Assembly: GCF_963920485.1 (NCBI RefSeq)
Contig: NZ_OY986431.1
Span: 1,550,001-1,614,000 of the forward strand
From: Cyanobium usitatum str. Tous
GTDB taxonomy: Bacteria > Cyanobacteriota > Cyanobacteriia > PCC-6307 > Cyanobiaceae
Length of the DNA stretch: 64,000 bases
Reading direction: 5' to 3'
Position 1 is the stretch's first letter. The number at the start of each line of letters is the position of its first letter. The translations under genes and the position numbers were made by a program. Shown here piece by piece: positions 1 to 64,000 of this stretch. The notes under the pieces are model-generated. The model searched no databases, was not told the origin of the DNA, and was given only the letters and a program-made list of their open reading frames with translations.

Positions 1-80
1 TGCCCGAGGATGTTTTTCAGGGTCTCCGCCAACTTCGGGTGATGAACAAACCCCTGCAGCTTTCCAGGTTCCAGGGATAA
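1..80 (+). CDS. 3' end of a probable DEAD-box RNA helicase (partial)
   Basis: The third frame is open from the window edge to a TAA at 78-80 and encodes about 25 residues containing the string LRQLRVMNKPLQLS. This resembles the end of the DbpA-like RNA-binding domain of DeaD/CsdA helicases, where a similar 'LNKPxxxxxL' segment occurs. The gene starts upstream of the window. The call rests on a short motif only, so it is tentative. A nearby RRM protein gene at 889 would fit an RNA-metabolism or cold-response neighbourhood. Confidence 0.4.
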   Translation, partial: PEDVFQGLRQLRVMNKPLQLSRFQG

Positions 81-108
81 ACGCCTCGGGCTTCCGCCCT
101 TCTGCTCC

Positions 109-399
109 ATGAACCCCAGCCCCCCGCGCCCAGTCCTAATCGGACTGCTTTGCCTGGGGCTGGCGTCCTTCATTCCAGCCAGCCGCTCTATCAGCGTTGC
201 CGAAGTAGTCAAAGCCTTCTGCTTGTCGGCTTACCAAGCCGACCTGCAAAGGGAGGGCAAAGTTGCCCCCGCTGCCCATCTCGACCGCACCTGCGCCTGC
301 GTTGGTGAGCGAGTTGCCAAGGGCAGCGACGTGGAGGACGCCCATGACGCCTGCGGGCGGAACCCGGACCAGCGTTCCGTGAGCAAGCCCAGCAGCTAG
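109..399 (+). CDS. small secreted cysteine-containing protein, unknown function
   Basis: This 96-residue protein begins with a signal peptide (hydrophobic stretch from about residue 9 to 22, small residues before the likely cleavage at ASRS). The mature part has cysteines in AFC and CACVG near residues 38-64 and one more near residue 82, which could form disulfides in the periplasm or thylakoid lumen. The pattern of a 'SVAEVVKAFC' helix after the signal peptide is seen in short exported proteins of Synechococcus-type cyanobacteria. I do not recognise a function. It follows the preceding stop by 28 bp and may be co-transcribed. Confidence 0.55.
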   Translation: MNPSPPRPVLIGLLCLGLASFIPASRSISVAEVVKAFCLSAYQADLQREGKVAPAAHLDRTCACVGERVAKGSDVEDAHDACGRNPDQRSVSKPSS

Positions 400-434
400 C
401 TCCGATCGATGATCCGAAAGCCCAAAGCGCTGCT

Positions 435-668
435 TCAAGCGCAAAGGCTGGTCACGCCTCCCACACTCAGGCTGGTCAAATCAGCAATCGAGAGCCGTTC
501 CACTGCGGCTATCAATGTCGATTGAACCTCTGCACTCTCGCAAGCAACCAGACTCTGCAGCAGGTCGAAACGATCCTGGGCGGCCAGTTCGCCATCCTCA
601 CGCCAGGCGAGGCTCCAGGGCACAGGTGCTGTGATCATGGGACTGCTTTGATCAGAGTTTGCTGACAT
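435..668 (-). CDS. small hypothetical protein
   Basis: A 77-residue acidic open frame with no membrane segment or recognisable motif. It reads sensibly, with a helical middle (RFDLLQSLVACESAEVQST), and is convergent with the secreted protein at 109-399. It could be a genuine small cyanobacterial protein or a chance frame in GC-rich DNA; I cannot tell from sequence alone. Confidence 0.4.
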   Translation of the reverse strand: MSANSDQSSPMITAPVPWSLAWREDGELAAQDRFDLLQSLVACESAEVQSTLIAAVERLSIADLTSLSVGGVTSLCA

Positions 669-820
669 TGGGACGACATCCGGGATCAGCGGTCGAACCT
701 CAGAGTCTCTTCAGAACCGCTTTACGGTTCTCCACGAAACGCCAGCGAGTGCTAATTGGTGGCCAAACCACCCAGTATTATTTCCCGTGATTCCAAGGGT
801 ACGGCGTCTCTTTTGGCACC

Positions 821-836
821 CCTAGTTCCCACTAGG
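821..836 (+). promoter_or_regulatory. short perfect hairpin in the leader of the RRM gene
   Basis: cctagt and actagg form a perfect 6-bp stem around a tccc loop, ending 52 nt before the ATG of the RNA-binding protein. The 220-bp region 669-888 otherwise holds no convincing gene. Cyanobacterial rbp genes are often cold-regulated through their leaders, so a structured 5' UTR is plausible, but regulation here is inference. Confidence 0.3.
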
Positions 837-888
837 TCCATTAAGAACCGCAGCCACGTCCGAATCAGTTCCAGGATTTGCTTCATTA

Positions 889-1254
889 ATGACTATCTAC
901 GTTGGCAATCTTTCGTTCCAAGCCGAACGCGAGGACTTGCTTGATCTCTTCGGCCAATACGGAGAGGTGCGCCAGTGCAGCCTGCCCCTCGACCGGGAAA
1001 CCGGTCGCAAGCGCGGCTTCGCCTTTGTCGAGCTAGCCGACGATGCGGCCGAACAAAAGGCCATTGACGACCTTCAGGACGTGGAGTGGATGGGCCGCAT
1101 GATTCGCGTCAACAAAGCAACTCCCCGTGAGGGTGGCGGTGGTGGCGGTGGCGGTGGCGGTGGCCGTGGGGGCTACGGCGGTGGCGGTGGCAATCGTGGT
1201 GGCGGTGGTGGTGGTGGATATGGCGGTGGCGGTGGCGGTGGCAACCGCTGGTAA
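889..1254 (+). CDS. Gly-rich RRM RNA-binding protein (Rbp)
   Basis: A 121-residue cyanobacterial Rbp-type protein. One RRM spans residues 1-80: RNP2 is IYVGNL at the extreme N-terminus and RNP1 is RKRGFAFVEL near residue 45. The rest (about residues 82-121) is almost pure glycine with a few Arg, Tyr and Asn, the typical low-complexity tail of these proteins. The family binds RNA and is commonly induced by cold. The DNA of the tail is a near-repeat of GGTGGC units, prone to length change by slippage. The ATG is chosen because RNP2 must start directly after it. Confidence 0.9.
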   Translation: MTIYVGNLSFQAEREDLLDLFGQYGEVRQCSLPLDRETGRKRGFAFVELADDAAEQKAIDDLQDVEWMGRMIRVNKATPREGGGGGGGGGGGRGGYGGGGGNRGGGGGGGYGGGGGGGNRW

Positions 1255-1267
1255 AACCAACCAACAG

Positions 1268-1303
1268 CCGTTACTGCAAGGGAGCTCCATAGCGGGGTTT
1301 TTT
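1268..1303 (+). terminator. possible intrinsic terminator after the RRM gene
   Basis: ccgtta at 1268-1273 can pair with tagcgg at 1290-1295 (one G-U), followed by gg and a run of six T at 1298-1303. It lies 14 bp past the stop codon. The stem is short, so this is a moderate call. Confidence 0.4.
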
Positions 1304-1370
1304 GCGCCGCTCTGGGCAGGGGCAAGCCCCTATTGATGAGAGGGTCGCTTAGTGCAATAGCTTTTAGGGG

Positions 1371-2294
1371 ATGAGAACCCCTCCGGCCAATCGGCCCCGC
1401 AAGCGCAGTAAACGCGGTGCCGTTCTCCTGGCAATCGGGGTAGGCCTCGGCGGAGGCCTTCTGCTGGCTGGGCCCCTCTCCGAACTGCTCAGCGATAACG
1501 CCTCAGGAGCAAGTAACGCCATCACCAATCCGTTCGCGGCCTGGAGCGGCATCACCAATCAGGACATCCTGCTGCTCGGCACCGATGTGGGCGGTGGCAA
1601 CACCGATGTAATCGCCAGCCTGCGGGTGGATGGCGGCATCACCCGGATAACCCAGATACCTCGGGACACCTACATCGAGGCCGAGGGCTACGGTCCCCAC
1701 AAAATCAACGCCCTCTACAGCCTCGGGGGAACCGATCTGATCAAACGGGAGCTGGCCCGCAAGTTGGGCCGGCCGATTACTCACCACGTGGTGGTGAACC
1801 TATCGGCAATCAGGCGCATGGCCGATGCCCTCGGTGGCATCGAGGTGAATGTGCCGAAACGCATGGCCTACACCGACAACACCCAGGGCCTATACATCGA
1901 CCTGCAACCCGGCCTTCAAAATCTCAAAGGCCAAGACCTAGAAGGTTTTCTGCGCTTTCGCTACGATGAGATGGGCGACATCGGCCGGCTGGAGCGCCAG
2001 CAACTTGCCCTACAGGCCCTGTTTCGCAAGCTCACCAGGCCAGAGCATCTGGTGCGTCTGCCAATCCTGTTGGCCGCAGCCAGTAAGAATCTGAAAACCG
2101 ATCTAGGCCCCATGGAGCTTGGTGGGCTGATCACCGCCATGGGTTCGACCCAGCTGGAGACAAAGCGCCTGGGCGGGCGGCCCTTCTACCAAAACGACAT
2201 CAGCTACTGGGATGCGGAATGGCCCCAGCCGGTGCTGGAGAGCTCGGCCAGTGATGGCTCCGGGGAAGACGGCCGCTATCGCTTCCTCTTCTGA
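1371..2294 (+). CDS. LytR-CpsA-Psr (LCP) family protein
   Basis: A 307-residue membrane-anchored LCP protein: basic N-terminus, one transmembrane helix at about residues 18-38, then an extracytoplasmic LCP domain. Canonical motifs are present: an NTDV segment for the first conserved Asp, IPRDTYIE containing the catalytic-site Arg and Asp, and FLRFRYDEMGDIGRLERQQ near residue 200. LCP enzymes transfer polyprenyl-linked glycopolymers to the cell wall; in cyanobacteria the acceptor is uncertain. A second, degenerate paralogue lies at 36752-37717. Confidence 0.9.
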   Translation: MRTPPANRPRKRSKRGAVLLAIGVGLGGGLLLAGPLSELLSDNASGASNAITNPFAAWSGITNQDILLLGTDVGGGNTDVIASLRVDGGITRITQIPRDTYIEAEGYGPHKINALYSLGGTDLIKRELARKLGRPITHHVVVNLSAIRRMADALGGIEVNVPKRMAYTDNTQGLYIDLQPGLQNLKGQDLEGFLRFRYDEMGDIGRLERQQLALQALFRKLTRPEHLVRLPILLAAASKNLKTDLGPMELGGLITAMGSTQLETKRLGGRPFYQNDISYWDAEWPQPVLESSASDGSGEDGRYRFLF

Positions 2295-2614
2295 TCTGCT
2301 GGAGCTTACGGCGATGACGGAGGAGCGCCATTGCTCCCCTGAGACAGGGTGACCAAAGCGAGCAGCAGGGGGTTGAAGCAGCCACTGTGAGCCCGAGCGC
2401 TGCTGTAAACGAAATTGAGGCGGCACCAAGCAAGCCCACGCTTGTGGCCACCCCCGGCCTGACGTGACTGCGGGCCTCAGGGTCGGGGCCGGCAGCTAGA
2501 TCATCAGACACGCACTAAGGTCCACCCACACCCCTGCAAGCGCTGAAACGGGCCGCGATGGCTGGGCTCCGCGGTGGTGGGGCTGACCTGGGTCATGGGT
2601 CCCAGCTTGCAGGA
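2295..2614. other. 320-bp stretch without a convincing gene
   Basis: It lies between the convergent LCP gene and the FAD-dependent oxidase. A minus-strand open frame (2200-2511, 103 codons, starting MSDDLAAGPD) crosses it with one hydrophobic stretch, but its tail runs antisense through the LCP gene and looks compositional. I see no RNA gene, repeat or strong terminator here. Confidence 0.5.
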
Positions 2615-3700
2615 TTAAAAGGCACCTGTCAGGCCCAGCTGCTGCAGGCGCCGCACCGCGGCTTCCGCCGGCGCGCCCTCCAAGGCCAGGGCCTGGGCCA
2701 GCAGGGGCGCCAGCACCGGCACCTGGCTAAAGCCCGCACTAAAGCCGGTGAACAGCCACAACCCAGGCGCCCCTGCCAGCGGACCTACCAAAGGCAAGCC
2801 CTCACTGCAGAAGGCCACGGCCGCCTGGCGCAGATGGCCGGGCTGGGCCGCCAGCGGCGCCCCCCAGGCTTGGGCCGCTAGCTCTTGGCGCAGTTGCCCT
2901 TCCACCTCCAAAGGCGGCGGCGCTGGGCCCAGCTCCAGGCCCGGTCGCACCAGGGTGTGCTGGCCTAGCAGGGCCCCTTCTGCCCGGGGCACCAACCCGC
3001 CATCCACCAGCCACTCCGGCTGGCTCAGGCCAGCGGCGCGCCGCTCCAGAGCTACCCGCCCAAAGCTGGGCGGGAGCCAGGCGGCGGTGCGGCCCAGCGA
3101 CGCCGGAAAGGAGGCCAGCTCCAGCGCCGCCGCCCAGCTGCTGCGCAAGCGCTGGGGCAGGAGCGGCCAGAGCTGGCGGCAGTAGGCGCCCGCCGCCAGC
3201 ACCAGCTGGGGGGCCTGCAGGTCGCTGCCATCACTGAGGGAAAGCCGCCAACCAGTGGCTGGCTGCCGATCCAGGCGCTCCACCCGGCACGTTTTGCACG
3301 TCACCCCCGCCGCCGCCAGCACAAGCGGCAAGCGCGCCGCCAACACTGCGGAATCCACCTGGGCGAAGGGCAGCGGCCACCAGGCACTAAGGGGCCGCCA
3401 ACCGGCGGCAGCCCCGTGCAAACGCAAGCGGCAGGGCCGCCAGCCCAAATCACCATGGCGTTCTTGCAGGAGCCGCCAACGCTTAGAGGCTCCGGCCGCC
3501 AAGCGAGCTAAGGGGGTTGGGGCCAGGGGCCATCCCGGCAGAGCGCCATAGCTGAGCTCGGTAGCGGAGCAAAGCCCATGGCTGGCGGGGGCAGCGACGA
3601 CCGTCACAGACGCTCCCAGCTCCCGCAACGCCAAGGCCAACACCCCCCCAGCCACCCCAGCGCCAACGATCACCACATCGGCGGGGGCAGGAACCGTCAC
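2615..3700 (-). CDS. FAD-dependent DAO-family oxidoreductase
   Basis: A 361-residue flavoprotein of the D-amino-acid oxidase/glycine oxidase fold. The N-terminal dinucleotide-binding motif is VVIVGAGVAGGVLALALREL, followed by a long substrate domain and a C-terminal FAD-contacting segment with GLPLVGPL and GLWLFTGFSAGF. The substrate cannot be read from sequence. I chose the GTG at 3700 because it overlaps the TGA of the upstream CyanoP gene as GTGA, a coupled arrangement seen repeatedly in this window; the longer ATG frame from 3757 would overlap CyanoP by 61 bp. Confidence 0.8.
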   Translation of the reverse strand: MTVPAPADVVIVGAGVAGGVLALALRELGASVTVVAAPASHGLCSATELSYGALPGWPLAPTPLARLAAGASKRWRLLQERHGDLGWRPCRLRLHGAAAGWRPLSAWWPLPFAQVDSAVLAARLPLVLAAAGVTCKTCRVERLDRQPATGWRLSLSDGSDLQAPQLVLAAGAYCRQLWPLLPQRLRSSWAAALELASFPASLGRTAAWLPPSFGRVALERRAAGLSQPEWLVDGGLVPRAEGALLGQHTLVRPGLELGPAPPPLEVEGQLRQELAAQAWGAPLAAQPGHLRQAAVAFCSEGLPLVGPLAGAPGLWLFTGFSAGFSQVPVLAPLLAQALALEGAPAEAAVRRLQQLGLTGAF

Positions 3701-4284
3701 ACCAGCAGGGTGAAGGAGGTGACGACCTGATGGAACATGTCCTTGACCTTGGCCCAACGAATCTCGTTGGTGCTGGCCGCAAACGTGTATAGCCGGCCGC
3801 GATCGAGCACCACGGTGGCCAACTCGTGGCGGTCGCGGTCTTCAAGGTGCACGGCGTATTCAAGGTCGTAGAAGGTGCGGGGGCCTTCCTGCCGCTCCGA
3901 CGCTTCAACCAGCTCAGCCTGGCGGCCACTGCCATCAGGGGCAATCACGGTGCGGCGCAGCTGCTCGCCGACCGCCACGGCGCTGCCGAGCTTTTCCAAG
4001 TCATTGGTGGGGTTCACCTCCGAGATCACCAGGCTGAGGGTTTCATCGCTGTTGATGAGGTCGTGGAACACCACCTGGGGGCCGCCACTCACCTGCACCC
4101 GCGTCCAGCCGGTGGGATAGAGGAAGGCATAGCGCCCATCGGGGCTCTGGAAACCATTGAGCCCGGCTGCCGCAGCGCTGCAAGCAACCAGCAGCCCCGC
4201 CAGCACCAAGGCAACCAAACGCGGCAAATAGGCGCGTAGGACAGCCCGATTGCGAAAACCTGCCTGATTGCAAAAAACAGCCAT
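3697..4284 (-). CDS. CyanoP / PsbP-like photosystem II lipoprotein
   Basis: A 195-residue exported protein with a hydrophobic signal and a lipobox LVAC at about residues 32-35, so probably a lipoprotein on the lumenal side of the thylakoid. The mature part begins GFQSPDGRYAFLYPTGW and includes GGPQVVFHDLI, which are hallmarks of the PsbP/CyanoP fold. CyanoP assists photosystem II assembly and is substoichiometric in cyanobacteria. It is divergent from the pentapeptide gene, leaving about 85 bp for both promoters, and is translationally coupled to the oxidase downstream. Confidence 0.88.
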   Translation of the reverse strand: MAVFCNQAGFRNRAVLRAYLPRLVALVLAGLLVACSAAAAGLNGFQSPDGRYAFLYPTGWTRVQVSGGPQVVFHDLINSDETLSLVISEVNPTNDLEKLGSAVAVGEQLRRTVIAPDGSGRQAELVEASERQEGPRTFYDLEYAVHLEDRDRHELATVVLDRGRLYTFAASTNEIRWAKVKDMFHQVVTSFTLLV

Positions 4285-4369
4285 GGCTCAAGGCGCGTTG
4301 CGTGGCGCCATTCTGCTGGGCAGCCGTGCCCCCAGGCGTCAGCATGGGCTCCTGATCTCCAGTCTCCCC

Positions 4370-5065
4370 ATGCCACGCCAATCCACCTGGGTGGACCGGC
4401 AGCAGCGTCGTCACGACTCTCGCTTCTTCCGCCTGCTGGACGGCTCCTTTCTGTTTCGCTTAGCCCTATCGGGTGCAGCGGCCATGGCGCTGCTGATGGT
4501 GGTGAACAGCTACGCCACCTGCCGCAACAACCGCTGGGCCCAGGGTTGCCTTTGGCGGGAGACGGAGGCCCTGATCAGCGTCGGCAATGTGGAATCGCTG
4601 AGCATCGTGACGGCCGCCTTCCTCTACGTCCTGGAGGCTCAAAAACGGCGCCAGCGCGACAACATCGAGGCCTACGAGCTGCTGATGAACTGCAATGCCT
4701 CCGGCGTCAAATGGCTGGTGGGGCGCATTACCGCTCTAGAGATCCTCAACAGTGCCGGGCTACCAATCGACGGCCAGCAGCTAGCGGGCTTTGACCTACG
4801 CAATCTGCAGGCTGCCAACGGCCACTGGCACAACGTCAACCTGGAAGGGAGCGTGCTGCGTGGAGCCAACCTGGCCGGCACCGATCTGAGCGGAGCCAAC
4901 CTGCGCGGTGCTGATCTGCGAGATGCCGACTTGCGTGGCGCGATCCTTGTAGGTGCCGATCTTGAGGGTGCCCAACTGGAAGGGGCCCTAATGGAAGGCG
5001 CACAACTTGATGATGCACAAGTTGATAGGGCCAGCCTCGATAGCGGTGCCCCCAATCCCAGCTGA
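4370..5065 (+). CDS. membrane-anchored pentapeptide-repeat protein
   Basis: A 231-residue protein. The N-terminal half has two hydrophobic segments (around LFRLALSGAAAMALLMVV and VESLSIVTAAFLYVLEA), and the C-terminal half contains about a dozen A(D/N)LxG-type pentapeptides such as GANLAGTDLSGANLRGADLR, predicting a right-handed beta-helix in the cytoplasm or periplasm. The function of such proteins in cyanobacteria is mostly unknown. The ATG at 4370 is preferred over one at 4268 because the longer form would overlap the divergent CyanoP start. It precedes recR by about 40 bp. Confidence 0.78.
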   Translation: MPRQSTWVDRQQRRHDSRFFRLLDGSFLFRLALSGAAAMALLMVVNSYATCRNNRWAQGCLWRETEALISVGNVESLSIVTAAFLYVLEAQKRRQRDNIEAYELLMNCNASGVKWLVGRITALEILNSAGLPIDGQQLAGFDLRNLQAANGHWHNVNLEGSVLRGANLAGTDLSGANLRGADLRDADLRGAILVGADLEGAQLEGALMEGAQLDDAQVDRASLDSGAPNPS

Positions 5066-5106
5066 TCGAGCTGGCTGCCTAAGTTCTGAGCAATTGCGGC
5101 GGACTG

Positions 5107-5706
5107 CTGAGCGGCTTTACCCGCCCCCTGGCCAGGCTGATCGACCAGTTCGAGCGCTTACCTGGCATTGGCCCGCGCACGGCCCAGCGGCTGGCTCTAC
5201 ACCTGTTGCGCCAGCCTGAGGAGCAGGTCCGCAACTTCGCCGACGCCCTGCTGGCGGCCCGCAGCCAGGTGGGCCAGTGCAAGTGCTGCTTCCACCTCTC
5301 GGCCGAGCCGATCTGTGAGATCTGCCGCAACGAGGAGCGGGGCAACGGCCAGCTTTGTGTTGTGGCCGATTCCCGCGACCTGCTGGCGATGGAGCGCACC
5401 CGGGAGTTCAAGGGGCACTACCACGTGCTCTGCGGCTTGATCTCACCCATGGATGGCATCGGCCCCGAGCTGCTGCAGATCCAGCCCCTGGTGAACCGGG
5501 TCGACAAGGAGTCCATAACTGAGGTGATCCTGGCGCTGACTCCGAGTGTGGAAGGGGATACCACCAGCCTTTATTTGGCCCGGCTACTCAAACCATTCAC
5601 CACCGTGAGTCGCATCGCCTACGGCTTGCCCGTCGGCAGCGAGCTGGAATACGCCGACGAGGTAACCCTGGCCCGGGCCTTTGAAGGCAGACGCCAGATG
5701 GAGTAA
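5107..5706 (+). CDS. recR: recombination mediator RecR
   Basis: RecR loads RecA at gaps as part of RecFOR. Visible are the helix-hairpin-helix [19 protein letters not shown], the four-Cys zinc finger [16 protein letters not shown], and the Toprim core [17 protein letters not shown] with [10 protein letters not shown]. The reading frame between the in-frame TAA at 5080-5082 and a TTG at 5206 has no ATG, GTG or TTG, yet the essential helix-hairpin-helix lies there. I therefore place the start at CTG 5107 (LSGFTRPL..., giving 199 residues, the usual RecR length); CTG 5104 and CTG 5086 are alternatives. A sequencing error cannot be excluded. Confidence 0.85.
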
Positions 5707-5725
5707 GCGCAAAGGTGGCCCTGCC

Positions 5726-6673
5726 ATGACCAGTAAGTCCCGCTACAGCAGCATCGCCCCGGCCGAACGGCTGCCCGAGTGGCTGCGGCGTCCGGTGGGC
5801 AATGCCTCAGCCCTGGAAAACGTGCAGGGGCTGGTGAAGCAGCAACGGCTGCACACGATCTGCGAGGAGGGCCGCTGCCCCAACCGAGCCGAGTGCTACG
5901 CAGCTGGCACCGCCACCTTTTTGCTGGGAGGCCCGATCTGCACCCGCAGCTGCGCCTTCTGCCAGGTGGAGAAGGGCCAGGCACCCCAGCCCCTAGATGC
6001 GGGCGAGGCCGAGCGGGTAGCCGAGGCAGTTGCCGCGCTCCAGCTCTCCTATGTGGTGCTCACGGCCGTCGCCCGCGACGACTTAGCCGACCACGGCGCC
6101 CACCTATTCACCACCGCCATGGCCGCGATCCGCCAGCGCACACCAGGCGTCGGCATTGAAGTGCTAACCCCCGACTTCTGGGGCGGCCAGCGCGACGAAG
6201 AGGAGGGGTTGGCGGCCCAACGGCAACGGTTGGCCGCAGTGCTGGCGGCGCTGCCCGCCTGCTTCAACCACAACCTCGAAACCGTGGAGCGCCTTCAGGG
6301 GGAGGTGCGCCGGGGCGCCACCTACCGCCGCTCCCTGGCCCTGCTGGCCGCTGCCCGCGAACTGGCGCCCACCATCCCCACCAAGAGTGGGCTGATGCTT
6401 GGGCTGGGCGAAACCGAAGCCGAGGTGCTGCAGACGATGGGCGACCTGCGATCAGTCGATTGCCAGCGCCTGACCCTGGGCCAATACCTGCGCCCATCCC
6501 TCGCCCACATTCCGGTGGCTCGCTACTGGACTCCAGAAGAATTTGAGCAGCTGGGAGCCAAAGCCAGGGAGCTGGGATTCCAGCAGGTGCGCAGCGGTCC
6601 GCTGGTGCGCAGCAGCTATCACGCAGCCGGCAGCATGATGGCTGCCCCTGTGGCGACCCGACATGAGCCTTGA
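5726..6673 (+). CDS. lipA: lipoyl synthase
   Basis: A 315-residue radical-SAM enzyme that inserts two sulfurs into octanoyl groups on E2 and H proteins. Both iron-sulfur cluster motifs are intact: the auxiliary cluster [12 protein letters not shown] and the radical-SAM CTRSCAFCQ. Further family motifs are [26 protein letters not shown] and [11 protein letters not shown] chose ATG 5726, 19 bp after the recR stop; a longer start at 5681 would overlap recR. Its last codons overlap the start of the PAS protein by 11 bp. Confidence 0.95.
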
Positions 6674-7016
6674 AGCCCACCTGATCGAGTCCATGACCGA
6701 CATCGTGTTCGCCAAGGACCTCAACGGTCGCTACATCGCTGGCAACAGCGCTTGGGCCCATCTACTGGGGAAAACGGTCGACGAACTCACCGGGCTGACG
6801 GATCTGGATCTATTCCCCGCCGATCTGGCCGGCAGCTTTCGCGCCAATGATCAGGCCATGCTCGCCAGTGGCCAGGCCCAGAGCAATGAGGAGTGGGTGA
6901 CCTACCCCGATGGCCGCAGCGCCCTGCTGGAAACGGTCAAGACACCCCTGCGGGACGCCAGTGGCACCGTGATTGGCCTGGTTGGGGTCTGCCGGGAGAT
7001 CGCCTGTCCTCGCTGA
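6663..7016 (+). CDS. stand-alone PAS-domain protein
   Basis: A 117-residue protein that is essentially one PAS domain: [21 protein letters not shown] at the start, then [17 protein letters not shown], and the closing [13 protein letters not shown]. In larger sensors such a domain is followed by a kinase or cyclase domain, but here a stop follows directly. It may be a free-standing sensor that acts through a partner, or the surviving N-terminal piece of a longer signalling protein, since the next 760 bp are a decayed porin gene. It overlaps lipA by 11 bp. Confidence 0.7.
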
Positions 7017-7152
7017 CCAGACCTGCTTGCCTGACCAGCCGTCCCTGCGATTGTCTTCGCCGCTGCAGCCAGCAATACTTGCCGCGAGTGCTGGCTCCCC
7101 ACGCCAGGGATCCTGTTCTGCAAGGCTCAAACGGTTGCCGAATGTTCCTGGG

Positions 7153-7778
7153 TGGATCGACCTCGACCTCAACCTGCAGGCCCAGCCGCTGGGAAACCCG
7201 AGCGGCGATCCCCAGCTCAACGCCGCGATCGGAGCCGCTTACCCCCTGCAAAACGCGGCCCATCCCACTGGCCTATGGCTTACGGAGGCGACCATTGAGC
7301 GCCGGGCCGGCACGGGGGAACTGGCGCTGAAAGCTGGGGTGTTCTCCCTCAATCCAGGCTTCGTGTCGACGCCGGTGCTCGATCAATACGTGCACTCAGC
7401 CCTCAGGAACACGCTCAACTTCAACATCGACGGCCCGCCGATCAACCCCTACGTGGCACCAGGGCTCCTTCTGGCTCGATTCCCAAGTTGCCTTGGCAGG
7501 CCTGTTCGGGGTCAGCCCCGACCTGAGCACAAGCGAGGGCAGCCTGCACACCCTGCAGTGGACCTTCACCCAGCTGCCCGGAGCCAGCGCCCTGGTGGCA
7601 CCGATCTGGCGCCAGGGTCAGACCATCTCCCGCAGGATTCCTCCCCCCAGGTTCAGCTGGGCGGGGGCTATCTGGCCAGCGGCAGCTCGGGCGAGTCCAA
7701 TGGGTCCCACTACGGCACGGTCACCCTGGCGTGTCCCTGTTCCTGGCCGCCGACCTGCAACTGCAGCTGCAGTTTTGA
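7153..7778 (+). pseudogene. decayed OprB-type carbohydrate-selective porin
   Basis: Porin-like beta-strand sequence is recoverable only by changing frame three times. Frame 1 gives WIDLDLNLQAQPLG to PYVAPG; an extra base near 7463 moves it to frame 2, which gives GSFWLDSQVALAGLFGV and SEGSLHTLQWTFTQLPGASA; near a C-run at about 7643 it returns to frame 1, giving LGGGYLASGSSGESNGS; and near 7730 it shifts to frame 3, ending FLAADLQLQLQF and TGA 7776-7778. The terminal Phe is typical of outer-membrane barrels. The N-terminal half (signal peptide, SLH region) is missing. This is a clear remnant of a cyanobacterial SLH/OprB porin. Confidence 0.72.
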
Positions 7779-7779
7779 A

Positions 7780-8562
7780 TCATTCCATCAGCAACCGATA
7801 GGCCGCCTCCAGCCGGTGAAAGGCCTGGGGATCGCCACCCAGATCGGGGTGGTGGGCCTTGGCCAAGCGCCGATAGGCCCGCTTGACCATCTGCGGGCTC
7901 GCCCCGGCCTCTAGCCCCAGCTCCCGCAGGGCCTCGCCGCGGGGGTCTGGGGCCGAGTTCTGGGCCCAGCTCTGGGAGGAGTTCTGGGAGGTGGTCGGGC
8001 CCCGGGAGTGGTTTTCGGTGCGGGTGCCGCGGCGGCGCTGGCCCAGTTGGGCTTGGCGGCGCCCCAACTCCACCACCACCTGGAGCGGCGCTTCAGTGAG
8101 CCACTCCGGCGCCCGGGGGCCATAGAGGGCAAAGGCCGCCCGCACGGCCCAGCGGGCCCGACTGTGGGGGCCCCGGAGCGCTTCGGCCAGGGCGGTGCCC
8201 AGGCCAGGGGAGCGGCGGTCGAGCTCCTGCTCCAGGCTGAGCGCCGGATTCGTCCAGTGGCGACGCAGCTCCTCGATCACCCCCCGCAATCCGCCCGGTG
8301 GACCGATCCGCAGCGCCTGCCACTGGGGGTGGGCGGCCATCGCCTGACCCCAGCGCTGCAGCTGATCCGGGCTGAGGCCATGGCCATAGGTCGGGCCAGG
8401 CTGGGGGTCCTGCGCCGAAAGTTGCTCCAGCCGGCGGCGCAGGGCCTGCACTTCGCGGCGCAGGGCATCGTTTTCAGCCAGGAGGGCATCGACGTTGCTG
8501 GTGACTGGAGGGCTGCCGGGAGCTGGACGCCAGCGGCGGGGATCAAAGCCCATCCAGCCCAC
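7780..8562 (-). CDS. J-domain protein with coiled-coil N-terminus
   Basis: A 260-residue soluble protein. Residues about 25-50 (ALLAENDALRREVQALRRRLEQL) form a short coiled coil, the middle is helical and unassigned, a Ser/Asn/Gln-rich linker follows, and the last 55 residues are a J-domain with LGLEAGASPQMVKRAYRRLA and the HPD loop in KAHHPDLGG. J-domains stimulate DnaK ATPase, so this is probably a client-specific Hsp70 co-chaperone. It lacks the Gly/Phe and zinc regions of DnaJ. Its start overlaps the upstream gene by 20 bp. Confidence 0.8.
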   Translation of the reverse strand: MGWMGFDPRRWRPAPGSPPVTSNVDALLAENDALRREVQALRRRLEQLSAQDPQPGPTYGHGLSPDQLQRWGQAMAAHPQWQALRIGPPGGLRGVIEELRRHWTNPALSLEQELDRRSPGLGTALAEALRGPHSRARWAVRAAFALYGPRAPEWLTEAPLQVVVELGRRQAQLGQRRRGTRTENHSRGPTTSQNSSQSWAQNSAPDPRGEALRELGLEAGASPQMVKRAYRRLAKAHHPDLGGDPQAFHRLEAAYRLLME

Positions 8563-9094
8563 CCAGGCGGCGGACGCTGCGCCGCAGCACCTCGGCGCAG
8601 TCCGCCCGCATCAACAGGCCCGAGCCACCCCAGAGCAAGCGGGGAGCCAGATCGGCGGGGCCCGCAGCGAGCTCCCGCAGGGGCGCAAAGCCCAGGCCGC
8701 GGAAATAGCGCACTAGGCGGCGGTGCTGGGCGTCGCTGTCGCGGATCGCCAGGATCGTGGCCTGGAGGCAGGGGGTGGCTTCCAGGGCCCAGGCAAAGGT
8801 GGCCGCCCAGATCAGCGGACCCAAAGCTGCCGTGTCATCCCCAGCCTGCACCCGCATCGTGTCCAGCCGCAGGCCCCTGGCGCTCGGCAGGGCCCAGCCC
8901 TTGAGCTCGCCCAGCAGCAGCAGCCTCTCCCCATCCCGCCGCGCCACTCCCACCCGCAGCCCCCAGGCCAGCCCCGCCGGCCGGCTCACCTGCAGGCGCA
9001 GCAACAGGCCCCGCGTACGGGCCTCCTGCTCCAGCTGCTCCAAGCTGGGGTTGGGGCAAGTAGGTGCCTCGGGGGAAGAGCTGGACATCCACAA
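8543..9094 (-). CDS. conserved cyanobacterial GNAT-like protein
   Basis: A 183-residue protein whose layout (GERLLLLGELKGWALP, then LRLDTMRVQ, then ATILAIRDSDAQHRRLVRYFRGLGFAPLREL) resembles the strands and the final 'YxxxGF' element of GNAT acetyltransferases. No clear acetyl-CoA loop (Q/RxxGxG/A) is visible, so catalytic activity is uncertain. A start at the second Met (9088) is equally possible. It is coupled to the J-domain gene downstream and divergent from the toxin-antitoxin pair. Confidence 0.55.
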   Translation of the reverse strand: MWMSSSSPEAPTCPNPSLEQLEQEARTRGLLLRLQVSRPAGLAWGLRVGVARRDGERLLLLGELKGWALPSARGLRLDTMRVQAGDDTAALGPLIWAATFAWALEATPCLQATILAIRDSDAQHRRLVRYFRGLGFAPLRELAAGPADLAPRLLWGGSGLLMRADCAEVLRRSVRRLGGLDGL

Positions 9095-9158
9095 CCGCCA
9101 GGGCCAGGGCCAGTCTCAGCCGTTGGCCAGAGTTCCATCATGGCGGGTAGCGACTAAT

Positions 9159-9476
9159 ATGGTCGCACATATGGTGCCAAGCGTGTCTGAAGTAGTCGCA
9201 AGCCAGGTTTCGGTTCGGGATCTCAAGACCCATCTCTCCGAATGGCTAGCCCGTGCTCAGTCTGGCGAGGTGGTGGAAGTCACCTCCCATCGCAAGCCCA
9301 TCGCTCGCATCACGGCGCTGAAGCCAGCTGCTTCAGCCTCAACCAATCCGCTGCAGAAGGCGATTGATGCCGGCGTGATCAGCTGGAATGGCGAGAATCC
9401 TGTTATTTCACCACCCGTAAAGCTGAATGATGGTGGCCCACTGATGAGTGACATCGTGATCGAGGATCGTGGTTAG
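9159..9476 (+). CDS. Phd/YefM-type antitoxin
   Basis: A 105-residue antitoxin. The N-terminal DNA-binding part reads SQVSVRDLKTHLSEWLARAQSGEVVEVTSHRKPIARI in pieces, which is the standard Phd/YefM pattern; the C-terminal tail (NPLQKAIDAGVISWNGENP) would wrap the toxin. Starts at ATG 9159, ATG 9171 and GTG 9183 are all in frame. It precedes the PIN toxin by 5 bp. Such antitoxins usually repress their own promoter, which here must lie in the 64 bp between this start and the divergent gene at 9094. Confidence 0.85.
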   Translation: MVAHMVPSVSEVVASQVSVRDLKTHLSEWLARAQSGEVVEVTSHRKPIARITALKPAASASTNPLQKAIDAGVISWNGENPVISPPVKLNDGGPLMSDIVIEDRG

Positions 9477-9481
9477 ACACT

Positions 9482-9907
9482 GTGATCCTTTTTTGTGATA
9501 CCTCTGCCATTCTCAAGCTCTTCATCGACGAGCAGGGCAGCGAGAGCATGATCAAGGCAAGCTCTTCATCGGAAGGAATCGCGGTCTGCAGGATCACCTG
9601 GGCTGAGTCGATGGCTGCCTTTGCCCAGCGCACTCGTTTCAAGGGTGCTAGTCAGTCTGGAATAGCCCAGGCTCGATCCATGTTTGAGCAGGCTTGGCCT
9701 GGCTTTGCGATCGCGGATATCACCCAGCCGCTGGTCGAAAAAGCTGGTGTATTTGCCGAGGCTTTTGGCCTGCGCGGCTACGACAGCGTTCAGCTGGCAG
9801 CTGCCCATCAGTTGCATGGGCATTTTGCCCTTCCGCTGACCTTTGCCTGTTTCGACCGACGCCTCAACCAGGCCGCCAAGGTGCTTCAGCTGGAGGTGCT
9901 TCCGTGA
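9482..9907 (+). CDS. vapC: PIN-domain toxin (VapC-like ribonuclease)
   Basis: A 141-residue PIN domain starting with GTG. The acidic metal-binding residues are visible: D6 in FCDTSAILKLF, E43 in TWAESMAAF, D100 in GYDSVQLAAA and D117 in CFDRRL. VapC-type toxins cleave tRNA or rRNA when the antitoxin is lost. The frame is intact with all catalytic residues, so the pair is probably functional. Its TGA overlaps the GTG of a short frame behind it. Confidence 0.87.
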   Translation: MILFCDTSAILKLFIDEQGSESMIKASSSSEGIAVCRITWAESMAAFAQRTRFKGASQSGIAQARSMFEQAWPGFAIADITQPLVEKAGVFAEAFGLRGYDSVQLAAAHQLHGHFALPLTFACFDRRLNQAAKVLQLEVLP

Positions 9908-10008
9908 AACAAGCAGCCACGATCGCCAGTGAGATGGACCATCTCGACCAACTCGGGGCCAAGGCCTTCGATGGCTTCCTGGTCCACAAGTACCTGATGT
10001 CCACCTAG
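9904..10008 (+). pseudogene. 34-codon fragment resembling the N-terminus of BrxL
   Basis: This frame begins with a GTG that overlaps the vapC stop as GTGA and reads VKQAATIASEMDHLDQLGAK followed by AFDGFLVHKYLMST and a TAG. BrxL (Lon-like protein of BREX phage-defence systems) starts with a similar 'LDxLxxxxFxGxVVRKDL' segment. If the resemblance is real, the gene has been cut off after about 30 residues. The match is from memory and short, so it is tentative; it could also be a small independent protein of the toxin-antitoxin operon. Confidence 0.3.
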
Positions 10009-10026
10009 GTGGTGGGGTTCCCCTGA

Positions 10027-11736
10027 TCAGTTAGGACGCGTCAGCCGCCTCTGGAAGCGGGCGATCTCCAGCTCCAGCACCCCCTCATTGATGGCCAGCG
10101 CATGGGCAATCGCCCGCAGTTGCAGGTCTTCCTCCGGCTCGATCTCGCCGTCGGCGCAGGCCACCCGGAAGGCGGATTCCAGGATCAGCTCGCGGCCGTT
10201 GTCATCGAGCAGGGGCAGCTCCTGGCGCAGCCGCTCCAGCAGGGCAGCGAAGGGGGCTTCGGCTCCCAGGGTCAGGGTCTGGGTGGCTGCGACCAGGGTC
10301 TGCAGGGATTGGGGATCTGGCTGCTCACCCATGATCTCGGCATAGGCCTCGGCAATGCTGGAGATTTCCGGCGCCTCGATTTCGCCGTCGGCCAGGGTTA
10401 TGGACACCATGCAGTCGAGCATCAGATCGCGCACCTTGGTGGCGTAGCGGTCGCCATGGGATACGGCCCAGCGCAGATCGCTGAGATCCCGCTGCTTGCG
10501 GCTGTGCTGGGAGGCGCGGGGGTCACGCTTGCAGCCGCTGCGGCCTCCCGAGAGGCTGTCATAGATATGGAAGGTGAAGCGATCCACCAGCTGCTGGCAG
10601 AAGCTCACCCCGCGCACCGAGTTGCCGTAGGCATCGAGGCGCGGCGAGAAGGTGGCAAAACCCATCAGGTTGGGGATCACCACCATCACTGCACCTGCAA
10701 CCCCCGATTTGGCCGGCAGGCCCACCTCCAGGGTGAAAGTGCCGGCGTTGTCGTAGAGCCCCGAGGCCTGCATCACCGAGAGGGTTTTCTTGACCACATC
10801 TGTGCTGAGCACCTGCTGGCCGGTGATCGGGCAGACGCCGCCATTGGCCAGGGTGGCCGCCGCTATCGAGAGCATCGTGGCGTTCATCTCGATGCTGCAG
10901 CACGAGAGGTAAACGTCCATCATCTTGTGGAGATCAACGCCGCGGGGTAGGCCCCGGCCGCCGCGCAGCAGGTAGGCAATCGCAAAATTGTTGTCTGCGG
11001 TTTCCCGCTCCGAGAGCATGGTCTCTTCGCTGAAGCGCACCGGGGCGATCCCGCCGCTGAGATTTGCCCACAGATCCATGATCGTCTGGGTGATCTGGCG
11101 GGCGTCCAGCTCGGGGGTTCCCGAGGCGACCAGGCCGGCCATCATGATCGCCCCAGCATTCACGCAGGGGTTGAAAGGCCGTTGGTCGGGTAGCAGCTCA
11201 AGGGAATTGAAGGGGCGGCCGGAGGGCTCCACCCCCACAAACTGGTTGATGAACTCCACGCCTTCCCTTGCGAGGCCAAAGGCATAGGTGAGCGGCTTGG
11301 AAACTGACTGAATGGAGTGGTAAACATCCACATCACCGAAGCCCATGCGCTGGCCATCGACGCTGCAGATTGCCACCCCCCATTTCTCGGGATCGGCATC
11401 CCGCAGGATCGGGATGTAGTCGGCATTGCTGCCGCTGCGCTCCGGGGCCACATGTTTAAACACCGTCCCAATGTCGGTGCAGAACTCCTGCCAGTCGGGG
11501 ATAATGAGCTCGCGCTTAAAGGCGCGGCTCAGCATCAAAAGCTCCTCTCCCACCAGGGCTGAGAAGCCAGCGAAATCGATCTGTTGTTTGTCCAGCTCCT
11601 TCAACTTGGCCATGGTGGAGGCCAGGCGAAAGTCGTCTAGGCAGATGCCGCTGCTTGCAATGCGAGCCTGGATGGCTTTGGCAGTGGTGGTGCCGTTGAC
11701 TTCCACCAGGGCAAAAAGTTCGCGAAGGCGATCCAT
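10027..11736 (-). CDS. glsA: glutaminase with extra N-terminal domain and C-terminal TerB domain
   Basis: A 569-residue protein, far longer than the roughly 310 residues of a bacterial GlsA. Residues 1-80 form a helical domain (LRELFALVEVNGTTTAKAIQ ... DDFRLASTMAKLKELD) like the EF-hand-type region in front of animal glutaminases. Residues about 85-400 are a serine-dependent beta-lactamase-fold glutaminase with the S144-V-S-K147 catalytic motif, NPCVNAGAI and the LPAKSGVAG loop. Residues about 430-569 are a TerB-type helical domain with two ADGEIE metal-binding motifs. It hydrolyses glutamine to glutamate and ammonia; the TerB part suggests metal-responsive or membrane-associated regulation, which is inference. 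Confidence 0.88.
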   Translation of the reverse strand: MDRLRELFALVEVNGTTTAKAIQARIASSGICLDDFRLASTMAKLKELDKQQIDFAGFSALVGEELLMLSRAFKRELIIPDWQEFCTDIGTVFKHVAPERSGSNADYIPILRDADPEKWGVAICSVDGQRMGFGDVDVYHSIQSVSKPLTYAFGLAREGVEFINQFVGVEPSGRPFNSLELLPDQRPFNPCVNAGAIMMAGLVASGTPELDARQITQTIMDLWANLSGGIAPVRFSEETMLSERETADNNFAIAYLLRGGRGLPRGVDLHKMMDVYLSCCSIEMNATMLSIAAATLANGGVCPITGQQVLSTDVVKKTLSVMQASGLYDNAGTFTLEVGLPAKSGVAGAVMVVIPNLMGFATFSPRLDAYGNSVRGVSFCQQLVDRFTFHIYDSLSGGRSGCKRDPRASQHSRKQRDLSDLRWAVSHGDRYATKVRDLMLDCMVSITLADGEIEAPEISSIAEAYAEIMGEQPDPQSLQTLVAATQTLTLGAEAPFAALLERLRQELPLLDDNGRELILESAFRVACADGEIEPEEDLQLRAIAHALAINEGVLELEIARFQRRLTRPN

Positions 11737-11823
11737 ACACAGCCCTTATTAGAAAACTTTAGGCGCGTCATTTTGCATCAAAATATACAAATTGCCCTCC
11801 AGCGCCCCTGGCGTCGCCCACGG

Positions 11824-12831
11824 TCACCGCAGCCAGGGCTCGGCGCGAAGCACGGCCCCCAGGAGCAAGGGCCCATAGAGATGGGGAAAGAGCTCCCCGC
11901 CGTAAGCAGGTTCGAGGCGCACCTCCAAACCGGCAGCCGCCAGGCGCTGGGGATCGATCGTAAGCAACAACACCTCAGCGGCGGGCAGATCGGCGTAGAA
12001 GCGGTTAGCAGTTGCCGGCACTTGGTGCGCTGAGCTGAGGTGGATGAAGCCCACCGACTCCAGAGCCAAGCCTCTAGTGGAGCGGCGATACACGCCATCG
12101 ACCCGGGCCGCCTGCCACTCCGGCCGCAACGCCAGGTGATAAAGCAAGCCAGGTGAGCGCCAAGGGGCCCGCGCAGCCCAGGGAAACTCCTGAACCGCCG
12201 CCAGCTCCGGAGATGCCAAAAACCGACCCAGCCAGGCCTGGAGCGCAGCCAACTGCGGCTCGGCATCAAAGCCCGCCGGATCTACCAGGCGAAACTGGCG
12301 CACGAAGGGCAGCAGGGCCCAGTCGGCCAGGGAAGGGCGATCGCCGAGCAGCCAGCCGCCGGCCCCCAGTAGCTCGTTCCAGCGACGCAGGATCGTGAGG
12401 CCAGCAAGCCGGTTGGTGCTGGCTGACTCCCCTGGGTAGCGATTGGGGTATTTGAAACGATCGAGGTGCTGCTTAAAGGGGCCGTCGTTGGCGGCGATCA
12501 GTGCGTCCATATCGGCCAGCTGGGCTGGGCTCCAGCCTGCCAACCAGCCGTGAGGATCGCGGCGCTCCAGGGCCCAGCGCATGATCGCCAGGCTTTCATC
12601 CAGCACCTGAGCCCCCAACACCAACACTGGCACCGTGCCCTTGGCGGAGGCCTCCAGCAGCTCGGGGGGCTTGGCCTTGAGACTCACCTCGCGCAGCTCC
12701 AGGTTTTGGCCAGGCTGCAGGCCAGCGGCAGCTAAGGCCAGCCGCGCCCGGATTGCGTAGGGGCAACGGCGAAAGCTATACAAAATTGGCTGGTGATCAG
12801 CCAACGGGGCGCCCGCCGAGGTGGCACTCAC
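11824..12831 (-). CDS. glutathione S-transferase fused to a DUF952 domain
   Basis: A 335-residue fusion. The N-terminal thioredoxin-like domain carries SFRRCPYAIRARLAL with a Cys-Pro motif and the cis-Pro region KGTVPVLVL, followed by ESLAIMRWAL and an all-helical GST C-domain to about residue 220. From LLYHLALRPEWQAAR near residue 232 the rest is DUF952, including GFIHLSSAHQVPATANRFY. DUF952 is usually a stand-alone protein of about 110 residues with an ADP-ribosyl-like fold and unknown activity. The start overlaps the end of trhO by 35 bp, so a slightly later start is possible. Confidence 0.82.
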   Translation of the reverse strand: MSATSAGAPLADHQPILYSFRRCPYAIRARLALAAAGLQPGQNLELREVSLKAKPPELLEASAKGTVPVLVLGAQVLDESLAIMRWALERRDPHGWLAGWSPAQLADMDALIAANDGPFKQHLDRFKYPNRYPGESASTNRLAGLTILRRWNELLGAGGWLLGDRPSLADWALLPFVRQFRLVDPAGFDAEPQLAALQAWLGRFLASPELAAVQEFPWAARAPWRSPGLLYHLALRPEWQAARVDGVYRRSTRGLALESVGFIHLSSAHQVPATANRFYADLPAAEVLLLTIDPQRLAAAGLEVRLEPAYGGELFPHLYGPLLLGAVLRAEPWLR

Positions 12832-13732
12832 CCCGCTGGCGAGCCCGCTCCATCTGGCGCTGACGCTCAGCGAAACGCTGCCGATCAGCGTCGCTGAAGC
12901 GCTCGAGGCAGTGGCGGCAGCTCACCCCGGCCACGTAGCTGGCCAGCTTGCGATCGGCAGGCGAAAGCGGCAGGCCGCAGGCATGGCAAACGCTGTGCTC
13001 ACCGGGCTCGAGCTGGTGGTTGACGGCTACTCGCTTATCAAACACGAAGCACTCGCCGCGCCAGCTGCTTAGCTGCTCGGGGATCTCCTCGAGGTAGCGC
13101 AAAATGCCGCCCTCCAGGTGGTGCACCCCGGCAAAACCCTGCTGCTGCAGGTAGGCCGTGGCCTTCTCGCAGCGGATGCCGCCGGTGCAGAACATCGCAA
13201 TCGCCCGGGGCTGGCGCTGCTCCACCAGCGGCCTGAGCTCCCGCTCCACCCACTCGGGAAACTCGCGAAAAGTTGCGGTGCCCGGATCAATCGCACCTTC
13301 AAAGCTGCCGATCTCCACCTCGTAGGCGTTGCGGGTATCGATCACCAGGGTTTCAGGGTCGGCGATCAAGGCATCCCACCGCTCAGGGGGCACGTGGGTA
13401 CCCACCTCCGAAGCCAGATAGGGACTCACCTGGGGCTCGCCCATGGTGACGATCTCTCGCTTGAGCCGCACTTTGAGCCGGTGGAAAGCCTGAATCTCCG
13501 AGCGGCTGAACTTGGCTTCCAACCGCTCCAGGCCTGCCACCTGCCGCAGCCGAGCCAGCAGCGCCTGCACGCCAACATCTGCTCCGGCAATCGTGCCGTT
13601 TACCCCCTCAGCCGCCAGCAGGATCGTGCCGCTTACCCCCTCGGCTGCTGCCAGATCTCCCAATTCGCGCTGCAGCTCTGGCAGGCCCTCCAGGGCGGCG
13701 AAGCGATAAAACGCCGCCACCAGCACACTCAT
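12797..13732 (-). CDS. trhO: tRNA uridine(34) hydroxylase (rhodanese-like)
   Basis: A 311-residue rhodanese-domain enzyme that makes 5-hydroxyuridine at tRNA position 34 in an O2-dependent reaction. The N-terminal ferredoxin-like domain ends with [12 protein letters not shown], the rhodanese domain shows [18 protein letters not shown] and the active-site loop [16 protein letters not shown], and the C-terminal Cys pairs CHACGLPL and CRHC are typical. The ATG at 13732 overlaps the bioB stop as ATGA, so the two are coupled. Confidence 0.92.
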
Positions 13733-14703
13733 CCGCCCACCTGCACGCCGGCGGCGGCCAGAAGCTCCCGGTCGGCCTCCACCGCTGGATTGGAGGTGGT
13801 GAGAAGGGTGTCGCCGTAAAAAATCGAATCGGCCCCTGCCAGCAGGCAAAGGATCTGGGCTTCCCGACCCAGCTTCTCGCGGCCGGCACTGAGCCGAACC
13901 CGCGCCTGGGGCATCAGGATCCGGGCCGTGGCCACCATCCGCACCAGTTCTAGGGGGTCGACTGACGGCAGATCTTCTAGGGGGGTGCCCTCCACCGCCA
14001 CCAGGGCATTGATGGGCACGCTCTCCGGGTGGGGATCCAGATTGGCCAGCACCTGCAGCAGACCGGCCCGGTCAGCAGCGGTTTCGCCCATGCCGATGAT
14101 GCCGCCACAACAGAGGGTGATGCCGGAGCGCCGCACCCGGGCCAGGGTCTCAAGCCGCTCCTGGTAAGTGCGGGTGGTGATGATCCGGTCGTAGTGCTCG
14201 GGGCTGGTGTCGAGGTTGTGGTTGTAGGCGGTGAGGCCGGCTGCAGCTAGGCGCTCGGCCTGGGAGTAGCTCAGCATGCCGGCGGTTACACAGGCCTCCA
14301 GGCCCAGCTCGCGCACGCCGCGCACCATCTGCAGCATTGCCTCAAAGGGAGCGCCGTCGCGGATCTCACGCCAGGCCCAGCCCATGCAGAAGCGATGGGC
14401 CCCGGCTTGCTTGGCGGCCCGGGCCCGCTCCAGCACCTGCTCCACCTCCAGCTCAGGCCGGCCCGCCACATCGCTGCTGTTGTGCAGCGACTGGGGGCAG
14501 TAGGCACAGTCCTCTTCGCAGCCGCCGGTCTTGACGCTGAGCAGTGAGGCCAGCTGCACGTGGTAGCCGGGGTTGGCGGCGCGGTGCACCTGCTGGGCCT
14601 GCCAAAGCAACTCCATCAGCGGCTGCTCCAGCAGCGCTTGAATTTCGGAACGGGACCAGTCGTGACGCGTGATCAAGGCGAGTTCAGCAGGGTTCGACAC
14701 CAC
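13729..14703 (-). CDS. bioB: biotin synthase
   Basis: A radical-SAM enzyme of about 324 residues converting dethiobiotin to biotin. The SAM cluster motif is [11 protein letters not shown], followed by [20 protein letters not shown] and GIIGMGET, all standard for BioB. The true start is one of two adjacent GTG codons (14703 or 14700) just before [14 protein letters not shown]; the longer ATG frame from 14847 is antisense-like sequence inside uppS. It overlaps the end of uppS by about 20 bp. Confidence 0.94.
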
Positions 14704-15457
14704 CAAAGCGGCGCTGGCGGCCCTGATAGTCGAGCAGGGCATTGAGCAGGGCCGCCTGATTGAAATCAGGCCACAGCACATCGGTGATGTGGATTTCGGC
14801 GTAAGCGAGCTGCCACAGCAGGAAATTGCTGATGCGCCTCTCGCCACTAGTGCGGATCAGCAGATCCGGATCGCACTCACCAACGGTGTGCAGCTCGGCG
14901 GCAAGCTGCTGCTCATCGATTGCGGCAGGATCTAGTTCCCCAGCCACGCAGCGCAGGGCCAGTCGCTGGGCAGCCCGCACCAGCTCGGCTCGGCCGCCGT
15001 AGTTGGTGCAAACGTTGAAGTGAATGCCCGTATTGGCTGCCGTGCGCTCGGTGGCATCGGCAATCAGGCGCTGCAGACCCTCCGGCAGGGGCTCAAGATC
15101 GCCAAGAAAGCGAATCCGCACCTGCTCCTGCTCCAGGGCCTGAAGCTCGCGGGCCAGCACCCGCTCAAACAAGGCCATCAGAAAGCTCACCTCCTCGCCA
15201 GGGCGGTTCCAGTTTTCGGTGGAAAAGGCGTAGGCGGTGAGGGCGCCGATGCCCCAGTCGCTGCAGAGCCGCAAGGTGCGCTTAAGGGCCTCAACCCCCT
15301 CGCGGTGGCCCATCACCCGGGGCAGGTTGCGCTGCTTTGCCCAGCGGCCATTGCCGTCCATGATCACGGCCACATGGACCGGCAGGCGCGCGGGATCGAG
15401 GCCAGCCGGAATGGGCAGGGAGGCGTTCGCAGTGGTGGTCGCCAGGGCGCGACTCAT
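14684..15457 (-). CDS. uppS: undecaprenyl pyrophosphate synthase
   Basis: A 257-residue cis-prenyltransferase that makes the C55 lipid carrier for peptidoglycan and other cell-envelope polymers. Characteristic motifs are [19 protein letters not shown] with the catalytic Asp, STENWNRP, and the C-terminal [19 protein letters not shown] with YAEIH. Its ATG overlaps the cdaA stop by 4 bp, placing it in the lysA-cdaA-uppS-bioB-trhO run. Confidence 0.95.
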
Positions 15458-16284
15458 CCGCGTGATTCCGGCGTGTCCTTCGCCACGCTACGCCCAACTG
15501 GCAAGGCCAGGGCCTGGCTGAGCAGGTCGTGCAAACGGCTGCTGGTAATCGGCCGCTCCAGGCGCCCCTGACTCGCCAGCGACAGGGTGCCGGTTTCCTC
15601 CGACACAACAATCGCCAGGCACTGATCGAAGCGCTCGGTCAGCCCCAGAGCCGCCAGATGGCGGGTGCCATAGCGGTTGATGCCCTGGCGCGATAGGGGC
15701 AGGATCACCCCGGCGGCGACGATGCGGTTGGCCTTCACCAGCACGGCACCGTCGTGCAGCGGCGTGTCAGCGGCAAACAGGTTGAGCAGCAAATCCACCG
15801 ACAGCTTGGCGTCGAGGCCAATGCCGGGATTCAAGAAGTCTTCTGGGCGCAGGTCGCTGCCCAGATCCACCACGATCAAGCCGCCGCGGCGGGCCTGGGA
15901 AAGGCGGCCGGCAGCCTCACTCAAAACCGCCACCGATCCCGATCCCAGTTGGTCTTGACTGCGGCTGCCAAACAAAACCCCGAGGCGGCCGGTGCCAAGC
16001 AGCTCCATCAGCCGGCGCAGCTCCCCCTGCCAGAGAATCGCCAGGGCGAGGCTGCAGGCCAGCACCAGGGCATCAACAAGCTTGCTGGTGAGCGGCAGGT
16101 TGGCGTAGCGCTGCACCACCCAGGCCAGGGCCACCAGCAGCAAATAGCCCCGTAGCAGCCAGAGGGTGCGGGCCTCGGTGACCCGGCCGAGCACAAGCAC
16201 GCCCAGGCCGAAGGCAAACAGCAGATCAAGGAGCAGGCGCAAATCGATCAGCCGGAGCAACTCACCCAGTTGCGGCCCGATCAC
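15454..16284 (-). CDS. cdaA: diadenylate cyclase CdaA
   Basis: A 276-residue membrane protein that condenses two ATP to c-di-AMP. Three N-terminal hydrophobic segments occupy residues 10-85; the DAC domain follows with the DGA motif in [10 protein letters not shown] and the [10 protein letters not shown] motif (RHR-type) for catalysis. c-di-AMP controls osmotic and potassium balance and night survival in cyanobacteria. The matching phosphodiesterase PgpH is encoded at 56944-59013. The gene is 20 bp downstream of lysA. Confidence 0.94.
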
Positions 16285-16304
16285 GTGTACTCCAGTCGAT
16301 TAAC

Positions 16305-17693
16305 TCACCCTACCGATCGCAACCGAGTTGGCAAAACGTCGTAGCGCAGTAGGTCTTCCGGCTGCTCGCGGCGCTGCACCAAATCAGCGACCCCATCGTG
16401 GACTAGCACCGCCGCTGGCCGAGGGATGCGGTTGTAGTTGGAGCTCATCGAGGCGTTGTAAGCGCCGGTGGCAAAAACCACCAACACATCGCCGCTACCA
16501 GCGGGCGGCAGGGCCAAATCCTTGAGCAGCACGTCGCCAGATTCGCAGTGCTTACCAGCCACGGTGACGGTTTCGCTGGCCTCGGCCGTGGGGCGATCAG
16601 CCAACACCGCCGTGTATTGGGACTGGTAGGTGATCGGCCGGGGATTGTCGCTCATGCCGCCGTCCACCGAGAGGTAGGTGCGGAGGCCGGGGATGTCCTT
16701 GCGGCTGCCCAGCTCGTAGAGGGTGACCCCGGCGCTGGCCACCAGGGAACGCCCCGGTTCACAGAGCAGGCGGGGCAGCTCCAGCCCCCGCTCCTGACAG
16801 GCCGCCACCACCGCCTCAGCCACGCTGCGCACCCACTCACTGATGCTCGGCGGATCGTCGCTGGTGGTGTATCGAATACCCAGGCCACCGCCCACGTTGA
16901 GATCAACCACCGGGTGCCCCAGGGAGCGGGCCAAGGCCAGGGCATCGGCCATCACGCCAGCCAGGTCGCGGTGGGGCTGGAGCTCGAAAATCTGGGAGCC
17001 GATATGGGCGTGCAGCCCGGTGAGCTGGGCCCAAGAGCAGGTCGCCAGGTGCTGCAGCACCGCCTCGAGCTGGTCGGGATCAAAGCCAAACTTGCTATCG
17101 AGGTGGCCGGTGCGGATGTACTCATGGGTGTGGCACTCAATGCCCGGCGTAAAACGCAGCATCAGCTGCACGGGTCGCCGCAAGTCAGGGGCTAGGGCAG
17201 CCAGCAGCTCAAGATCGCGCCAGTTGTCAGCCACCACCGTGACGCCCTGCTCGGCTGCCAGGGCCAGCTCTTCGCGGCTCTTGTTGTTGCCGTGCAGAAC
17301 GATGCGCTCAGCCGGCATGCCGCCCTGCAGGGCGGTGAGCAGCTCGCCAGCAGAAACCGCATCAAGGCCCAGGCCTTCCGATGCCACCAGGGCAGTTATG
17401 GCCAAGGAGCTATTGGCCTTGGAGGCGTAGATGGCTAGGGACGGCCCTGGGTAGTGCTGGGCGAGGGCTTCCCGATAGGCCCGGCAGGTGCCCCGCAGGG
17501 TGGCTTCATCGAGCACAAATAAAGGTGTGCCGTAATCGCGGGCCAGGTTGCTCAGCAGGCAGCCACCCACCACTAGGCGCCCCTCCCTGTCGAGGGCAGT
17601 GGTGAGGGGGGTGAGATTGCGATTAGGACTATGGGGATCCCTATCGCTTTCAAAGGGATTCAGCAGCGCAGCGGGCTCATGGGGGGTCAGCAT
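16305..17693 (-). CDS. lysA: diaminopimelate decarboxylase
   Basis: A 462-residue PLP enzyme catalysing the last step of lysine synthesis. The PLP lysine is in YASKANSSLAI, the glycine loop is NVGGGLGIRY, and the second-subunit motif CESGDVLLKD with Cys is present. I chose ATG 17693 (MLTPHEPAAL) because a longer start at 17777 would run into the divergent rimI gene. Placing lysA before cdaA and uppS groups it with envelope biosynthesis. Confidence 0.94.
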   Translation of the reverse strand: MLTPHEPAALLNPFESDRDPHSPNRNLTPLTTALDREGRLVVGGCLLSNLARDYGTPLFVLDEATLRGTCRAYREALAQHYPGPSLAIYASKANSSLAITALVASEGLGLDAVSAGELLTALQGGMPAERIVLHGNNKSREELALAAEQGVTVVADNWRDLELLAALAPDLRRPVQLMLRFTPGIECHTHEYIRTGHLDSKFGFDPDQLEAVLQHLATCSWAQLTGLHAHIGSQIFELQPHRDLAGVMADALALARSLGHPVVDLNVGGGLGIRYTTSDDPPSISEWVRSVAEAVVAACQERGLELPRLLCEPGRSLVASAGVTLYELGSRKDIPGLRTYLSVDGGMSDNPRPITYQSQYTAVLADRPTAEASETVTVAGKHCESGDVLLKDLALPPAGSGDVLVVFATGAYNASMSSNYNRIPRPAAVLVHDGVADLVQRREQPEDLLRYDVLPTRLRSVG

Positions 17694-17720
17694 GGCTTTG
17701 GCTGCGCGGGTCAAGTGAGC

Positions 17721-18197
17721 ATGAATGTAAGGACCTCCCTGGCGGCGCTGCACCAGGCGGCCCTGGCACCTGAGCACCTGGAGGCCTGCTTAGGCCTCGA
17801 CCAGGCCAGCCTCGGCGGCCTATGGAACCGCGCCCAGTGGCAGAGCGAGCTGGCGGAGCAGCGGCGCCCGGGGGTGGGGCTTTGGCAAGGGCAGCAGCTG
17901 CTGGCCATGGCTAGCGGTTGGCTGGTGGTGGATGAACTGCACATCACCGTGGTGGCGGTGGATCCACAGCAGCGGCGCCGGGGCTTGGGCCAGCAGGTGC
18001 TGAAGGCCCTGGTGCTGGAAGCAAGGCAGCAGGGGGCCCTGCACGCCACCCTGGAAGTTGCGCCGGCGAACACTGCGGCAGTGGCCCTATACCGCCGCTT
18101 GGGCTTCCGTGATGCGGGTGTGCGTCGCGGTTACTACCGCAATGGTGAAGACGCCCTGATCCAATGGCTTCGGTTATCTGAGCTCAATGATGCGTAG
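17721..18197 (+). CDS. rimI: ribosomal protein alanine N-acetyltransferase-like GNAT (RimI)
   Basis: A 158-residue GNAT acetyltransferase. The acetyl-CoA loop is QQRRRGLGQQVL and the C-terminal element is EVAPANTAAVALYRRLGFRDAGVRRGYY, the standard RimI signature that ends in a double Tyr. RimI acetylates the N-terminus of ribosomal protein S18 in E. coli. GTG 17715, two codons upstream, is an alternative start. It is divergent from lysA with only 27 bp between the starts. Confidence 0.85.
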   Translation: MNVRTSLAALHQAALAPEHLEACLGLDQASLGGLWNRAQWQSELAEQRRPGVGLWQGQQLLAMASGWLVVDELHITVVAVDPQQRRRGLGQQVLKALVLEARQQGALHATLEVAPANTAAVALYRRLGFRDAGVRRGYYRNGEDALIQWLRLSELNDA

Positions 18198-18338
18198 CGA
18201 TGGTGTGGATAACCGGCTTTTCTTATTGCTAATGACCGGCAATTCAGTGATTTGCGTTGTTGCCTTCGAACGCCTTAGAGCCAGCTACCGCAGGGGATCT
18301 GCCTTTGATGCGGCGTAAACCACACCACACCTGTTAAC

Positions 18339-18367
18339 CCTGGTAGCTTGGATGCACTTGTACCAGG
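18339..18367 (+). promoter_or_regulatory. inverted repeat immediately upstream of clpC
   Basis: cctggta at 18339-18345 is perfectly repeated in inverse as taccagg at 18361-18367, with a 15-nt loop, ending 9 nt before the clpC ATG. In mRNA this would be a 7-bp hairpin over the ribosome-binding region. It may modulate translation or be an operator; no regulator is identified. The rest of the 179-bp intergenic region shows nothing further. Confidence 0.35.
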
Positions 18368-18376
18368 CCTAGGCCA

Positions 18377-20917
18377 ATGTTCGAGCGGTTTACCGAGAAA
18401 GCCATCAAGGTGATCATGCTGGCCCAAGAGGAGGCCCGCCGCCTTGGCCACAACTTTGTGGGCACCGAACAGATCTTGCTTGGCCTGATCGGTGAGGGCA
18501 CTGGCGTTGCCGCCAAGGTGCTCAAATCGATGGGGGTGAACCTCAAAGATGCCCGCGTTGAGGTTGAAAAAATCATCGGCAGAGGTTCCGGCTTCGTTGC
18601 CGTGGAGATCCCCTTCACCCCTCGCGCCAAGCGAGTTTTGGAACTCTCCCTAGAAGAAGCTCGCCAGCTTGGTCACAACTACATCGGCACCGAGCACCTG
18701 CTGCTTGGCTTGATCCGCGAGGGCGAGGGTGTAGCTGCTCGGGTCCTGGAAAACCTTGGCGTTGATCTGGCCAAGGTGCGCACCCAGGTGATCCGCATGC
18801 TGGGCGAAACAGCCGAGGTAGCCGCCGGTGGCGGCAGCGGCAAGGGTTCCACCAAAACCCCCACCCTCGACGAGTTCGGCAGCAACCTCACCCAGCAGGC
18901 CGCCGATGGCAAGCTCGATCCGGTGGTGGGCCGTCAGAACGAGATTGAGCGGGTAATTCAAATACTGGGTCGTCGCACTAAGAATAATCCGGTGCTAATT
19001 GGCGAGCCTGGTGTAGGCAAAACAGCCATCGCCGAAGGCTTGGCTCAGCGAATCAATTCTGGTGATATTCCAGACATCCTCGAAGACAAACGAGTCCTCA
19101 CCTTGGACATTGGCCTGCTGGTGGCAGGCACCAAATACCGAGGTGAATTTGAGGAGCGCCTCAAAAAAATCATGGAGGAGATCCGCAGCGCCGGCAATGT
19201 AATCCTCGTGATCGATGAGGTGCATACCTTGATTGGCGCAGGTGCGGCAGAAGGTGCTATCGATGCCGCCAACATTCTCAAGCCTGCCCTAGCCCGGGGC
19301 GAACTTCAGTGCATTGGTGCCACCACCCTTGATGAGTACCGCAAACACATCGAGCGCGACGCGGCCCTAGAGCGCCGCTTCCAGCCGGTGATGGTGGGCG
19401 AGCCTTCCGTTATCGATACGATCGAAATTCTGCGGGGCCTGAAGGATCGCTATGAAGCTCACCACCGCCTCATAATCGCCGATGAGGCCCTGATTGCGGC
19501 AGCCACCCTGGGCGACCGCTATATCTCTGATCGCTTCCTGCCAGATAAGGCCATCGACCTGGTAGATGAAGCCGGCAGCCGGGTGCGGCTGATGAATTCC
19601 AAGTTGCCTCCTGCCGCTAAGGAAGTCGATAAGCAGCTGCGCGCTGTCCAAAAAGACAAGGAGCAGGCCGTACGCGAGCAAGATTTCACCAAGGCCGGTG
19701 AGTTGCGCGATAAGGAAGTAGAGCTGCGCGAGCAGATTCGCTCAATCCTGCAGACCCGTAAGGATGAGGAGCCAGGAGCCGAGAGCGTGGCCGCTGGTGC
19801 ACCCGTAGCAGTGTTTGAGGGCGCCGCCGATGGCGATCGCACCCCCATGGTCACTGAGGAGGACATCGCCCACATCGTTGCCTCCTGGACCGGCGTGCCT
19901 GTGCAGAAGCTCACCGAAACCGAGACAGCCAAGCTGCTGAACATGGAGGAGACCCTCCACCAGCGCTTGATTGGCCAAGACGAAGCCGTTAAGGCCGTGT
20001 CCCGTGCCATCCGCCGGGCCAGGGTGGGGCTGAAAAATCCCAACCGTCCGATTGCCAGCTTTATCTTCTCCGGCCCCACCGGCGTTGGTAAAACTGAGCT
20101 CACCAAGTCACTTGCGGCTTACTTCTTCGGCAGCGAAGAAGCCATGATCCGGCTTGACATGTCGGAATTCATGGAGCGCCACACGGTCAGCAAGCTGATC
20201 GGCTCGCCTCCCGGCTATGTGGGCTTCAATGAAGGTGGCCAGCTCACCGAGGCTGTACGCCGCCGCCCCTACACCGTGGTGCTATTCGACGAGATCGAAA
20301 AAGCACACCCCGATGTGTTCAACCTGCTGCTGCAACTGCTCGAAGACGGTCGCCTGACCGATTCCAAGGGCCGCACGGTGGACTTCAAGAACACCCTCAT
20401 AATCATGACCTCGAACATTGGTTCGAAGGTGATTGAAAAGGGCGGCGGCGGCCTCGGCTTCGAGTTCGGCGGTGGTGACGCGGATGAGACCAACTACAAC
20501 CGCATTCGCTCGCTAGTTAACGAGGAGCTGAAGCAATACTTCCGCCCCGAATTCCTCAACCGCCTCGACGAAATCATTGTCTTCCGTCAGCTCAACCGCG
20601 ACGAGGTCAAGGATATTGCCGAGATCATGCTCAAAGAGGTGTTCGGCCGGATGCTGGAGAAGGGCATTGCCCTATCCGTTACGGAAGCCTTTAAGGAACG
20701 GCTGGTGGAAGAGGGCTACAACCCCTCCTACGGCGCCCGTCCCCTACGCCGAGCCGTGATGCGGCTGCTTGAAGATTCGCTGGCTGAGGAATTCCTCACC
20801 GGACGGATCGGCGATGGCGACTCCGCCCTGGTGGATGTCAATGAGGACAAGCAGGTAGTGATCCGCAAGCAGGCAGCCCTGCCGGCCGAGCCGGAATTGG
20901 CTGCAGCTGGGGTTTGA
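18377..20917 (+). CDS. clpC: Clp protease ATPase subunit ClpC (HSP100)
   Basis: An 846-residue AAA+ unfoldase, full length for the family. It has the paired N-terminal Clp repeats ([20 protein letters not shown] and [20 protein letters not shown]), a first AAA module with GEPGVGKTA and VILVIDEVH, the M-domain with a UVR-like [20 protein letters not shown], and a second AAA module with [10 protein letters not shown]. ClpC feeds substrates to ClpP/R and, in cyanobacteria, is involved in thylakoid protein quality control and degradation with adaptors such as NblA. The codon use is less GC-extreme than its neighbours, as is usual for a highly expressed gene. Confidence 0.97.
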
Positions 20918-20968
20918 GGGGATCGGGTCTAGCCCGTACCATCAATTGGGGATGAAAGCAGCAGCGGG

Positions 20969-22075
20969 ATGAGCAACTCCCTGAGCCAACACGCCATCGC
21001 ACCTGCAGAGGTGTTGAGGGGCCCTGGAGCTTGGCTCCAGGGCATCCCGCGGCTAGCGGCCCTGGGCCAGCGCCCCCTAGTGCTAGGTCGCAGCGCCGTA
21101 ACAGCCCAGCTGAGGCAGCAACTAGTTGCCGACCTACACCAGGCTGGGCTGCAGCCCCACTGGGCCGAGTTGCAGTACGACTGCTGCGAAGAAGACCTGC
21201 AACAGGTCGCTGCGATTTGTCAAAAGCAAGGCTGCGATGCAGTTGTGGCCATTGGTGGCGGCAAGGTGCTCGATGCCGGCAAGCTGCTGGCCCACCGGCT
21301 GAGCCTGCCTTGCATCACCGTGCCCACCAGTGCGGCCACCTGCGCGGGCTGGACTGCCCTGGCAAACATCTATTCAGCTGAAGGTGCCTTTCTGGGCGAT
21401 GTGGCCCTGGCCCGCTGCCCAGATCTGCTCATCTTTGACCACGACCTGGTCCGCCAAGCCCCAGCCCGCACCTTGGCAAGCGGCATCGCCGACGCCATGG
21501 CCAAGTGGTACGAGTCGTCGGTGAGCAGTGGCGCCAGCGGCGATGGCCTGGTGCAGCAAGCGGTTCAGATGGCCCGGGTGCTGCGCGACCAACTCATGCT
21601 GGAAGCCGAATTTGCCCTCCAGGATCCCCACGGCCCCGCCTGGGAGCGGGTGGCTGAAGCCTGCGGGCTCAGCGCTGGCTTGATCGGCGGAATTGGGGGA
21701 GCCCGCTGCCGCACCGTGGCCGCCCATGCCGTTCACAACGGCCTCACCCAACTGGAGGCCAGCCATGGCCGCCTACATGGCGAGAAGGTGGGCTTCGGGA
21801 TCCTGGTGCAGCTGCGGCTGGAGGAGGTGCTCGGCGGCAACCAGCTTGCCGGCCAATCCCGGCGCCAGCTGCTGCCCCTGTTCCGCAAGCTCGGCCTGCC
21901 GGTGAGCCTGGAGGAGCTGGGCCTGGCTGAGGCAGGCCTGCACCAGCTGCAGCAAGCCTGCGCCTTTGCCTGCCGCGATGATTCCGATCTGCACCACCTG
22001 CCCTTTGCCGTAGGGCCCAACGACCTACTGGCCGCCCTGGTGAGCACCTGCAGCAGCGAGCGCCAGCCCGCGTGA
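20969..22075 (+). CDS. iron-containing alcohol dehydrogenase family protein (GldA-like)
   Basis: A 368-residue dehydroquinate-synthase-fold dehydrogenase. NAD-binding is indicated by AVVAIGGGKVLDAGKLLA and the PTSAATCAGWT segment; metal ligands are the Asp in GIADAMAKWYE and the His residues in AAHAVHNGLT and SHGRLHGEKVGFG. It most resembles glycerol dehydrogenase and sn-glycerol-1-phosphate dehydrogenase-like cyanobacterial proteins; the physiological substrate is unknown. Its stop overlaps the next start as GTGA. Confidence 0.86.
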   Translation: MSNSLSQHAIAPAEVLRGPGAWLQGIPRLAALGQRPLVLGRSAVTAQLRQQLVADLHQAGLQPHWAELQYDCCEEDLQQVAAICQKQGCDAVVAIGGGKVLDAGKLLAHRLSLPCITVPTSAATCAGWTALANIYSAEGAFLGDVALARCPDLLIFDHDLVRQAPARTLASGIADAMAKWYESSVSSGASGDGLVQQAVQMARVLRDQLMLEAEFALQDPHGPAWERVAEACGLSAGLIGGIGGARCRTVAAHAVHNGLTQLEASHGRLHGEKVGFGILVQLRLEEVLGGNQLAGQSRRQLLPLFRKLGLPVSLEELGLAEAGLHQLQQACAFACRDDSDLHHLPFAVGPNDLLAALVSTCSSERQPA

Positions 22076-22965
22076 ACAGCGAGCCCACAGCCCAGCAAGC
22101 CCTGGTGGCGGCAGCGGCCAGCAGCCTGCTCGATCCCCAGGGCAGGGCCCTGGCAGCCCAGGTGCAGTGGTGGCCCCTGCCTGAACTGGGCGAGGAGGGT
22201 CCCTGGCCTGTGGCCGTGCTGGGCGAGGGGCCACCCGCTTTGCTGCTGCATGGCTTTGATAGTTCCTTCCTGGAATTCCGGCGTCTGGCCCCCCTGCTGG
22301 CCAGCGGCGTGCAGCTATTCATTCCCGACCTTTACGGCTTTGGCTTCTGCCCAAGGCCCACCGGCGGCGATTACAGCCCCAGCGGCGTGCTGCGCCACCT
22401 GGAGGTTTTGGCGCGGGAAATTGGCGGCCGCAATCCCGCCCCCCTCGGCCTGATCGGTGCCTCGATGGGTGGCTCGGTGGCGGTGGAGCTGGCCCGGCGC
22501 CTGCCCGAGCAGGTGAATCGGCTACTGCTGCTGGCTCCAGCCGGCCTAACTGGCCGTCCCATGCCCCTGCCGCCCCTCCTCGACGGCCTGGGCGTGCGCT
22601 TTCTGGCCCTGCCAGGGGTGCGCCGGGGCCTTTGCCGCACCGCCTTCGCCGATCCAGACGCCGCCGTGGGAGCTGCCGAACTGGAGATCGCCTCGCTGCA
22701 CCTGCAAAGCCCTGGCTGGGCTGATGCCCTGCGGCGCTTTGCCCGCTCCGGTGGCTTCGCCGGCGGCGGCTCCCCCCTGCCCCACCAACCAATCACGGTG
22801 CTGTGGGGCGCCAATGACCGCATCCTGCGGGCACCCCAGAAGCGGGCGGCCCTGGCCCTGCTAGGAGAGCGGGTGCTTGAGCTGGATGCCTGCGGCCACC
22901 TACCGCACCTCGACCAGACCGCCACCGTCGCCGCCACCTGGCTCGACGCCCCTTCCCATCGATGA
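22072..22965 (+). CDS. alpha/beta hydrolase
   Basis: A 297-residue alpha/beta-hydrolase with oxyanion segment LLLHGFDSS, nucleophile elbow IGASMGGS (Ser), an acid in LWGANDRIL and the catalytic His in ACGHLPHLDQ. The overall arrangement is that of small-molecule esterases or C-C hydrolases; the substrate is unknown. It begins at GTG 22072 and ends overlapping the DUF2993 gene by 4 bp, so the three genes form one tightly coupled operon. Confidence 0.85.
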   Translation: MNSEPTAQQALVAAAASSLLDPQGRALAAQVQWWPLPELGEEGPWPVAVLGEGPPALLLHGFDSSFLEFRRLAPLLASGVQLFIPDLYGFGFCPRPTGGDYSPSGVLRHLEVLAREIGGRNPAPLGLIGASMGGSVAVELARRLPEQVNRLLLLAPAGLTGRPMPLPPLLDGLGVRFLALPGVRRGLCRTAFADPDAAVGAAELEIASLHLQSPGWADALRRFARSGGFAGGGSPLPHQPITVLWGANDRILRAPQKRAALALLGERVLELDACGHLPHLDQTATVAATWLDAPSHR

Positions 22966-23600
22966 GCAGCAGCGACGACAAAGCAGGCGGGCCGGTGATG
23001 CAGCTGCTGGCCAGCGGCCTGCAGCTCTGGGTGCGCCAGCAGTGCCAGGCCATTGGCAGTCTCGATATCCAGCTGCAAGGAACTGGCCTGCAACTACTGC
23101 GCGGTCGCCTGGCCGGCGTGCAACTGCTGGCCCGCCGGGTGGTCTACAAAGACCTCCACTTCGAGCTGGTGGAGCTAAGTAGCGGCCCCATCCAGGTCCA
23201 CAGCGGCAACCTGCTCAAGGGCCAACCCCTGCAGCTTGAGCGGGCCTTCGAGATCCAGGGCCAGGTGAGCTTCACCGCCGACGGCCTCACCCGCTCCCTC
23301 AGCGCCCCCCAGTGGCGCGCCTTAGGCGATGGCCTCGGCGAAGCCCTGCTTGGCATCGTGCCCCTGGTGGAGCTGCGCATGTGCCGCGATAAGCTGGTGT
23401 TTGCCGCCCGGGCCCTCGGCGCTCCCGACCTGGTCGAGCTGGCCACCACCGTGCTGGCAGCTAGGGGCAGCATCGAAATTCGCTCCGTTGACGGCAACGT
23501 CAGCAGCAGGCTGCCGATGGATCCTGGCATCCACATCAGTGATGCCCGCATAGAAGCAGGCATGGTTCAGCTGATTGGCACGGCCCAGGTGAGCCCTTAG
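22962..23600 (+). CDS. DUF2993 (LmeA-family) protein
   Basis: A 212-residue protein without signal peptide, matching DUF2993: LQLWVRQQCQAIGSLDIQLQ near the start, VQLLARRVVYKDLHFELVEL in the middle, and the C-terminal strand-rich MDPGIHISDARIEAGMVQL. Members include LmeA, thought to bind lipids at the membrane. Cyanobacterial members are widespread and unstudied. It is translationally coupled to the hydrolase upstream (ATGA overlap) and convergent with cdsA. Confidence 0.82.
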   Translation: MSSSDDKAGGPVMQLLASGLQLWVRQQCQAIGSLDIQLQGTGLQLLRGRLAGVQLLARRVVYKDLHFELVELSSGPIQVHSGNLLKGQPLQLERAFEIQGQVSFTADGLTRSLSAPQWRALGDGLGEALLGIVPLVELRMCRDKLVFAARALGAPDLVELATTVLAARGSIEIRSVDGNVSSRLPMDPGIHISDARIEAGMVQLIGTAQVSP

Positions 23601-23607
23601 CTCTGCG

Positions 23608-24531
23608 CTAGCCCTGTAAAAGGGGCAACACCAGGGTTACCAGCGAGTAAACCACCGCCGGCACAAACAAATAGCTGTCGATTCGATCCAGGATCCCGCC
23701 ATGGCCAGGGATGGCATCACCGGAATCCTTCAGGCCTGCATCGCGCTTCATCATCGATTCGGTGAGATCACCCACCAGGGCAAACAGGGCCACCACCGCC
23801 CCGAGCACCGCGCCGATCAGCCAGCCCCAGCTCCAGCCAATCAAGGTGCCGCCGAAAGCACCCACCGCCACCGCACAGGCCACCCCGCCCAGGGCCCCCT
23901 CCACCGTTTTGCCAGGGGAGATTGGCGAAAGCGGATGGCGCCCCAACCGGCGGCCGATCACGTAGGAGCCGATGTCGGTGGCAACGATCAAGAAGCAGGC
24001 CAGCAGGGTGAGGGCGAGCCCGGCGCTGGCGGGCCAGGGCTGGCCGGCCAGGTTGGGCGCCAGAGCGTCGCCGGCCAGGTCGCGCAGACGGATCCAGTAG
24101 CTGGGTAGAAAACCCAGGTAAAACAGCCCGAAAATTGAAGCCGCGATATCGGCGATGGTGCCGGTGACCGGCTGCAGCAGCAGCCAGCCGCAGATCACCG
24201 CCCCAGAGGCTGGCAGCACCGCTGCAGCCACATCGCCGGCAAACCAGCCCCCACCCCATAAGCCACTGCCACTGGCCAGCTGGGTGGTGACCAGCAGCAG
24301 CTGCACAGCCACCAAGGTGGTTTTGGTGGCGGGCCGAATCCCCTTGAACTGGGCCATCCGGAAAAACTCCAGCAGCCCCAAGTGCACGATCACTCCCACG
24401 GCCACCGTGAACCACCAGCCGCCAAGCATCACCACCACGAAGCCAAAGCCCCCAGCCAGCCAGCCGCTCAGAAGCCGGGGCAGGGAGGTGGCGGTGCGGG
24501 GTTTCGCTGGCTGGGGAGGGGGTATCAACAC
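23608..24531 (-). CDS. cdsA: phosphatidate cytidylyltransferase
   Basis: An integral membrane enzyme of about 307 residues that makes CDP-diacylglycerol from CTP and phosphatidic acid for phosphatidylglycerol synthesis. It has about eight hydrophobic segments and the C-terminal CDS signature ESMMKRDAGLKDSGDAIPGH followed by GGILDRIDS. GTG 24531 is chosen, 7 bp after the cbiT stop; an ATG at 24576 would overlap cbiT. It is convergent with the DUF2993 gene with only 7 bp between stops. Confidence 0.93.
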   Translation of the reverse strand: MLIPPPQPAKPRTATSLPRLLSGWLAGGFGFVVVMLGGWWFTVAVGVIVHLGLLEFFRMAQFKGIRPATKTTLVAVQLLLVTTQLASGSGLWGGGWFAGDVAAAVLPASGAVICGWLLLQPVTGTIADIAASIFGLFYLGFLPSYWIRLRDLAGDALAPNLAGQPWPASAGLALTLLACFLIVATDIGSYVIGRRLGRHPLSPISPGKTVEGALGGVACAVAVGAFGGTLIGWSWGWLIGAVLGAVVALFALVGDLTESMMKRDAGLKDSGDAIPGHGGILDRIDSYLFVPAVVYSLVTLVLPLLQG

Positions 24532-24538
24532 GCGGCGA

Positions 24539-25180
24539 TCAGGAGGGCTCGGAGCTGGGTGAGCGCTCGGCAGCAATCAAAAACAGTGGTTCGGCCGCAG
24601 CCAATTTGGCCTGGCTGCCGCGCCGTTGCATGCGGTGCACGGTGGCCTGCACCACCTGGACATCGCGGGCCGCCAGCTGGCCCAAGATATCGGTGGCATC
24701 CACCAAACCCTCCAGGCTGGCGGTGCTGATCACCAAGCGCCCGCGGGGCACCAGCGCTTCCCATACCGCCAGCAGCACATCACCCAAGGGCCGTCCCACC
24801 TCCAGCAGCACCCGATCTGGGCGCGCGGGCAGCTGGCCTAGATCATCGGGCGCAGCGCCAGCGTGAATGTGCAGGTTGGTGATCCCAAAGCGGCGTCGGT
24901 TTTGCTCCAGCAACTCGATGGCATCGGGGTCGCGCTCGAGGGTATGTACCGCACCCCTGGGCATCAGCCGGGCGATTTCCAGGGCAAGGGCACCGGTGCC
25001 ACCGCCCACATCCCACACCAGGGAATCGGCGCGGGGGCGCAGATGGGCCAGCAGCATCACCCTCAGCTCCATGGGGGTGGGGCTGAAGCCCGGAGCATCT
25101 TCAAAGGCACTATCCGGCAGCCCAGGGGTGACGAAATCCCACTGGTAGGTCGGCTGCTGGGAAGCTTGCCTGGAATCCAT
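24539..25180 (-). CDS. cbiT: precorrin-6Y C15-methyltransferase/decarboxylase subunit CbiT
   Basis: A 213-residue SAM-dependent methyltransferase. The start resembles CbiT (GLPDSAFEDAPGFSPTPMEL, where the P-MTK-type motif sits), and motif I is LVWDVGGGTGALALEIARLM. It methylates C15 and decarboxylates the acetate side chain of precorrin-6B/cobalt-precorrin in corrin synthesis. ATG 25180 avoids overlap with the decarboxylase gene, which ends at 25188. Other corrin gene in the window: cobB at 50522. Confidence 0.85.
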   Translation of the reverse strand: MDSRQASQQPTYQWDFVTPGLPDSAFEDAPGFSPTPMELRVMLLAHLRPRADSLVWDVGGGTGALALEIARLMPRGAVHTLERDPDAIELLEQNRRRFGITNLHIHAGAAPDDLGQLPARPDRVLLEVGRPLGDVLLAVWEALVPRGRLVISTASLEGLVDATDILGQLAARDVQVVQATVHRMQRRGSQAKLAAAEPLFLIAAERSPSSEPS

Positions 25181-25187
25181 CGGCCCC

Positions 25188-26537
25188 CTATCCGGCCACA
25201 ACCCTCACCGTATCAGCGATCTGGCCCGGCCAAAGCTGCTGCTGCTGCCGCAGCCAGGTGGCCCTAGCCAGATCGATCCGCTCGCCGGGCACCAGCAGGG
25301 GTATGCCCGGCGGGTAAGGACAAAGGGGTTCGGCGGCGATTCGTCCAGCTGCCGCCGCCAAAGCAACCACTTCCACCGCAGCGCGCCAGGCCTCAGCCAG
25401 GGGCAGCTCCGGCTCCGCTACCAGCGGCAGCGGTGGCGCGCTGAAGGGTGGCAGGGGTGCTCCCCCCAGGGCCCGCCGCAGGCGCAGCAGCTGCTGGGGC
25501 AGGCGCCACACCAGCCCAGGGGGCGGCGCCATACCCAAGCAAAAAGTGAGCGTCCCCGGTTCCGGCAACTCGGCGATCACACCCCGCTGCAGCAACCAGG
25601 CATCGGCCTCCAGCCCATTGATTCCCATGGCAGCGGTGTGCAGCACCAACCGCAGCGGATCGTCGTTGGCAACTAGGGGCAAGCCCAGTGCACGGCAGCG
25701 GCGCTGCAGGCGCTCGCCGCAACGCCATGCCGCTTGCCAGCGGCGCCGGCCCGCCGAGCTGGTGAGGTCGTCGAGGGCAGCTGCTGCGGAGGCCAGCAGC
25801 AGGGCGCTGGGGCTGGAGGTCTGCAGCCACAGCAGGGCCCGGGCCACGGCATCGCGATCAGCCCTGCCGCCCTGCAGCAGCAGGGCTGCGCTCTGGGCCA
25901 GTCCGCCGCCAGCTTTCTGGGCTGAGAGCACCACCAGATCAGCCCCAGCAGCCAAGGCCTCACCGCGGCCGTGGGCTTGGTCGACAAGCACGGGCAGCCC
26001 ACGGCCGTGGGCCAATGCCACCAGGGCCGGCAGTTCGGCGCGCTGGCCCTGGTAGCTGGGCGATACCAGCACTAGGGCCGCCAGGGGACCGTCCTGCTCT
26101 GCTGCTGCAAGCACCACCTCGAGATGGGCTGGACTAGGTGGCAGCCACAGGCCGCTGGCCGGATCGAAGGGCAGGTCAAACAGCACGGGCCGCAGCTGGC
26201 CCAGCACGCAGCCGTGCAGCAGGGAGCGGTGCAGGTTGCGGGGCAGCAGCACCCTGCTGCCAGGGGGAGCCAGGGCCAGCAGGGCCGCCTGCAGCAGGCC
26301 ACTGGCGCCATTAACACCAAACCAAACCGCCTCCGCTCCAAGCTGGGAGGCACAACGCCGCTGAGCCTCAGCGACGGCACCGGTATCAATCAGGGGGCCA
26401 CCCTGCTCCGGCAACTCCGGCAGATCCCAGCTGCCCGGCCGCTGGCGCAGCAGGCGCCTCAGGGCAGGGGACAAACCCCGACCGCGGCCGTGGGCCGGCA
26501 GATGCAGCGGCAGGCCCATGGCAAGAGGTGTGACGTT
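25188..26537 (-). CDS. Orn/Lys/Arg decarboxylase-family PLP protein
   Basis: A 449-residue fold-type I PLP protein of the basic amino acid decarboxylase group. The cofactor region is recognisable: LVDQAHGRGE (Asp that holds the pyridine nitrogen; the usual form is VDEAHG) and VLSAQKAGGGLAQSAALLL with the Schiff-base Lys at residue 208 (usual form SxHKT). Thus the His before the Lys is Gln and the following Thr is Ala, and the acidic residue after the Asp is Gln. Whether it still decarboxylates is unclear; cyanobacterial genomes usually have one such short member next to cmk/cbiT-type genes. The start at 26537 or 26561 is uncertain. Confidence 0.78.
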   Translation of the reverse strand, partial: NVTPLAMGLPLHLPAHGRGRGLSPALRRLLRQRPGSWDLPELPEQGGPLIDTGAVAEAQRRCASQLGAEAVWFGVNGASGLLQAALLALAPPGSRVLLPRNLHRSLLHGCVLGQLRPVLFDLPFDPASGLWLPPSPAHLEVVLAAAEQDGPLAALVLVSPSYQGQRAELPALVALAHGRGLPVLVDQAHGRGEALAAGADLVVLSAQKAGGGLAQSAALLLQGGRADRDAVARALLWLQTSSPSALLLASAAAALDDLTSSAGRRRWQAAWRCGERLQRRCRALGLPLVANDDPLRLVLHTAAMGINGLEADAWLLQRGVIAELPEPGTLTFCLGMAPPPGLVWRLPQQLLRLRRALGGAPLPPFSAPPLPLVAEPELPLAEAWRAAVEVVALAAAAGRIAAEPLCPYPPGIPLLVPGERIDLARATWLRQQQQLWPGQIADTVRVVAG

Positions 26538-26570
26538 CATAGAGTCTGCCCAGCTAGCCACTGCTGTGCC

Positions 26571-28238
26571 TTGACCAACGCCGAAGCTGCCAAGGAGCTG
26601 GGTTACGACCCAGGCCGGGACCTGCGCTGGTTGCTGTTGCGCCCCTGGGTGCTGATAGCCCGGCTGTTCGTGGTGATCTGGCAGCTGTCAAGCCTGGCCC
26701 TGGTGTTGGTGGTGCAGGGCAACAGCAGCAATGCCCAAGTGCAGCAACGGCTGGGAAGGCGCATTCTCACCACGCTCACGGACCTGGGCCCCTGCTTCAT
26801 CAAGGTGGGCCAAGCCCTTTCCACCAGGCCCGATCTGGTGCGGCGCGACTGGCTCGAACAGCTCACCCAGCTGCAGGACAACCTGCCCGCCTATCCCCAT
26901 GAAATTGCCCTGGCAACCATTGAGCAGGAATTGGGCGCCCCGGCCGACCAGTTGTTTGAGATATTCCCCGACTACCCCGTAGCAGCCGCCAGCTTGGGCC
27001 AGGTCTACAAAGCGCAGCTCGCTGATGGCCACTGGGTGGCCGTCAAGGTGCAACGCCCCAATCTGCCCACCATTTTGCGGCGGGATCTAGTGATCATCCG
27101 CCTGTTGGCTGTGCTGAGTGCGCCGCTGCTGCCGCTCAACCTGGGCTTTGGCCTCGGCGACATCATCGATGAATTCGGCTCAACTTTGTTCGAGGAGATT
27201 GATTACCGGCTCGAGGCAAACAACGCCGAACGATTTGCCGATCTGTTCGCTAGCCAGCCCGAGGTGACCGTGCCGCGGGTGGAGCGACTGCTATCCAGCC
27301 AGCGGGTGCTCACCACCCAGTGGATCAATGGCACCAAGTTGCAGGAACGCCAGGCGCTGGAGGCTCGCAACCTGGATCCCTCAGCCCTGATCCGCACTGG
27401 CGTAATCGCCGGGCTGCAGCAACTACTCGAATTTGGCTATTTCCATGCCGATCCCCATCCCGGCAACCTATTCGCCCTCTCCGGCAAAACCGGCCCCCTA
27501 GGCCATGTGGCCTACGTAGATTTCGGCATGATGGACTCAATCAGCGACAGCGATCGCCTCACCCTCACCGGGGCCGTAGTGCACCTGATCAATCGGGATT
27601 TCAGCGCCCTAGCCGCTGATTTTGTCAGTCTTGGCTTCCTCAACCCCAAGGCCGACCTCGAGCCAATCATTCCTGCCCTTGAGGAGGTGCTTGGTGGCGC
27701 ATTGGGCGACAACGTGGGCTCCTTCAACTTCAAAGCCATCACCGATCGTTTTTCGGAGCTGATGTATGCCTATCCCTTCCGGGTGCCAGCTCGCTTCGCC
27801 TTGATCATTCGGGCGGTGGTGAGCCAGGAGGGCCTGGCCCTGCGGCTTGAGCCCAGCTTCAAGATAATCCGTGTTGCCTATCCCTACGTGGCCCGACGCC
27901 TACTGGCAGGCGACACCAGTGAGATGCGTGAAAAACTACTTGAGGTGCTCTTTGATCGCCATGGTCGTCTGCAGCTTGAACGGCTGGAAAATCTATTGGC
28001 AGTCGTGGAAAACGATTCCACCAATCCAGATTTGCTTCCAGTTGCAGGAGCTGGCCTAAAGCTGCTGCTGGGTCGAGAAGGCGGCAGCCTGCGGCAACGA
28101 CTGCTGCTTACCCTGGTTCAGGGCGATCGACTTCACACAGATGATTTGCGCGCTTTGATGGGCTTGATGGGGCGTACTTTTTCACCACGCAAGTTGGTTA
28201 GTGGCATGCTGGCAAGGCTTACCCTGCAACCCGCTTAA
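26571..28238 (+). CDS. ABC1/UbiB-family atypical kinase
   Basis: A 555-residue ABC1K protein. Diagnostic motifs are the KxGQ element in CFIKVGQALSTRPD, the Ala-rich loop AAASLGQVYKA, the invariant Lys in VAVKVQRPN, HADPHPGNLF and the metal-binding Asp in YVDFGMMD. The C-terminal third is helical and membrane-associated. Cyanobacterial ABC1 kinases act in prenylquinone metabolism and stress response. I chose TTG 26571 because nothing upstream in frame is a usable ATG or GTG and the family sequence begins here; the longer frame back to 26124 is antisense to the decarboxylase. Confidence 0.88.
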   Translation: MTNAEAAKELGYDPGRDLRWLLLRPWVLIARLFVVIWQLSSLALVLVVQGNSSNAQVQQRLGRRILTTLTDLGPCFIKVGQALSTRPDLVRRDWLEQLTQLQDNLPAYPHEIALATIEQELGAPADQLFEIFPDYPVAAASLGQVYKAQLADGHWVAVKVQRPNLPTILRRDLVIIRLLAVLSAPLLPLNLGFGLGDIIDEFGSTLFEEIDYRLEANNAERFADLFASQPEVTVPRVERLLSSQRVLTTQWINGTKLQERQALEARNLDPSALIRTGVIAGLQQLLEFGYFHADPHPGNLFALSGKTGPLGHVAYVDFGMMDSISDSDRLTLTGAVVHLINRDFSALAADFVSLGFLNPKADLEPIIPALEEVLGGALGDNVGSFNFKAITDRFSELMYAYPFRVPARFALIIRAVVSQEGLALRLEPSFKIIRVAYPYVARRLLAGDTSEMREKLLEVLFDRHGRLQLERLENLLAVVENDSTNPDLLPVAGAGLKLLLGREGGSLRQRLLLTLVQGDRLHTDDLRALMGLMGRTFSPRKLVSGMLARLTLQPA

Positions 28239-28259
28239 ACGATAGGTTTAAACGATAAG
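28234..28259 (+). repeat. 13-bp tandem duplication across the ABC1 kinase stop
   Basis: cttaaacgatagg (28234-28246) is followed directly by tttaaacgataag (28247-28259), with a further partial copy ctta. The first copy contains the TAA stop of the ABC1 kinase. The two units differ at two positions. Confidence 0.75.
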
Positions 28260-28276
28260 CTTAACCAACAGATAGC

Positions 28277-29518
28277 TCAGCCAACTTGGGGGATTGTCAT
28301 CCAGCAGAAGGTGATAGCAGCACCACCTACCAGCACCACAACTAGTGGCCAGGTGTCATCGAGGCGATTCAGCTGCTGCAGCAATGCTTGTTTCTCAGCG
28401 ATATCTTCAATCGATTCCATCACAGCATAACGACGCCCAATCCATAGGACCAATACAAAAGCCGCCAAGGTCACTACGTAGGCAACAACGTACACCTGAT
28501 CAAGGAAGGTAAGAAAGGGTAAATCAGGCAGCTTATCGCGATAGGTTTGCTGCAGAAAAACCAAAGTAAGTAGCACCGTGACCGGAATACTGGCGCGGGC
28601 ATCCTGCTCATCGGGCCGCACCTTAAATACCAATAACACCATGACCATCAACACGGAGAGTGGTAATAACAACCTCCAGAAAGACGCCCATGAAGAGGTG
28701 CCATAGGAAATCTCAAAGAGGATCTGGCTATAGTCATTTTCTTCGCCACCAAGCCCAAAATTTGTAGCGTAATGGTGCCGGTATTCAGAAATCGACCAGC
28801 CGGTATTTAGCCAGCCGATGATGCGAGCGTAGAGCCCCATGCCGCTATTGCGAATCTCCGGTATTAAGCGGAGATCTCGGTAGCCGAGCTCCCCATCTAC
28901 GTCATTAGGCTCAATAACGACTGGCAGGCTGACATTCATGAAAGGATAGTGCCGAAAACTAGCCTTGTCCACATAATATCTGCCAATATAAGTGAATAAT
29001 TGATAGTAGCTGCCATCGGCGAGCCGCACCGGGGTTTCGCCGACCGGCCCAAGGCTAGAATCCTTATCAGAAAGCAAGGTATTTAGCACAATAAACAAGC
29101 TGGAAATATCCCCGCCGTGAGTTTCCACATAGCGCTGCATAGGCTCCTCCCAGCGCAGCCAAACATAGCCACTGCTGGAATAGCTCGGCACCGTTAAATC
29201 AAGCTCATAATTACTAGTTGAATACACTCCCACTTCCACCTTATATTTGGCTCGCTCCAACTCAGCTCGATCCACCCTTTCCTCGCCGGTGCTGAGCTGG
29301 TCTCCCCGCATGGCGCTCCATTCCCCCAGGGCCGGCTTCTTACCGAGGGGCAGGGTGGTGAGGGCGCGGGATGCGGAGGAGAGACGCAGAGAGTCGCGGC
29401 TAAGCACTGGGCTCACATCAATGCGCCCGATGCCAACCATGGCCAGGATGGCTGCCAGAACAACGGCAACCATCGCCAGCACATTCCAAGGCCTTTGCCT
29501 GCGCTTCCCCATGCCCAT
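28277..29518 (-). CDS. pentameric ligand-gated ion channel (pLGIC, Cys-loop receptor superfamily)
   Basis: A 413-residue membrane protein with one N-terminal hydrophobic segment (about 11-31), a beta-rich extracytoplasmic domain, then four helices (about 278-299, 309-327, 338-360, 390-408). The Pro-loop hallmark is FRHYPFMNVSLPVVIE at about 188-203, without the cysteines, as in prokaryotic members. M1 contains the conserved Pro (LLLPLSVL). M2-M3 reads ASIPVTVLLTLVFLQQTY then DKLPDLPFLTF, which lines up without gaps with GLIC (NLPKTPYMTY), putting Asp306 at -2', Ser310 at 2', Thr314 at 6' and Leu317 at 9'. ATG 29518 or 29512 is the start; the binding protein is divergent and its ATG overlaps. 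Confidence 0.82.
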   Translation of the reverse strand: MGMGKRRQRPWNVLAMVAVVLAAILAMVGIGRIDVSPVLSRDSLRLSSASRALTTLPLGKKPALGEWSAMRGDQLSTGEERVDRAELERAKYKVEVGVYSTSNYELDLTVPSYSSSGYVWLRWEEPMQRYVETHGGDISSLFIVLNTLLSDKDSSLGPVGETPVRLADGSYYQLFTYIGRYYVDKASFRHYPFMNVSLPVVIEPNDVDGELGYRDLRLIPEIRNSGMGLYARIIGWLNTGWSISEYRHHYATNFGLGGEENDYSQILFEISYGTSSWASFWRLLLPLSVLMVMVLLVFKVRPDEQDARASIPVTVLLTLVFLQQTYRDKLPDLPFLTFLDQVYVVAYVVTLAAFVLVLWIGRRYAVMESIEDIAEKQALLQQLNRLDDTWPLVVVLVGGAAITFCWMTIPQVG

Positions 29519-30671
29519 CCCCTGCAGTTTGCTGAAGTTAAAGCTGAAAGCCGCTTGTGGGCCAGTAGGCACCGGAATGGCGCTGGCCCTGACGCTGACC
29601 CTGCCTGCCCTGGCATCAACAGAACTGGTGCTGGGGCAGTCGGCTCCCCTCAGTGGCCCTTCCGGCATGCTCGGCAGCGAATACCGAGAAGGGGCTCTGG
29701 CCTATTTCGCCGAAGTGAATCGCCAAGGTGGCGTGCATGGCAGGCGCCTCAAGCTGCTGAGCCTCGACGACCGCTACGACCCACCTCTGACCCTGCGCAA
29801 CACCAAGCAGCTGATTGAGCGCGACAAGGTGTTTGCCTTGTTTGGTTATGTGGGCACCCCAACCGTCAAGGTTGTGTTGCCCTTGGTTGAGAAACAGAAA
29901 ATTCCACTGATAGCACCACTCACCGGCGCCCAACTGCTACGACAGCCCCATCGCCCCATGGTGTTCAACCTGCGTACCAGTTACCACATGGAAATCGACC
30001 GGATGGTCGACTACCTAGTGCGCAGCGGCCGCCATCGGGTTGCGGTTGTCTATCAAAACGATGCCTTTGGCCAAGACGGCCTCAAGGGCTCTCTAAAGGC
30101 CTTAAGACGCCATGGCCTCAAACCAGTGGCCACTGCCAGCGTTGAGCGCAACTCAAACCAAACCGTTGGGGCTGCGAGCATGGTGCAAAACGCCAATGCC
30201 AACGCGGTTTTGGTGGTAGCGGCCTACCCGAGCTCGGCCTCCTTAAGCCGCGAGATGCGGCGGCGCGGCAGCACAGCCCAGCTGATGAACGTGTCGTTTG
30301 TAGGCACCAGCGGCCTGAGGTCCTCCCTGCAAAGCCATGAGGCCAGTGGCATTGGCGTGGCCCAGGTAGTGCCTTTCCCGTGGAACGAAAGGGTGCCAGT
30401 GGTGAAGGAATACCAGGAATTGATGCGCCGCCAGCAGACCAAACCGCACTTCGGCTTTATCAGCCTGGAGGGCTTCCTTGCCGCAAAAATGACAGTGGAA
30501 GGCCTGCGTCGGGCCGGGCCGGCACCCAGCCGCCAACGCTTTGTGACCGCCCTTGAGACCATGCGCAACGTAGACCTTGGCGGCTACCGGGTGCAACTGG
30601 GCCCCCAGGACCACAACGGCAGCAGCTTCGTCGAACTCACCTTCCTGGGTTCCCAGCGCTGGGAACCCTGA
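29511..30671 (+). CDS. periplasmic amino-acid-type substrate-binding protein (Peripla_BP_6)
   Basis: A 386-residue exported protein of the Leu/Ile/Val-binding type. After a signal peptide ending near PALAS, the mature part begins LVLGQSAPLSGPSGMLGSEY, with the Ser/Gly ligand loop, then LRNTKQLIERDKVFALFGYVG and VAVVYQNDAFGQDGLKG. No permease or ATPase gene is nearby, so it is an orphan as a transport component. It is divergent from the pLGIC with overlapping start codons. TTG 29529 is an alternative start giving a cleaner signal peptide. The last codons form a perfect palindrome. Confidence 0.85.
   Translation: MPIPCSLLKLKLKAACGPVGTGMALALTLTLPALASTELVLGQSAPLSGPSGMLGSEYREGALAYFAEVNRQGGVHGRRLKLLSLDDRYDPPLTLRNTKQLIERDKVFALFGYVGTPTVKVVLPLVEKQKIPLIAPLTGAQLLRQPHRPMVFNLRTSYHMEIDRMVDYLVRSGRHRVAVVYQNDAFGQDGLKGSLKALRRHGLKPVATASVERNSNQTVGAASMVQNANANAVLVVAAYPSSASLSREMRRRGSTAQLMNVSFVGTSGLRSSLQSHEASGIGVAQVVPFPWNERVPVVKEYQELMRRQQTKPHFGFISLEGFLAAKMTVEGLRRAGPAPSRQRFVTALETMRNVDLGGYRVQLGPQDHNGSSFVELTFLGSQRWEP
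30647..30668 (+). promoter_or_regulatory. perfect 22-bp palindrome at the 3' end of the binding-protein gene
   Basis: gggttcccagc is followed directly by its exact reverse complement gctgggaaccc, ending one base before the TGA at 30669. In RNA it makes a 9-bp stem with a GCGC loop. There is no T-run behind it, so it is not a classic terminator; it could stabilise the 3' end, attenuate transcription into the gene at 30710, or be a protein-binding site. Confidence 0.5.
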
Positions 30672-30709
30672 GGGCCTAGGGTCTCGGCCACCCAGACCAG
30701 TCCCAGCCG

Positions 30710-31177
30710 ATGGCCAGCCTGCCCCTCGACGCCATGGACAGCAGCGCCCTGCCGGACGGCTGGATGTATGCCGACCTCGATGCCAGCGACATCCTGCTGG
30801 AGTATGCCCAGATCATCCAGCCCCCCTACCTAGTGGCGGGTGTGGGCCTGGCCATCGGCGTGCTCTGCGGGCTCACCTTCGCCAAATTGGTAGAAAACAA
30901 GCTGGAGGGCTGGAAACAAGATCGGCTGCCCCTGCTACCGCTTGGCAGTTTTGCAGTAACTCTGCCCTACTTCGGCGTGGTGATCGGCATCACCCTGTTT
31001 ATTGGCGGCAGCCTGCAGGTATTCGGTTTCTCAGCGGGGGTTGCCCTGCTGGTTTCATTTGTGTTGTCGATTGCCACCGCCGGCGCCCTTTGGGTGCAGC
31101 TGGAACGGCTGATGGCTCAGGTAGAAGCTGGCACCTTCAGCGCAGTCGACTTTGACAACTTTGATCAGTTTTTCTAA
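30710..31177 (+). CDS. conserved cyanobacterial membrane protein, unknown function
   Basis: A 155-residue protein with three hydrophobic segments: about residues 42-60 (LVAGVGLAIGVLCGLTFA), 80-103 (LPLGSFAVTLPYFGVVIGITLF) and 106-127. The ends are acidic (DLDASDILLEY near the start, SAVDFDNFDQFF at the end). It follows the binding protein by 38 bp on the same strand and could be co-transcribed with it. No function is recognised. Confidence 0.65.
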   Translation: MASLPLDAMDSSALPDGWMYADLDASDILLEYAQIIQPPYLVAGVGLAIGVLCGLTFAKLVENKLEGWKQDRLPLLPLGSFAVTLPYFGVVIGITLFIGGSLQVFGFSAGVALLVSFVLSIATAGALWVQLERLMAQVEAGTFSAVDFDNFDQFF

Positions 31178-31196
31178 GTTTAGTTTTTCTAAGTTT
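31167..31196 (+). repeat. perfect 15-bp tandem duplication across a stop codon
   Basis: agtttttctaagttt occurs twice head to tail (31167-31181 and 31182-31196). The first copy contains the TAA of the membrane protein (31175-31177). Because the period is 15, the second copy places another TAA, and a TAG between, in the same frame. Confidence 0.85.
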
Positions 31197-31223
31197 ATTA
31201 CCGACAATTATCGCTGGGCCAGC

Positions 31224-32240
31224 TCAGGCCACTAAATAACCCTCAAGCATGCGTGACTGGGCTCTTACACCTTCGAGGGCTTTGCGCTCCAGGTTGCGAG
31301 TTTTGTCGCGGCTCATGCCCAATTGCTTGGCAATGGCGCTGAGGCTCATCGGCTCCAAGCTCTTATATGGCTCCCCAACCTCAATGCCGTAGCGCATCTT
31401 CAGCACCCGCCCCTGCAGCTCCGGCAGTTGCTCCAGCAGCGCTCGCAGGTCGCCCTTCAGGCACTCGCCATCCACCCGGTCTTCAGGCAGCTCCGCGTCT
31501 CCTGCCAGCAGGTCCAGCAGTTCGGTGTCATCGCCGTCGCCCACCTTCGTCTCCAGGCTCACCGGTTGGCGCGCACGGCACAGCAGATCCTTCACCTCTT
31601 CTTCCGGCAGTTCCACCGCTTCTGCCAGCTCCGTCACCGTCGGCGTGCGCCCCAGCAGCTGGCTCAGTTCACGCTGGCCCTTCTTGAGCTTGTTCAGCGT
31701 TTCGGTGATGTGGATTGGCAGACGGATCGTCCGGCTCTTCTCAGCGATTGCCCGCGTAATCCCCTGGCGAATCCACCAATAGGCATAGGTTGAAAATTTG
31801 TAGCCACGGGTTGGGTCGAACTTCTCCACGCCGCGCACCAAGCCAATCGTGCCCTCCTGGATCAGGTCCAGCAGCTCCATATTCCGCCGCGTGTACTTCT
31901 TAGCCACGCTCACCACCAGCCGCAGATTCGCAGCCACCATCCGCTCCTTGGCCCGACGGCCCGCCTGCAAGCGCTTCTTAAGCAGGGGCGCACTAAGCCC
32001 AGCAGCCTGGGCCAATTCCGCCTGGCTTGGCTTGTTGCCCAGCTGCACCTCCAACTCCTGCTCTAGCTCCTCCAAGCCCACCAGCTCCTGCACCTGGCGG
32101 CCCAGCGTGATCTCCTGCTCATGGGACAGCAGCGGCACTCGGCCGATGTCCCGCAGGTAGCTGCGCACTAGGTCGCCGCCTGATTGGGCCGAGGCAGCCC
32201 CGGCACTGGGGCTAGAGCCAAGAACGGACAGGGCGGGCAT
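31224..32240 (-). CDS. RpoD-like group 2 sigma factor
   Basis: A 338-residue sigma-70 protein without region 1.1. Region 1.2 is [22 protein letters not shown], region 2 contains [20 protein letters not shown] and [19 protein letters not shown] with [17 protein letters not shown], region 3 follows, and region 4 ends [20 protein letters not shown]. Group 2 sigmas in cyanobacteria direct stress, light and nutrient responses and are non-essential. ATG 32240 is chosen; upstream in-frame ATGs at 32345 would cross the palindrome and the divergent gene. A 12-bp inverted repeat sits 9 bp in front of the start. Confidence 0.93.
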
Positions 32241-32248
32241 GGCGTGCC

Positions 32249-32278
32249 GGTTTACGAAACTCTTTGGTTTCGTAAACC
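32249..32278. promoter_or_regulatory. perfect 12-bp inverted repeat between sigma factor and RsuA-type gene
   Basis: ggtttacgaaac (32249-32260) and gtttcgtaaacc (32267-32278) form a perfect dyad with a 6-nt spacer, tctttg. It occupies most of the 61 bp between the divergent starts at 32240 and 32302. It could be an operator controlling the sigma gene or a hairpin in its leader; the AT-rich arms contrast with the GC-rich genome. Confidence 0.6.
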
Positions 32279-32301
32279 TACCATTCTTTTCAAGGGCGAA
32301 C

Positions 32302-33042
32302 ATGGATGACATGGCCTCTGAACGGCTGCAAAAACTGATGGCCAACGTCGGGCTCTGCTCCCGGCGCCAGGCTGAACAACTGCTGGCTCAAGGCCTGGTG
32401 CAGGTGAATGGTGCCGTGGCCCAGCTGGGCGATCGGGCCGACCCCGAGCGCGATCGCATCAGCGTGCGGGGAGAGCCCCTGGCGGCCAGGCCCCAGCCCC
32501 TGCTGCTGTTGCTCAACAAACCGGTGGGGGTGGTTTGCAGCTGCCACGATCCCGAGGGGAGGACCACCGTGCTGGACCTGCTGCCAGCCGAACTGCGCCA
32601 CGGCAGCGGGCTCCACCCGGTGGGGCGGCTTGATGCCAACAGCCGCGGCGCCCTGCTGCTCAGCAACCAGGGGGAGGTAACCCTGCGGCTCACCCACCCC
32701 CGCTACGGCCACCGCAAGACTTACCGGGTGTGGGTGAAGGGCGAACCGACGGACTCGGTGCTGCAGCGCTGGGCCGCCGGAGTGCCCCTTGATGGCCAGG
32801 CCAGCCAACCGGTGGGGCTGGTGCTGCTTCAAAGGCGCCCCCAGGCAACCGAAATCGAACTGCGGATGGGGGAGGGACGCAACCGTCAGATCAGGCGCAC
32901 CGCCGAGGCCCTTGGCCACCCCGTGCTCGACCTGCAGCGGCTAGCAATCGGCCCCCTGCAGCTGGGCGAATTACCCGAAGGTCGCTGGCGGCGCCTTGAT
33001 CGCCAAGAATGGCAGCTGCTTAATCCCGCGCCCCCACCCTGA
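32302..33042 (+). CDS. RsuA/RluB-family pseudouridine synthase
   Basis: A 246-residue RNA pseudouridine synthase with an N-terminal S4 domain (LQKLMANVGLCSRRQAEQLL ... GLVQVNG) and a catalytic domain containing LLNKPVGVVCSC and the catalytic Asp in HPVGRLDANSRGALLL; the C-terminal GEGRNRQIRRTAEALGHPV is typical. It probably modifies 16S or 23S rRNA; the exact site cannot be told. ATG 32302 or 32311 is preferred over 32239, which would run across the palindrome. Confidence 0.9.
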   Translation: MDDMASERLQKLMANVGLCSRRQAEQLLAQGLVQVNGAVAQLGDRADPERDRISVRGEPLAARPQPLLLLLNKPVGVVCSCHDPEGRTTVLDLLPAELRHGSGLHPVGRLDANSRGALLLSNQGEVTLRLTHPRYGHRKTYRVWVKGEPTDSVLQRWAAGVPLDGQASQPVGLVLLQRRPQATEIELRMGEGRNRQIRRTAEALGHPVLDLQRLAIGPLQLGELPEGRWRRLDRQEWQLLNPAPPP

Positions 33043-33167
33043 GCCCCTCCACCCCGCTGCCACCAAAGCGCCCGCAAGGCCGCCCCGGCCGCTGGTGGCG
33101 CACTGGCTTCTGGTGGCGCCCTGGTTCAGCGGCCCCAAGTGGCCCTGCCGAGGCTCCGGCTGATCCG

Positions 33168-33977
33168 TTGCTGGCAGCAGGCCAGCGGCTGCGGCTGCGA
33201 CGCGAAGAACGGGGCCTGAGCCTGCGAGACCTCGCCCTGCAAACACGCATCAGCGCGGCAGTGCTGGAGGCCATCGAGCGAGGCTGGCGCGACCGCCTGC
33301 CAGAAGCCACCTACCTGCGCACCATGGTGCCGCTGATCGAGCGGCACCTAGAGCTGCCGCCGGGCAGCCTGGAAACGGTGCTGCCAAGCAGCGAGAAAAA
33401 CCGTTTTCAGGGCCAAAGGCGAGAGCCCCTGCTGCTGCGTTTTACGCCGGGCTCAATCGATGTATTCACCACCTGGCAGGGCACGCTGCTCTACGGCCTG
33501 CTGACCCTGGGCTTGATCTACGCGGTGAACCTGCAGCAGCAGCAACTGGCAGCCCGGGGGCTGCTGGCGCTGCGGCCAATTGCGCCGCTGCCTGCCGGAG
33601 ACCAGGCCAAAGCGCCACGGCCTGAGCAAGCCCTGCTGCAGCTTTATCCCGAGCTGCGCCCCCTGGAGCTGGCCGCCAAGGGCCAGGGGGTAGGGCAACT
33701 GCGGCGGGCAAAGCCAAGCCAAACACCAGCTGCCGGAGTGCTGGAGCTGCAACTAAGCCAGCCCAGCCAGCTGACGCTGGAGAGCGCCAGCGGAGTTCGC
33801 ACAAACCTGCGCAGCAGCAGCGGCAGCCTCAGCCTGCCCCTAAATGGCAGCTTCCGCCTCAGCCTCAACCCTGCACCCAGCGCCGGCGATCTAGTGAACT
33901 GGAACGGCTCACCCCTGCAGCCGGTGAAGGGCCAGCCGGGTCAGTTCAGTTCACCAGCAGAAGCAGCCCGGCCGTAG
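33168..33977 (+). CDS. RodZ-like membrane protein with N-terminal HTH
   Basis: A 269-residue protein. Residues 5-70 are a helix-turn-helix of the RodZ/HTH_25 type (GQRLRLRREERGLSLRDLAL ... RISAAVLEAIERGW), a transmembrane helix lies at about residues 103-121 (GTLLYGLLTLGLIYAVN), and the periplasmic part ends in a beta-rich domain like DUF4115 (VLELQLSQPSQLTLESASGV). RodZ links MreB to the cell-wall elongation machinery; whether that applies in this organism is unknown. The TTG at 33168 is used; a CTG at 33039 overlapping the previous stop as CTGA would add 43 Pro/Trp-rich residues. It converges with malQ, overlapping by 37 bp. Confidence 0.75.
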   Translation: MLAAGQRLRLRREERGLSLRDLALQTRISAAVLEAIERGWRDRLPEATYLRTMVPLIERHLELPPGSLETVLPSSEKNRFQGQRREPLLLRFTPGSIDVFTTWQGTLLYGLLTLGLIYAVNLQQQQLAARGLLALRPIAPLPAGDQAKAPRPEQALLQLYPELRPLELAAKGQGVGQLRRAKPSQTPAAGVLELQLSQPSQLTLESASGVRTNLRSSSGSLSLPLNGSFRLSLNPAPSAGDLVNWNGSPLQPVKGQPGQFSSPAEAARP

Positions 33978-35467
33978 CGCCCCGCCATGGCGCCGTAGCC
34001 CTGCAGGGCCCCATCCAGGCTGGCCACCGGCTGCTGCAGGCGCCAAGTCCAGTTGCCCGAGCTGGTGCCTGGGGTATTGAAGCGGGCCCGGTCGTCGAGC
34101 TCGAGCAGATCCTGCAGGGGCACCACCGCTAGGTCGGCAGAACTGGCCAGGGCCAGCTCCAGCAGCTGCCAGGCCGGCGCCGTGATCGGCGCACCCACCG
34201 CCTCGGCCACCCGCTGGCGGGCGTCGTCACCAAGGCTCTGCCACCAGCCAACGCTGGTGGCGTTGTCGTGGGTGCCGGTGTACACCACCCAGCGGCGGCC
34301 GCGGATGTTGGCGGGTAGGTAGGGATTGGTGGAGTCGCCATCAAAGGCGAACTGCAGGATCTTCATGCCTGGCAGGTCAAAACCATCCCGCAGGGCCTCC
34401 ACCGCCGGGGTGATCACACCAAGATCCTCAGCAATTAGGGGCAGGTGCCTGCCGCGGCGCAGCCAGAGCAAGGCCAGTAGCGGCCAGCCTGGAAACCAGC
34501 GCCAGCTTCCGTTTTCGGCGGTGAGTGCATCACCCGGCACGCTCCAGAAAGACTGCAGAGCGCGGAAGTGATCGAGCCGCAGCTGGTCAAACAGTTCGAA
34601 TTGGCGCTGCAGGCGAGCCAGCCACCAGCTGAAGCCGCTGAGCAGGTGTCTGGGCCAGCGATAAACAGGGGTGCCCCAGAGCTGGCCGGTGGCCGAGAAG
34701 TAGTCGGGCGGCACGCCGCTCTGGGCCGTGAGCGAGCCATCGGGGCGCAGGGAGAACAAGGAGCGGTGGGCCCAAACGTCGGCGCTGTCGTGGGCCACAT
34801 AAAACGGCAGATCGCCCAGCAGCTGCACGCCGGCCTGGCTGGCCTGGCGGCGCAGCTGCTGCCACTGGCGCTGCAGCTGCCACTGAAGCAGCTGCTCCTG
34901 CAGCAGCCAGTCGGCATGATCGGTGGCAATTCGCGCCAGGGCGCGGCGCTGACGCTGGGCCAGGGGCGCCGGCCACTGCCACCAGGGCTGGCCGCCCTGG
35001 AGCCGGCGGATCACCATGAAGAGGGCATGGTCTGGCAACCAGCGCCGTTGGCTGCGCCGCCAGCGGGCAAAAGCCCGTTGCTGCTCTGCGGGCTGGGCGC
35101 CCCAGCGGCGGGCCAGGGCCTCCCCCAAAGCCTTACTGCGGGCCGCAACCAGCGACAAATCCATCGGCCCTTCAGCCGCAGTCGCACCGGGCAGGGCCTC
35201 GAGGTCCTCTGGCTGCAGAAAGCCCTCCTGCCTCAGCCGCTCGCCATCGAGCAGCCAGGGGTTGAGGGCCGAGCCGCTAGGGGAGCTGTAGGGCGAGCCG
35301 GTGCCGTCGGTGGGGGCGAGGGGCAGCAATTGCCAAATGCCAATGCGATGGCGACCGAGGAGGTCAAGCCAATCATGGGCAGCTTGTCCAAAGCTGCCGC
35401 AGCCACCCTTACCGGGCAAGGCGGTGGGGTGCAGCAGCACCCCGGCATGGCGGTGGGCCTGATTCAC
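33941..35467 (-). CDS. malQ: 4-alpha-glucanotransferase (amylomaltase)
   Basis: A 508-residue GH77 enzyme that transfers maltosyl units in glycogen and maltodextrin turnover. Family features are GVLLHPTALPG at the N-terminus, GSPYSSPSGSALNP, LGDLPFYVAHDSADVWAH, the nucleophile Asp in LRLDHFRAL, LIAEDLGVITPAVEALRD with the acid/base Glu, and YTGTHDNATSVGWW. Its ATG overlaps the stop of the bciB-like gene by 4 bp. Confidence 0.95.
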   Translation of the reverse strand: MNQAHRHAGVLLHPTALPGKGGCGSFGQAAHDWLDLLGRHRIGIWQLLPLAPTDGTGSPYSSPSGSALNPWLLDGERLRQEGFLQPEDLEALPGATAAEGPMDLSLVAARSKALGEALARRWGAQPAEQQRAFARWRRSQRRWLPDHALFMVIRRLQGGQPWWQWPAPLAQRQRRALARIATDHADWLLQEQLLQWQLQRQWQQLRRQASQAGVQLLGDLPFYVAHDSADVWAHRSLFSLRPDGSLTAQSGVPPDYFSATGQLWGTPVYRWPRHLLSGFSWWLARLQRQFELFDQLRLDHFRALQSFWSVPGDALTAENGSWRWFPGWPLLALLWLRRGRHLPLIAEDLGVITPAVEALRDGFDLPGMKILQFAFDGDSTNPYLPANIRGRRWVVYTGTHDNATSVGWWQSLGDDARQRVAEAVGAPITAPAWQLLELALASSADLAVVPLQDLLELDDRARFNTPGTSSGNWTWRLQQPVASLDGALQGYGAMAGRYGRAASAGELN

Positions 35468-36660
35468 GAGGCCGGCAGCCGATATCTACTAATAATGGCC
35501 TTAGCAAACGCCGGAATGTGGGCTTCGAGCTTTTCCGGATGGTTACGCCGCAACCAAAGGGCGTTGCGGGTGAAGTGGGAGTCGATCGAAAAGCGGCCAT
35601 ATTCCAGGCCCTTCGGCCCGAGCCGCTGCACCACTAAGCCGATCAGGTTGGCCAGCCACATGGGCAGCTTCAGGGCCTTGTCGTAGGCCTCGATGCCCTG
35701 CTGCACCGCCGCAAAACGCTCACCACTGGAGGTGACAGGGGCCACGTCAAGCTCCTCCTCCACCAAATCCAGCAGCAACTGGCCCCTGGGGTTGCGCACC
35801 GTGAGCCATTGGCGGCCGAAGGTCGCGCCCATGTAGCCCACCACCAGGTCGGCGCCGGCGTTGGTGTAGTCGAAACAGCTCAAACAACTCGGAGCAAATA
35901 CATCCTTGAGCTTGGGTGTGTCCAGCCCAAAGAAGGGCACCGTTTCCTCGCGGCCGTCGCTGTGGCGGAAGTGGATGCGGAAGTCCTGCATGAACTCGTA
36001 GTGCACCACCGTCTCTGGCGAGCTGACGGTGCTATCGAGGAAGGTCTGCAGGCCGGCTCGGCTGACGTTGTCTACGCAAGGCAAGCCCAGCACGTAGAGC
36101 TCGTCGAGGGGCAGGGTGGGCTGCACCGCCCGCAGGGCCTGGATCTGGCAGCCAACGCCGATCGCCAGCAGCTTGCGGATGCCGCTGCCGGGCAGCTGCT
36201 CCAGCACCTCCAGATTTGGGGACAGGGTGGGCTTATTCACCCGGGCGCTGAGCACCTCCTCCGGGGTGCGGGCGAGGCGGGGCACGGGCGTAAAGCGATC
36301 CTCCTCGCTTTGGCCAACGCACAGCACCGCGTCGACCAGGCCAGTTTCCAGGGCCCGCACACCGATGCGGCTGACGATCCCGGTCCACTGGGCCCCCTCG
36401 ATCGGTTGCTGCAGCCGGGCGGTGAGCATGCGCTGCTGCACGCCGAAATAAAGCTCCTCCTCGTTGTCGAGGTCGCGGCTACGGCCATGGGCCGCAGCCT
36501 CCATCGCCTCAAAGCGCTGCTCCAGAAAGGCGCAGCTGTTTTTGACGTAAGCAACCCAGCGGCTGTCACACAGACCGCACTGGCTGCATAAATCTTTGGC
36601 TGGATAGACGCTGCCCTTGGCCAGGGGCCGGGCGCGCTCATGGGGAGCACTTGCAGCCAT
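35464..36660 (-). CDS. bciB: F420-hydrogenase-beta-like protein, probable 3,8-divinyl chlorophyllide reductase BciB
   Basis: A 398-residue iron-sulfur flavoprotein of the FrhB family. The N-terminal cluster ligands are DLCSQCGLCDSRW, later Cys residues lie in AIGVGCQIQAL and SCLSCFDYTNAGADLVVGY, and LGLPCVDNVSRAGLQTFL is diagnostic of the cyanobacterial/plant branch. In cyanobacteria this protein (Slr1923 type) reduces the 8-vinyl group in chlorophyll synthesis; the plant branch is 7-hydroxymethyl chlorophyll a reductase. The ATG at 36660 or 36693 may be used. It is coupled to malQ. Confidence 0.75.
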   Translation of the reverse strand: MAASAPHERARPLAKGSVYPAKDLCSQCGLCDSRWVAYVKNSCAFLEQRFEAMEAAAHGRSRDLDNEEELYFGVQQRMLTARLQQPIEGAQWTGIVSRIGVRALETGLVDAVLCVGQSEEDRFTPVPRLARTPEEVLSARVNKPTLSPNLEVLEQLPGSGIRKLLAIGVGCQIQALRAVQPTLPLDELYVLGLPCVDNVSRAGLQTFLDSTVSSPETVVHYEFMQDFRIHFRHSDGREETVPFFGLDTPKLKDVFAPSCLSCFDYTNAGADLVVGYMGATFGRQWLTVRNPRGQLLLDLVEEELDVAPVTSSGERFAAVQQGIEAYDKALKLPMWLANLIGLVVQRLGPKGLEYGRFSIDSHFTRNALWLRRNHPEKLEAHIPAFAKAIISRYRLPAS

Positions 36661-36751
36661 CAGCGGATTTCCCCATCGCATCTGCGCCGCCACAACCTAT
36701 CGGGTGCAAGGCGTAGGGGCTTGGGCCAAAGTGGTTTGCCGACAAGCCCCC

Positions 36752-37717
36752 ATGGCCCGACGTTCCACCGCAAGCCAACCCCGCCGGGGACCCACCCTGC
36801 TGCGGCTGGGTGCGCTAGCCGTGGGCATGGCCATGGGCGCTGGTCTGATCGGTGTGCTCTGGCCCATAAGCGACCGTGCCACCGAACCGCTGCAGCAGCT
36901 GACGCCAGCCGACCTGGCCAAGCCCCCCAACCGCAGCATCACCCTGCTGGTGATCGGCCTGGACAGCGAGCGTCCCGGGGATCCGCTCAACAGGGCCGCT
37001 CCCCGGGGGGCAGCCAACGCCGATGCCCTGCTGCTGGTGCGGGTTAATCCCCAGGGGCCCCTGCAGGTGCTCAGCCTGCCGCCCAACCTGGCCGTGCAAC
37101 TCCCAGGCCAGAAACGCCCCCAGAGTCTCGGCAGCCTCTATCGCATCGGCGGCGTAGCCCTCACCGCCGATGCGGCGCGCAACCTGGTGGGCCTCGACTC
37201 GGGCCAGCCAGCGCGCTTTTTGGTGCTGGGCCGCTCCAACCTGCGCAGCCTGGTTGATGGCCTGGGCAGCATCGCCGCCAATCCCACCCTGGCTCTTCGC
37301 TACAACGACAAGAGCCAGGGCTTAAGCATCAACATTCAGGGCGGGCTGCAACGGCTCAAGGGCAACCAGGTGGAGCAACTGGTGCGCTACCGCGATCCAG
37401 ACCGGCCCGAGGAGAGTCGCCAGGAAAAACAGCAGCTGGTGGTGCGCAGCCTGCTGCGGGAGTTGGCCCTGCCGGAGCAACTGGGCCAGCTTGCCTATTT
37501 GCTCAAATCACTCAACAACCAGGGGGTTGTTACCAATTTGAGCCAGCCAGAAACCCTGAGCCTGCTGGCGGCTGGCCTAGATCAGGCCGAGAGCGTGCAA
37601 TTCACCAGCCTGCCCCTTGCCCCGGCACCGGAACCGGCCACTGCCGGGTTGCGCGAGATCAGCAGCAGCGCCCCTGAGCCCCTCTGGCCAGCACCGACCA
37701 ACTCAACGGCTCAGTAA
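36752..37717 (+). CDS. LCP-family protein with degenerate active site
   Basis: A 321-residue protein with an N-terminal transmembrane helix (about residues 16-36) and an LCP domain. Compared with the LCP protein at 1371, the PRDT motif is replaced by LPPNLAVQ, and the R-x-R-D ... GD-x-x-R-x-x-R-Q-Q motif reads VRYRDPDRPEESRQEKQQ. The Asp of NADALLLVRVN is kept. The conserved Arg that contacts the pyrophosphate is therefore missing in one motif, and the protein may be a scaffolding or lipid-binding paralogue. It is divergent from bciB and ends 15 bp inside the next gene's 3' end. Confidence 0.8.
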   Translation: MARRSTASQPRRGPTLLRLGALAVGMAMGAGLIGVLWPISDRATEPLQQLTPADLAKPPNRSITLLVIGLDSERPGDPLNRAAPRGAANADALLLVRVNPQGPLQVLSLPPNLAVQLPGQKRPQSLGSLYRIGGVALTADAARNLVGLDSGQPARFLVLGRSNLRSLVDGLGSIAANPTLALRYNDKSQGLSINIQGGLQRLKGNQVEQLVRYRDPDRPEESRQEKQQLVVRSLLRELALPEQLGQLAYLLKSLNNQGVVTNLSQPETLSLLAAGLDQAESVQFTSLPLAPAPEPATAGLREISSSAPEPLWPAPTNSTAQ

Positions 37718-38206
37718 CAGCTCCAATCGCAGCGCCAAAGCGGGGGCCAGGCCAAAAGGCTCCTCCAGGGTTCCCAGCCAGGGCAGGCCATCGCCGCGGC
37801 GCAGGTCTGGCTGCCAGGGGCCACCGGCCTGCACCAGCCCGGCCAGGGGCACTTGCCATTGATCCAGCAGGGCAGCCATCGCCGCCGGCAGGCCCGTCTG
37901 CAGCTGCTCGGCCGCCAGCAGCAGCAGCACCGGCTGGCGCCAGGCCCCCAGGGCCTCGGCCCAGTGGCCGAATCCCTGCAACACCAGGCCGGGATCTAGC
38001 GGCAAGGGCACCAGGCCTGGTCCCTGCTCAGCCAGGGAAGCCAGGGATTGGGGCGGTTGCTCAATTGCGAGAGGGTTACCCCAGGGCAGGCCCAGGGCCA
38101 AGGCCAGCGTTGGCCCCGCTTCTGCCTGCAGCGTCGCCACCGCAGCCGCCGTACCAGCTCCCACCAGCACCAACGGGCGTTGCCGACCAGGCAGGGAAAG
38201 AGTCAT
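37703..38206 (-). CDS. hypothetical Leu-rich protein
   Basis: A 167-residue protein, rich in Leu, Ala and Gly, with an N-terminal LVLVGAGTAAAVATL stretch and no transmembrane segment strong enough to be sure. It recalls a small alpha/beta fold. The gene is antisense-convergent to the LCP paralogue (15-bp overlap of 3' ends) and divergent from prs. No family is recognised. Confidence 0.5.
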   Translation of the reverse strand: MTLSLPGRQRPLVLVGAGTAAAVATLQAEAGPTLALALGLPWGNPLAIEQPPQSLASLAEQGPGLVPLPLDPGLVLQGFGHWAEALGAWRQPVLLLLAAEQLQTGLPAAMAALLDQWQVPLAGLVQAGGPWQPDLRRGDGLPWLGTLEEPFGLAPALALRLELLLSR

Positions 38207-38274
38207 GGATTTTTGTACTAGGTGGGCGGGCTCGCTTCTACCATCGGGTTTCAGCCGACGCGTTAGCGCCCGCC

Positions 38275-39282
38275 GTGACCAGTTTTCTGACCGCTGATCG
38301 CGTGGCGCCCCAGGGCAGCGCGAGCCAGTCGAATCACGACACCCGGCGATTGCGGCTGTTCAGTGGCACCGCCAACCAAGCACTGGCCAAGGAAATTGGC
38401 ACCTATCTGGGCGTGCCAGATGGGCCGCGGGTGATCAAACGCTTCGCAGACGGCGAGCTTTACATCCAGATTCAGGAGTCGATCCGCGGCTGCGATGTCT
38501 TTCTTATCCAGCCCACCTGCGCCCCGGTGAACGATCACCTGATGGAGCTGCTGATCATGGTGGATGCCTGCAAGCGGGCCTCGGCCCGGCAGATCACCGC
38601 AGTGGTGCCGTATTACGGCTACGCCCGCGCCGACCGCAAGACCGCCGGACGGGAGTCGATCACCGCCAAACTTGTTGCCAACCTGCTGGCTAAATCTGGG
38701 GTGGATCGGGTGCTGGCCATGGACCTGCACTCCGCCCAGATCCAGGGCTATTTCGACATCCCCTGCGACCACATCTATGGCTCGCCGGTGCTGGTCGACT
38801 ACCTGCGCACCCGCGACCTAGGCGAAGTGGTGGTGGTGTCCCCGGACGTGGGCGGTGTAGCCCGGGCCCGGGCCTTCGCCAAGCAGATGAATGACGCCCC
38901 CCTAGCAATCATCGACAAGCGTCGCTCCGGTCACAACGTGGCCGAAAGCCTCACCGTGATTGGCGATGTGGTGGGCAAGACCGCAATCCTGATCGACGAC
39001 ATGATCGACACCGGCGGCACAATCTCTGCCGGTGCCCGGCTGCTGCGGCAGCGGGGGGCAACCCGGGTGCTGGCCTGCGCTAGCCACGCGGTGTTTTCGC
39101 CACCGGCAATTGAGCGGATGTCGGAGCCGGGGTTGTTCGAGGAGGTGCTTGTCACCAACAGCATTCCCCGCCGCGATGAAGACCGCTTCCCCCAGCTGCA
39201 GGTGCTCTCGGTGGCCAAGATGCTCGGCGAAGCGATCTGGCGCATCCACGAGGAGAGCTCGGTGAGCTCAATGTTCCGCTGA
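38275..39282 (+). CDS. prs: ribose-phosphate pyrophosphokinase
   Basis: A 335-residue PRPP synthase, providing PRPP for nucleotides, His and Trp. Recognisable are LRLFSGTANQALAKEI, KRFADGELYIQIQESIRG, PYYGYARADRKTAGRE, AMDLHSAQIQGYFDIPCDH, and the PRPP-binding loop ILIDDMIDTGGTI. The cyanobacterial form begins TSFLTA after the initiator, so I start at GTG 38275; the frame back to 38065 is antisense to the hypothetical gene. The last codons, CGC TGA, are repeated twice in frame right after the stop. Confidence 0.95.
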   Translation: MTSFLTADRVAPQGSASQSNHDTRRLRLFSGTANQALAKEIGTYLGVPDGPRVIKRFADGELYIQIQESIRGCDVFLIQPTCAPVNDHLMELLIMVDACKRASARQITAVVPYYGYARADRKTAGRESITAKLVANLLAKSGVDRVLAMDLHSAQIQGYFDIPCDHIYGSPVLVDYLRTRDLGEVVVVSPDVGGVARARAFAKQMNDAPLAIIDKRRSGHNVAESLTVIGDVVGKTAILIDDMIDTGGTISAGARLLRQRGATRVLACASHAVFSPPAIERMSEPGLFEEVLVTNSIPRRDEDRFPQLQVLSVAKMLGEAIWRIHEESSVSSMFR

Positions 39283-39283
39283 C

Positions 39284-39313
39284 ACCAGATCCGCTGAAAC
39301 CAGGTCCGCTGAA
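39284..39313 (+). repeat. 15-bp tandem repeat after prs carrying in-frame stops
   Basis: accagatccgctgaa (39284-39298) and accaggtccgctgaa (39299-39313) differ by one base. Together with the prs end ttccgctga they give CGC-TGA three times in the same frame at a period of 15. The second unit ends one base before the TTG start of the next gene. Confidence 0.8.
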
Positions 39314-39314
39314 G

Positions 39315-40508
39315 TTGCGTCGTTTCGCCCGCTTGAAGGCCTTTTTGCCAGCAGTGGCGAGCATTTTGCTCAGCCTGCCTTGGGCTGGCAACGCTCCGCT
39401 GCTGGCCAAAGGCCAGCCAGCTCCGCCCCGGCGCATCGGCGTGTGGCTCACCAATAGCCCCAGCCCGCTCTACTACGACCCCGCCCGCATCGATCGGGCG
39501 GTGCAGGAGCTGGCCGAAGCGGGCTTCAACACCCTCTATCCCAACGTGTGGAGCCGGGGCACCACCTTCCACCGCTCCCGCCATGCGCCGATGGAGCCGG
39601 CCCTGGAGAAGGCCAACCCCAACCTCGATCCGATCTGCCGCTTCACCAAGGCCGCCCATCGCCGCGGCCTGCAGGTGATCCCCTGGTTTGAGTACGGCCT
39701 AATGGAGCCGGCCGACGCAGCCGTGGTGCGCCAAAACCCCGAGTGGGTGCTGCAGCGCCGGGATGGCAGAACTGAGATGGTCATGCACGGCAAGCCAATG
39801 GTGTGGCTTAACCCAGCCCACCCGGGGGTGCGGCAGCGCTTTCTTGGCCTGATCGGCGAAATCGTGCAGCGCTGCAGCGTCGATGGCATCCAGCTCGACG
39901 ACCACTTCGCCTGGCCGGTGGAGCTGGGCTACGACCCCTACAGCCGCGAACTATTCCGGGTGGCCACGGGCCGGGAGCCGCCAGACGACCACACGGATCG
40001 GGCCTGGATGCGCTGGCGTCGTCAGCAGCTCACCGCCCTGCTGCGGGAGCTGCGGGGCCAGCTCAAGCCCTCTGGAACGGTGATCAGCCTCTCGCCGGGC
40101 CCCTTCCGCTTTGCCTACAACCACTGGCTGCAGGACTGGGAGCTCTGGGCCCTGGGGGAGCTGATCGACGACCTGGTGGTGCAGAACTATGCCTACTCGC
40201 TCAAGGGGTTCGAGAAGGACCTCAACCAACCGGCCCTGGTGAAGGCGCGCAGCTGGGGCATGCCGGTGGAGATCGGCATCCTGGCGGGCTTCGGCGGCCG
40301 CACCCCGGCCATGGCCACCCTGGCCCAGAAAGCCCAGCTGGCCACCAGCCGCGGCCACGGGGTGATCTATTTCTACTGGGAGGGCCTGTGGGGCCTCCAT
40401 GCCGGCGAGGAGGGGGCCCCCTATCGCCAGGCTGCCTTCAGCCAGCTGCACCAGAGCCTCAGCGGTCCGCTGCGGCCGCCACCACCTTTGCCGCTGCCCC
40501 GGCGCTGA
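39315..40508 (+). CDS. secreted GH10-like (GHL10/DUF187) glycoside hydrolase
   Basis: A 397-residue exported protein. After a signal peptide (SILLSLPWAGNAPLLA), the barrel begins RRIGVWLTNSPSPLYY, followed by FNTLYPNVWSRGTTFHRS, VIPWFEYGLM and GIQLDDHFAWP, which match the GHL10 family of putative glycosidases. Family members are thought to act on cell-wall or exopolysaccharide, but substrates are not established. The TTG at 39315 is the likely start; it sits at the end of the tandem repeat behind prs. Confidence 0.82.
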   Translation: MRRFARLKAFLPAVASILLSLPWAGNAPLLAKGQPAPPRRIGVWLTNSPSPLYYDPARIDRAVQELAEAGFNTLYPNVWSRGTTFHRSRHAPMEPALEKANPNLDPICRFTKAAHRRGLQVIPWFEYGLMEPADAAVVRQNPEWVLQRRDGRTEMVMHGKPMVWLNPAHPGVRQRFLGLIGEIVQRCSVDGIQLDDHFAWPVELGYDPYSRELFRVATGREPPDDHTDRAWMRWRRQQLTALLRELRGQLKPSGTVISLSPGPFRFAYNHWLQDWELWALGELIDDLVVQNYAYSLKGFEKDLNQPALVKARSWGMPVEIGILAGFGGRTPAMATLAQKAQLATSRGHGVIYFYWEGLWGLHAGEEGAPYRQAAFSQLHQSLSGPLRPPPPLPLPRR

Positions 40509-40512
40509 GGGC

Positions 40513-43170
40513 CTAACTCGCCCCCAGGCACTGGCCCACTACCTCAGCGGTGTTGGTTGAGAGCGATGCGGCAGCCAGTTGCTCGAGGGCCCCGTGCATG
40601 GCCGCGGCGCGGGCCGGTCCATAGCTCTGCCAGCGGCTAAACACCTTGGCCATGCGCGAGGCCGTGATCGGGTTGCGCTGGTCGAGATCGGCGATGCGAG
40701 CTGCCATGAAGCGGTAGCCGGAGCCGTCGGCGGCATGGAACACCGCCGCGTTACCGGCAAGCCCCCCGAGCACGGCCCGCACCGAATTGGGCGCGGCGGG
40801 ATCAAAGCGGGGATGCGCCAGCAGCCGCGCCACCCGCTCCAGGCCATCGGCAAAGGGCGCAGAAGCTTCCAGGGCAAACCAGGCGTCGAGGATCACCGGC
40901 TTGTGCTGCCAGCGCTGGTAAAAAGCCTCCACCGCCTGCTGGCGCTCAGCGATCGGATGGCACTGCAGGGCCCTGAGGCCAGCGCGAGCCAGGGTCATCG
41001 AGGGGCCTTGCACCGCCGCCGCTGCGGCCGCCGCCACCTGCGAATCAGCGGCGGCCACCCGCCAGCTCCACACGGTGCCCGTAAGCAGGCGATCGCCATT
41101 ACCAGCGGGCCAGGCCAGGCTCCACTGGGGCGTGCAGCGCTCCAGGGCCGCGGCCAGGGGCACGGCCAGGGTCGCACCAAAACGCTGCTGCAGGGCAAGC
41201 AGCGCCGCAAAAAGGGCCGGTGGATCGGGCTCCGCGCCAACGGCAACGGCGGCATCTTCGAGCTCGGGCAAACCTGGCAAGGCCAGCAACACACTGCGGC
41301 TGGCCTCAGATAGGGAGGGATCGGCCAGGATCCGGCCGAAGGCATCGATCAGCTCCTCTTCCAGCAGGCCATCGGCCCTGCCTGTGGCGCGGGCCAGCAC
41401 GGCTTGGCGCAGCAGCACCTGGCCCGCATCCCAGCGGGCAAAAGGATCGCTGTCAGCAGCCAGCAGGTGCACCAGCTCGGCGGTGGGCCGGCCCATTTCC
41501 AGGATCACTGGCGCCGAAAAATGGCGCAGCAGGGAGAGGGCCGGTGGATGGCCCTGGCGGGGGAGTCCCACCAAACGCAGGTTCTGCTGGGGCCGGTCGA
41601 TCACCAGCAGGCGGGTGCCATCACCAGCCAGCCCGGCTGGGGCTGGTTCCCCCTCGAGCCGCACGGGCAGGGATTCGCCGCCCTGACCCAGCAGGCCCAG
41701 GGCCAGGGGAATCACCAGCGGCTGCTTGTCGCTCTGACCGGGGGTCGCCGGGGTGTGTTGCTGCACCTGCAGCTCCAGCACGCCGGTTTCGCCATCCCAG
41801 TGGCGCTGGATATGCAGCCGCGGCGTGCCGGCCTGGTGATACCAGCGGCGAAATTGGGCGAAATCGAAGGGCGGCGGCACGGGCGCGGCATCCTGCATCG
41901 CCTGCACGAAGTCTTCGCAGGTAGCGGCGGTGCCGTCGTGACGACTCACATAGAGCGCCATCCCCCGCATGAACGCCTCCTCCCCCAGCAGGGTATGCAT
42001 CATACGAATAAGTTCCGATCCCTTTTCGTAGATCGTGGTGGTGTAGAAGTTGTCGATCGCCTGATAGGCATCGGGCTGCACGGGATGGGAAGTGGGGCCG
42101 GCATCTTCACGAAACTGGCTATTGCGCAACATCGAAACATTTTCGATGCGATTCAATGGCGCACCATGCATATCTTCCGTGAAGCTCTGGTCGCGAAACA
42201 CGGTTAGGCCTTCTTTGAGCGACAGCTGGAACCAGTCGCGGCAGGTGATGCGATTGCCTGTCCAGTTGTGGAAATACTCGTGGGCAATCACGCTCTCGAT
42301 CCGCTCAAGCTCACCATCGGTGGCTGTTTCGGCGTCGGCCAGCACCAGCTTGGAATTAAAGATATTGAGGCTTTTATTCTCCATCGCGCCCATATTGAAG
42401 TGACGCACCGCCACGATGTTGAACTCATCGAGGTCGTATTCGAGGCCGTAGCGCTGCTCATCCCAGGCCATCGAGCGTTTAAGGGACGCCATGGCGTGGG
42501 CGGTGTAAGGCGCATCGCCGGGTTCCACGTGGATGCGCAGGGCCACTGCGCGGCCGCTGGCGGTGGTGAAGCTGTCTTTCACCTCCTCAAGCTGGCCCGC
42601 CACCAGGGCAAACAAATAGGAGGGTTTGGGGAAGGGGTCGTCCCAAACCGCGAAGTGGCGCCCGGCGTCGAGGTCGCCGGTTTCGATGCAGTTGCCGTTG
42701 GAGAGCAGCACCGGACAGCTAGCCCGATCGGCCTCGATCCGCACCTGAAAGCGACTGAGCAGATCGGGGCGGTCGGGGTGAAAGGTGATGCGCCGAAATC
42801 CCTCGGCTTCGCACTGGGTGGTGAATAGCCCGCCACTGGCGTAGAGCCCTTCCAGGGTGCTGTTGGTTTCCGGATGGATGCGCACCCGGCTCTGCAGCTG
42901 AAAAACCCCAGCGGGAGGCTGGGTGATCACCAGCTGGTCTTCGCTGAGCTCAAAGGCCTCAGCCGGCAGCAGCTCGCCATCGAGCCGCAATTCCAGCAGC
43001 TCCAAGTCGACGCCCTGGAGCACCAACGGCCCCGGCTGGGCCAGCGGATTGGGCAAGAAGGCCAGCTGGGCCACCACCTCGGTGTGGCCGGAGTGGAGCT
43101 GCACCGTTAGATCGGTGCGCTCAAGCAGATAGGGCGCCGGACGGTAATCGGCGAGGCGCACGAGGGGCAT
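40513..43170 (-). CDS. pepN: aminopeptidase N
   Basis: An 885-residue M1 metallopeptidase of full length. The exopeptidase motif is GAMENKSLNIF, the zinc site is VIAHEYFHNWTGNR followed by SLKEGLTVFRDQ with the third ligand Glu, and the C-terminal helical domain ends near EVVGQCLGAS. It trims N-terminal residues of peptides in the cytoplasm. It starts 5 bp after the small exported protein and converges with the GHL10 gene. Confidence 0.96.
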   Translation of the reverse strand: MPLVRLADYRPAPYLLERTDLTVQLHSGHTEVVAQLAFLPNPLAQPGPLVLQGVDLELLELRLDGELLPAEAFELSEDQLVITQPPAGVFQLQSRVRIHPETNSTLEGLYASGGLFTTQCEAEGFRRITFHPDRPDLLSRFQVRIEADRASCPVLLSNGNCIETGDLDAGRHFAVWDDPFPKPSYLFALVAGQLEEVKDSFTTASGRAVALRIHVEPGDAPYTAHAMASLKRSMAWDEQRYGLEYDLDEFNIVAVRHFNMGAMENKSLNIFNSKLVLADAETATDGELERIESVIAHEYFHNWTGNRITCRDWFQLSLKEGLTVFRDQSFTEDMHGAPLNRIENVSMLRNSQFREDAGPTSHPVQPDAYQAIDNFYTTTIYEKGSELIRMMHTLLGEEAFMRGMALYVSRHDGTAATCEDFVQAMQDAAPVPPPFDFAQFRRWYHQAGTPRLHIQRHWDGETGVLELQVQQHTPATPGQSDKQPLVIPLALGLLGQGGESLPVRLEGEPAPAGLAGDGTRLLVIDRPQQNLRLVGLPRQGHPPALSLLRHFSAPVILEMGRPTAELVHLLAADSDPFARWDAGQVLLRQAVLARATGRADGLLEEELIDAFGRILADPSLSEASRSVLLALPGLPELEDAAVAVGAEPDPPALFAALLALQQRFGATLAVPLAAALERCTPQWSLAWPAGNGDRLLTGTVWSWRVAAADSQVAAAAAAAVQGPSMTLARAGLRALQCHPIAERQQAVEAFYQRWQHKPVILDAWFALEASAPFADGLERVARLLAHPRFDPAAPNSVRAVLGGLAGNAAVFHAADGSGYRFMAARIADLDQRNPITASRMAKVFSRWQSYGPARAAAMHGALEQLAAASLSTNTAEVVGQCLGAS

Positions 43171-43175
43171 GGGAA

Positions 43176-43610
43176 TTACTTAGTAGTGGCTGGCTTAGGG
43201 GTGGCTGGCTTCACTGCTGGCTTGGTATCGGGCGACTGCTTGATGGCGTCCTGCACCTTGGCCATCACATCTGCGGGCACCTCCTTGGGGCAGATCTCGG
43301 CGGCACCGAGGACAGCCGAGTTGATCGATCCCTTGCGCAGGTCGTCGATGCTGAGCGGCTTAGCTCCCACCTGGCTGATCACACCATCGTGCTGGCCCTG
43401 AATCAGCTGGGCGACGGTTTCGCCAGCAATACCCACCGCCTTATCGAAGGGAACCCCTGCCCCCCGGGCAATGCATACGTTTACAGCTGCAATCCGGGTG
43501 TACAGGTTCATTTCCGCCTCAGTGGCTGGAGCGGCCAGGGCCGCTGCCGGCACCAATAGCAGGGGAAGCACCAGCAGGGGAGCCAGAAAACTACGGGGCA
43601 TCAGGAACAC
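43176..43610 (-). CDS. small exported protein, cyanobacterial, unknown function
   Basis: A 144-residue protein with a signal peptide (FLAPLLVLPLLLVPAAALA), a mature helical part with two Cys (VNVCIARGAG and AAEICPKEVP) and a C-terminal Lys/Pro/Thr-rich tail of TKPA repeats. The mature part NLYTRIAAVNVCIARGAGVP is a recurring element in alpha-cyanobacterial proteins. A start at 43601 (MPRSFLAP) is also possible. Function unknown. Confidence 0.65.
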   Translation of the reverse strand: MFLMPRSFLAPLLVLPLLLVPAAALAAPATEAEMNLYTRIAAVNVCIARGAGVPFDKAVGIAGETVAQLIQGQHDGVISQVGAKPLSIDDLRKGSINSAVLGAAEICPKEVPADVMAKVQDAIKQSPDTKPAVKPATPKPATTK

Positions 43611-43644
43611 CGGAAAGAAAATTTAGTGACTGCATGCTGCTGCA

Positions 43645-44205
43645 TCAGGACGGAGGGTCGTGCGGGATGGGCGCCCCCGCTTCTTCAACCCGGATCTCAT
43701 GGTGGGTTTCGGCCACTTCCAGGGCGCCGTTCTTCCAGGAGTAGATCGAACGGGAGCGGTAGCGGTCCTGGTCAACCAGGCGAGTGTGCTCAAGGATGTG
43801 CCACTCCTGGTAGCTGGATTCAAAAATCAGCTCGTGCTCATCCACCTGGCGGATCTGACTTGTGGTGGGATCGCCGCTCAAGTAGCCGGAGCTGCGGCTG
43901 AGCTGGTGGCCGCACAGATAGGCCTCCATGGTGCCCCTGGGTGCGTAGCGGGGCTTTTTGTCGAAGAAGCCAAACTCCTGCTCGGGCCACCAAGTGAAGC
44001 GATAGGCAGCATCACCCTCCACTGGCTCACTAAATATCTCCACCCGCAGCATCATGTCGACCCGCAGCGCCTCCCCATCCTCAAATAAATAGAGCCGGCG
44101 CGAGCGCCACAGGCCAAGGTTGCGGGCAAACCAGCGCCGCATGTTGCTGTCGAGCTGAATCCTGGGGCGCGGCACCACTGGACTGGAGTTTGAAGACATG
44201 CTCAT
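43645..44205 (-). CDS. CpcS/CpeS-like lipocalin-fold protein
   Basis: A 186-residue soluble protein. MRRWFARNLGLWRSRRLYLF near the start, EYxFxWxxE-type text (YRFTWWPEQEFGFFDKKPR) and the ending DRYRSRSIYSWKNGALEVAE suggest the beta-barrel of phycobiliprotein chromophore lyases of the CpcS/CpeS kind or a close relative. It lacks a bilin-type Cys motif, and I cannot say which bilin or partner it serves. It precedes the small exported protein gene and pepN on the same strand. Confidence 0.45.
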   Translation of the reverse strand: MSMSSNSSPVVPRPRIQLDSNMRRWFARNLGLWRSRRLYLFEDGEALRVDMMLRVEIFSEPVEGDAAYRFTWWPEQEFGFFDKKPRYAPRGTMEAYLCGHQLSRSSGYLSGDPTTSQIRQVDEHELIFESSYQEWHILEHTRLVDQDRYRSRSIYSWKNGALEVAETHHEIRVEEAGAPIPHDPPS

Positions 44206-44294
44206 GACATCCCGGCCCTAGGGCGCACGGCATTGGTTGCTTCAGTCATAGCGAAATCGAGCTGCTGTGCCCAAATCCCCATAGGGTTAGCCAC

Positions 44295-45494
44295 GTGAGC
44301 TCCGATCACCCCATCACGACCGACCAGGTCGCCAGCGACGGAGCGACCGAACGCCCCGAACTGAAGCTGCTGCTGGTAGCCACCAGCTACCACCTGGCCA
44401 GCCAGGACCTGCGCAACCTGATCCAATTCCTCAAAAGTGAGGAGTGCGCCTTCAAGGTGAGCCTGGAGATCGCCGATCCGGCCCGCCAACCCCAACTGCT
44501 GGAGCTGCATCGGTTGGTGGCCACCCCGGCCCTGGTGAAATTGGCCCCCCTGCCCAAGCAGGTGATTGCCGGCAATGCCATCACCCAGAAGCTGCGCAGC
44601 TGGCTGCCGCGCTGGCAGCAGATGGAGGTGGTTACGAGCCTGGGCATGAGCCTGCGGCCCGCTGAGATCGATGGCAGCCGCACCAAGCGCGAGCTGCAGC
44701 TGGAAGATCAGCTGCTGGTGCTGCGCCAGGAAAACGAAACCCTGATCGAGCGCCTTGGGGTGCAGGAGCGCCTGCTGCGGATGGTGGCCCATGAGCTGCG
44801 CACGCCGCTGACCGCCGCCAAGCTCGCCCTCCAAAGCCACACCCTCGGCCAGATCGACGAGACCCGCTTCCGCGACGTGCTCACCCGCCGCCTCGACGAC
44901 ATCCAGGAACTCTCCAAGGACCTGCTGGAGGTGGGTACAACCCGCTGGGAAGCCTTGTTTAACCCCCAGCGCCTGGCGCTGGGCAAGGTGGCCGCCGAGG
45001 CGATCCTGGAGCTGGAAAAACTCTGGATCGGCCGCGACCTGGAGCTGATCACCGACATCCCCGCCGACCTGCCCGATGTGTTCGCCGACCAGCGCCGCAT
45101 GCGCCAGGTATTGCTGAACCTGCTGGAAAACGCCCTCAAGTTCACCCCGGACCGGGGCCGGGTGCACCTGACCCTGCTGCACCGCACCGACCAGTGGGTG
45201 CAGGTGAGCATCTGCGACACCGGGCCGGGCATCCCCAAAGCGGAGCAGCAACGGATTTTTCTGGATCGGGTGCGCCTGCCCCAAACCTCCGGCACCACCT
45301 CTGGCTACGGCGTTGGCCTATCGGTGTGCCGCCGCATCGCCGAGGTGCACGGCGGGCGCATCTGGGTGGTGTCGGAGCCCGGCGAGGGGGCTTGCTTCCA
45401 CGTCAGCGTGCCGGTCTGGAGCGGCCAAGCCCAACCCGCACTGACCCCAAGGGGCCCTGATCGTCGCGGCGCCCCCACTGAGAACAGTCCCTGA
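44295..45494 (+). CDS. sasA: clock-output sensor histidine kinase SasA
   Basis: A 399-residue kinase. The N-terminal KaiB-like thioredoxin domain spans about residues 20-110 ([20 protein letters not shown]), the H-box is [18 protein letters not shown], and the ATPase has [27 protein letters not shown] and [10 protein letters not shown]. SasA binds KaiC and phosphorylates RpaA to pass time information to the genome. GTG 44295 is the likely start. KaiABC and RpaA are not in the window. Confidence 0.93.
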
Positions 45495-45571
45495 AGCGCT
45501 GCTCGCCTTGACGAAGGGTCCCCCTGCCCCGTAGCTTCCAATACATCAACGCCCTACAGCGTTGTGGCCTC

Positions 45572-45644
45572 GCCCCCATCGTCTAGAGGCCTAGGACACC
45601 TCCCTTTCACGGAGGCGACAGGGGTTCGAATCCCCTTGGGGGTA
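45572..45644 (+). tRNA. tRNA-Glu (anticodon TTC)
   Basis: A 73-nt cloverleaf: acceptor stem GCCCCCA pairs with TGGGGGT (one G-U), D-arm GTCTAGAGGCCTAGGAC, anticodon stem CCTCC/GGAGG with loop CTTTCAC (anticodon TTC at 45606-45608), T-arm AGGGGTTCGAATCCCCT, and discriminator A. CCA is not encoded. In cyanobacteria this tRNA also supplies glutamate for chlorophyll, heme and bilin synthesis via glutamyl-tRNA reductase. Confidence 0.97.
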
Positions 45645-45669
45645 TACACAATTCCAACTCCTGCTCAGA

Positions 45670-46272
45670 TCAGGATTGGGCAGCGCGGCGTTCGGCCTCT
45701 CGCTGCACTCCCCGCAGGTTGCTGGCTAGGTCTTCGCGCAGACGTTGCTCGATCAAGCCAATCGGCATGCCGGGCCGGCCCTGCACGGTGAGCTCGTAGA
45801 GCAGATGGGTGACCTCGCCCGTGCGGCCGATCTGCCAACAGCCTTCAAAGCGGCGGAAATCACCGCGGCACATGCAAAAGCGCAGCTCACCTGCCTCGAA
45901 ATCTTCCTCCAGCTCGAGCTCCACCTTGGCGCTGAAATTCAGCCCACAAAACTGCTGGGTGCCCACCTGCTCCAAACCCACCCGGTTGCCGCGGCGCCAC
46001 AGCTGGCGGGAGGAGGCCAGGTTGGGAATAAACCTGTTGAGATTGGCGTAATCGGTGAGCACGGACCAGATCCAGCGGGGATCAAGCGGTAGGCGCAACT
46101 GCACCGCCAGGCGCCTGGTGCCCTGGGGCAGCCGCTCCATCTCCTGCTGGATGGTGTCGAGGCTGCAAACGGAGGTTTGGGCGGAATTGATCACATTCGC
46201 AGGCCCCTTCGACAGCAAACCTGGCTCAGCCAGCTGGCCGGGCAGACCTGATTGGGCAAGAAGTTGCGCCAA
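45670..46272 (-). CDS. SRPBCC/START-like lipid- or ligand-binding protein
   Basis: A 200-residue protein. The core reads RRLAVQLRLPLDPRWIWSVL, TDYANLNRFIPNLASSRQL, GTQQFCGLNFSAKVELELEE and a final amphipathic helix LIEQRLREDLASNLRGVQ, the order of a Bet v1-like (SRPBCC) fold with a hydrophobic pocket. Such cyanobacterial 'cyclase/dehydrase' proteins have no proven function. A start at GTG 46194 (VINSAQTSV) would trim a poorly conserved N-terminus. It converges with tRNA-Glu. Confidence 0.72.
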   Translation of the reverse strand: MAQLLAQSGLPGQLAEPGLLSKGPANVINSAQTSVCSLDTIQQEMERLPQGTRRLAVQLRLPLDPRWIWSVLTDYANLNRFIPNLASSRQLWRRGNRVGLEQVGTQQFCGLNFSAKVELELEEDFEAGELRFCMCRGDFRRFEGCWQIGRTGEVTHLLYELTVQGRPGMPIGLIEQRLREDLASNLRGVQREAERRAAQS

Positions 46273-46374
46273 GGACGCACGGCGTAAGTGTGCTGGGGCA
46301 CAAACCTAGCGGTGTCTGCCGGGATTTCGCTGCAGCCGTGTTCCCTATGATCAGCGCGCTTTTGAGGGGACTGA

Positions 46375-47523
<1,149 letters not shown>

Positions 47524-47547
47524 GTTCGAGCCCAAGCCGCTTCCCCT

Positions 47548-47574
47548 GCCCGCCCCCAAGGCGGGCTTTTTTTT
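47548..47574 (+). terminator. strong intrinsic terminator of petH
   Basis: gcccgcc (47548-47554) pairs perfectly with ggcgggc (47560-47566) around a cccaa loop, followed by eight T (47567-47574), 24 bp after the petH stop. Confidence 0.9.
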
Positions 47575-47665
47575 GGCGAATCCCACACAGAAACCATCAC
47601 AAAGTGGGCCAAGCGGTGGGCGACGGCGCCAGGCCCGTTAAACCATGGGCACCAGACAGGCATTC

Positions 47666-49189
47666 ATGGGCGCTGTGCTCACCAATCCACTGCGGGTAGG
47701 ACTCCGCCAGGAGCGGGTTATCCCGCCCCAATGCCTGGTGATTTTTGGGGCCAGTGGCGACCTCACCCACCGCAAGCTGGTGCCGGCGCTGTTTGAGCTG
47801 TTTCGCCAGCGCCGCCTGCCCAGTGAATTTGCGGTGCTGGGCTGCGCCCGCCGCCCCTGGAGCGATGAGGAATTCCGCGGCAAGATGGCGGAGGCCATGG
47901 CCTCAGAGGTGGCTGAGCACCGGGTGGCCTGGGAGCAATTTGCCGCCGGCCTTTTCTACGAGCCGGTGGATCTGGAGGATCCCGCCTCGGTGGTGCGGCT
48001 GGGTCAGCGGCTAGAAGGCATCGACCGGCTGCGGGCCACCCGCGGCAACCGCACCTTCTACCTTTCGGTATCACCCAACTTCTACGGCAGTGGCTGCCGC
48101 TCCCTGGCCGCCGCCGGCCTGCTCAGCGATCCGGCCCGCAGCCGGGTGGTGATCGAGAAGCCCTTCGGCCGCGACTACGGCAGCGCCCAGGAACTCAACC
48201 GGGTGGTGCAGACCTGCGCCCAGGAAAACCAGATATTCCGGATCGACCACTACCTGGGCAAGGAGACGGTTCAGAACATCCTGGTGATGCGCTTCGCCAA
48301 CACGATCTTCGAGCCGATCTGGAACCGCAACTACATCTCCAGCGTGCAGATCACGGCGGCCGAAACCGTGGGCGTGGAGGAGCGAGCCGGCTACTACGAA
48401 AGCTCGGGCGCCCTGCGCGACATGGTGCAGAACCACCTCACCCAGATGCTGGCCCTCACCACCATGGAGGCGCCGGGACGCTTCGACCCCGAGTCGATGC
48501 GCAACGAGAAGGCCAAGGTGCTGCAGGCGGCGCGCCTAGCCAATGAAGACGAGCCCTGGAAGTGCTGTGTGCGGGGCCAGTACGCCCCCGGCGGCTCCCT
48601 CAGCAGGCCGATCGCCGGCTACCGCCATGAGCCGGGGGTGAACCCGGAAAGCACCACGGAGACCTACGTGGCGATGAAGCTATTCATCAACAACTGGCGC
48701 TGGCAGGGCGTGCCCTTCTACCTGCGCACCGGCAAGCGCCTACCCAAACGGCTCTCCGAGGTGGTGCTCACCTTCCGCGAGGCACCGGTGCACCTGTTTG
48801 ATGCCGCTGGCGGCGCCCCCACCCCCAACCAGCTGATCCTGCGCATCCAGCCGGATGAGGGCGCTGAATTTAAATTTGAGGTGAAGGCCCCCGGCTCCGG
48901 CATGCGCAGCCGGCCGGTGGACATGGCCTTCTCCTACGACGACAGCTTCGGCGAACCCAGCGACGAGGGCTACGTGCGCCTGCTGGCCGACGCCATGCTG
49001 GGCGACCCCACCCTCTACACCCGCAGTGACGAGGTGGAGGCCGCCTGGCGTCTCTACACACCGCTGCTGGAACTGATCGAGGACGCCCCCTCCCAGCTGC
49101 CCGTGTACCCCTACGAGGCCCGCACCTGGGGTCCTGCCGCCGCCGACAACCTGCTGGCCGAAGACGGCCTGGCCTGGCGTCGCCCCTGA
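47666..49189 (+). CDS. zwf: glucose-6-phosphate 1-dehydrogenase
   Basis: A 507-residue enzyme opening the oxidative pentose phosphate pathway, which supplies NADPH in the dark. NADP motif CLVIFGASGDLTHRKL, substrate motif FRIDHYLGKETVQN with the catalytic His, and RNYISSVQITAAETVGVEER are present. I start at ATG 47666 (MGAVLTNPLRVGL); ATG 47645 adds seven residues. It is followed after 36 bp by opcA, its redox-dependent activator. A second TGA lies in frame 15 nt after the stop. Confidence 0.96.
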   Translation: MGAVLTNPLRVGLRQERVIPPQCLVIFGASGDLTHRKLVPALFELFRQRRLPSEFAVLGCARRPWSDEEFRGKMAEAMASEVAEHRVAWEQFAAGLFYEPVDLEDPASVVRLGQRLEGIDRLRATRGNRTFYLSVSPNFYGSGCRSLAAAGLLSDPARSRVVIEKPFGRDYGSAQELNRVVQTCAQENQIFRIDHYLGKETVQNILVMRFANTIFEPIWNRNYISSVQITAAETVGVEERAGYYESSGALRDMVQNHLTQMLALTTMEAPGRFDPESMRNEKAKVLQAARLANEDEPWKCCVRGQYAPGGSLSRPIAGYRHEPGVNPESTTETYVAMKLFINNWRWQGVPFYLRTGKRLPKRLSEVVLTFREAPVHLFDAAGGAPTPNQLILRIQPDEGAEFKFEVKAPGSGMRSRPVDMAFSYDDSFGEPSDEGYVRLLADAMLGDPTLYTRSDEVEAAWRLYTPLLELIEDAPSQLPVYPYEARTWGPAAADNLLAEDGLAWRRP

Positions 49190-49200
49190 TTTCCGTTGAC

Positions 49201-49227
49201 CTGACCCCATCCCGAGTCTGACCCCAT
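49201..49227 (+). repeat. direct repeats between zwf and opcA
   Basis: ctgaccccat occurs at 49201-49210 and again at 49218-49227, the second copy containing the ATG of opcA. The first copy sits at the in-frame TGA 49202-49204, 15 nt after the zwf stop. Confidence 0.6.
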
Positions 49228-50521
49228 GTCGACCCAGCTCACCCTCCAGGCTCCCCTCGCCCTACCCCCCGACCAGGTGCCCGGCTACCTGGAGCGCCTC
49301 TGGGATCGAGAGTTGGGCAGCTCCCCCGGCGCCGCCACCTTCACCCTGGTGGTGTGGGAGGGCTCCTGGCTGGAGCAGCAGCTGGTGCGCTGCGGCCGGC
49401 TGGATGGACCAATCACGGGTCTGCTCAATGAAACGGTGCTGGAGGCGGCCCGCGCCGCAGCGGTGAGCTGTGGCTTGCCCCTGAGCACGGCACCGATGGA
49501 TCCCAAGCTGGCCTGGGCGCTCGGCCAGTTGGGCGGCAATCACCACGCCGAAGACCAGCGCGGCCAGTTTGTGGAAGGGGCGATCAGCGCCCACATGCCC
49601 CGGCGGCTGATCACCCTGGCCCCCACCCTCGACGGCGGCCAGCCGCTGGAAACCCTGGTGGCCGCGTACTGCCCCCTGCCGGAGGAGGGCGCTGGCGGCT
49701 CCGCCTGCGGCGACGTGGTGGTGCTCAGGGGCGGCACCGGTGCCCTGCGCCAGAACCTCGACCTGGTCCAACCCCTGATAGCCCCCGACCTGCCCTGCTG
49801 GGTGTGGTGGAATAGCAGCCTCGATGAGGCCCCTGAGGTGATGGCGGCTCTAGCCACCGGCGCCCGGCGCCTGGTGGTGGATTCGTCGCTGGGGGATCCA
49901 CGCCGCTGCCTCGACCTACTGGTGGACCGGATCACGGCGGGCCAGCCGATCAACGACCTCAACTGGCTGCGGCTGCGCAGCTGGCGCGAATCGCTGGCGA
50001 TGGTGTTTGATCCGCCCTCGCGGCGCGATGCACTCAATCACGTGGTGCAGCTCGACCTCGACGTGGAGGGCTCCAACCCTGTGAAGGGTTTGCTGTTGGC
50101 GGCCTGGCTGGCCGATCGGCTGGGCTGGCACCTGATCTCCACCTATGCGGTGGATGGCGATGGGGTGGGCGATGGCATCGGCGCCGAATTCGAGCGCACC
50201 GACGGCCAGACCGTGCGCTTCCGCCAGATGCCAGTGCCAGTGGGCGTACCCAAAACCCACCCCGGCGCCATGGTGGGGCTGCGGCTGATCTGCCAAAGCA
50301 GCCAGGGCTCACCGCTATGCGTGATCCTCTGCTCCGAATCGGGCGGCTGCATGCGGCTCGAATCGGGCGGCATGGCCAGCATGGAACTGGCTGAGGAGGT
50401 AGTGCCCCTGCCCAATGAGAGCGAGGAGATGGAGATGGCCCGCCTGCTCTCCGGCGGCCACGACTCCACCAACCCCCTGCTGGCAGCCGCCGCCCCCCTC
50501 GCCGCCAAACTGCTGCCCTGA
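49226..50521 (+). CDS. opcA: glucose-6-phosphate dehydrogenase assembly protein OpcA
   Basis: A 431-residue OpcA. The typical middle is LGGNHHAEDQRGQFVEGAIS ... RRLITLAPTLDGG, followed by LPCWVWWNSSLDEAPEVMAA and the C-terminal CSESGGCMRLESGGM, which carries the conserved Cys residues of the cyanobacterial form. OpcA activates Zwf and, with thioredoxin, sets its redox sensitivity. It lies directly downstream of zwf and ends exactly one base before cobB. Confidence 0.94.
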   Translation: MSTQLTLQAPLALPPDQVPGYLERLWDRELGSSPGAATFTLVVWEGSWLEQQLVRCGRLDGPITGLLNETVLEAARAAAVSCGLPLSTAPMDPKLAWALGQLGGNHHAEDQRGQFVEGAISAHMPRRLITLAPTLDGGQPLETLVAAYCPLPEEGAGGSACGDVVVLRGGTGALRQNLDLVQPLIAPDLPCWVWWNSSLDEAPEVMAALATGARRLVVDSSLGDPRRCLDLLVDRITAGQPINDLNWLRLRSWRESLAMVFDPPSRRDALNHVVQLDLDVEGSNPVKGLLLAAWLADRLGWHLISTYAVDGDGVGDGIGAEFERTDGQTVRFRQMPVPVGVPKTHPGAMVGLRLICQSSQGSPLCVILCSESGGCMRLESGGMASMELAEEVVPLPNESEEMEMARLLSGGHDSTNPLLAAAAPLAAKLLP

Positions 50522-51988
50522 ATGGCCTGTCTGATCGCCGCGCCCAGCAGCGGCAGCGGCAAGACCCTGCTGTCGCTGTGCCTGGCGGCCTGGGCCCGGG
50601 CGCAAGGCCTGGGTTTGCAGCCCTTCAAGGTGGGGCCCGACTACCTCGATCCCCAGCTGCTCAGCCGGGTGAGCGGCCACACCTGCCGCAACCTCGATCC
50701 GCTGCTGTGCGGGCCCGAGTGGTTGGAGCGCTGCTTTAGCTGGCACGGCAGTCGGGCCGACCTGGCGCTGGTGGAGGGGGTGATGGGCCTGTTCGATGGC
50801 CGCGGCCCCAGCAGTGAGGGCAGCTCGGCAGCGGTGGCGGCCCAGCTCGGCCTGCCGGTGGTGTTTGTGGTGGAAGCGTCGCGGCAGGCGGGCTCCCTGG
50901 CGGCGCTGGTGCGGGGCTTCCGCGACCATGGCCCACCAGCGGTGCGGCTGGCCGGGGTGGTGCTCAACCGGGTGGGCAGCGAGCGCCACCACGCCCTGCT
51001 GGCAGAAGCGCTGGCCAGCATCGAGGTGCCGCTGCTGGGGGTACTGCCGCACCACCCCAGCCTGGAGCTGCCCTCCCGTCACTTGGGCCTGCTGCCGCCC
51101 GGCGAGCTGCACGACCTCGAGCAGCGCCAGGAGCAGTGGGCCGAGTTGGCCGCCCGCCACCTGGATCTGGAGCAGCTAGTGCCCCTGCTGGCCCCAGCAA
51201 CAGCCGAGCCAGGGGCCGACAATCCGATCAGCTGGTGCCTGGGCCAGAGCCCCCAGCAGCCGAGCTCCCAGCCCCTGCCGGTGGCGATCGCCAGCGATGC
51301 GGCCTTCCATTTCCGCTATCCGGAGGCCGGCGAGCTGCTGGAAGCGGTAGGGCTTGAACCGCTGGCCTGGAGCCCCCTGGCCGATGAGCCGCTGCCGGCA
51401 GGCTGCCGGGCGGTGCTGCTGCCGGGGGGCTACCCGGAGCTGCACGCAGCCCAGCTGGCGGCGAGCCGGCGCAGCCTGGGCGACCTGGCCCGGGCTGCGG
51501 CGGCGGGGCTGCCGCTGGTGGCCGAATGTGGCGGCCTGCTGCTGCTGGGCGAGCATCTGGCCGATGGCGAGGGGCAGCTGCAGCCGATGGCGGGCGTGCT
51601 GCCCTTCCAGGCCCGCAAAGGCGCCCTGAGCCTGGGCTATCGCACGGCTACCGCCACGGCCAATGGCTTGCTGGTGCGACCGGGCGAGAGCTTTTGCGGC
51701 CATGAATTTCACCGCTGGCAACTGGAGCCCCTATCCAACTGCGACAGCTCTGTGGCAGCCGGCGACGGGCTGTGGCAGCTTGACGGCTGGGGGACCGCAA
51801 CCCGGAGCGAAGGATGGACAGCGCCGAACGTGCACGCCAGCTGGCTGCACCTCCACTGGGCTGGATGCCCGGTGATTCCCTCACGACTGGCAGCCGCAGC
51901 CGCGCGCGCCGCGCCGCTGCCGACGAGCGCCGCTTCGTGCAGCCCCACGAACCCCGGCCCCAGATCCAGCAAGAGCGCTGGCGTTTGA
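50522..51988 (+). CDS. cobB: cobyrinate a,c-diamide synthase
   Basis: A 488-residue CobB/CbiA enzyme. The P-loop is IAAPSSGSGKTLLSLCL, followed by PFKVGPDYLDPQLL, LVEGVMGLFDG and a glutaminase class I domain with LLPGGYPELHA and the nucleophile Cys in VAECGGLLLLGEH. It amidates two carboxylates of cobyrinate. The enzyme domain ends near HASWLHLHWAG; the last 40 or so residues are low-complexity Ala/Pro/Ser and overlap the acylphosphatase gene. ATG 50522 abuts the opcA TGA. Confidence 0.92.
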   Translation: MACLIAAPSSGSGKTLLSLCLAAWARAQGLGLQPFKVGPDYLDPQLLSRVSGHTCRNLDPLLCGPEWLERCFSWHGSRADLALVEGVMGLFDGRGPSSEGSSAAVAAQLGLPVVFVVEASRQAGSLAALVRGFRDHGPPAVRLAGVVLNRVGSERHHALLAEALASIEVPLLGVLPHHPSLELPSRHLGLLPPGELHDLEQRQEQWAELAARHLDLEQLVPLLAPATAEPGADNPISWCLGQSPQQPSSQPLPVAIASDAAFHFRYPEAGELLEAVGLEPLAWSPLADEPLPAGCRAVLLPGGYPELHAAQLAASRRSLGDLARAAAAGLPLVAECGGLLLLGEHLADGEGQLQPMAGVLPFQARKGALSLGYRTATATANGLLVRPGESFCGHEFHRWQLEPLSNCDSSVAAGDGLWQLDGWGTATRSEGWTAPNVHASWLHLHWAGCPVIPSRLAAAAARAAPLPTSAASCSPTNPGPRSSKSAGV

Positions 51989-52239
51989 TCGTGCGCGGCC
52001 AGGTGCAGGGGGTGGGCTACCGGGCTGCCTGCAGCCTGCGGGCCCAGGATCTCGGCCTGAGCGGCTGGGTGCGCAACTGCTCCGATGGTTCGGTGGAGAT
52101 AGAAGCTGAAGGCTGTCCGCAGGAACTCACCGAGCTGCGGCTGTGGTGCGAGAAGGGCCCGGCTGAAGCGGTGGTGAACAGCGTGGCCAATAGTCAGATA
52201 GCAGCCACCGGAACCGACTGGTTTGAAGTGCGTCGCTGA
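51937..52239 (+). CDS. acyP: acylphosphatase
   Basis: A 100-residue acylphosphatase. The signature is RLIVRGQVQGVGYRAACSLR with the phosphate-binding loop and catalytic Arg, followed by GLSGWVRNCSDGSVEIEAEG with the catalytic Asn. It hydrolyses acyl phosphates; its role in bacteria is vague. I chose GTG 51937, giving the normal size and a 52-bp overlap with cobB; ATG 51865 and 51814 are in frame and would add a Pro/Arg-rich N-terminus. Confidence 0.9.
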   Translation: MQPHEPRPQIQQERWRLIVRGQVQGVGYRAACSLRAQDLGLSGWVRNCSDGSVEIEAEGCPQELTELRLWCEKGPAEAVVNSVANSQIAATGTDWFEVRR

Positions 52240-52262
52240 AATGCCCAAATAACGACCGCACC

Positions 52263-52949
52263 ATGAGTTCCAACCTGCTCGGCGAGCTAGCAGCTTTTGG
52301 TTTGGCGATCGGCTTTTCGCCGCTGCACATCGGCCTGCTGCTGCTGCTCCTGCTCGGCCCCAAGCCGCTGCAGCGGGGCGGGCTGTTTGTGGCTGGCTGG
52401 CTGGTCACCGCCGCCCTGGCCGTAACCCTGCTGCTCACGGTGGGCCACGGCCTGCTGCTGAGCATGGACAAGGGCAGCGACCACCTCACCGGCCTCGACC
52501 TACTGGCCGCCGGCGCCCTGCTGGGGCTGGGGGCGAAGGAGCTGCTGAATAAGAATGAAGAGGGTGCGGGGCCGCCGGGCTGGACGCGCCGCCTCGATCA
52601 GTTCTGTGCCCTGCCCCTGCCGCTGCTGCTGGCCATCAGCACCGGCCTGCAGGTGGCCAGCCCCGACGATCTGTTTCTGTTTGCCAAGTCCGCCAGCAGC
52701 CTGCTTTCAGCGGGGCTTGGCCGCGGCCAGGAGCTGCTGGCTACTGGGGTATTCAGCTTGGTGAGCGCCAGCCTGCTGCTGCTGCCGCTGCTGGCCCTGC
52801 TGCTGGCCGGCCCAGAGCGCGTGCTGCCCCTGCTGGAGCGGGGCAAGCAGTGGCTGTTCGCCAAGGGCGACCTGCTGGTGGGCCTGGTGAGCGTGGCCCT
52901 GGCGGTGTATCTGGGCTGGCAGGGCATCGAGGGCCTGCGGCTGGCCTAG
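52263..52949 (+). CDS. GAP/LysE-like membrane protein
   Basis: A 228-residue protein with about six hydrophobic helices. The first, AFGLAIGFSPLHIGLLLLLL, carries the SP motif used by GAP-family and LysE-type transporters, and the fourth segment begins ASPDDLFLFAKSASS, a second half-repeat like that of transporters of this fold. Possible cargo is unknown. It converges with the helicase gene (13 bp between stops). Confidence 0.6.
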   Translation: MSSNLLGELAAFGLAIGFSPLHIGLLLLLLLGPKPLQRGGLFVAGWLVTAALAVTLLLTVGHGLLLSMDKGSDHLTGLDLLAAGALLGLGAKELLNKNEEGAGPPGWTRRLDQFCALPLPLLLAISTGLQVASPDDLFLFAKSASSLLSAGLGRGQELLATGVFSLVSASLLLLPLLALLLAGPERVLPLLERGKQWLFAKGDLLVGLVSVALAVYLGWQGIEGLRLA

Positions 52950-52962
52950 GCGGCCAGAGCTA

Positions 52963-54387
52963 TCAGGAATCAGCCTGCAGCCAGTCGCTCCAAAGCTGCT
53001 GCTCGGCGAGGGGGCCTGGGCTCGCCACCAGCGACACCGCCTGGCTGGCACGGCTCACGGCCACATAGACCAGCTGGCGGCGCAGCACGGTGTCGCTGGG
53101 CCAGAACACATCGCCATCCACAAACACCTCGGCAAAAGTGCTGCCCTGGCTGCGATGCACGGTGAGAACGGCGGCCGGACCGAGGGAGGCAAAGGCATCT
53201 CGCACCAGGAAAAAACGGCGCCACAGGCCCTTGCCGTCCTGCTTGCCGGCGTCCTTGGCCTGCTGGCGTAGGCGGGCCAACACAGCCTCGAGGGCGATCC
53301 GGGCCGCCGAACCCAGGGGCGGCAGTAGCCGCAGGCTCAGCTGGCTATCGCCGGCCTCCACCCGGGCGGTGAGGGTATCGATCACCGGCGCATCAGGCAC
53401 GCCGAAGTCGGCCAGATCGCAGCGCTCGGGCATGACATCGCGCACCACCAGCTCCCGGTTGGAGCCCAGCAGCATGTCGGGCTCCTCGGCGGCATCTTCA
53501 CCCTCGCGGCAGGCGGGGGCCATCACGGCAGCGCGGGTGATCAGCACCTCGCCGGGCAGCACCGGCAGCTGGTCGGCCATTTCGCCGTGCAGGGCGCGGC
53601 GGGCGATCGGCACCAGCTGCTCGAGGGAGCGGTTCGTGTAGCAGAGGATGCGGGCTAGGTCGGGGTTGTCGGTTTCGGCGCTGCGGCGCAGGGCGGCCTG
53701 GGCGGCTTGCAGCCAGGCGCCGCGCTCCAGCAGGGCCACCTGACCGCTGGCATTGCGGATCGGCGGCAGCGGCGGCGGGCGGCGGCAGGGCAGGTCGCCC
53801 TGGCGCAACCCCGAGGCCAGGCGCAGCACCGGCCCCTGGTGGCGCACCACCTGGCGCAGCTCGGCCCGGCTGGCCCGGCCCAGGCTGAACACCGGGCTCA
53901 CGGGTTCACCAACCGGCGGCAACTGGGCCGGATCGCCCACAAACACCAGCCGGGTGCGAAAAGGGTGGGCGCAGCGCAAGCTGATCTCCAGCAGGGTGGA
54001 GTCCACCATTGAGGCCTCATCGATCAGCACCAGGCCCAGGTGCTCGAGGGCGACGGCGGTTTGCTCGGTTTCCTCGCAGCGCTCGATATCACGCTGGCGC
54101 TTGAGTTTCAGCCGCAGCAGGCGGTGAATGGTGGAAGGAAACCAGGTGGGCGAAAGGCCAGCCCCAGCCAGGTAGGAGCGCAGCACACCCACGGCCTTAT
54201 GGGTGGGGGCGACCACGGTCCAGCAGAGCCCGGTGGCCTCCACCTGGGCCAGAAAGCGCATCGAGAGGAAGGTTTTGCCGGTGCCGGCGTAGCCGCTGAG
54301 CACAAAGGGCGTGCCATCCGCCGGAGCGGCGAGCCAAGCGGCAAAAGCCGCTACTGCGACCTGTTGGTCGGCAGTGAGGTCAACCAA
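52963..54387 (-). CDS. RecD/Pif1-type SF1 DNA helicase
   Basis: A protein of about 474 residues. Helicase motifs are Walker A VLSGYAGTGKTFLSMRF, VVAPTHKAVGVL (Ia), GLVLIDEASMVD (Walker B), FVGDPAQLPPVGE (III), and the UvrD-like C-terminal VLTVHRSQGSTFAEVFVD and YVAVSRASQAVSL. It is close to short RecD2/Dda-like helicases, 5'-3' unwinding enzymes. TTG 54387 gives an 8-bp overlap with the upstream gene and begins LVDLTADQQ, the usual family start. Confidence 0.85.
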   Translation of the reverse strand: MVDLTADQQVAVAAFAAWLAAPADGTPFVLSGYAGTGKTFLSMRFLAQVEATGLCWTVVAPTHKAVGVLRSYLAGAGLSPTWFPSTIHRLLRLKLKRQRDIERCEETEQTAVALEHLGLVLIDEASMVDSTLLEISLRCAHPFRTRLVFVGDPAQLPPVGEPVSPVFSLGRASRAELRQVVRHQGPVLRLASGLRQGDLPCRRPPPLPPIRNASGQVALLERGAWLQAAQAALRRSAETDNPDLARILCYTNRSLEQLVPIARRALHGEMADQLPVLPGEVLITRAAVMAPACREGEDAAEEPDMLLGSNRELVVRDVMPERCDLADFGVPDAPVIDTLTARVEAGDSQLSLRLLPPLGSAARIALEAVLARLRQQAKDAGKQDGKGLWRRFFLVRDAFASLGPAAVLTVHRSQGSTFAEVFVDGDVFWPSDTVLRRQLVYVAVSRASQAVSLVASPGPLAEQQLWSDWLQADS

Positions 54388-54865
54388 CCGCGGTGAACCA
54401 GCCCAGGCCCTGGGCCAGATGCAGCGGCGAACCAGCCAGCACCAAGCCGGGCAAGGCAACCAGGGGCCCGATCAGGGCACCGATCAGCACCTCCAGGCGG
54501 GTGTGGCCGAGATTTTCCTTGAGGGGCTTCGGGGCGGGTCCCATCTCATTAACGCGGGCGGCGGTGAGGCCGGCGGCGCGGCGCACGCCAGAGGCGTCGT
54601 AGAGCACCACAAAACAGAGCACGGCCGCCAGGGCAAACAGGGGCCCCTCAAAGCCCTGCACCCAACCAAGGGCTGCGGTGGTGCCGGTGAGCAGGGCCGA
54701 GTGGCTCGAGGGCATGCCACCGGTTTCCACCAGCACCCGCGGATTCCAGCGGCGATGCACCACCAGCTCAATCACCAGCTTGGAGAGCTGGGCAACGCCA
54801 CAGGCCGCCAGGCCCCACCAGAGCACGCCGTTGTCGAAGACGCCTATCAGCACGGGGTTACTCAT
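54380..54865 (-). CDS. divergent PAP2-family membrane protein (DUF212)
   Basis: A 161-residue protein with four hydrophobic segments. The PAP2-like active-site string [15 protein letters not shown] and the later [14 protein letters not shown] match the DUF212/divergent-PAP2 family found in plants and cyanobacteria. Its phosphatase substrate is unknown; polyprenyl or lipid phosphates are possible given the coupled crtE gene, whose stop it overlaps by 4 bp. Confidence 0.88.
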
Positions 54866-55764
54866 CGGTCGCGGCTCGTGATGTAGTCGGCCAGGGCCAG
54901 CAGGGGCGCGGCACTGGCCTGCCAGGGAGCCAGGGCGGCCTTGGCCTCGGCCACTAGGGCATCAGCCCGCTGGCGCGATTCCTCTAAGCCCAGCAGCTTG
55001 GGGTAGGTGGTTTTGTCGGCGGTGAGATCCTTGCCGGCGGTTTTGCCAAGAACCTCACTGCTGGCGGTGACATCAAGGATGTCGTCGATGATCTGAAAGG
55101 CCAAACCAATGCCGCGGGCGTAGGTGCGCAGGGCGGCCAGCAGCTCCGCGGAGGCAGCAGCGATCAGGGCGCCGGTGAGCACGCAGGCCCGCAGCAGGGC
55201 GCCGGTTTTGTGCAGGTGGATGTATTCGAGGGTGTCGAGATCGACGGATTTGGCCTCGCACTCCAGATCCACCACCTGACCGCCCACCAGGCCGGGGGCG
55301 CCAGAAGCCAGGGATAGCTCTCCCACCACCGCCAGCAAGCGCTCGGCCGGCACGCCCGGGCTGCGCATCGCCACCATCTCAAAGGCGCGGGTGAGCAGGG
55401 CATCACCGGCCAGGATGGCGTTGGCTTCGCCATACACCTTGTGATTAGTGGGGCGGCCGCGGCGCAGATCGTCGTTGTCCATCGCCGGCAGGTCGTCATG
55501 GATCAGCGACATGGTGTGCACCATCTCCAGGGCCACCGCCGTGGGCATGGCCAAATCGCTGTCGCCACCAGCCAGCTCACAGGCCGCCAGGCAGAGGATC
55601 GGCCGCAGCCGCTTGCCACCGGCCAGCAGCGAATAACGCATCGCCTCGCGCAGGGATTCGGGCCGCTCCGGCCCCAGGGAGCCATCAAGGGCCGCCTCCA
55701 CCCGCAGGCGGGTCGCCTCCAGATAGGCGGCGAAGTCAAAGGGGCTGGAGTCCGCCGCGGTCAT
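54862..55764 (-). CDS. crtE: geranylgeranyl diphosphate synthase
   Basis: A 300-residue trans-prenyltransferase. The first Asp-rich motif is [18 protein letters not shown] and the second is [15 protein letters not shown]-type text appears as HLHKTGALL. It makes GGPP for carotenoids, phytol and quinone side chains. It is followed by the PAP2-like gene and the helicase in one minus-strand run. Upstream, the 231-bp gap to folD contains the palindrome at 55879 and a poly-C tract. Confidence 0.94.
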
Positions 55765-55878
55765 GGAGCTTCGGCCAGGGGCCTCCGTGCTAGCGGGATT
55801 CTCTCAGGCGGGGTGGCGCAGGGTGCTCAAGAGCGCGGAACGTTGCGGCCTAGAGCTCTGGCTTCCATTTTCATGGTC

Positions 55879-55913
55879 TCCTTGATTCCGTACAACCTGT
55901 TCAGAATCAAGGA
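55879..55913. repeat. 35-nt palindromic element, copy A
   Basis: tccttgattc (55879-55888) is repeated in inverse as gaatcaagga (55904-55913), and within the loop gtaca and tgttc continue the dyad imperfectly. A second copy at 61234-61266 has the same spacing, 28 of 38 identical bases including the flanking acagca, and stems changed by compensatory substitutions. The element lies upstream of crtE and downstream of folD. Confidence 0.7.
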
Positions 55914-55929
55914 CAGCAGCAGAACATCT

Positions 55930-55942
55930 CCCCCCCCCCCCC
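55930..55942. repeat. poly-C tract of 13
   Basis: Thirteen consecutive C lie in the crtE-folD gap, 17 bp after palindrome copy A. Such homopolymers change length easily. No reading frame depends on it that I can recognise, so any effect would be on transcription or RNA. Confidence 0.85.
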
Positions 55943-55995
55943 GGTCCTGTTCACCCCCTCGACCCTCTTCAGCCCAGGGACCATCCAATCCCCGC

Positions 55996-56874
55996 TCAGG
56001 GCACCAGATCGCCCAGGTCGTGGGCGACGCCGGCGCGGCGGCACCAGGCCACCACGGTGTTTACCAGCAGCATGGTGACGGTCATCGGGCCGACGCCACC
56101 AGGCACGGGGCTGATGGCGCTGGCGAGGGGCTCCACCTCCTCAAAGCGCACGTCGCCGCATAGACCGCTCTCGGTACGGTGAATGCCCACATCAATCACC
56201 ACGGCACCGGGTTTGACATGCTCGGCGCCGATCATGCAGGGCCGGCCGGCGGCCACCACCAGCACGTCGGCCTGGCGGGTGAGGGCGGCGAGATCCGTGG
56301 TGCGGGAGTGGGCCACGCTCACGGTGGCATCGGCGGCTTGGAGCATCAGCGCCATCGGCTGGCCCACCAGGATGCTGCGGCCCACCACGACGGCCCGCTG
56401 GCCGCAAAGGGCCACACCGTGGCGGGCCAGCAGGGCCATCACACCAGCGGGGGTGCAGCTACGCGGCCCCGGCTCACCCTTGAGCAGCCGGCCCAGGTTG
56501 AGGGTGTGCAGGCCATCGGCATCCTTCTCCGGGTCGATCGCCAGCAGCAGGGGGCCTTCATCGAGGCAGGCAGGCAGGGGCAGCTGCAGCAAGATGCCGT
56601 CGCAGGCGGGATCGGCGTTGAGCTGCTGCACCGCGGCCAGCACTTCGGCAGCGCTGGCCGTGGCGCTGAGGTGGGCGCCCAGGCTGGTGATGCCCACCCG
56701 GGCGCAGGCCTTCTCCTTATTAGCTACGTAAACGCCGCTGGCCGGGTCGTCGCCCACCCGCAGCACCGCCAAACCAGGCGGGCGCCCCACGGCTGCCAGT
56801 CGCTCAGCGATCGTCGCCTGCAACCGGAGTTCGATCTCACCGGCCAGCTGGCGGCCGTCCATACGGGTGGCCAT
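55996..56874 (-). CDS. folD: methylenetetrahydrofolate dehydrogenase/cyclohydrolase
   Basis: A 292-residue bifunctional FolD. Motifs are [15 protein letters not shown] with the catalytic Tyr/Lys, [15 protein letters not shown], the Gly-rich [16 protein letters not shown] and the C-terminal [16 protein letters not shown]. It interconverts one-carbon folate forms. ATG 56874 ([12 protein letters not shown]) fits the family; the ATG six codons upstream is possible. It is divergent from pgpH with about 70 bp between starts. Confidence 0.95.
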
Positions 56875-56943
56875 GGTGCAGAAAGCAAGCACGCCTTCCC
56901 AGCTTGCAATCCCGCCCGGCCTGGGGCCCGCTAGCGTTTTGGA

Positions 56944-59013
56944 ATGGTGTTAAGGCGGCTGCGAACCCTGTGGCGGCAGTTATTGCGGCTGGAGCGCCCG
57001 CGGCATTCGCCGGGACTTTGGCGCAATCGCGATACAGCCTCAGTGCTACTGGTGTGCGCCCTGGTGGCCCTGGTATCGAGTTGGCCCTGGCTGGTGGAGC
57101 CAAACCTGCGACCCGGCATGGAGGCGCCCTTCACCGCTAGGGCGCCGCAGGCGGCAATGGTGGTGGATAGCAACGCCCTGGAGGAGCGGCGCCAGGAGTT
57201 GGTGCCTCGCAGCACGGTGCAGGTGGTGGATGAGCAGGCCAGCGGGCAACTGCGTCAAAAATTGGAGCAGGTTCTGCAGGCGGTGGAAAAGCAGGCCAAA
57301 TCAGACCAGCAGCGCATCGAACCGGTGGCAATCACCAGCGAGGAGCGCAAGTGGCTGCGGGGGGCCGGGGGCACCCAGCTCACGGCCTGGGGCCGGGAGG
57401 TGCGTCAAGCCCAGCTGCGCATGCTCAGCCAGGGGCTGGCAGCTGGCGTGGCAGAAGGCCAGCTGCTGCAGGCGGCCACCCTGCAGCTCGAGCCCTTGGC
57501 ACCGCTACCGCGGGGGCTGGGGGCACGGCTTTTGGCTAGCTCCCTACAGGGCCACTCCAACCTGCGCAGTGATCCAGGCCTGAGCCAGCGACGCATCGAG
57601 GCGTTGATCACCCAGCAGGGGATCCCCACGATCAAGGTGCAGCAGGGAGATCTGATCACCCGTCAGGGCGACACGATCAGCCCCCAGGCCTTTGACGTGC
57701 TCGATTACTTCGGCCTGGTGAACCGGCGGCCGCGGCCCCTGGCCTGGCTAGGTCATTTTCTTGAAGCGCTGGCCATGGCTGGCGTGCTGGTGCTGGTGCT
57801 GCGCCGCTGGCGGGCCTGCCTGGAGCCGCGGCAAGCGCTGCTGGCCCTGGGGGGCCTGCTGGTGGTGCAGGGTTTTGCGCTGTGGCTGGGACCGCTGGCG
57901 AGTCCGCTGGTGCTGCTGGTGCCCCCGGCGCTGCTGCTGGCCCAAGGCCTGGGCACCCCCTGCGGCTTGGCCTGGCTGGCGGCAGCCAGCTTCCTGTGGC
58001 CGATGCCGATCACGGCCCTGATGGGAGTGCGGCTGCTGGTGGCGGCAGCGGTGGGCAGCCTGGCGGCCCTGGCGGCCGGACGACAGCGCAGCCGGGCTGA
58101 ACTACTGCAACTGGCGGTGCTGCTGCCCGGCGCCGGGCTGCTGCTGCAGTGGCTACTACTGCAATGGGGGCTGCAGGGGCCGGGAGCGGTGGCCCAGGTG
58201 GACCTCATTAGCGAAGCCCTGCTACTGGGCGGGCTGCTGATGGCGGGCCTGCTGCTTGCGCCGCTGGTGGAAACCTTCTTTGGCCTGGTGACGCGGGCGC
58301 GGTTGATGGAGCTGGCCGACCTACAAAGGCCCCTGCTGCGGCGGCTCTCGGTGGAAGCACCCGGCACCTTCGAGCACACCTTGATGATCGCGGGCCTAGC
58401 TGAGGAGGGGGCGCGGGCCATCCAGGCCGACATCGATCTGGTGCGCACCGGGGCGATGTATCACGACGTGGGCAAACTGCACGGCCCCCAGTGGTTTATC
58501 GAGAATCAGGGCGAGGGCGCCAACCCGCACGACAGCCTTGACGACCCCTTCGCCAGCGCCGCCATCCTGCAGGCCCATGTGGATGAGGGATTGAAGCTGG
58601 CCCGCCGCTATCGGTTGCCGCGGCCCCTGGCCGACTTCATCCCAGAGCACCAGGGCACCTTGAAGATGGGCTATTTCCTGCACCATGCCCGCGAACGGGA
58701 TCCTGGCGTTGCCGAGGAGCGCTTCCGCTATCGGGGGCCAACCCCCCGCAGCCGGGAGACGGCGATCTTGATGCTGGCCGATGGCTGCGAAGCCGCCCTG
58801 CGCTCCCTGCCGCCAGGCACTTGCGAAAGCGAGGCTCGCCAGATGGTGCGCCGCATCATCGAAGCCCGCCAGGACGACAACCAGCTAGCCGAAAGTGGCA
58901 TCAGTCGGGCCGAACTGGAACTACTGATCCGGGCCTTCGTGCGGGTGTGGCGGCGGATGCGCCACCGCCGGATCGCCTACCCGATCCCAGCCAGAAAGGG
59001 CTACAGCGCCTAG
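56944..59013 (+). CDS. pgpH: 7TM-HD phosphohydrolase PgpH (c-di-AMP phosphodiesterase family)
   Basis: A 689-residue protein. After one transmembrane helix (residues about 31-50), an extracytoplasmic 7TMR-HDED domain spans to about 255, seven hydrophobic segments follow to about 445, and the HD domain has the metal ligands in [28 protein letters not shown], and [12 protein letters not shown]. PgpH proteins hydrolyse c-di-AMP; with cdaA in this window the organism can both make and remove it. Its TAG forms the palindrome CTAG with the stop of the convergent J-domain gene. Confidence 0.93.
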
Positions 59014-59519
59014 GGCGGCGCCTCAAAATGCTGCCAGGCCTCGAGCAGGGTGTAGGCGGCCAGTTTGCGCTGCCAGACATCTACCGCGCCGCCCTGATCG
59101 GGGTGCCATTGGGGCAGGTTGCGGCGCCAGGCTGAGCGCACCAGGGCCCAGTCGCTGCCGGGTTCCAAACCGAGCTCAGCGCAGGCCCGCCGGTAGGCAT
59201 CAGGAGGCGGTGGTGCTATCGCGGCGGGGCGCCCAGAAGAACTCCGCACCAGCACGGGCCGAATGGTCACCCGCCTCGGCCTGCTCAGCAGCAGCCACAG
59301 GCCGCGCAGCAGCCCATTGGCAATCAGCAGGACACCCACCCCGGCGAAGATCGCCGGCGACCAGAGCATGCGCAGGCTGTCGGCAGCGAGCTGGGAGTTG
59401 CCCTGCCCCCCCTGCTGGCTGGCACCCACCAGGATGAAGGCGGCCAGCAGCGCACCGAGGCCCAGACTGATCAGGCCGTGCAGCAGCGAGTCCAGGGCTG
59501 GGCGGATCCGGGCGCTCAT
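59010..59519 (-). CDS. membrane-anchored J-domain protein
   Basis: A 169-residue protein with two transmembrane helices (about residues 12-33 and 52-78) and a C-terminal J-domain: YRRACAELGLEPGSDWALVR, then SAWRRNLPQWHPDQGGAVDV with an intact HPD. It probably recruits DnaK to a membrane. Its stop codon shares the 4-bp CTAG with the pgpH stop, and its ATG overlaps the TGA of a short PQ-loop fragment. Confidence 0.82.
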   Translation of the reverse strand: MSARIRPALDSLLHGLISLGLGALLAAFILVGASQQGGQGNSQLAADSLRMLWSPAIFAGVGVLLIANGLLRGLWLLLSRPRRVTIRPVLVRSSSGRPAAIAPPPPDAYRRACAELGLEPGSDWALVRSAWRRNLPQWHPDQGGAVDVWQRKLAAYTLLEAWQHFEAPP

Positions 59520-59620
59520 CGGCGCGGAGCGCGCAGGGTCTTGAGGGCCTGGGGAAAGAAGCTCAAGGTGGTGAGCAACGCCGCTAGGTAACCAAAGGCG
59601 CGCACAGCAGAACTAACCAA
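59516..59620 (-). pseudogene. truncated SemiSWEET/PQ-loop fragment
   Basis: A 34-codon frame from TTG 59620 to TGA 59518-59516 reads VSSAVRAFGYLAALLTTLSF then FPQALKTLRAPRR. This is one transmembrane helix ending in the PQ-loop motif and matches the first helix of SemiSWEET sugar transporters, which are normally about 85-90 residues with three helices. The other two helices are absent, so this is likely a remnant. The TGA overlaps the ATG of the J-domain gene as ATGA. Confidence 0.45.
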
Positions 59621-59660
59621 GGGAGCATGGGAGTCGGCACTCGATCCTGCCCCTACTCAC

Positions 59661-61172
59661 ATGACATTGCTCAACTTCCGCGAGCTCCAGACCCAGCTGA
59701 AGCCGCAGTGGGGCCGGAGCACCGCAGTCCAGGGGCCGGATGTGGACGTGCTGATGGTGCCGTCGCTGTCGATGGACCAGAACCAGATCGACTTGGTGAC
59801 CGGCGCCCACCACTACGAGGAGCGCCAGCTGTTTTCGCTGATCCGGCTGCGGGACCCGGGGGTGCGCATGGTGTACGCCACCAGCAAACCGCTGGGGGAG
59901 CTGGTGGTGGATGCGGTGCTGGAGCTGCTGCCGGGGGTGCCCACCTCCCACGCGCGGCGGCGGTTGCACCTGGTCGACACCGACGACGCCTCAAGCCGGC
60001 CCCTCACCGCCAAGCTGCTGGAGCGGCCGGCCCTGCTGGGGCGCATCGCCGAGCTGCTGCGGCCGGGGCGCAGCTTCATCAACTGCTTTGTGGTGAGCGA
60101 CCTGGAACGCCAGCTCTCGGAGCGGCTGCAGGTGCCGCTGCTGGGCACCGATCCGGCCCTGGGCTATTGGGGCAGCAAGGCCGGCAGCCGCGAGCTGTTC
60201 GCCCGCTGCGGCGTGCCCCACCCGCCCGGCTCGGCCCTCACCCACAACCTCGACGACCTGTGCGAAGCCACCGCCGAGCTCTGGGAAGCCCACCCCGAGC
60301 TGCGCCACTGCGTGGTGAAGCTCAATGAGGGCTTCAGCGGCGAGGGCAATGCCCCCCTGCCACTGGCGCCGCTACAGCTGGCCGGGCTCAGTGGCGCTGA
60401 GCGACGGCGGCGGTTGCGGCAGGCTCTGGAGGCGCTGCCGATGCCAGCAGCCAGCTGGAAGGAGCAGCTGGCGGTGCAGGGGGCGCTAGTGGAGGCTTGG
60501 CTGGAAGGAGGGGAGGAGCTCTGCTCACCGAGCGTGCAGGGCACGATTCATCCCGGCACAGCGGGCCAGCCAGGGCTGGTAGAAGTGCTCTCGAGCCATG
60601 AACAGGTGCTGGGCGGCGCCAGCGGCCAGACCTACCTCGGCTGCAGCTTCCCGGCGGCCGAGCCCTACCGGGCCGAGCTGATGCGCCACGGCCAGGCGGT
60701 GGGCGAGGCGCTGGCGGCGGAGGGGGCCCTGGAGCGCTACGCGGTGGATTTCATCGCCCGGCGCTTTAGCGATCGCTGGGACCTACAGGCGATCGAGGTG
60801 AACCTGCGCCAGGGGGGCACCACCCACCCCTACATGGCGCTAAGCGCCATCACCAGCGGCAGCCTCGATCCAGCCAGCGGTTTGTATCACGCCCCCAGCG
60901 GCCCGGCCCTGCACTACAAGGCCACCGACAACCTCACGGCGCCGCACCTGCGCGGGCTGCTGCCGGTGGATCTGATCGACATCGTGGCGGAGGCGGGCCT
61001 GCACTTCGACCCAGCCAAGTTGCGCGGCAGCGTGTTTCACCTGTTGGGCTGCCTGTCGGAATACGGCAAGCTCGGCATGACCTGCATCGGCCGCAGCGCC
61101 GCGGAAGCAGAAGCGGTGTACGCCGCCACCGAGGCCGAGCTGCTTCGGGGTGCCCGGCGGCTGGGGCACTAG
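59661..61172 (+). CDS. ATP-grasp ligase, PGM1-related
   Basis: A 503-residue protein. The ATP-grasp part spans about residues 160-400: GYWGSKAGSRELFARCGVPH, CVVKLNEGFSGEGNA with the ATP-binding Lys, and the metal-binding WDLQAIEVNLRQGGTTHPYM. The C-terminal part (GPALHYKATDNLTAPHLRGL) matches the conserved end of proteins annotated as PGM1-related peptide ligases. Family members form amide bonds in natural-product and protein modification pathways; the cyanobacterial housekeeping-type member has no known substrate. Confidence 0.78.
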   Translation: MTLLNFRELQTQLKPQWGRSTAVQGPDVDVLMVPSLSMDQNQIDLVTGAHHYEERQLFSLIRLRDPGVRMVYATSKPLGELVVDAVLELLPGVPTSHARRRLHLVDTDDASSRPLTAKLLERPALLGRIAELLRPGRSFINCFVVSDLERQLSERLQVPLLGTDPALGYWGSKAGSRELFARCGVPHPPGSALTHNLDDLCEATAELWEAHPELRHCVVKLNEGFSGEGNAPLPLAPLQLAGLSGAERRRRLRQALEALPMPAASWKEQLAVQGALVEAWLEGGEELCSPSVQGTIHPGTAGQPGLVEVLSSHEQVLGGASGQTYLGCSFPAAEPYRAELMRHGQAVGEALAAEGALERYAVDFIARRFSDRWDLQAIEVNLRQGGTTHPYMALSAITSGSLDPASGLYHAPSGPALHYKATDNLTAPHLRGLLPVDLIDIVAEAGLHFDPAKLRGSVFHLLGCLSEYGKLGMTCIGRSAAEAEAVYAATEAELLRGARRLGH

Positions 61173-61233
61173 AGCAGCTGCTGGCGTTGCAGATCCTCGG
61201 GAGCGACGGCTTGAAGTGACTGTGCAGAGCTGC

Positions 61234-61266
61234 CCAGGATTATGTACAAGTTGTGCGGAATCCTGG
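61234..61266. repeat. 33-nt palindromic element, copy B
   Basis: ccaggatt (61234-61241) is inverted as aatcctgg (61259-61266), with acaa-g-ttgt as an inner dyad (61246-61254). It matches copy A at 55879 in spacing, in core (gtacaa, tgt, aatc) and in the trailing acagca. It lies between the ATP-grasp gene and the small gene at 61348. Confidence 0.7.
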
Positions 61267-61347
61267 ACAGCACGCCTGACGCCACAGGCTGAGTGGCTTG
61301 ACAGGGGCAGCGAGATCCGGTTGGTTGGACGAAGTTTTCAAGCATCC

Positions 61348-61536
61348 ATGCAGCGGACGGAGGCCCTCTCCATCCTTCGCCTGAAAGCCCTGCCGGGTAG
61401 CCGGCAGGAGCTCTACCAGGCGATCCAGAGCAGCAACCCCGAGCTAGCGGGCTGGGGTGACCTGGAGTTGGAGGCCTACCGGCGCCTGTGGCAGTTTTTG
61501 CCGCCCGCTGGCGAGTTAAGCCGTAGGGCTGCCTAA
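61348..61536 (+). CDS. small hypothetical protein
   Basis: A 62-residue, probably all-helical protein (RTEALSILRLKALPGSRQEL then YQAIQSSNPELAGWGDLELE). The ATG at 61348 is chosen because the frame upstream, back to 61150, would read through palindrome copy B and into the ATP-grasp gene. It is 8 bp before the lipoprotein gene. No function recognised. Confidence 0.5.
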   Translation: MQRTEALSILRLKALPGSRQELYQAIQSSNPELAGWGDLELEAYRRLWQFLPPAGELSRRAA

Positions 61537-61544
61537 GGGCACCA

Positions 61545-62072
61545 ATGCAGCAACGGCGCACCACAGCAAGCCTTTTTTTTGCCACCTTGATGGCGCTAAC
61601 GCTGCTGGGCTGCAATGGCGAGGAGCGGCAAAAGCGCGAGCAGGCCGCTGCAACACAGCGGCAGCTGAGTGCACTGGTGAGACGCTGCCGCAGCCAGCAG
61701 CCAGCGGTGCAGCGTCAATTGCAGGAGCTGCGGCGCAGCAGCAGCGAGCTGGCCAACCTCAAGCAACAGGCCTACTCCCCCCTACGGAAGCCAACGGCAC
61801 CAGATCCGGAGCTGCTGGCACGCTTCACCCGCGAAGACCAGGAGCTGGAGCAGGAGCGCTATGAGCAGGCCCTGGCCACCTGGCGCAGCAGCGATCGCGC
61901 CGAACGCCGCTACTGGCAGGGCGAGCAGGAGGTCAAGCGGCAACGCAGCACGGCCCGCCAGCTGCAGGCCGAAAAAGCCCTGCTGTCCTTAGGAGTTGGC
62001 AGCTCAGCGGCGGATCGCACCGCTTGGAGCAACTGCGATGCGAAGCAACTTGCTGCAGTGGCGCTACGTTGA
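61545..62072 (+). CDS. coiled-coil lipoprotein
   Basis: A 175-residue exported lipoprotein: hydrophobic signal (ASLFFATLMALTLLG) and lipobox LLGC at residues 20-23. The mature part is almost entirely charged heptad-like helix (QAAATQRQLSALVRRCRSQQ and QELEQERYEQALATWRSSDR), with an NC(D) near the C-terminus. Function unknown; a structural or adaptor role on a membrane is likely. Confidence 0.72.
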   Translation: MQQRRTTASLFFATLMALTLLGCNGEERQKREQAAATQRQLSALVRRCRSQQPAVQRQLQELRRSSSELANLKQQAYSPLRKPTAPDPELLARFTREDQELEQERYEQALATWRSSDRAERRYWQGEQEVKRQRSTARQLQAEKALLSLGVGSSAADRTAWSNCDAKQLAAVALR

Positions 62073-62274
62073 AATGGGAAGCCTTAGCTGCGAAAATTAA
62101 TAACGAAACCAAGTTCTTGTTCCAGGCTGAAACGTGACGGGCGCCCATCAAGAGATGGCTACATGAGCTGTTTTGCATGACCTCCTGCCCGCAAACCACT
62201 TCACAATCCCCAGCCACCCCTGACAAAAGCCCTTCTGCCCGCCAGCATCTAGGCAGAACTGGCTGCTTGCCTTG

Positions 62275-62715
62275 ATGACCCCAGCCCCTGACCAAGCCGC
62301 GATCAGCACCGAAGCCAGCCCCAACGGCGCTGCCCTCGCCTGGGTGCCCTGGCTGCAGGCCGGTGTCACGGCAATGCTGGTGGTGCTTTTTTTGGTGATC
62401 GTGGGTAAATCCCGCCAGCAGAACGCCACCATCCGCCAGCTGCAGGAGCGGGTGCAGGGGTTGGAGAACAGCCGGGCCCTTGATCGCACCACTGGCCTGG
62501 AAGAGCAGTTGCGCACCACCGTGGAGCGGCTGCAGGCGGTGGAGCGCAACGGCACCCGCATCGATGGGCTGAGCCGCGAAACCGCCAACCTGCGGGCCGA
62601 GCTCAGCAAGTTGCGCGCAGCTGGCCCCAATGAAGCGGCTGCCCCGAAAACCGATGAGCTGCCTTTGGGAGTGCCGCGCCTGCCGCCCCTGCGCTCCCCA
62701 TCAACTGCAAACTGA
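62275..62715 (+). CDS. single-pass membrane protein with coiled coil
   Basis: A 146-residue protein with one transmembrane helix at about residues 28-47 (LQAGVTAMLVVLFLVIVGK) followed by a coiled coil (IRQLQERVQGLENSRALDRT and GLEEQLRTTVERLQAVERNG) and a Pro-rich tail. It resembles SlyX/DivIC-like bitopic proteins only in layout. Function unknown. The 200-bp gap before it holds no convincing gene; a short frame MTSCPQTTSQ at 62177 is probably chance. Confidence 0.6.
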   Translation: MTPAPDQAAISTEASPNGAALAWVPWLQAGVTAMLVVLFLVIVGKSRQQNATIRQLQERVQGLENSRALDRTTGLEEQLRTTVERLQAVERNGTRIDGLSRETANLRAELSKLRAAGPNEAAAPKTDELPLGVPRLPPLRSPSTAN

Positions 62716-62721
62716 TCGGTT

Positions 62722-63570
62722 TCAGCCTTTAACCGCATCGCCGGCGGCGCTGGGCAGGATGTAGCGCTGCAGGCCGATAAACACCGCCAGCACAGGCAGG
62801 ATCGAAATCACCGCTCCTGCCGCCACCAGGCGCCAGTCGAGTGAGAAGCTGCTGGCCAGCTGCTGCAGCCCAAGCGGCAGGGTGTAGAGCTCGGGTTCAT
62901 CGAGGATCACCAAGGGCCAGAGAAAATCGCTCCAGGTGCCGATGAACACAAACATCGCCAGGGTTATCAGGTCGGCCCGGGCCGCTGGAATCATCACGTT
63001 CCACCACTCCCCCACCGGCGTGCAGCCATCGCAACGGGCCGCCTCCTCCAGCTCCACCGGCACGCCCAGGAAGCTCTGGCGCAGCAGGAAGATGCCAAAG
63101 GCGGTGGCTGCCTGGGGAATGATCAGGGCCCAGAGGGTGTTGCGCAGGCCGATCTGCACCATCAGCAGGTAGAGCGGAATCATCACCACCTGAAAGGGGA
63201 TCAAAATCGTTGCTACCACCAGGGCCAGCACCAGGCCGCGGCCGCGAAAATTCATGCGGGCCAGGGGATAGGCCGCCAGCGAGCAGAAGAGCACATTGGC
63301 CAGCACCGCCAGAGCACTCACAATCGTGCTGTTGAGCAGGTAGGTGCCGATTGGGTTGTCGCTAAAAAGGCGCCTGTAGGCCTCAAAGCTGGGCTGGCTT
63401 GGCCAGAGGGCTGGCGGGCTGGTGAAAATGTCCTCCGCCGGACCCTTGAGCGAGGTGCTCACCAGCCACAGCAGCGGCACCAGCATCGCCAGGGCCACCA
63501 GCAACAACAAAATCAGCTGGGCGGCGGCACTGAGCCGTGAGCGGCGCGGTCCTGAGAGGGGCAGGCTCAT
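62722..63570 (-). CDS. carbohydrate ABC transporter permease (MalG type)
   Basis: A 282-residue permease with six hydrophobic segments. The EAA loop that docks the ATPase reads VPVELEEAARCDGCTPVGEW, and the N-terminal ASTSLK-type segment (LVSTSLKGPAEDIF) and the C-terminal LQRYILPSAAGDAVKG are typical of the MalG/GgtD group. Cargo is a sugar or compatible solute such as glucosylglycerol or a disaccharide. The partner permease, binding protein and ATPase are not adjacent within the window. Confidence 0.88.
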   Translation of the reverse strand: MSLPLSGPRRSRLSAAAQLILLLLVALAMLVPLLWLVSTSLKGPAEDIFTSPPALWPSQPSFEAYRRLFSDNPIGTYLLNSTIVSALAVLANVLFCSLAAYPLARMNFRGRGLVLALVVATILIPFQVVMIPLYLLMVQIGLRNTLWALIIPQAATAFGIFLLRQSFLGVPVELEEAARCDGCTPVGEWWNVMIPAARADLITLAMFVFIGTWSDFLWPLVILDEPELYTLPLGLQQLASSFSLDWRLVAAGAVISILPVLAVFIGLQRYILPSAAGDAVKG

Positions 63571-63730
63571 GGCGGTGGGCTGAGGGGAAGAAATTGACTC
63601 AGGCGGGGGGACTGGCTAGGGGGGATATCGTGATTTGGCATTTAGCTTAGTCTTGACTTAGCTAATCAATAAAAACAACACACAGCCCATTGCGCGATCC
63701 CAAGCTGAAGCGCCATAGCGACCCAGCGGC

Positions 63731-64000
63731 CTAAACCCGCGGGCGACCCACCAGGGGCAGGTCGCCCACTACGGGCAGCGGCGCCTTCTGGGGGTGCAGC
63801 GGCTGGTGACGCCCACCGGCCACCAGCCTATTGAGGGCGTTCACGAAGGCCTGGGCGGCGGCCACCACGATGTCCGTGTCGGCTGAGTGGCCCGAATAAA
63901 GCACACCCTCGTGGCGCAACCGGATCGTCACATCGCCCATGGCATCGATGCCTTCGGTCACCGATTTCACCGAAAACTCCACCAGCTCATTGGGCACTTG
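63731..64000 (-). CDS. leuA: 2-isopropylmalate synthase, C-terminal part (truncated by window edge)
   Basis: The frame runs to the window edge. The 90 residues seen end the LeuA regulatory domain: [20 protein letters not shown] then [20 protein letters not shown], followed by [16 protein letters not shown], which is the alpha-isopropylmalate synthase allosteric domain for leucine feedback. The start lies beyond the window. The 160-bp gap to the ABC permease contains an AT-rich patch around 63640-63675 with ttgact and aataaaa, possibly the permease promoter. Confidence 0.9.

Follow-up and report, generated by a model that had tools for sequence, protein, structure and literature searches.

We propose, at a probability of roughly 0.6, that two divergent genes of Cyanobium usitatum str. 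Tous encode one sensory module, in which a solute-binding protein (SBP) senses and a pentameric ligand-gated ion channel (pLGIC) is the output. The genes lie head to head in the window, the stretch of 64,000 nucleotides that was analyzed. The channel subunit (413 aa) is encoded on the minus strand at 28277..29518, with an ATG at 29518 or 29512, and an orphan type I SBP (Peripla_BP_6; 386 aa) on the plus strand at 29511..30671, with its ATG at 29511-29513. A previous reading made from the sequence alone (hereafter the sequence-only reading) had described divergent genes with overlapping start codons, and the ends of the open reading frames agree with it: the plus-strand ATG and the CATs of the two minus-strand starts (29510-29512 and 29516-29518) define an overlapping region at 29511..29518, and the coding regions share up to 8 bases. 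No sigma-70-type promoter match was found in 29300-29750. Both genes are under purifying selection: against five relatives, dN/dS is 0.04-0.07 in the channel gene and 0.10-0.18 in the SBP gene. Two plus-strand genes flank the unit, lie outside it and are frequent syntenic neighbors: an ABC1-type kinase gene (26574..28238; PF03109) and a gene for a small membrane protein (30710..31177), whose weak TctB match (PF07331; 17.2 bits) is under the cut-off.

On its modelled fold, the product of the minus-strand gene is a bacterial pLGIC subunit, related to the ion channels that serve as nerve receptors. The chain, modelled singly with AF2 from an alignment of 64 sequences, takes the pLGIC fold with a pLDDT of 83.3 and a pTM of 0.77; this model supersedes a shallower one built from 14 close sequences (pLDDT 54.5). 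The beta-sandwich ectodomain and four helices that characterize the superfamily are present in this single-chain model, and the best solved-structure match by Foldseek is GLIC (3eam; E = 1.2e-18; TM 0.79 by target length). A phmmer comparison also matched ELIC (4twd) over aa 168-365 (E = 1.1e-8). Profile searches place the channel with the pLGICs as well, although the Pfam and NCBIfam scores fall below the cut-offs (20 bits against 28.1 for PF02932, 28 against 500 for NF033918 and 29.2 against 280.2 for TIGR00860). PF02931 gave no match in the genome, but this profile was equally silent in 14 of 14 controls. In our judgement, the fold search outweighs the missed cut-offs, because a cut-off is a library threshold and not a trait that defines the superfamily. 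The full pLGIC plan that had been read on this strand is thus borne out by the Pro-loop, the four C-terminal helices and the single-chain fold.

The domains of the channel were delimited on this model (all coordinates refer to the minus strand). The chain is predicted to start with a hydrophobic helix (aa 11-32; 29423..29488), which may be either a signal peptide or an uncleaved anchor. A conserved extension follows (aa 33-76; RDxLRLxSxxRAL), where R41, D42, L44, R45, L46, R51 and L53 are invariant in 14 sequences. DSSP analysis of the model assigns the predicted ligand-binding beta-sandwich domain to aa 77-273 (28700..29290), which includes the Pro-loop F-R-H-Y-P-F (aa 188-193; 28940..28957). 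P192 provides the proline expected in this superfamily at the tip of the beta6-beta7 loop and, like F193, is invariant (64 of 64 sequences). The four transmembrane helices M1-M4 (aa 276-408; 28295..28693) are modelled at aa 276-299, 305-327, 338-368 and 373-408. The pore helix M2 (aa 305-327; 28538..28606) presents D at -2', R at 0', S at 2', T at 6', L at 9', F at 13' and Q at 16', and the residues that the sequence-only reading had assigned to -2', 2', 6' and 9' were all correct. Position 0' is R in all 64 sequences, and -2' is D or E in 63 of them and N in one. Every member of the head-to-head clade (37 sequences, five without a seen SBP neighbor) has D at -2', T at 6' and L at 9', and 24 have S at 2'. 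D306 at -2' provides the acidic ring of cation-selective pLGICs, from which the channel would be expected to conduct cations. Overall, the channel has its fold, Pro-loop, four helices and an acidic residue near the cytoplasmic pore mouth in common with GLIC of Gloeobacter and ELIC of Erwinia; unlike them, it presents an extra N-terminal helix, the conserved extension and a dedicated adjoining SBP gene. Its identity to solved pLGIC structures is 14-20% among the 50 best structural matches.

The plus-strand product scores 201.9 bits (E = 2.8e-59) with PF13458 (Peripla_BP_6; cut-off 31.7), in a match over nearly its full length (profile positions 4-330 of 343). A search of its profile against the PDB recovered 3lop (E = 2.8e-72) and 4kv7 (E = 6.8e-69). 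By eye, aa 1-36 resemble a signal peptide, with A-L-A at its end. The protein has the type I SBP fold in common with LivJ and LivK and can be aligned with them over most of its length. However, LivJ has E226, which we take to contact the amino group of the ligand, where this SBP has S262, invariant across 15 aligned paired SBPs. The acidic residue expected of a leucine- or branched-chain amino-acid-binding protein is absent from this position and, because a serine replaces it, the "Leu-type" specificity proposed by the sequence-only reading is unsupported and was dropped.

The relatives of this SBP point to signalling. We read nine plasmid loci with SBP relatives of at least 35% identity: a chemoreceptor is the next gene at five and a response-regulator/EAL pair adjoins the SBP at one, while three have no receptor next to it. 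None of the nine has an ABC permease as immediate neighbor; the only relative seen with a complete branched-chain ABC operon is more distant (30% identity). Chemoreceptor-linked relatives were found in Ruegeria, Phaeobacter, Thioclava, Terrarubrum and Deinococcus. Because five of these nine relatives adjoin chemoreceptors and none immediately adjoins a permease, a sensing role is favored. The genome of C. usitatum itself has no chemoreceptor (MCP) domain. Its six PF02653 permease matches all lie outside the window, in keeping with the earlier remark that the SBP lacks ABC partner genes there. The SBP therefore lacks the adjoining cognate permease gene expected of an ABC importer, and service to a distant permease stays compatible with this arrangement.

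Such service belongs to the alternative that survives best, namely that the SBP and the channel are co-regulated and respond to the same solute without contact. The SBP would then feed a remote permease or buffer the solute, and the channel would bind the solute orthosterically. The channel may indeed bind a ligand directly, because it retains the loop-B acid (E203, aligned with ELIC E131, a ligand contact according to the available part of PMC9674596) and aromatic residues around loop C. In the head-to-head clade, Y246, Y250 and F254 do not vary among the 37 sequences. The channel can also persist without the SBP, since two lineages keep the channel only (G084/L090 and the clade of G287, G201 and G189). 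At one of the genome's three PF02653 sites, the SBP match in the vicinity is weak, at 23.6 bits, and lies about 1 kb off, but the other two already adjoin an SBP of their own above the cut-off. With signalling proteins beside six of the nine nearer relatives and the complete ABC operon seen only with a distant one, we consider this alternative unlikely, although it deserves to be weighed seriously.

We surveyed the pair in 300 Cyanobiaceae genomes. Across 79 channel rows (the best 77 in listed order plus two lower ones, with more among the matches listed), the SBP is head to head with the channel in 44, an SBP relative is tail to tail in five and no such SBP adjoins the channel in 30, a few of these at contig ends. 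For the SBP, 61 of 62 rows were compared, the left-out row being the second half of a split gene. The pair is thus conserved in related genomes; it is present at 31 of 35 named loci, with a gene broken in frame at two (L101 and L103). A weak SBP remnant with a stop was found in G070 (E = 9e-6). Fifteen genomes from other families of the phylum have a channel match; we fetched 11 loci from these families, and no SBP relative lies within 1.5 kb at any of them. Together with the 30 family rows, this shows that pairing does not hold for pLGICs in general. No channel relatives were found in viral contigs or on plasmids. A second pLGIC of the same genome was considered together with a Tll0287-like partner and rejected as a conserved pair, since a search of 20 genomes found the two side by side in one.

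Of the 68 pair records, 44 were kept as intact and non-redundant; 25 of these are head to head and share the ABC1-kinase/TctB/sigma-factor setting. Distances between channels correlate with distances between SBPs (r = 0.955 for the 44 pairs; r = 0.884 for the 38 crown pairs, a value that none of 999 permutations reached), as expected for any two linked genes. The common flanks and correlated trees could therefore reflect unrelated genes held together by the slow change of gene order in picocyanobacteria. However, 12 pairs are found elsewhere and five are tail to tail, with inverted relative orientation (two more have too little flank), and these several chromosomal settings indicate that the link exceeds inherited gene order. 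In addition, the whole pair is present in two copies in G001, G007 and G014 (not counting L050, a channel fragment of 63 residues at a contig end), and in G011, which gave no channel match, the usual flanking genes enclose just the final 77 codons of the SBP gene. Neutral linkage is therefore improbable. The origin of the tail-to-tail pairs by independent recruitment is undecided: their SBPs nest inside the head-to-head group in a tree with L148 and L150, two long outgroup rows, the head-to-head group is separate with a support of 0 when these are removed, and the data do not reject a tree that unites all paired SBPs in one clade (p-AU 0.49).

The retention of the pair across many picocyanobacteria suggests a channel that is cued by a separate soluble sensor. 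In the sensory module that we favor, the SBP would be exported to the periplasm and act as the ligand-sensing subunit, binding a small solute of the periplasm in the cleft that its two lobes form. A homopentameric pLGIC in the inner membrane would form the output, and the ligand-loaded SBP would shift its open probability, most simply by docking on the ectodomain or on the extra N-terminal extension. Cations would then cross the membrane through the pore with its acidic ring at -2'. The channel would thus fill the place of the chemoreceptor with which several motile bacteria pair relatives of this SBP. The sensing unit proposed by the sequence-only reading remains the best reading, given these chemoreceptor-linked relatives, but a leucine-like ligand is unsupported. 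Of the three outcomes that the sequence-only reading had named as refuting it, none arose from the profile searches, the single-chain fold or the survey of related genomes. That the SBP is instead an antagonist or sink, which keeps the channel shut until the ligand comes, draws on the same evidence, since sequence cannot separate activation from inhibition, and appears very improbable.

To our knowledge, the role of bacterial pLGICs in their own cells is largely unknown. A dedicated, soluble and genetically linked sensor offers a direct handle on this question, as the solute of the SBP would point to the cue of the channel. The general link between pLGICs and periplasmic binding domains is already known, as the sequence-only reading had noted in outline. 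In the available part of Tasneem et al. (dated Dec 2004; PMC549065), PBP-I::pLGIC fusions are described in Magnetospirillum and Bradyrhizobium, PBP-II or Cache genes adjoin other bacterial pLGICs, and a chemoreceptor-like function is proposed for such channels. These systems and our pair both link a pLGIC with a periplasmic small-molecule-binding domain. In contrast to the PBP-I fusions, the PBP-I partner is here separate, divergently encoded and widely kept in a picocyanobacterial clade. DeCLIC likewise combines a bacterial pLGIC with a periplasmic accessory module, but this domain is N-terminal, fused and calcium-linked (PMC12664993, as far as available), whereas in our pair it would be a soluble SBP. 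As the sequence-only reading had supposed, we found no characterised cyanobacterial pair in the open-licence literature.

The receptor types stimulated by SBPs include chemoreceptors, sensor kinases, cyclic-di-GMP enzymes and Ser/Thr kinases (PMC9602780), and the term "ion channel" is absent from the part of this text that was available. Relatives of our SBP are likewise encoded beside chemoreceptors, but its own genetic partner encodes an ion channel. If the module is real, ion channels would join the receptor types known to be driven by SBPs, and the pair would be a bacterial counterpart of the animal channels that bear binding-protein-like domains. More tentatively, the agonist of the channel could be the soluble SBP itself, and one sensory SBP family could drive chemoreceptors, pLGICs and perhaps bestrophin-like channels. 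All eight of the intact picocyanobacterial SBP paralogues without a pLGIC neighbor that we fetched precede a gene for a bestrophin-like membrane protein.

The channel gene (28277-29518, minus strand; 413 aa) and the gene of the orphan solute-binding protein (SBP; 29511-30671, plus strand; 386 aa) diverge, with as many as 8 bases shared between their start regions. No sigma-70-type promoter match was found in 29300-29750. The same overlap of channel and SBP matches was observed in the nearest relatives (L044 first module, L045, L046, L047, L048 first module and L049), and the two matches do not overlap in most others. In head-to-head pairs, 88 to 274 bases separate the two profile matches, as counted between profile edges and not gene ends. 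The third-position G+C of the channel gene is 0.59, relative to 0.71-0.76 in its neighbors, and its synonymous divergence from the three nearest relatives is three to four times that of the SBP gene.

We found a channel match in 20 of 60 relatives; the SBP search covered 40 genomes. All 14 channel copies with at least 54% identity in the fetched regions presented the SBP head-to-head (15 with the window), a 63-residue channel fragment at a contig end being left out. Across 300 Cyanobiaceae genomes, the channel profile matched 99 (E 0.001) and the SBP profile 47 (E 1e-20). The SBP was head-to-head in 44 of the 79 channel rows compared (the best 77 among the matches listed and two lower ones), tail-to-tail in 5 and neither in 30. 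Named records, which overlap in part with the 300-genome set, contained the pair at 31 of 35 loci, including Cyanobium usitatum and several Synechococcus; L085, one exception, starts at a contig end. The usual flanking genes (ABC1-type kinase, TctB-like small membrane protein and sigma factor) are kept in L090 (the locus of genome G084), where the SBP is missing, and L100, L102 and L110 form one channel clade without the SBP. Genome G070 possesses the channel and, tail-to-tail to it, a broken SBP remnant that matches weakly, and genome G011 keeps the flanking genes with no channel match and an SBP reduced to its last 77 codons. L076 and L104, which both carry the pair, derive from records entered as Bifidobacterium breve and Phycisphaerae bacterium and, judged by their gene content, look like mislabelled picocyanobacterial bins.

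After reduction to non-redundant intact pairs, 44 of the 68 pair records remained. One or more of the three usual flanking genes lie within 5 kb in 25 of these; 12 are head-to-head with none of the three within 5 kb, two have too little flank and five are tail-to-tail. The module is present twice in three genomes, with copies ~4 kb apart in G001 and G014. Patristic distances in the channel and SBP trees were correlated (0.955 over 44 pairs; 0.884 over 38 crown pairs, with 0/999 permutations as high). Such a correlation would also be expected from linkage alone; stronger evidence for linked fate comes from the changes in setting and orientation.

All pLGIC matches of the channel in Pfam and NCBIfam were sub-threshold. 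Using phmmer, residues 168-365 matched ELIC (E 1.1e-8), as did positions 85-363 of a profile built from 14 relatives (E 3.3e-9). The AlphaFold2 model (pLDDT 83.3, pTM 0.77; 64 relatives in the alignment) presents helices at 11-32 and 77-89, a beta-rich domain and helices at 276-299, 305-327, 338-368 and 373-408. Searched against the PDB with Foldseek, this model retrieved 1103 chains at E 0.001 or better, with GLIC (E 1.2e-18; TM 0.79, normalized to target length) at the top of the list, just ahead of an ELIC entry (1.5e-18). The alignment confirmed the M2 pore letters named by the sequence-only reading (Asp at -2', Ser at 2', Thr at 6' and Leu at 9'). Among 64 channel sequences, 0' is R in all, -2' carries an acid (D or E) in 63 and N in the remaining one, and 9' is L in every sequence but one, which has a gap there. 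The tail-to-tail group presents E at 2' and A at 6' (4/4 each), and its pore therefore differs from the head-to-head type. The N-terminal helix is joined to the ectodomain through a conserved extension, RDxLRLxSxxRAL; we know of no similar extension in GLIC or ELIC.

The SBP belongs to the Peripla_BP_6 family, and its first 36 residues resemble a signal peptide by eye. In a profile search, the solved structures closest to it were 3lop, 4kv7 and 4m88. We aligned it with LivJ and LivK of E. coli: S262 stands at the position of LivJ E226 (the amino-group contact) and T116 at that of LivJ S79. Neither S262 nor T116 varies among 15 paired SBPs. Leucine is therefore unsupported as the ligand, and the "Leu-type" ligand proposed earlier was not sustained.

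Relatives of the SBP were found by tblastn on 88 plasmid records, 58 of them from Phaeobacter. We examined nine plasmid loci with at least 35% identity to the SBP, for which gene tables are incomplete. The next gene encodes a methyl-accepting chemotaxis protein (MCP) in five of the nine (Terrarubrum, Deinococcus, Ruegeria, Phaeobacter and Thioclava), and in Deinococcus the locus also includes a response regulator and CheW. Next to the Burkholderia relative lies a gene for a long response-regulator protein and then one for an EAL protein; an HDOD gene lies 400 bases beyond the relative in Eleftheria. No signaling gene adjoins the relative in Comamonas or in Cupriavidus, the latter an unannotated record judged from ORFs. 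An ABC permease was the immediate neighbor in 0/9 loci; within the stretches examined, an "AzlC family ABC transporter permease" lies three genes off on the other strand in Phaeobacter, and in Ruegeria an ATP-binding cassette gene is found upstream, two genes off. Of three loci with more distant relatives (at most 32% identity), one combines a tricarboxylate-type SBP, an ATP-binding protein and a response regulator, another presents a branched-chain ABC operon with all its parts, and the third has a CoA ligase. The window's own genome yielded no MCP domain match, and the same search was positive in 7 of 14 control genomes. It contains three PF02653 permease sites, two with an adjacent SBP above cut-off and one with a weak SBP match (23.6 bits) ~1 kb away; an additional Peripla_BP_6 gene lies elsewhere in this genome.

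All eight intact picocyanobacterial paralogues fetched without a pLGIC neighbor (L040-L042 and L125-L129) are directly followed by a bestrophin-like gene. Four further channel-less SBP genes are broken or fragmentary and were left out of this count. Relative to the L128 protein, the bestrophin-like proteins present 42-93% identity in six loci and 37% in L127, and the three tested matched PF14023 above cut-off. A PstS-like binding-protein match follows in 6/8 loci. This arrangement is putatively a second operon of an SBP and a candidate channel.

Fold, conservation, co-inheritance and the sensory neighborhoods of SBP relatives are directly supported. The simplest account would be a two-protein receptor, in which the SBP would sense and the channel would answer; contact, gating direction, ligand and ion are the parts that we infer. 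In both the phmmer and profile alignments, channel E203 aligned with ELIC E131, a ligand contact in ELIC according to PMC9674596; among 64 sequences this position is E in 62, and the other two have Q. Y246, Y250 and F254 do not vary within the head-to-head clade as grouped here (37 sequences), which takes in five channels without a seen SBP neighbor. By keeping the loop-B acid and aromatic residues, the channel leaves room for the first alternative to a two-protein receptor, namely that the ligand binds the channel directly.

We found no published account of this pair in our searches of open-licence papers. Tasneem et al. (PMC549065) report that pLGICs of two alphaproteobacteria carry fused PBP-I domains and that stand-alone PBP-II genes and one Cache gene adjoin other pLGICs, and they propose chemoreceptor-like roles. 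In the partial texts of two other papers, neither "periplasmic" nor "neighbo" occurs (PMC4795631), and SBP-driven receptor types are listed with "ion channel" absent (PMC9602780). PMC8786288 treats the role and partners of picocyanobacterial orphan urtA genes as unresolved.

A related pLGIC group (35-39% identity to the window channel) presents a run of genes on one strand: a PLP (pyridoxal-dependent) decarboxylase, an unknown membrane protein, an MFS transporter and, last, the pLGIC (L117:1548-6604, plus strand; also L114, L115 [same locus as L077], L116, L118 and L119). The run was found in six of eight loci; L120 is cut by a contig end, and L113, the deepest branch, is without it. The L117 decarboxylase, the only one scanned, matched the NCBIfam histidine decarboxylase (358.7 bits vs cut-off 305). 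The membrane protein looks Cache-like and kinase-like by eye and has no Pfam match. The run is a possible operon for making histamine that includes its own receptor-like channel. For the wider pLGIC group it hints at the importance of amines, and it says nothing direct on the window pair.

Other pLGICs presented further neighbors. The second pLGIC of the window's own genome (L056; G000:C1:2418826-2420788) is head-to-head with a Tll0287-like gene, an adjacency found in 1 of 20 genomes searched. Another group adjoins a UrtA-like binding protein, tail-to-tail in L031:7563-10023 and on one strand, a few bases apart, in L096:5067-7471; the related loci L060 and L062 yielded no UrtA match. In L036:8616-10919, the gene of a distant pLGIC and a bestrophin-family gene (PF25539) are divergent. 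Finally, the pLGICs of L121 (genome G320) and L122 (genome G267) adjoin a divergent gene resembling, by eye, the start of a DevBCA-type operon, and that of L121 also adjoins ABC genes including a branched-chain-type permease.
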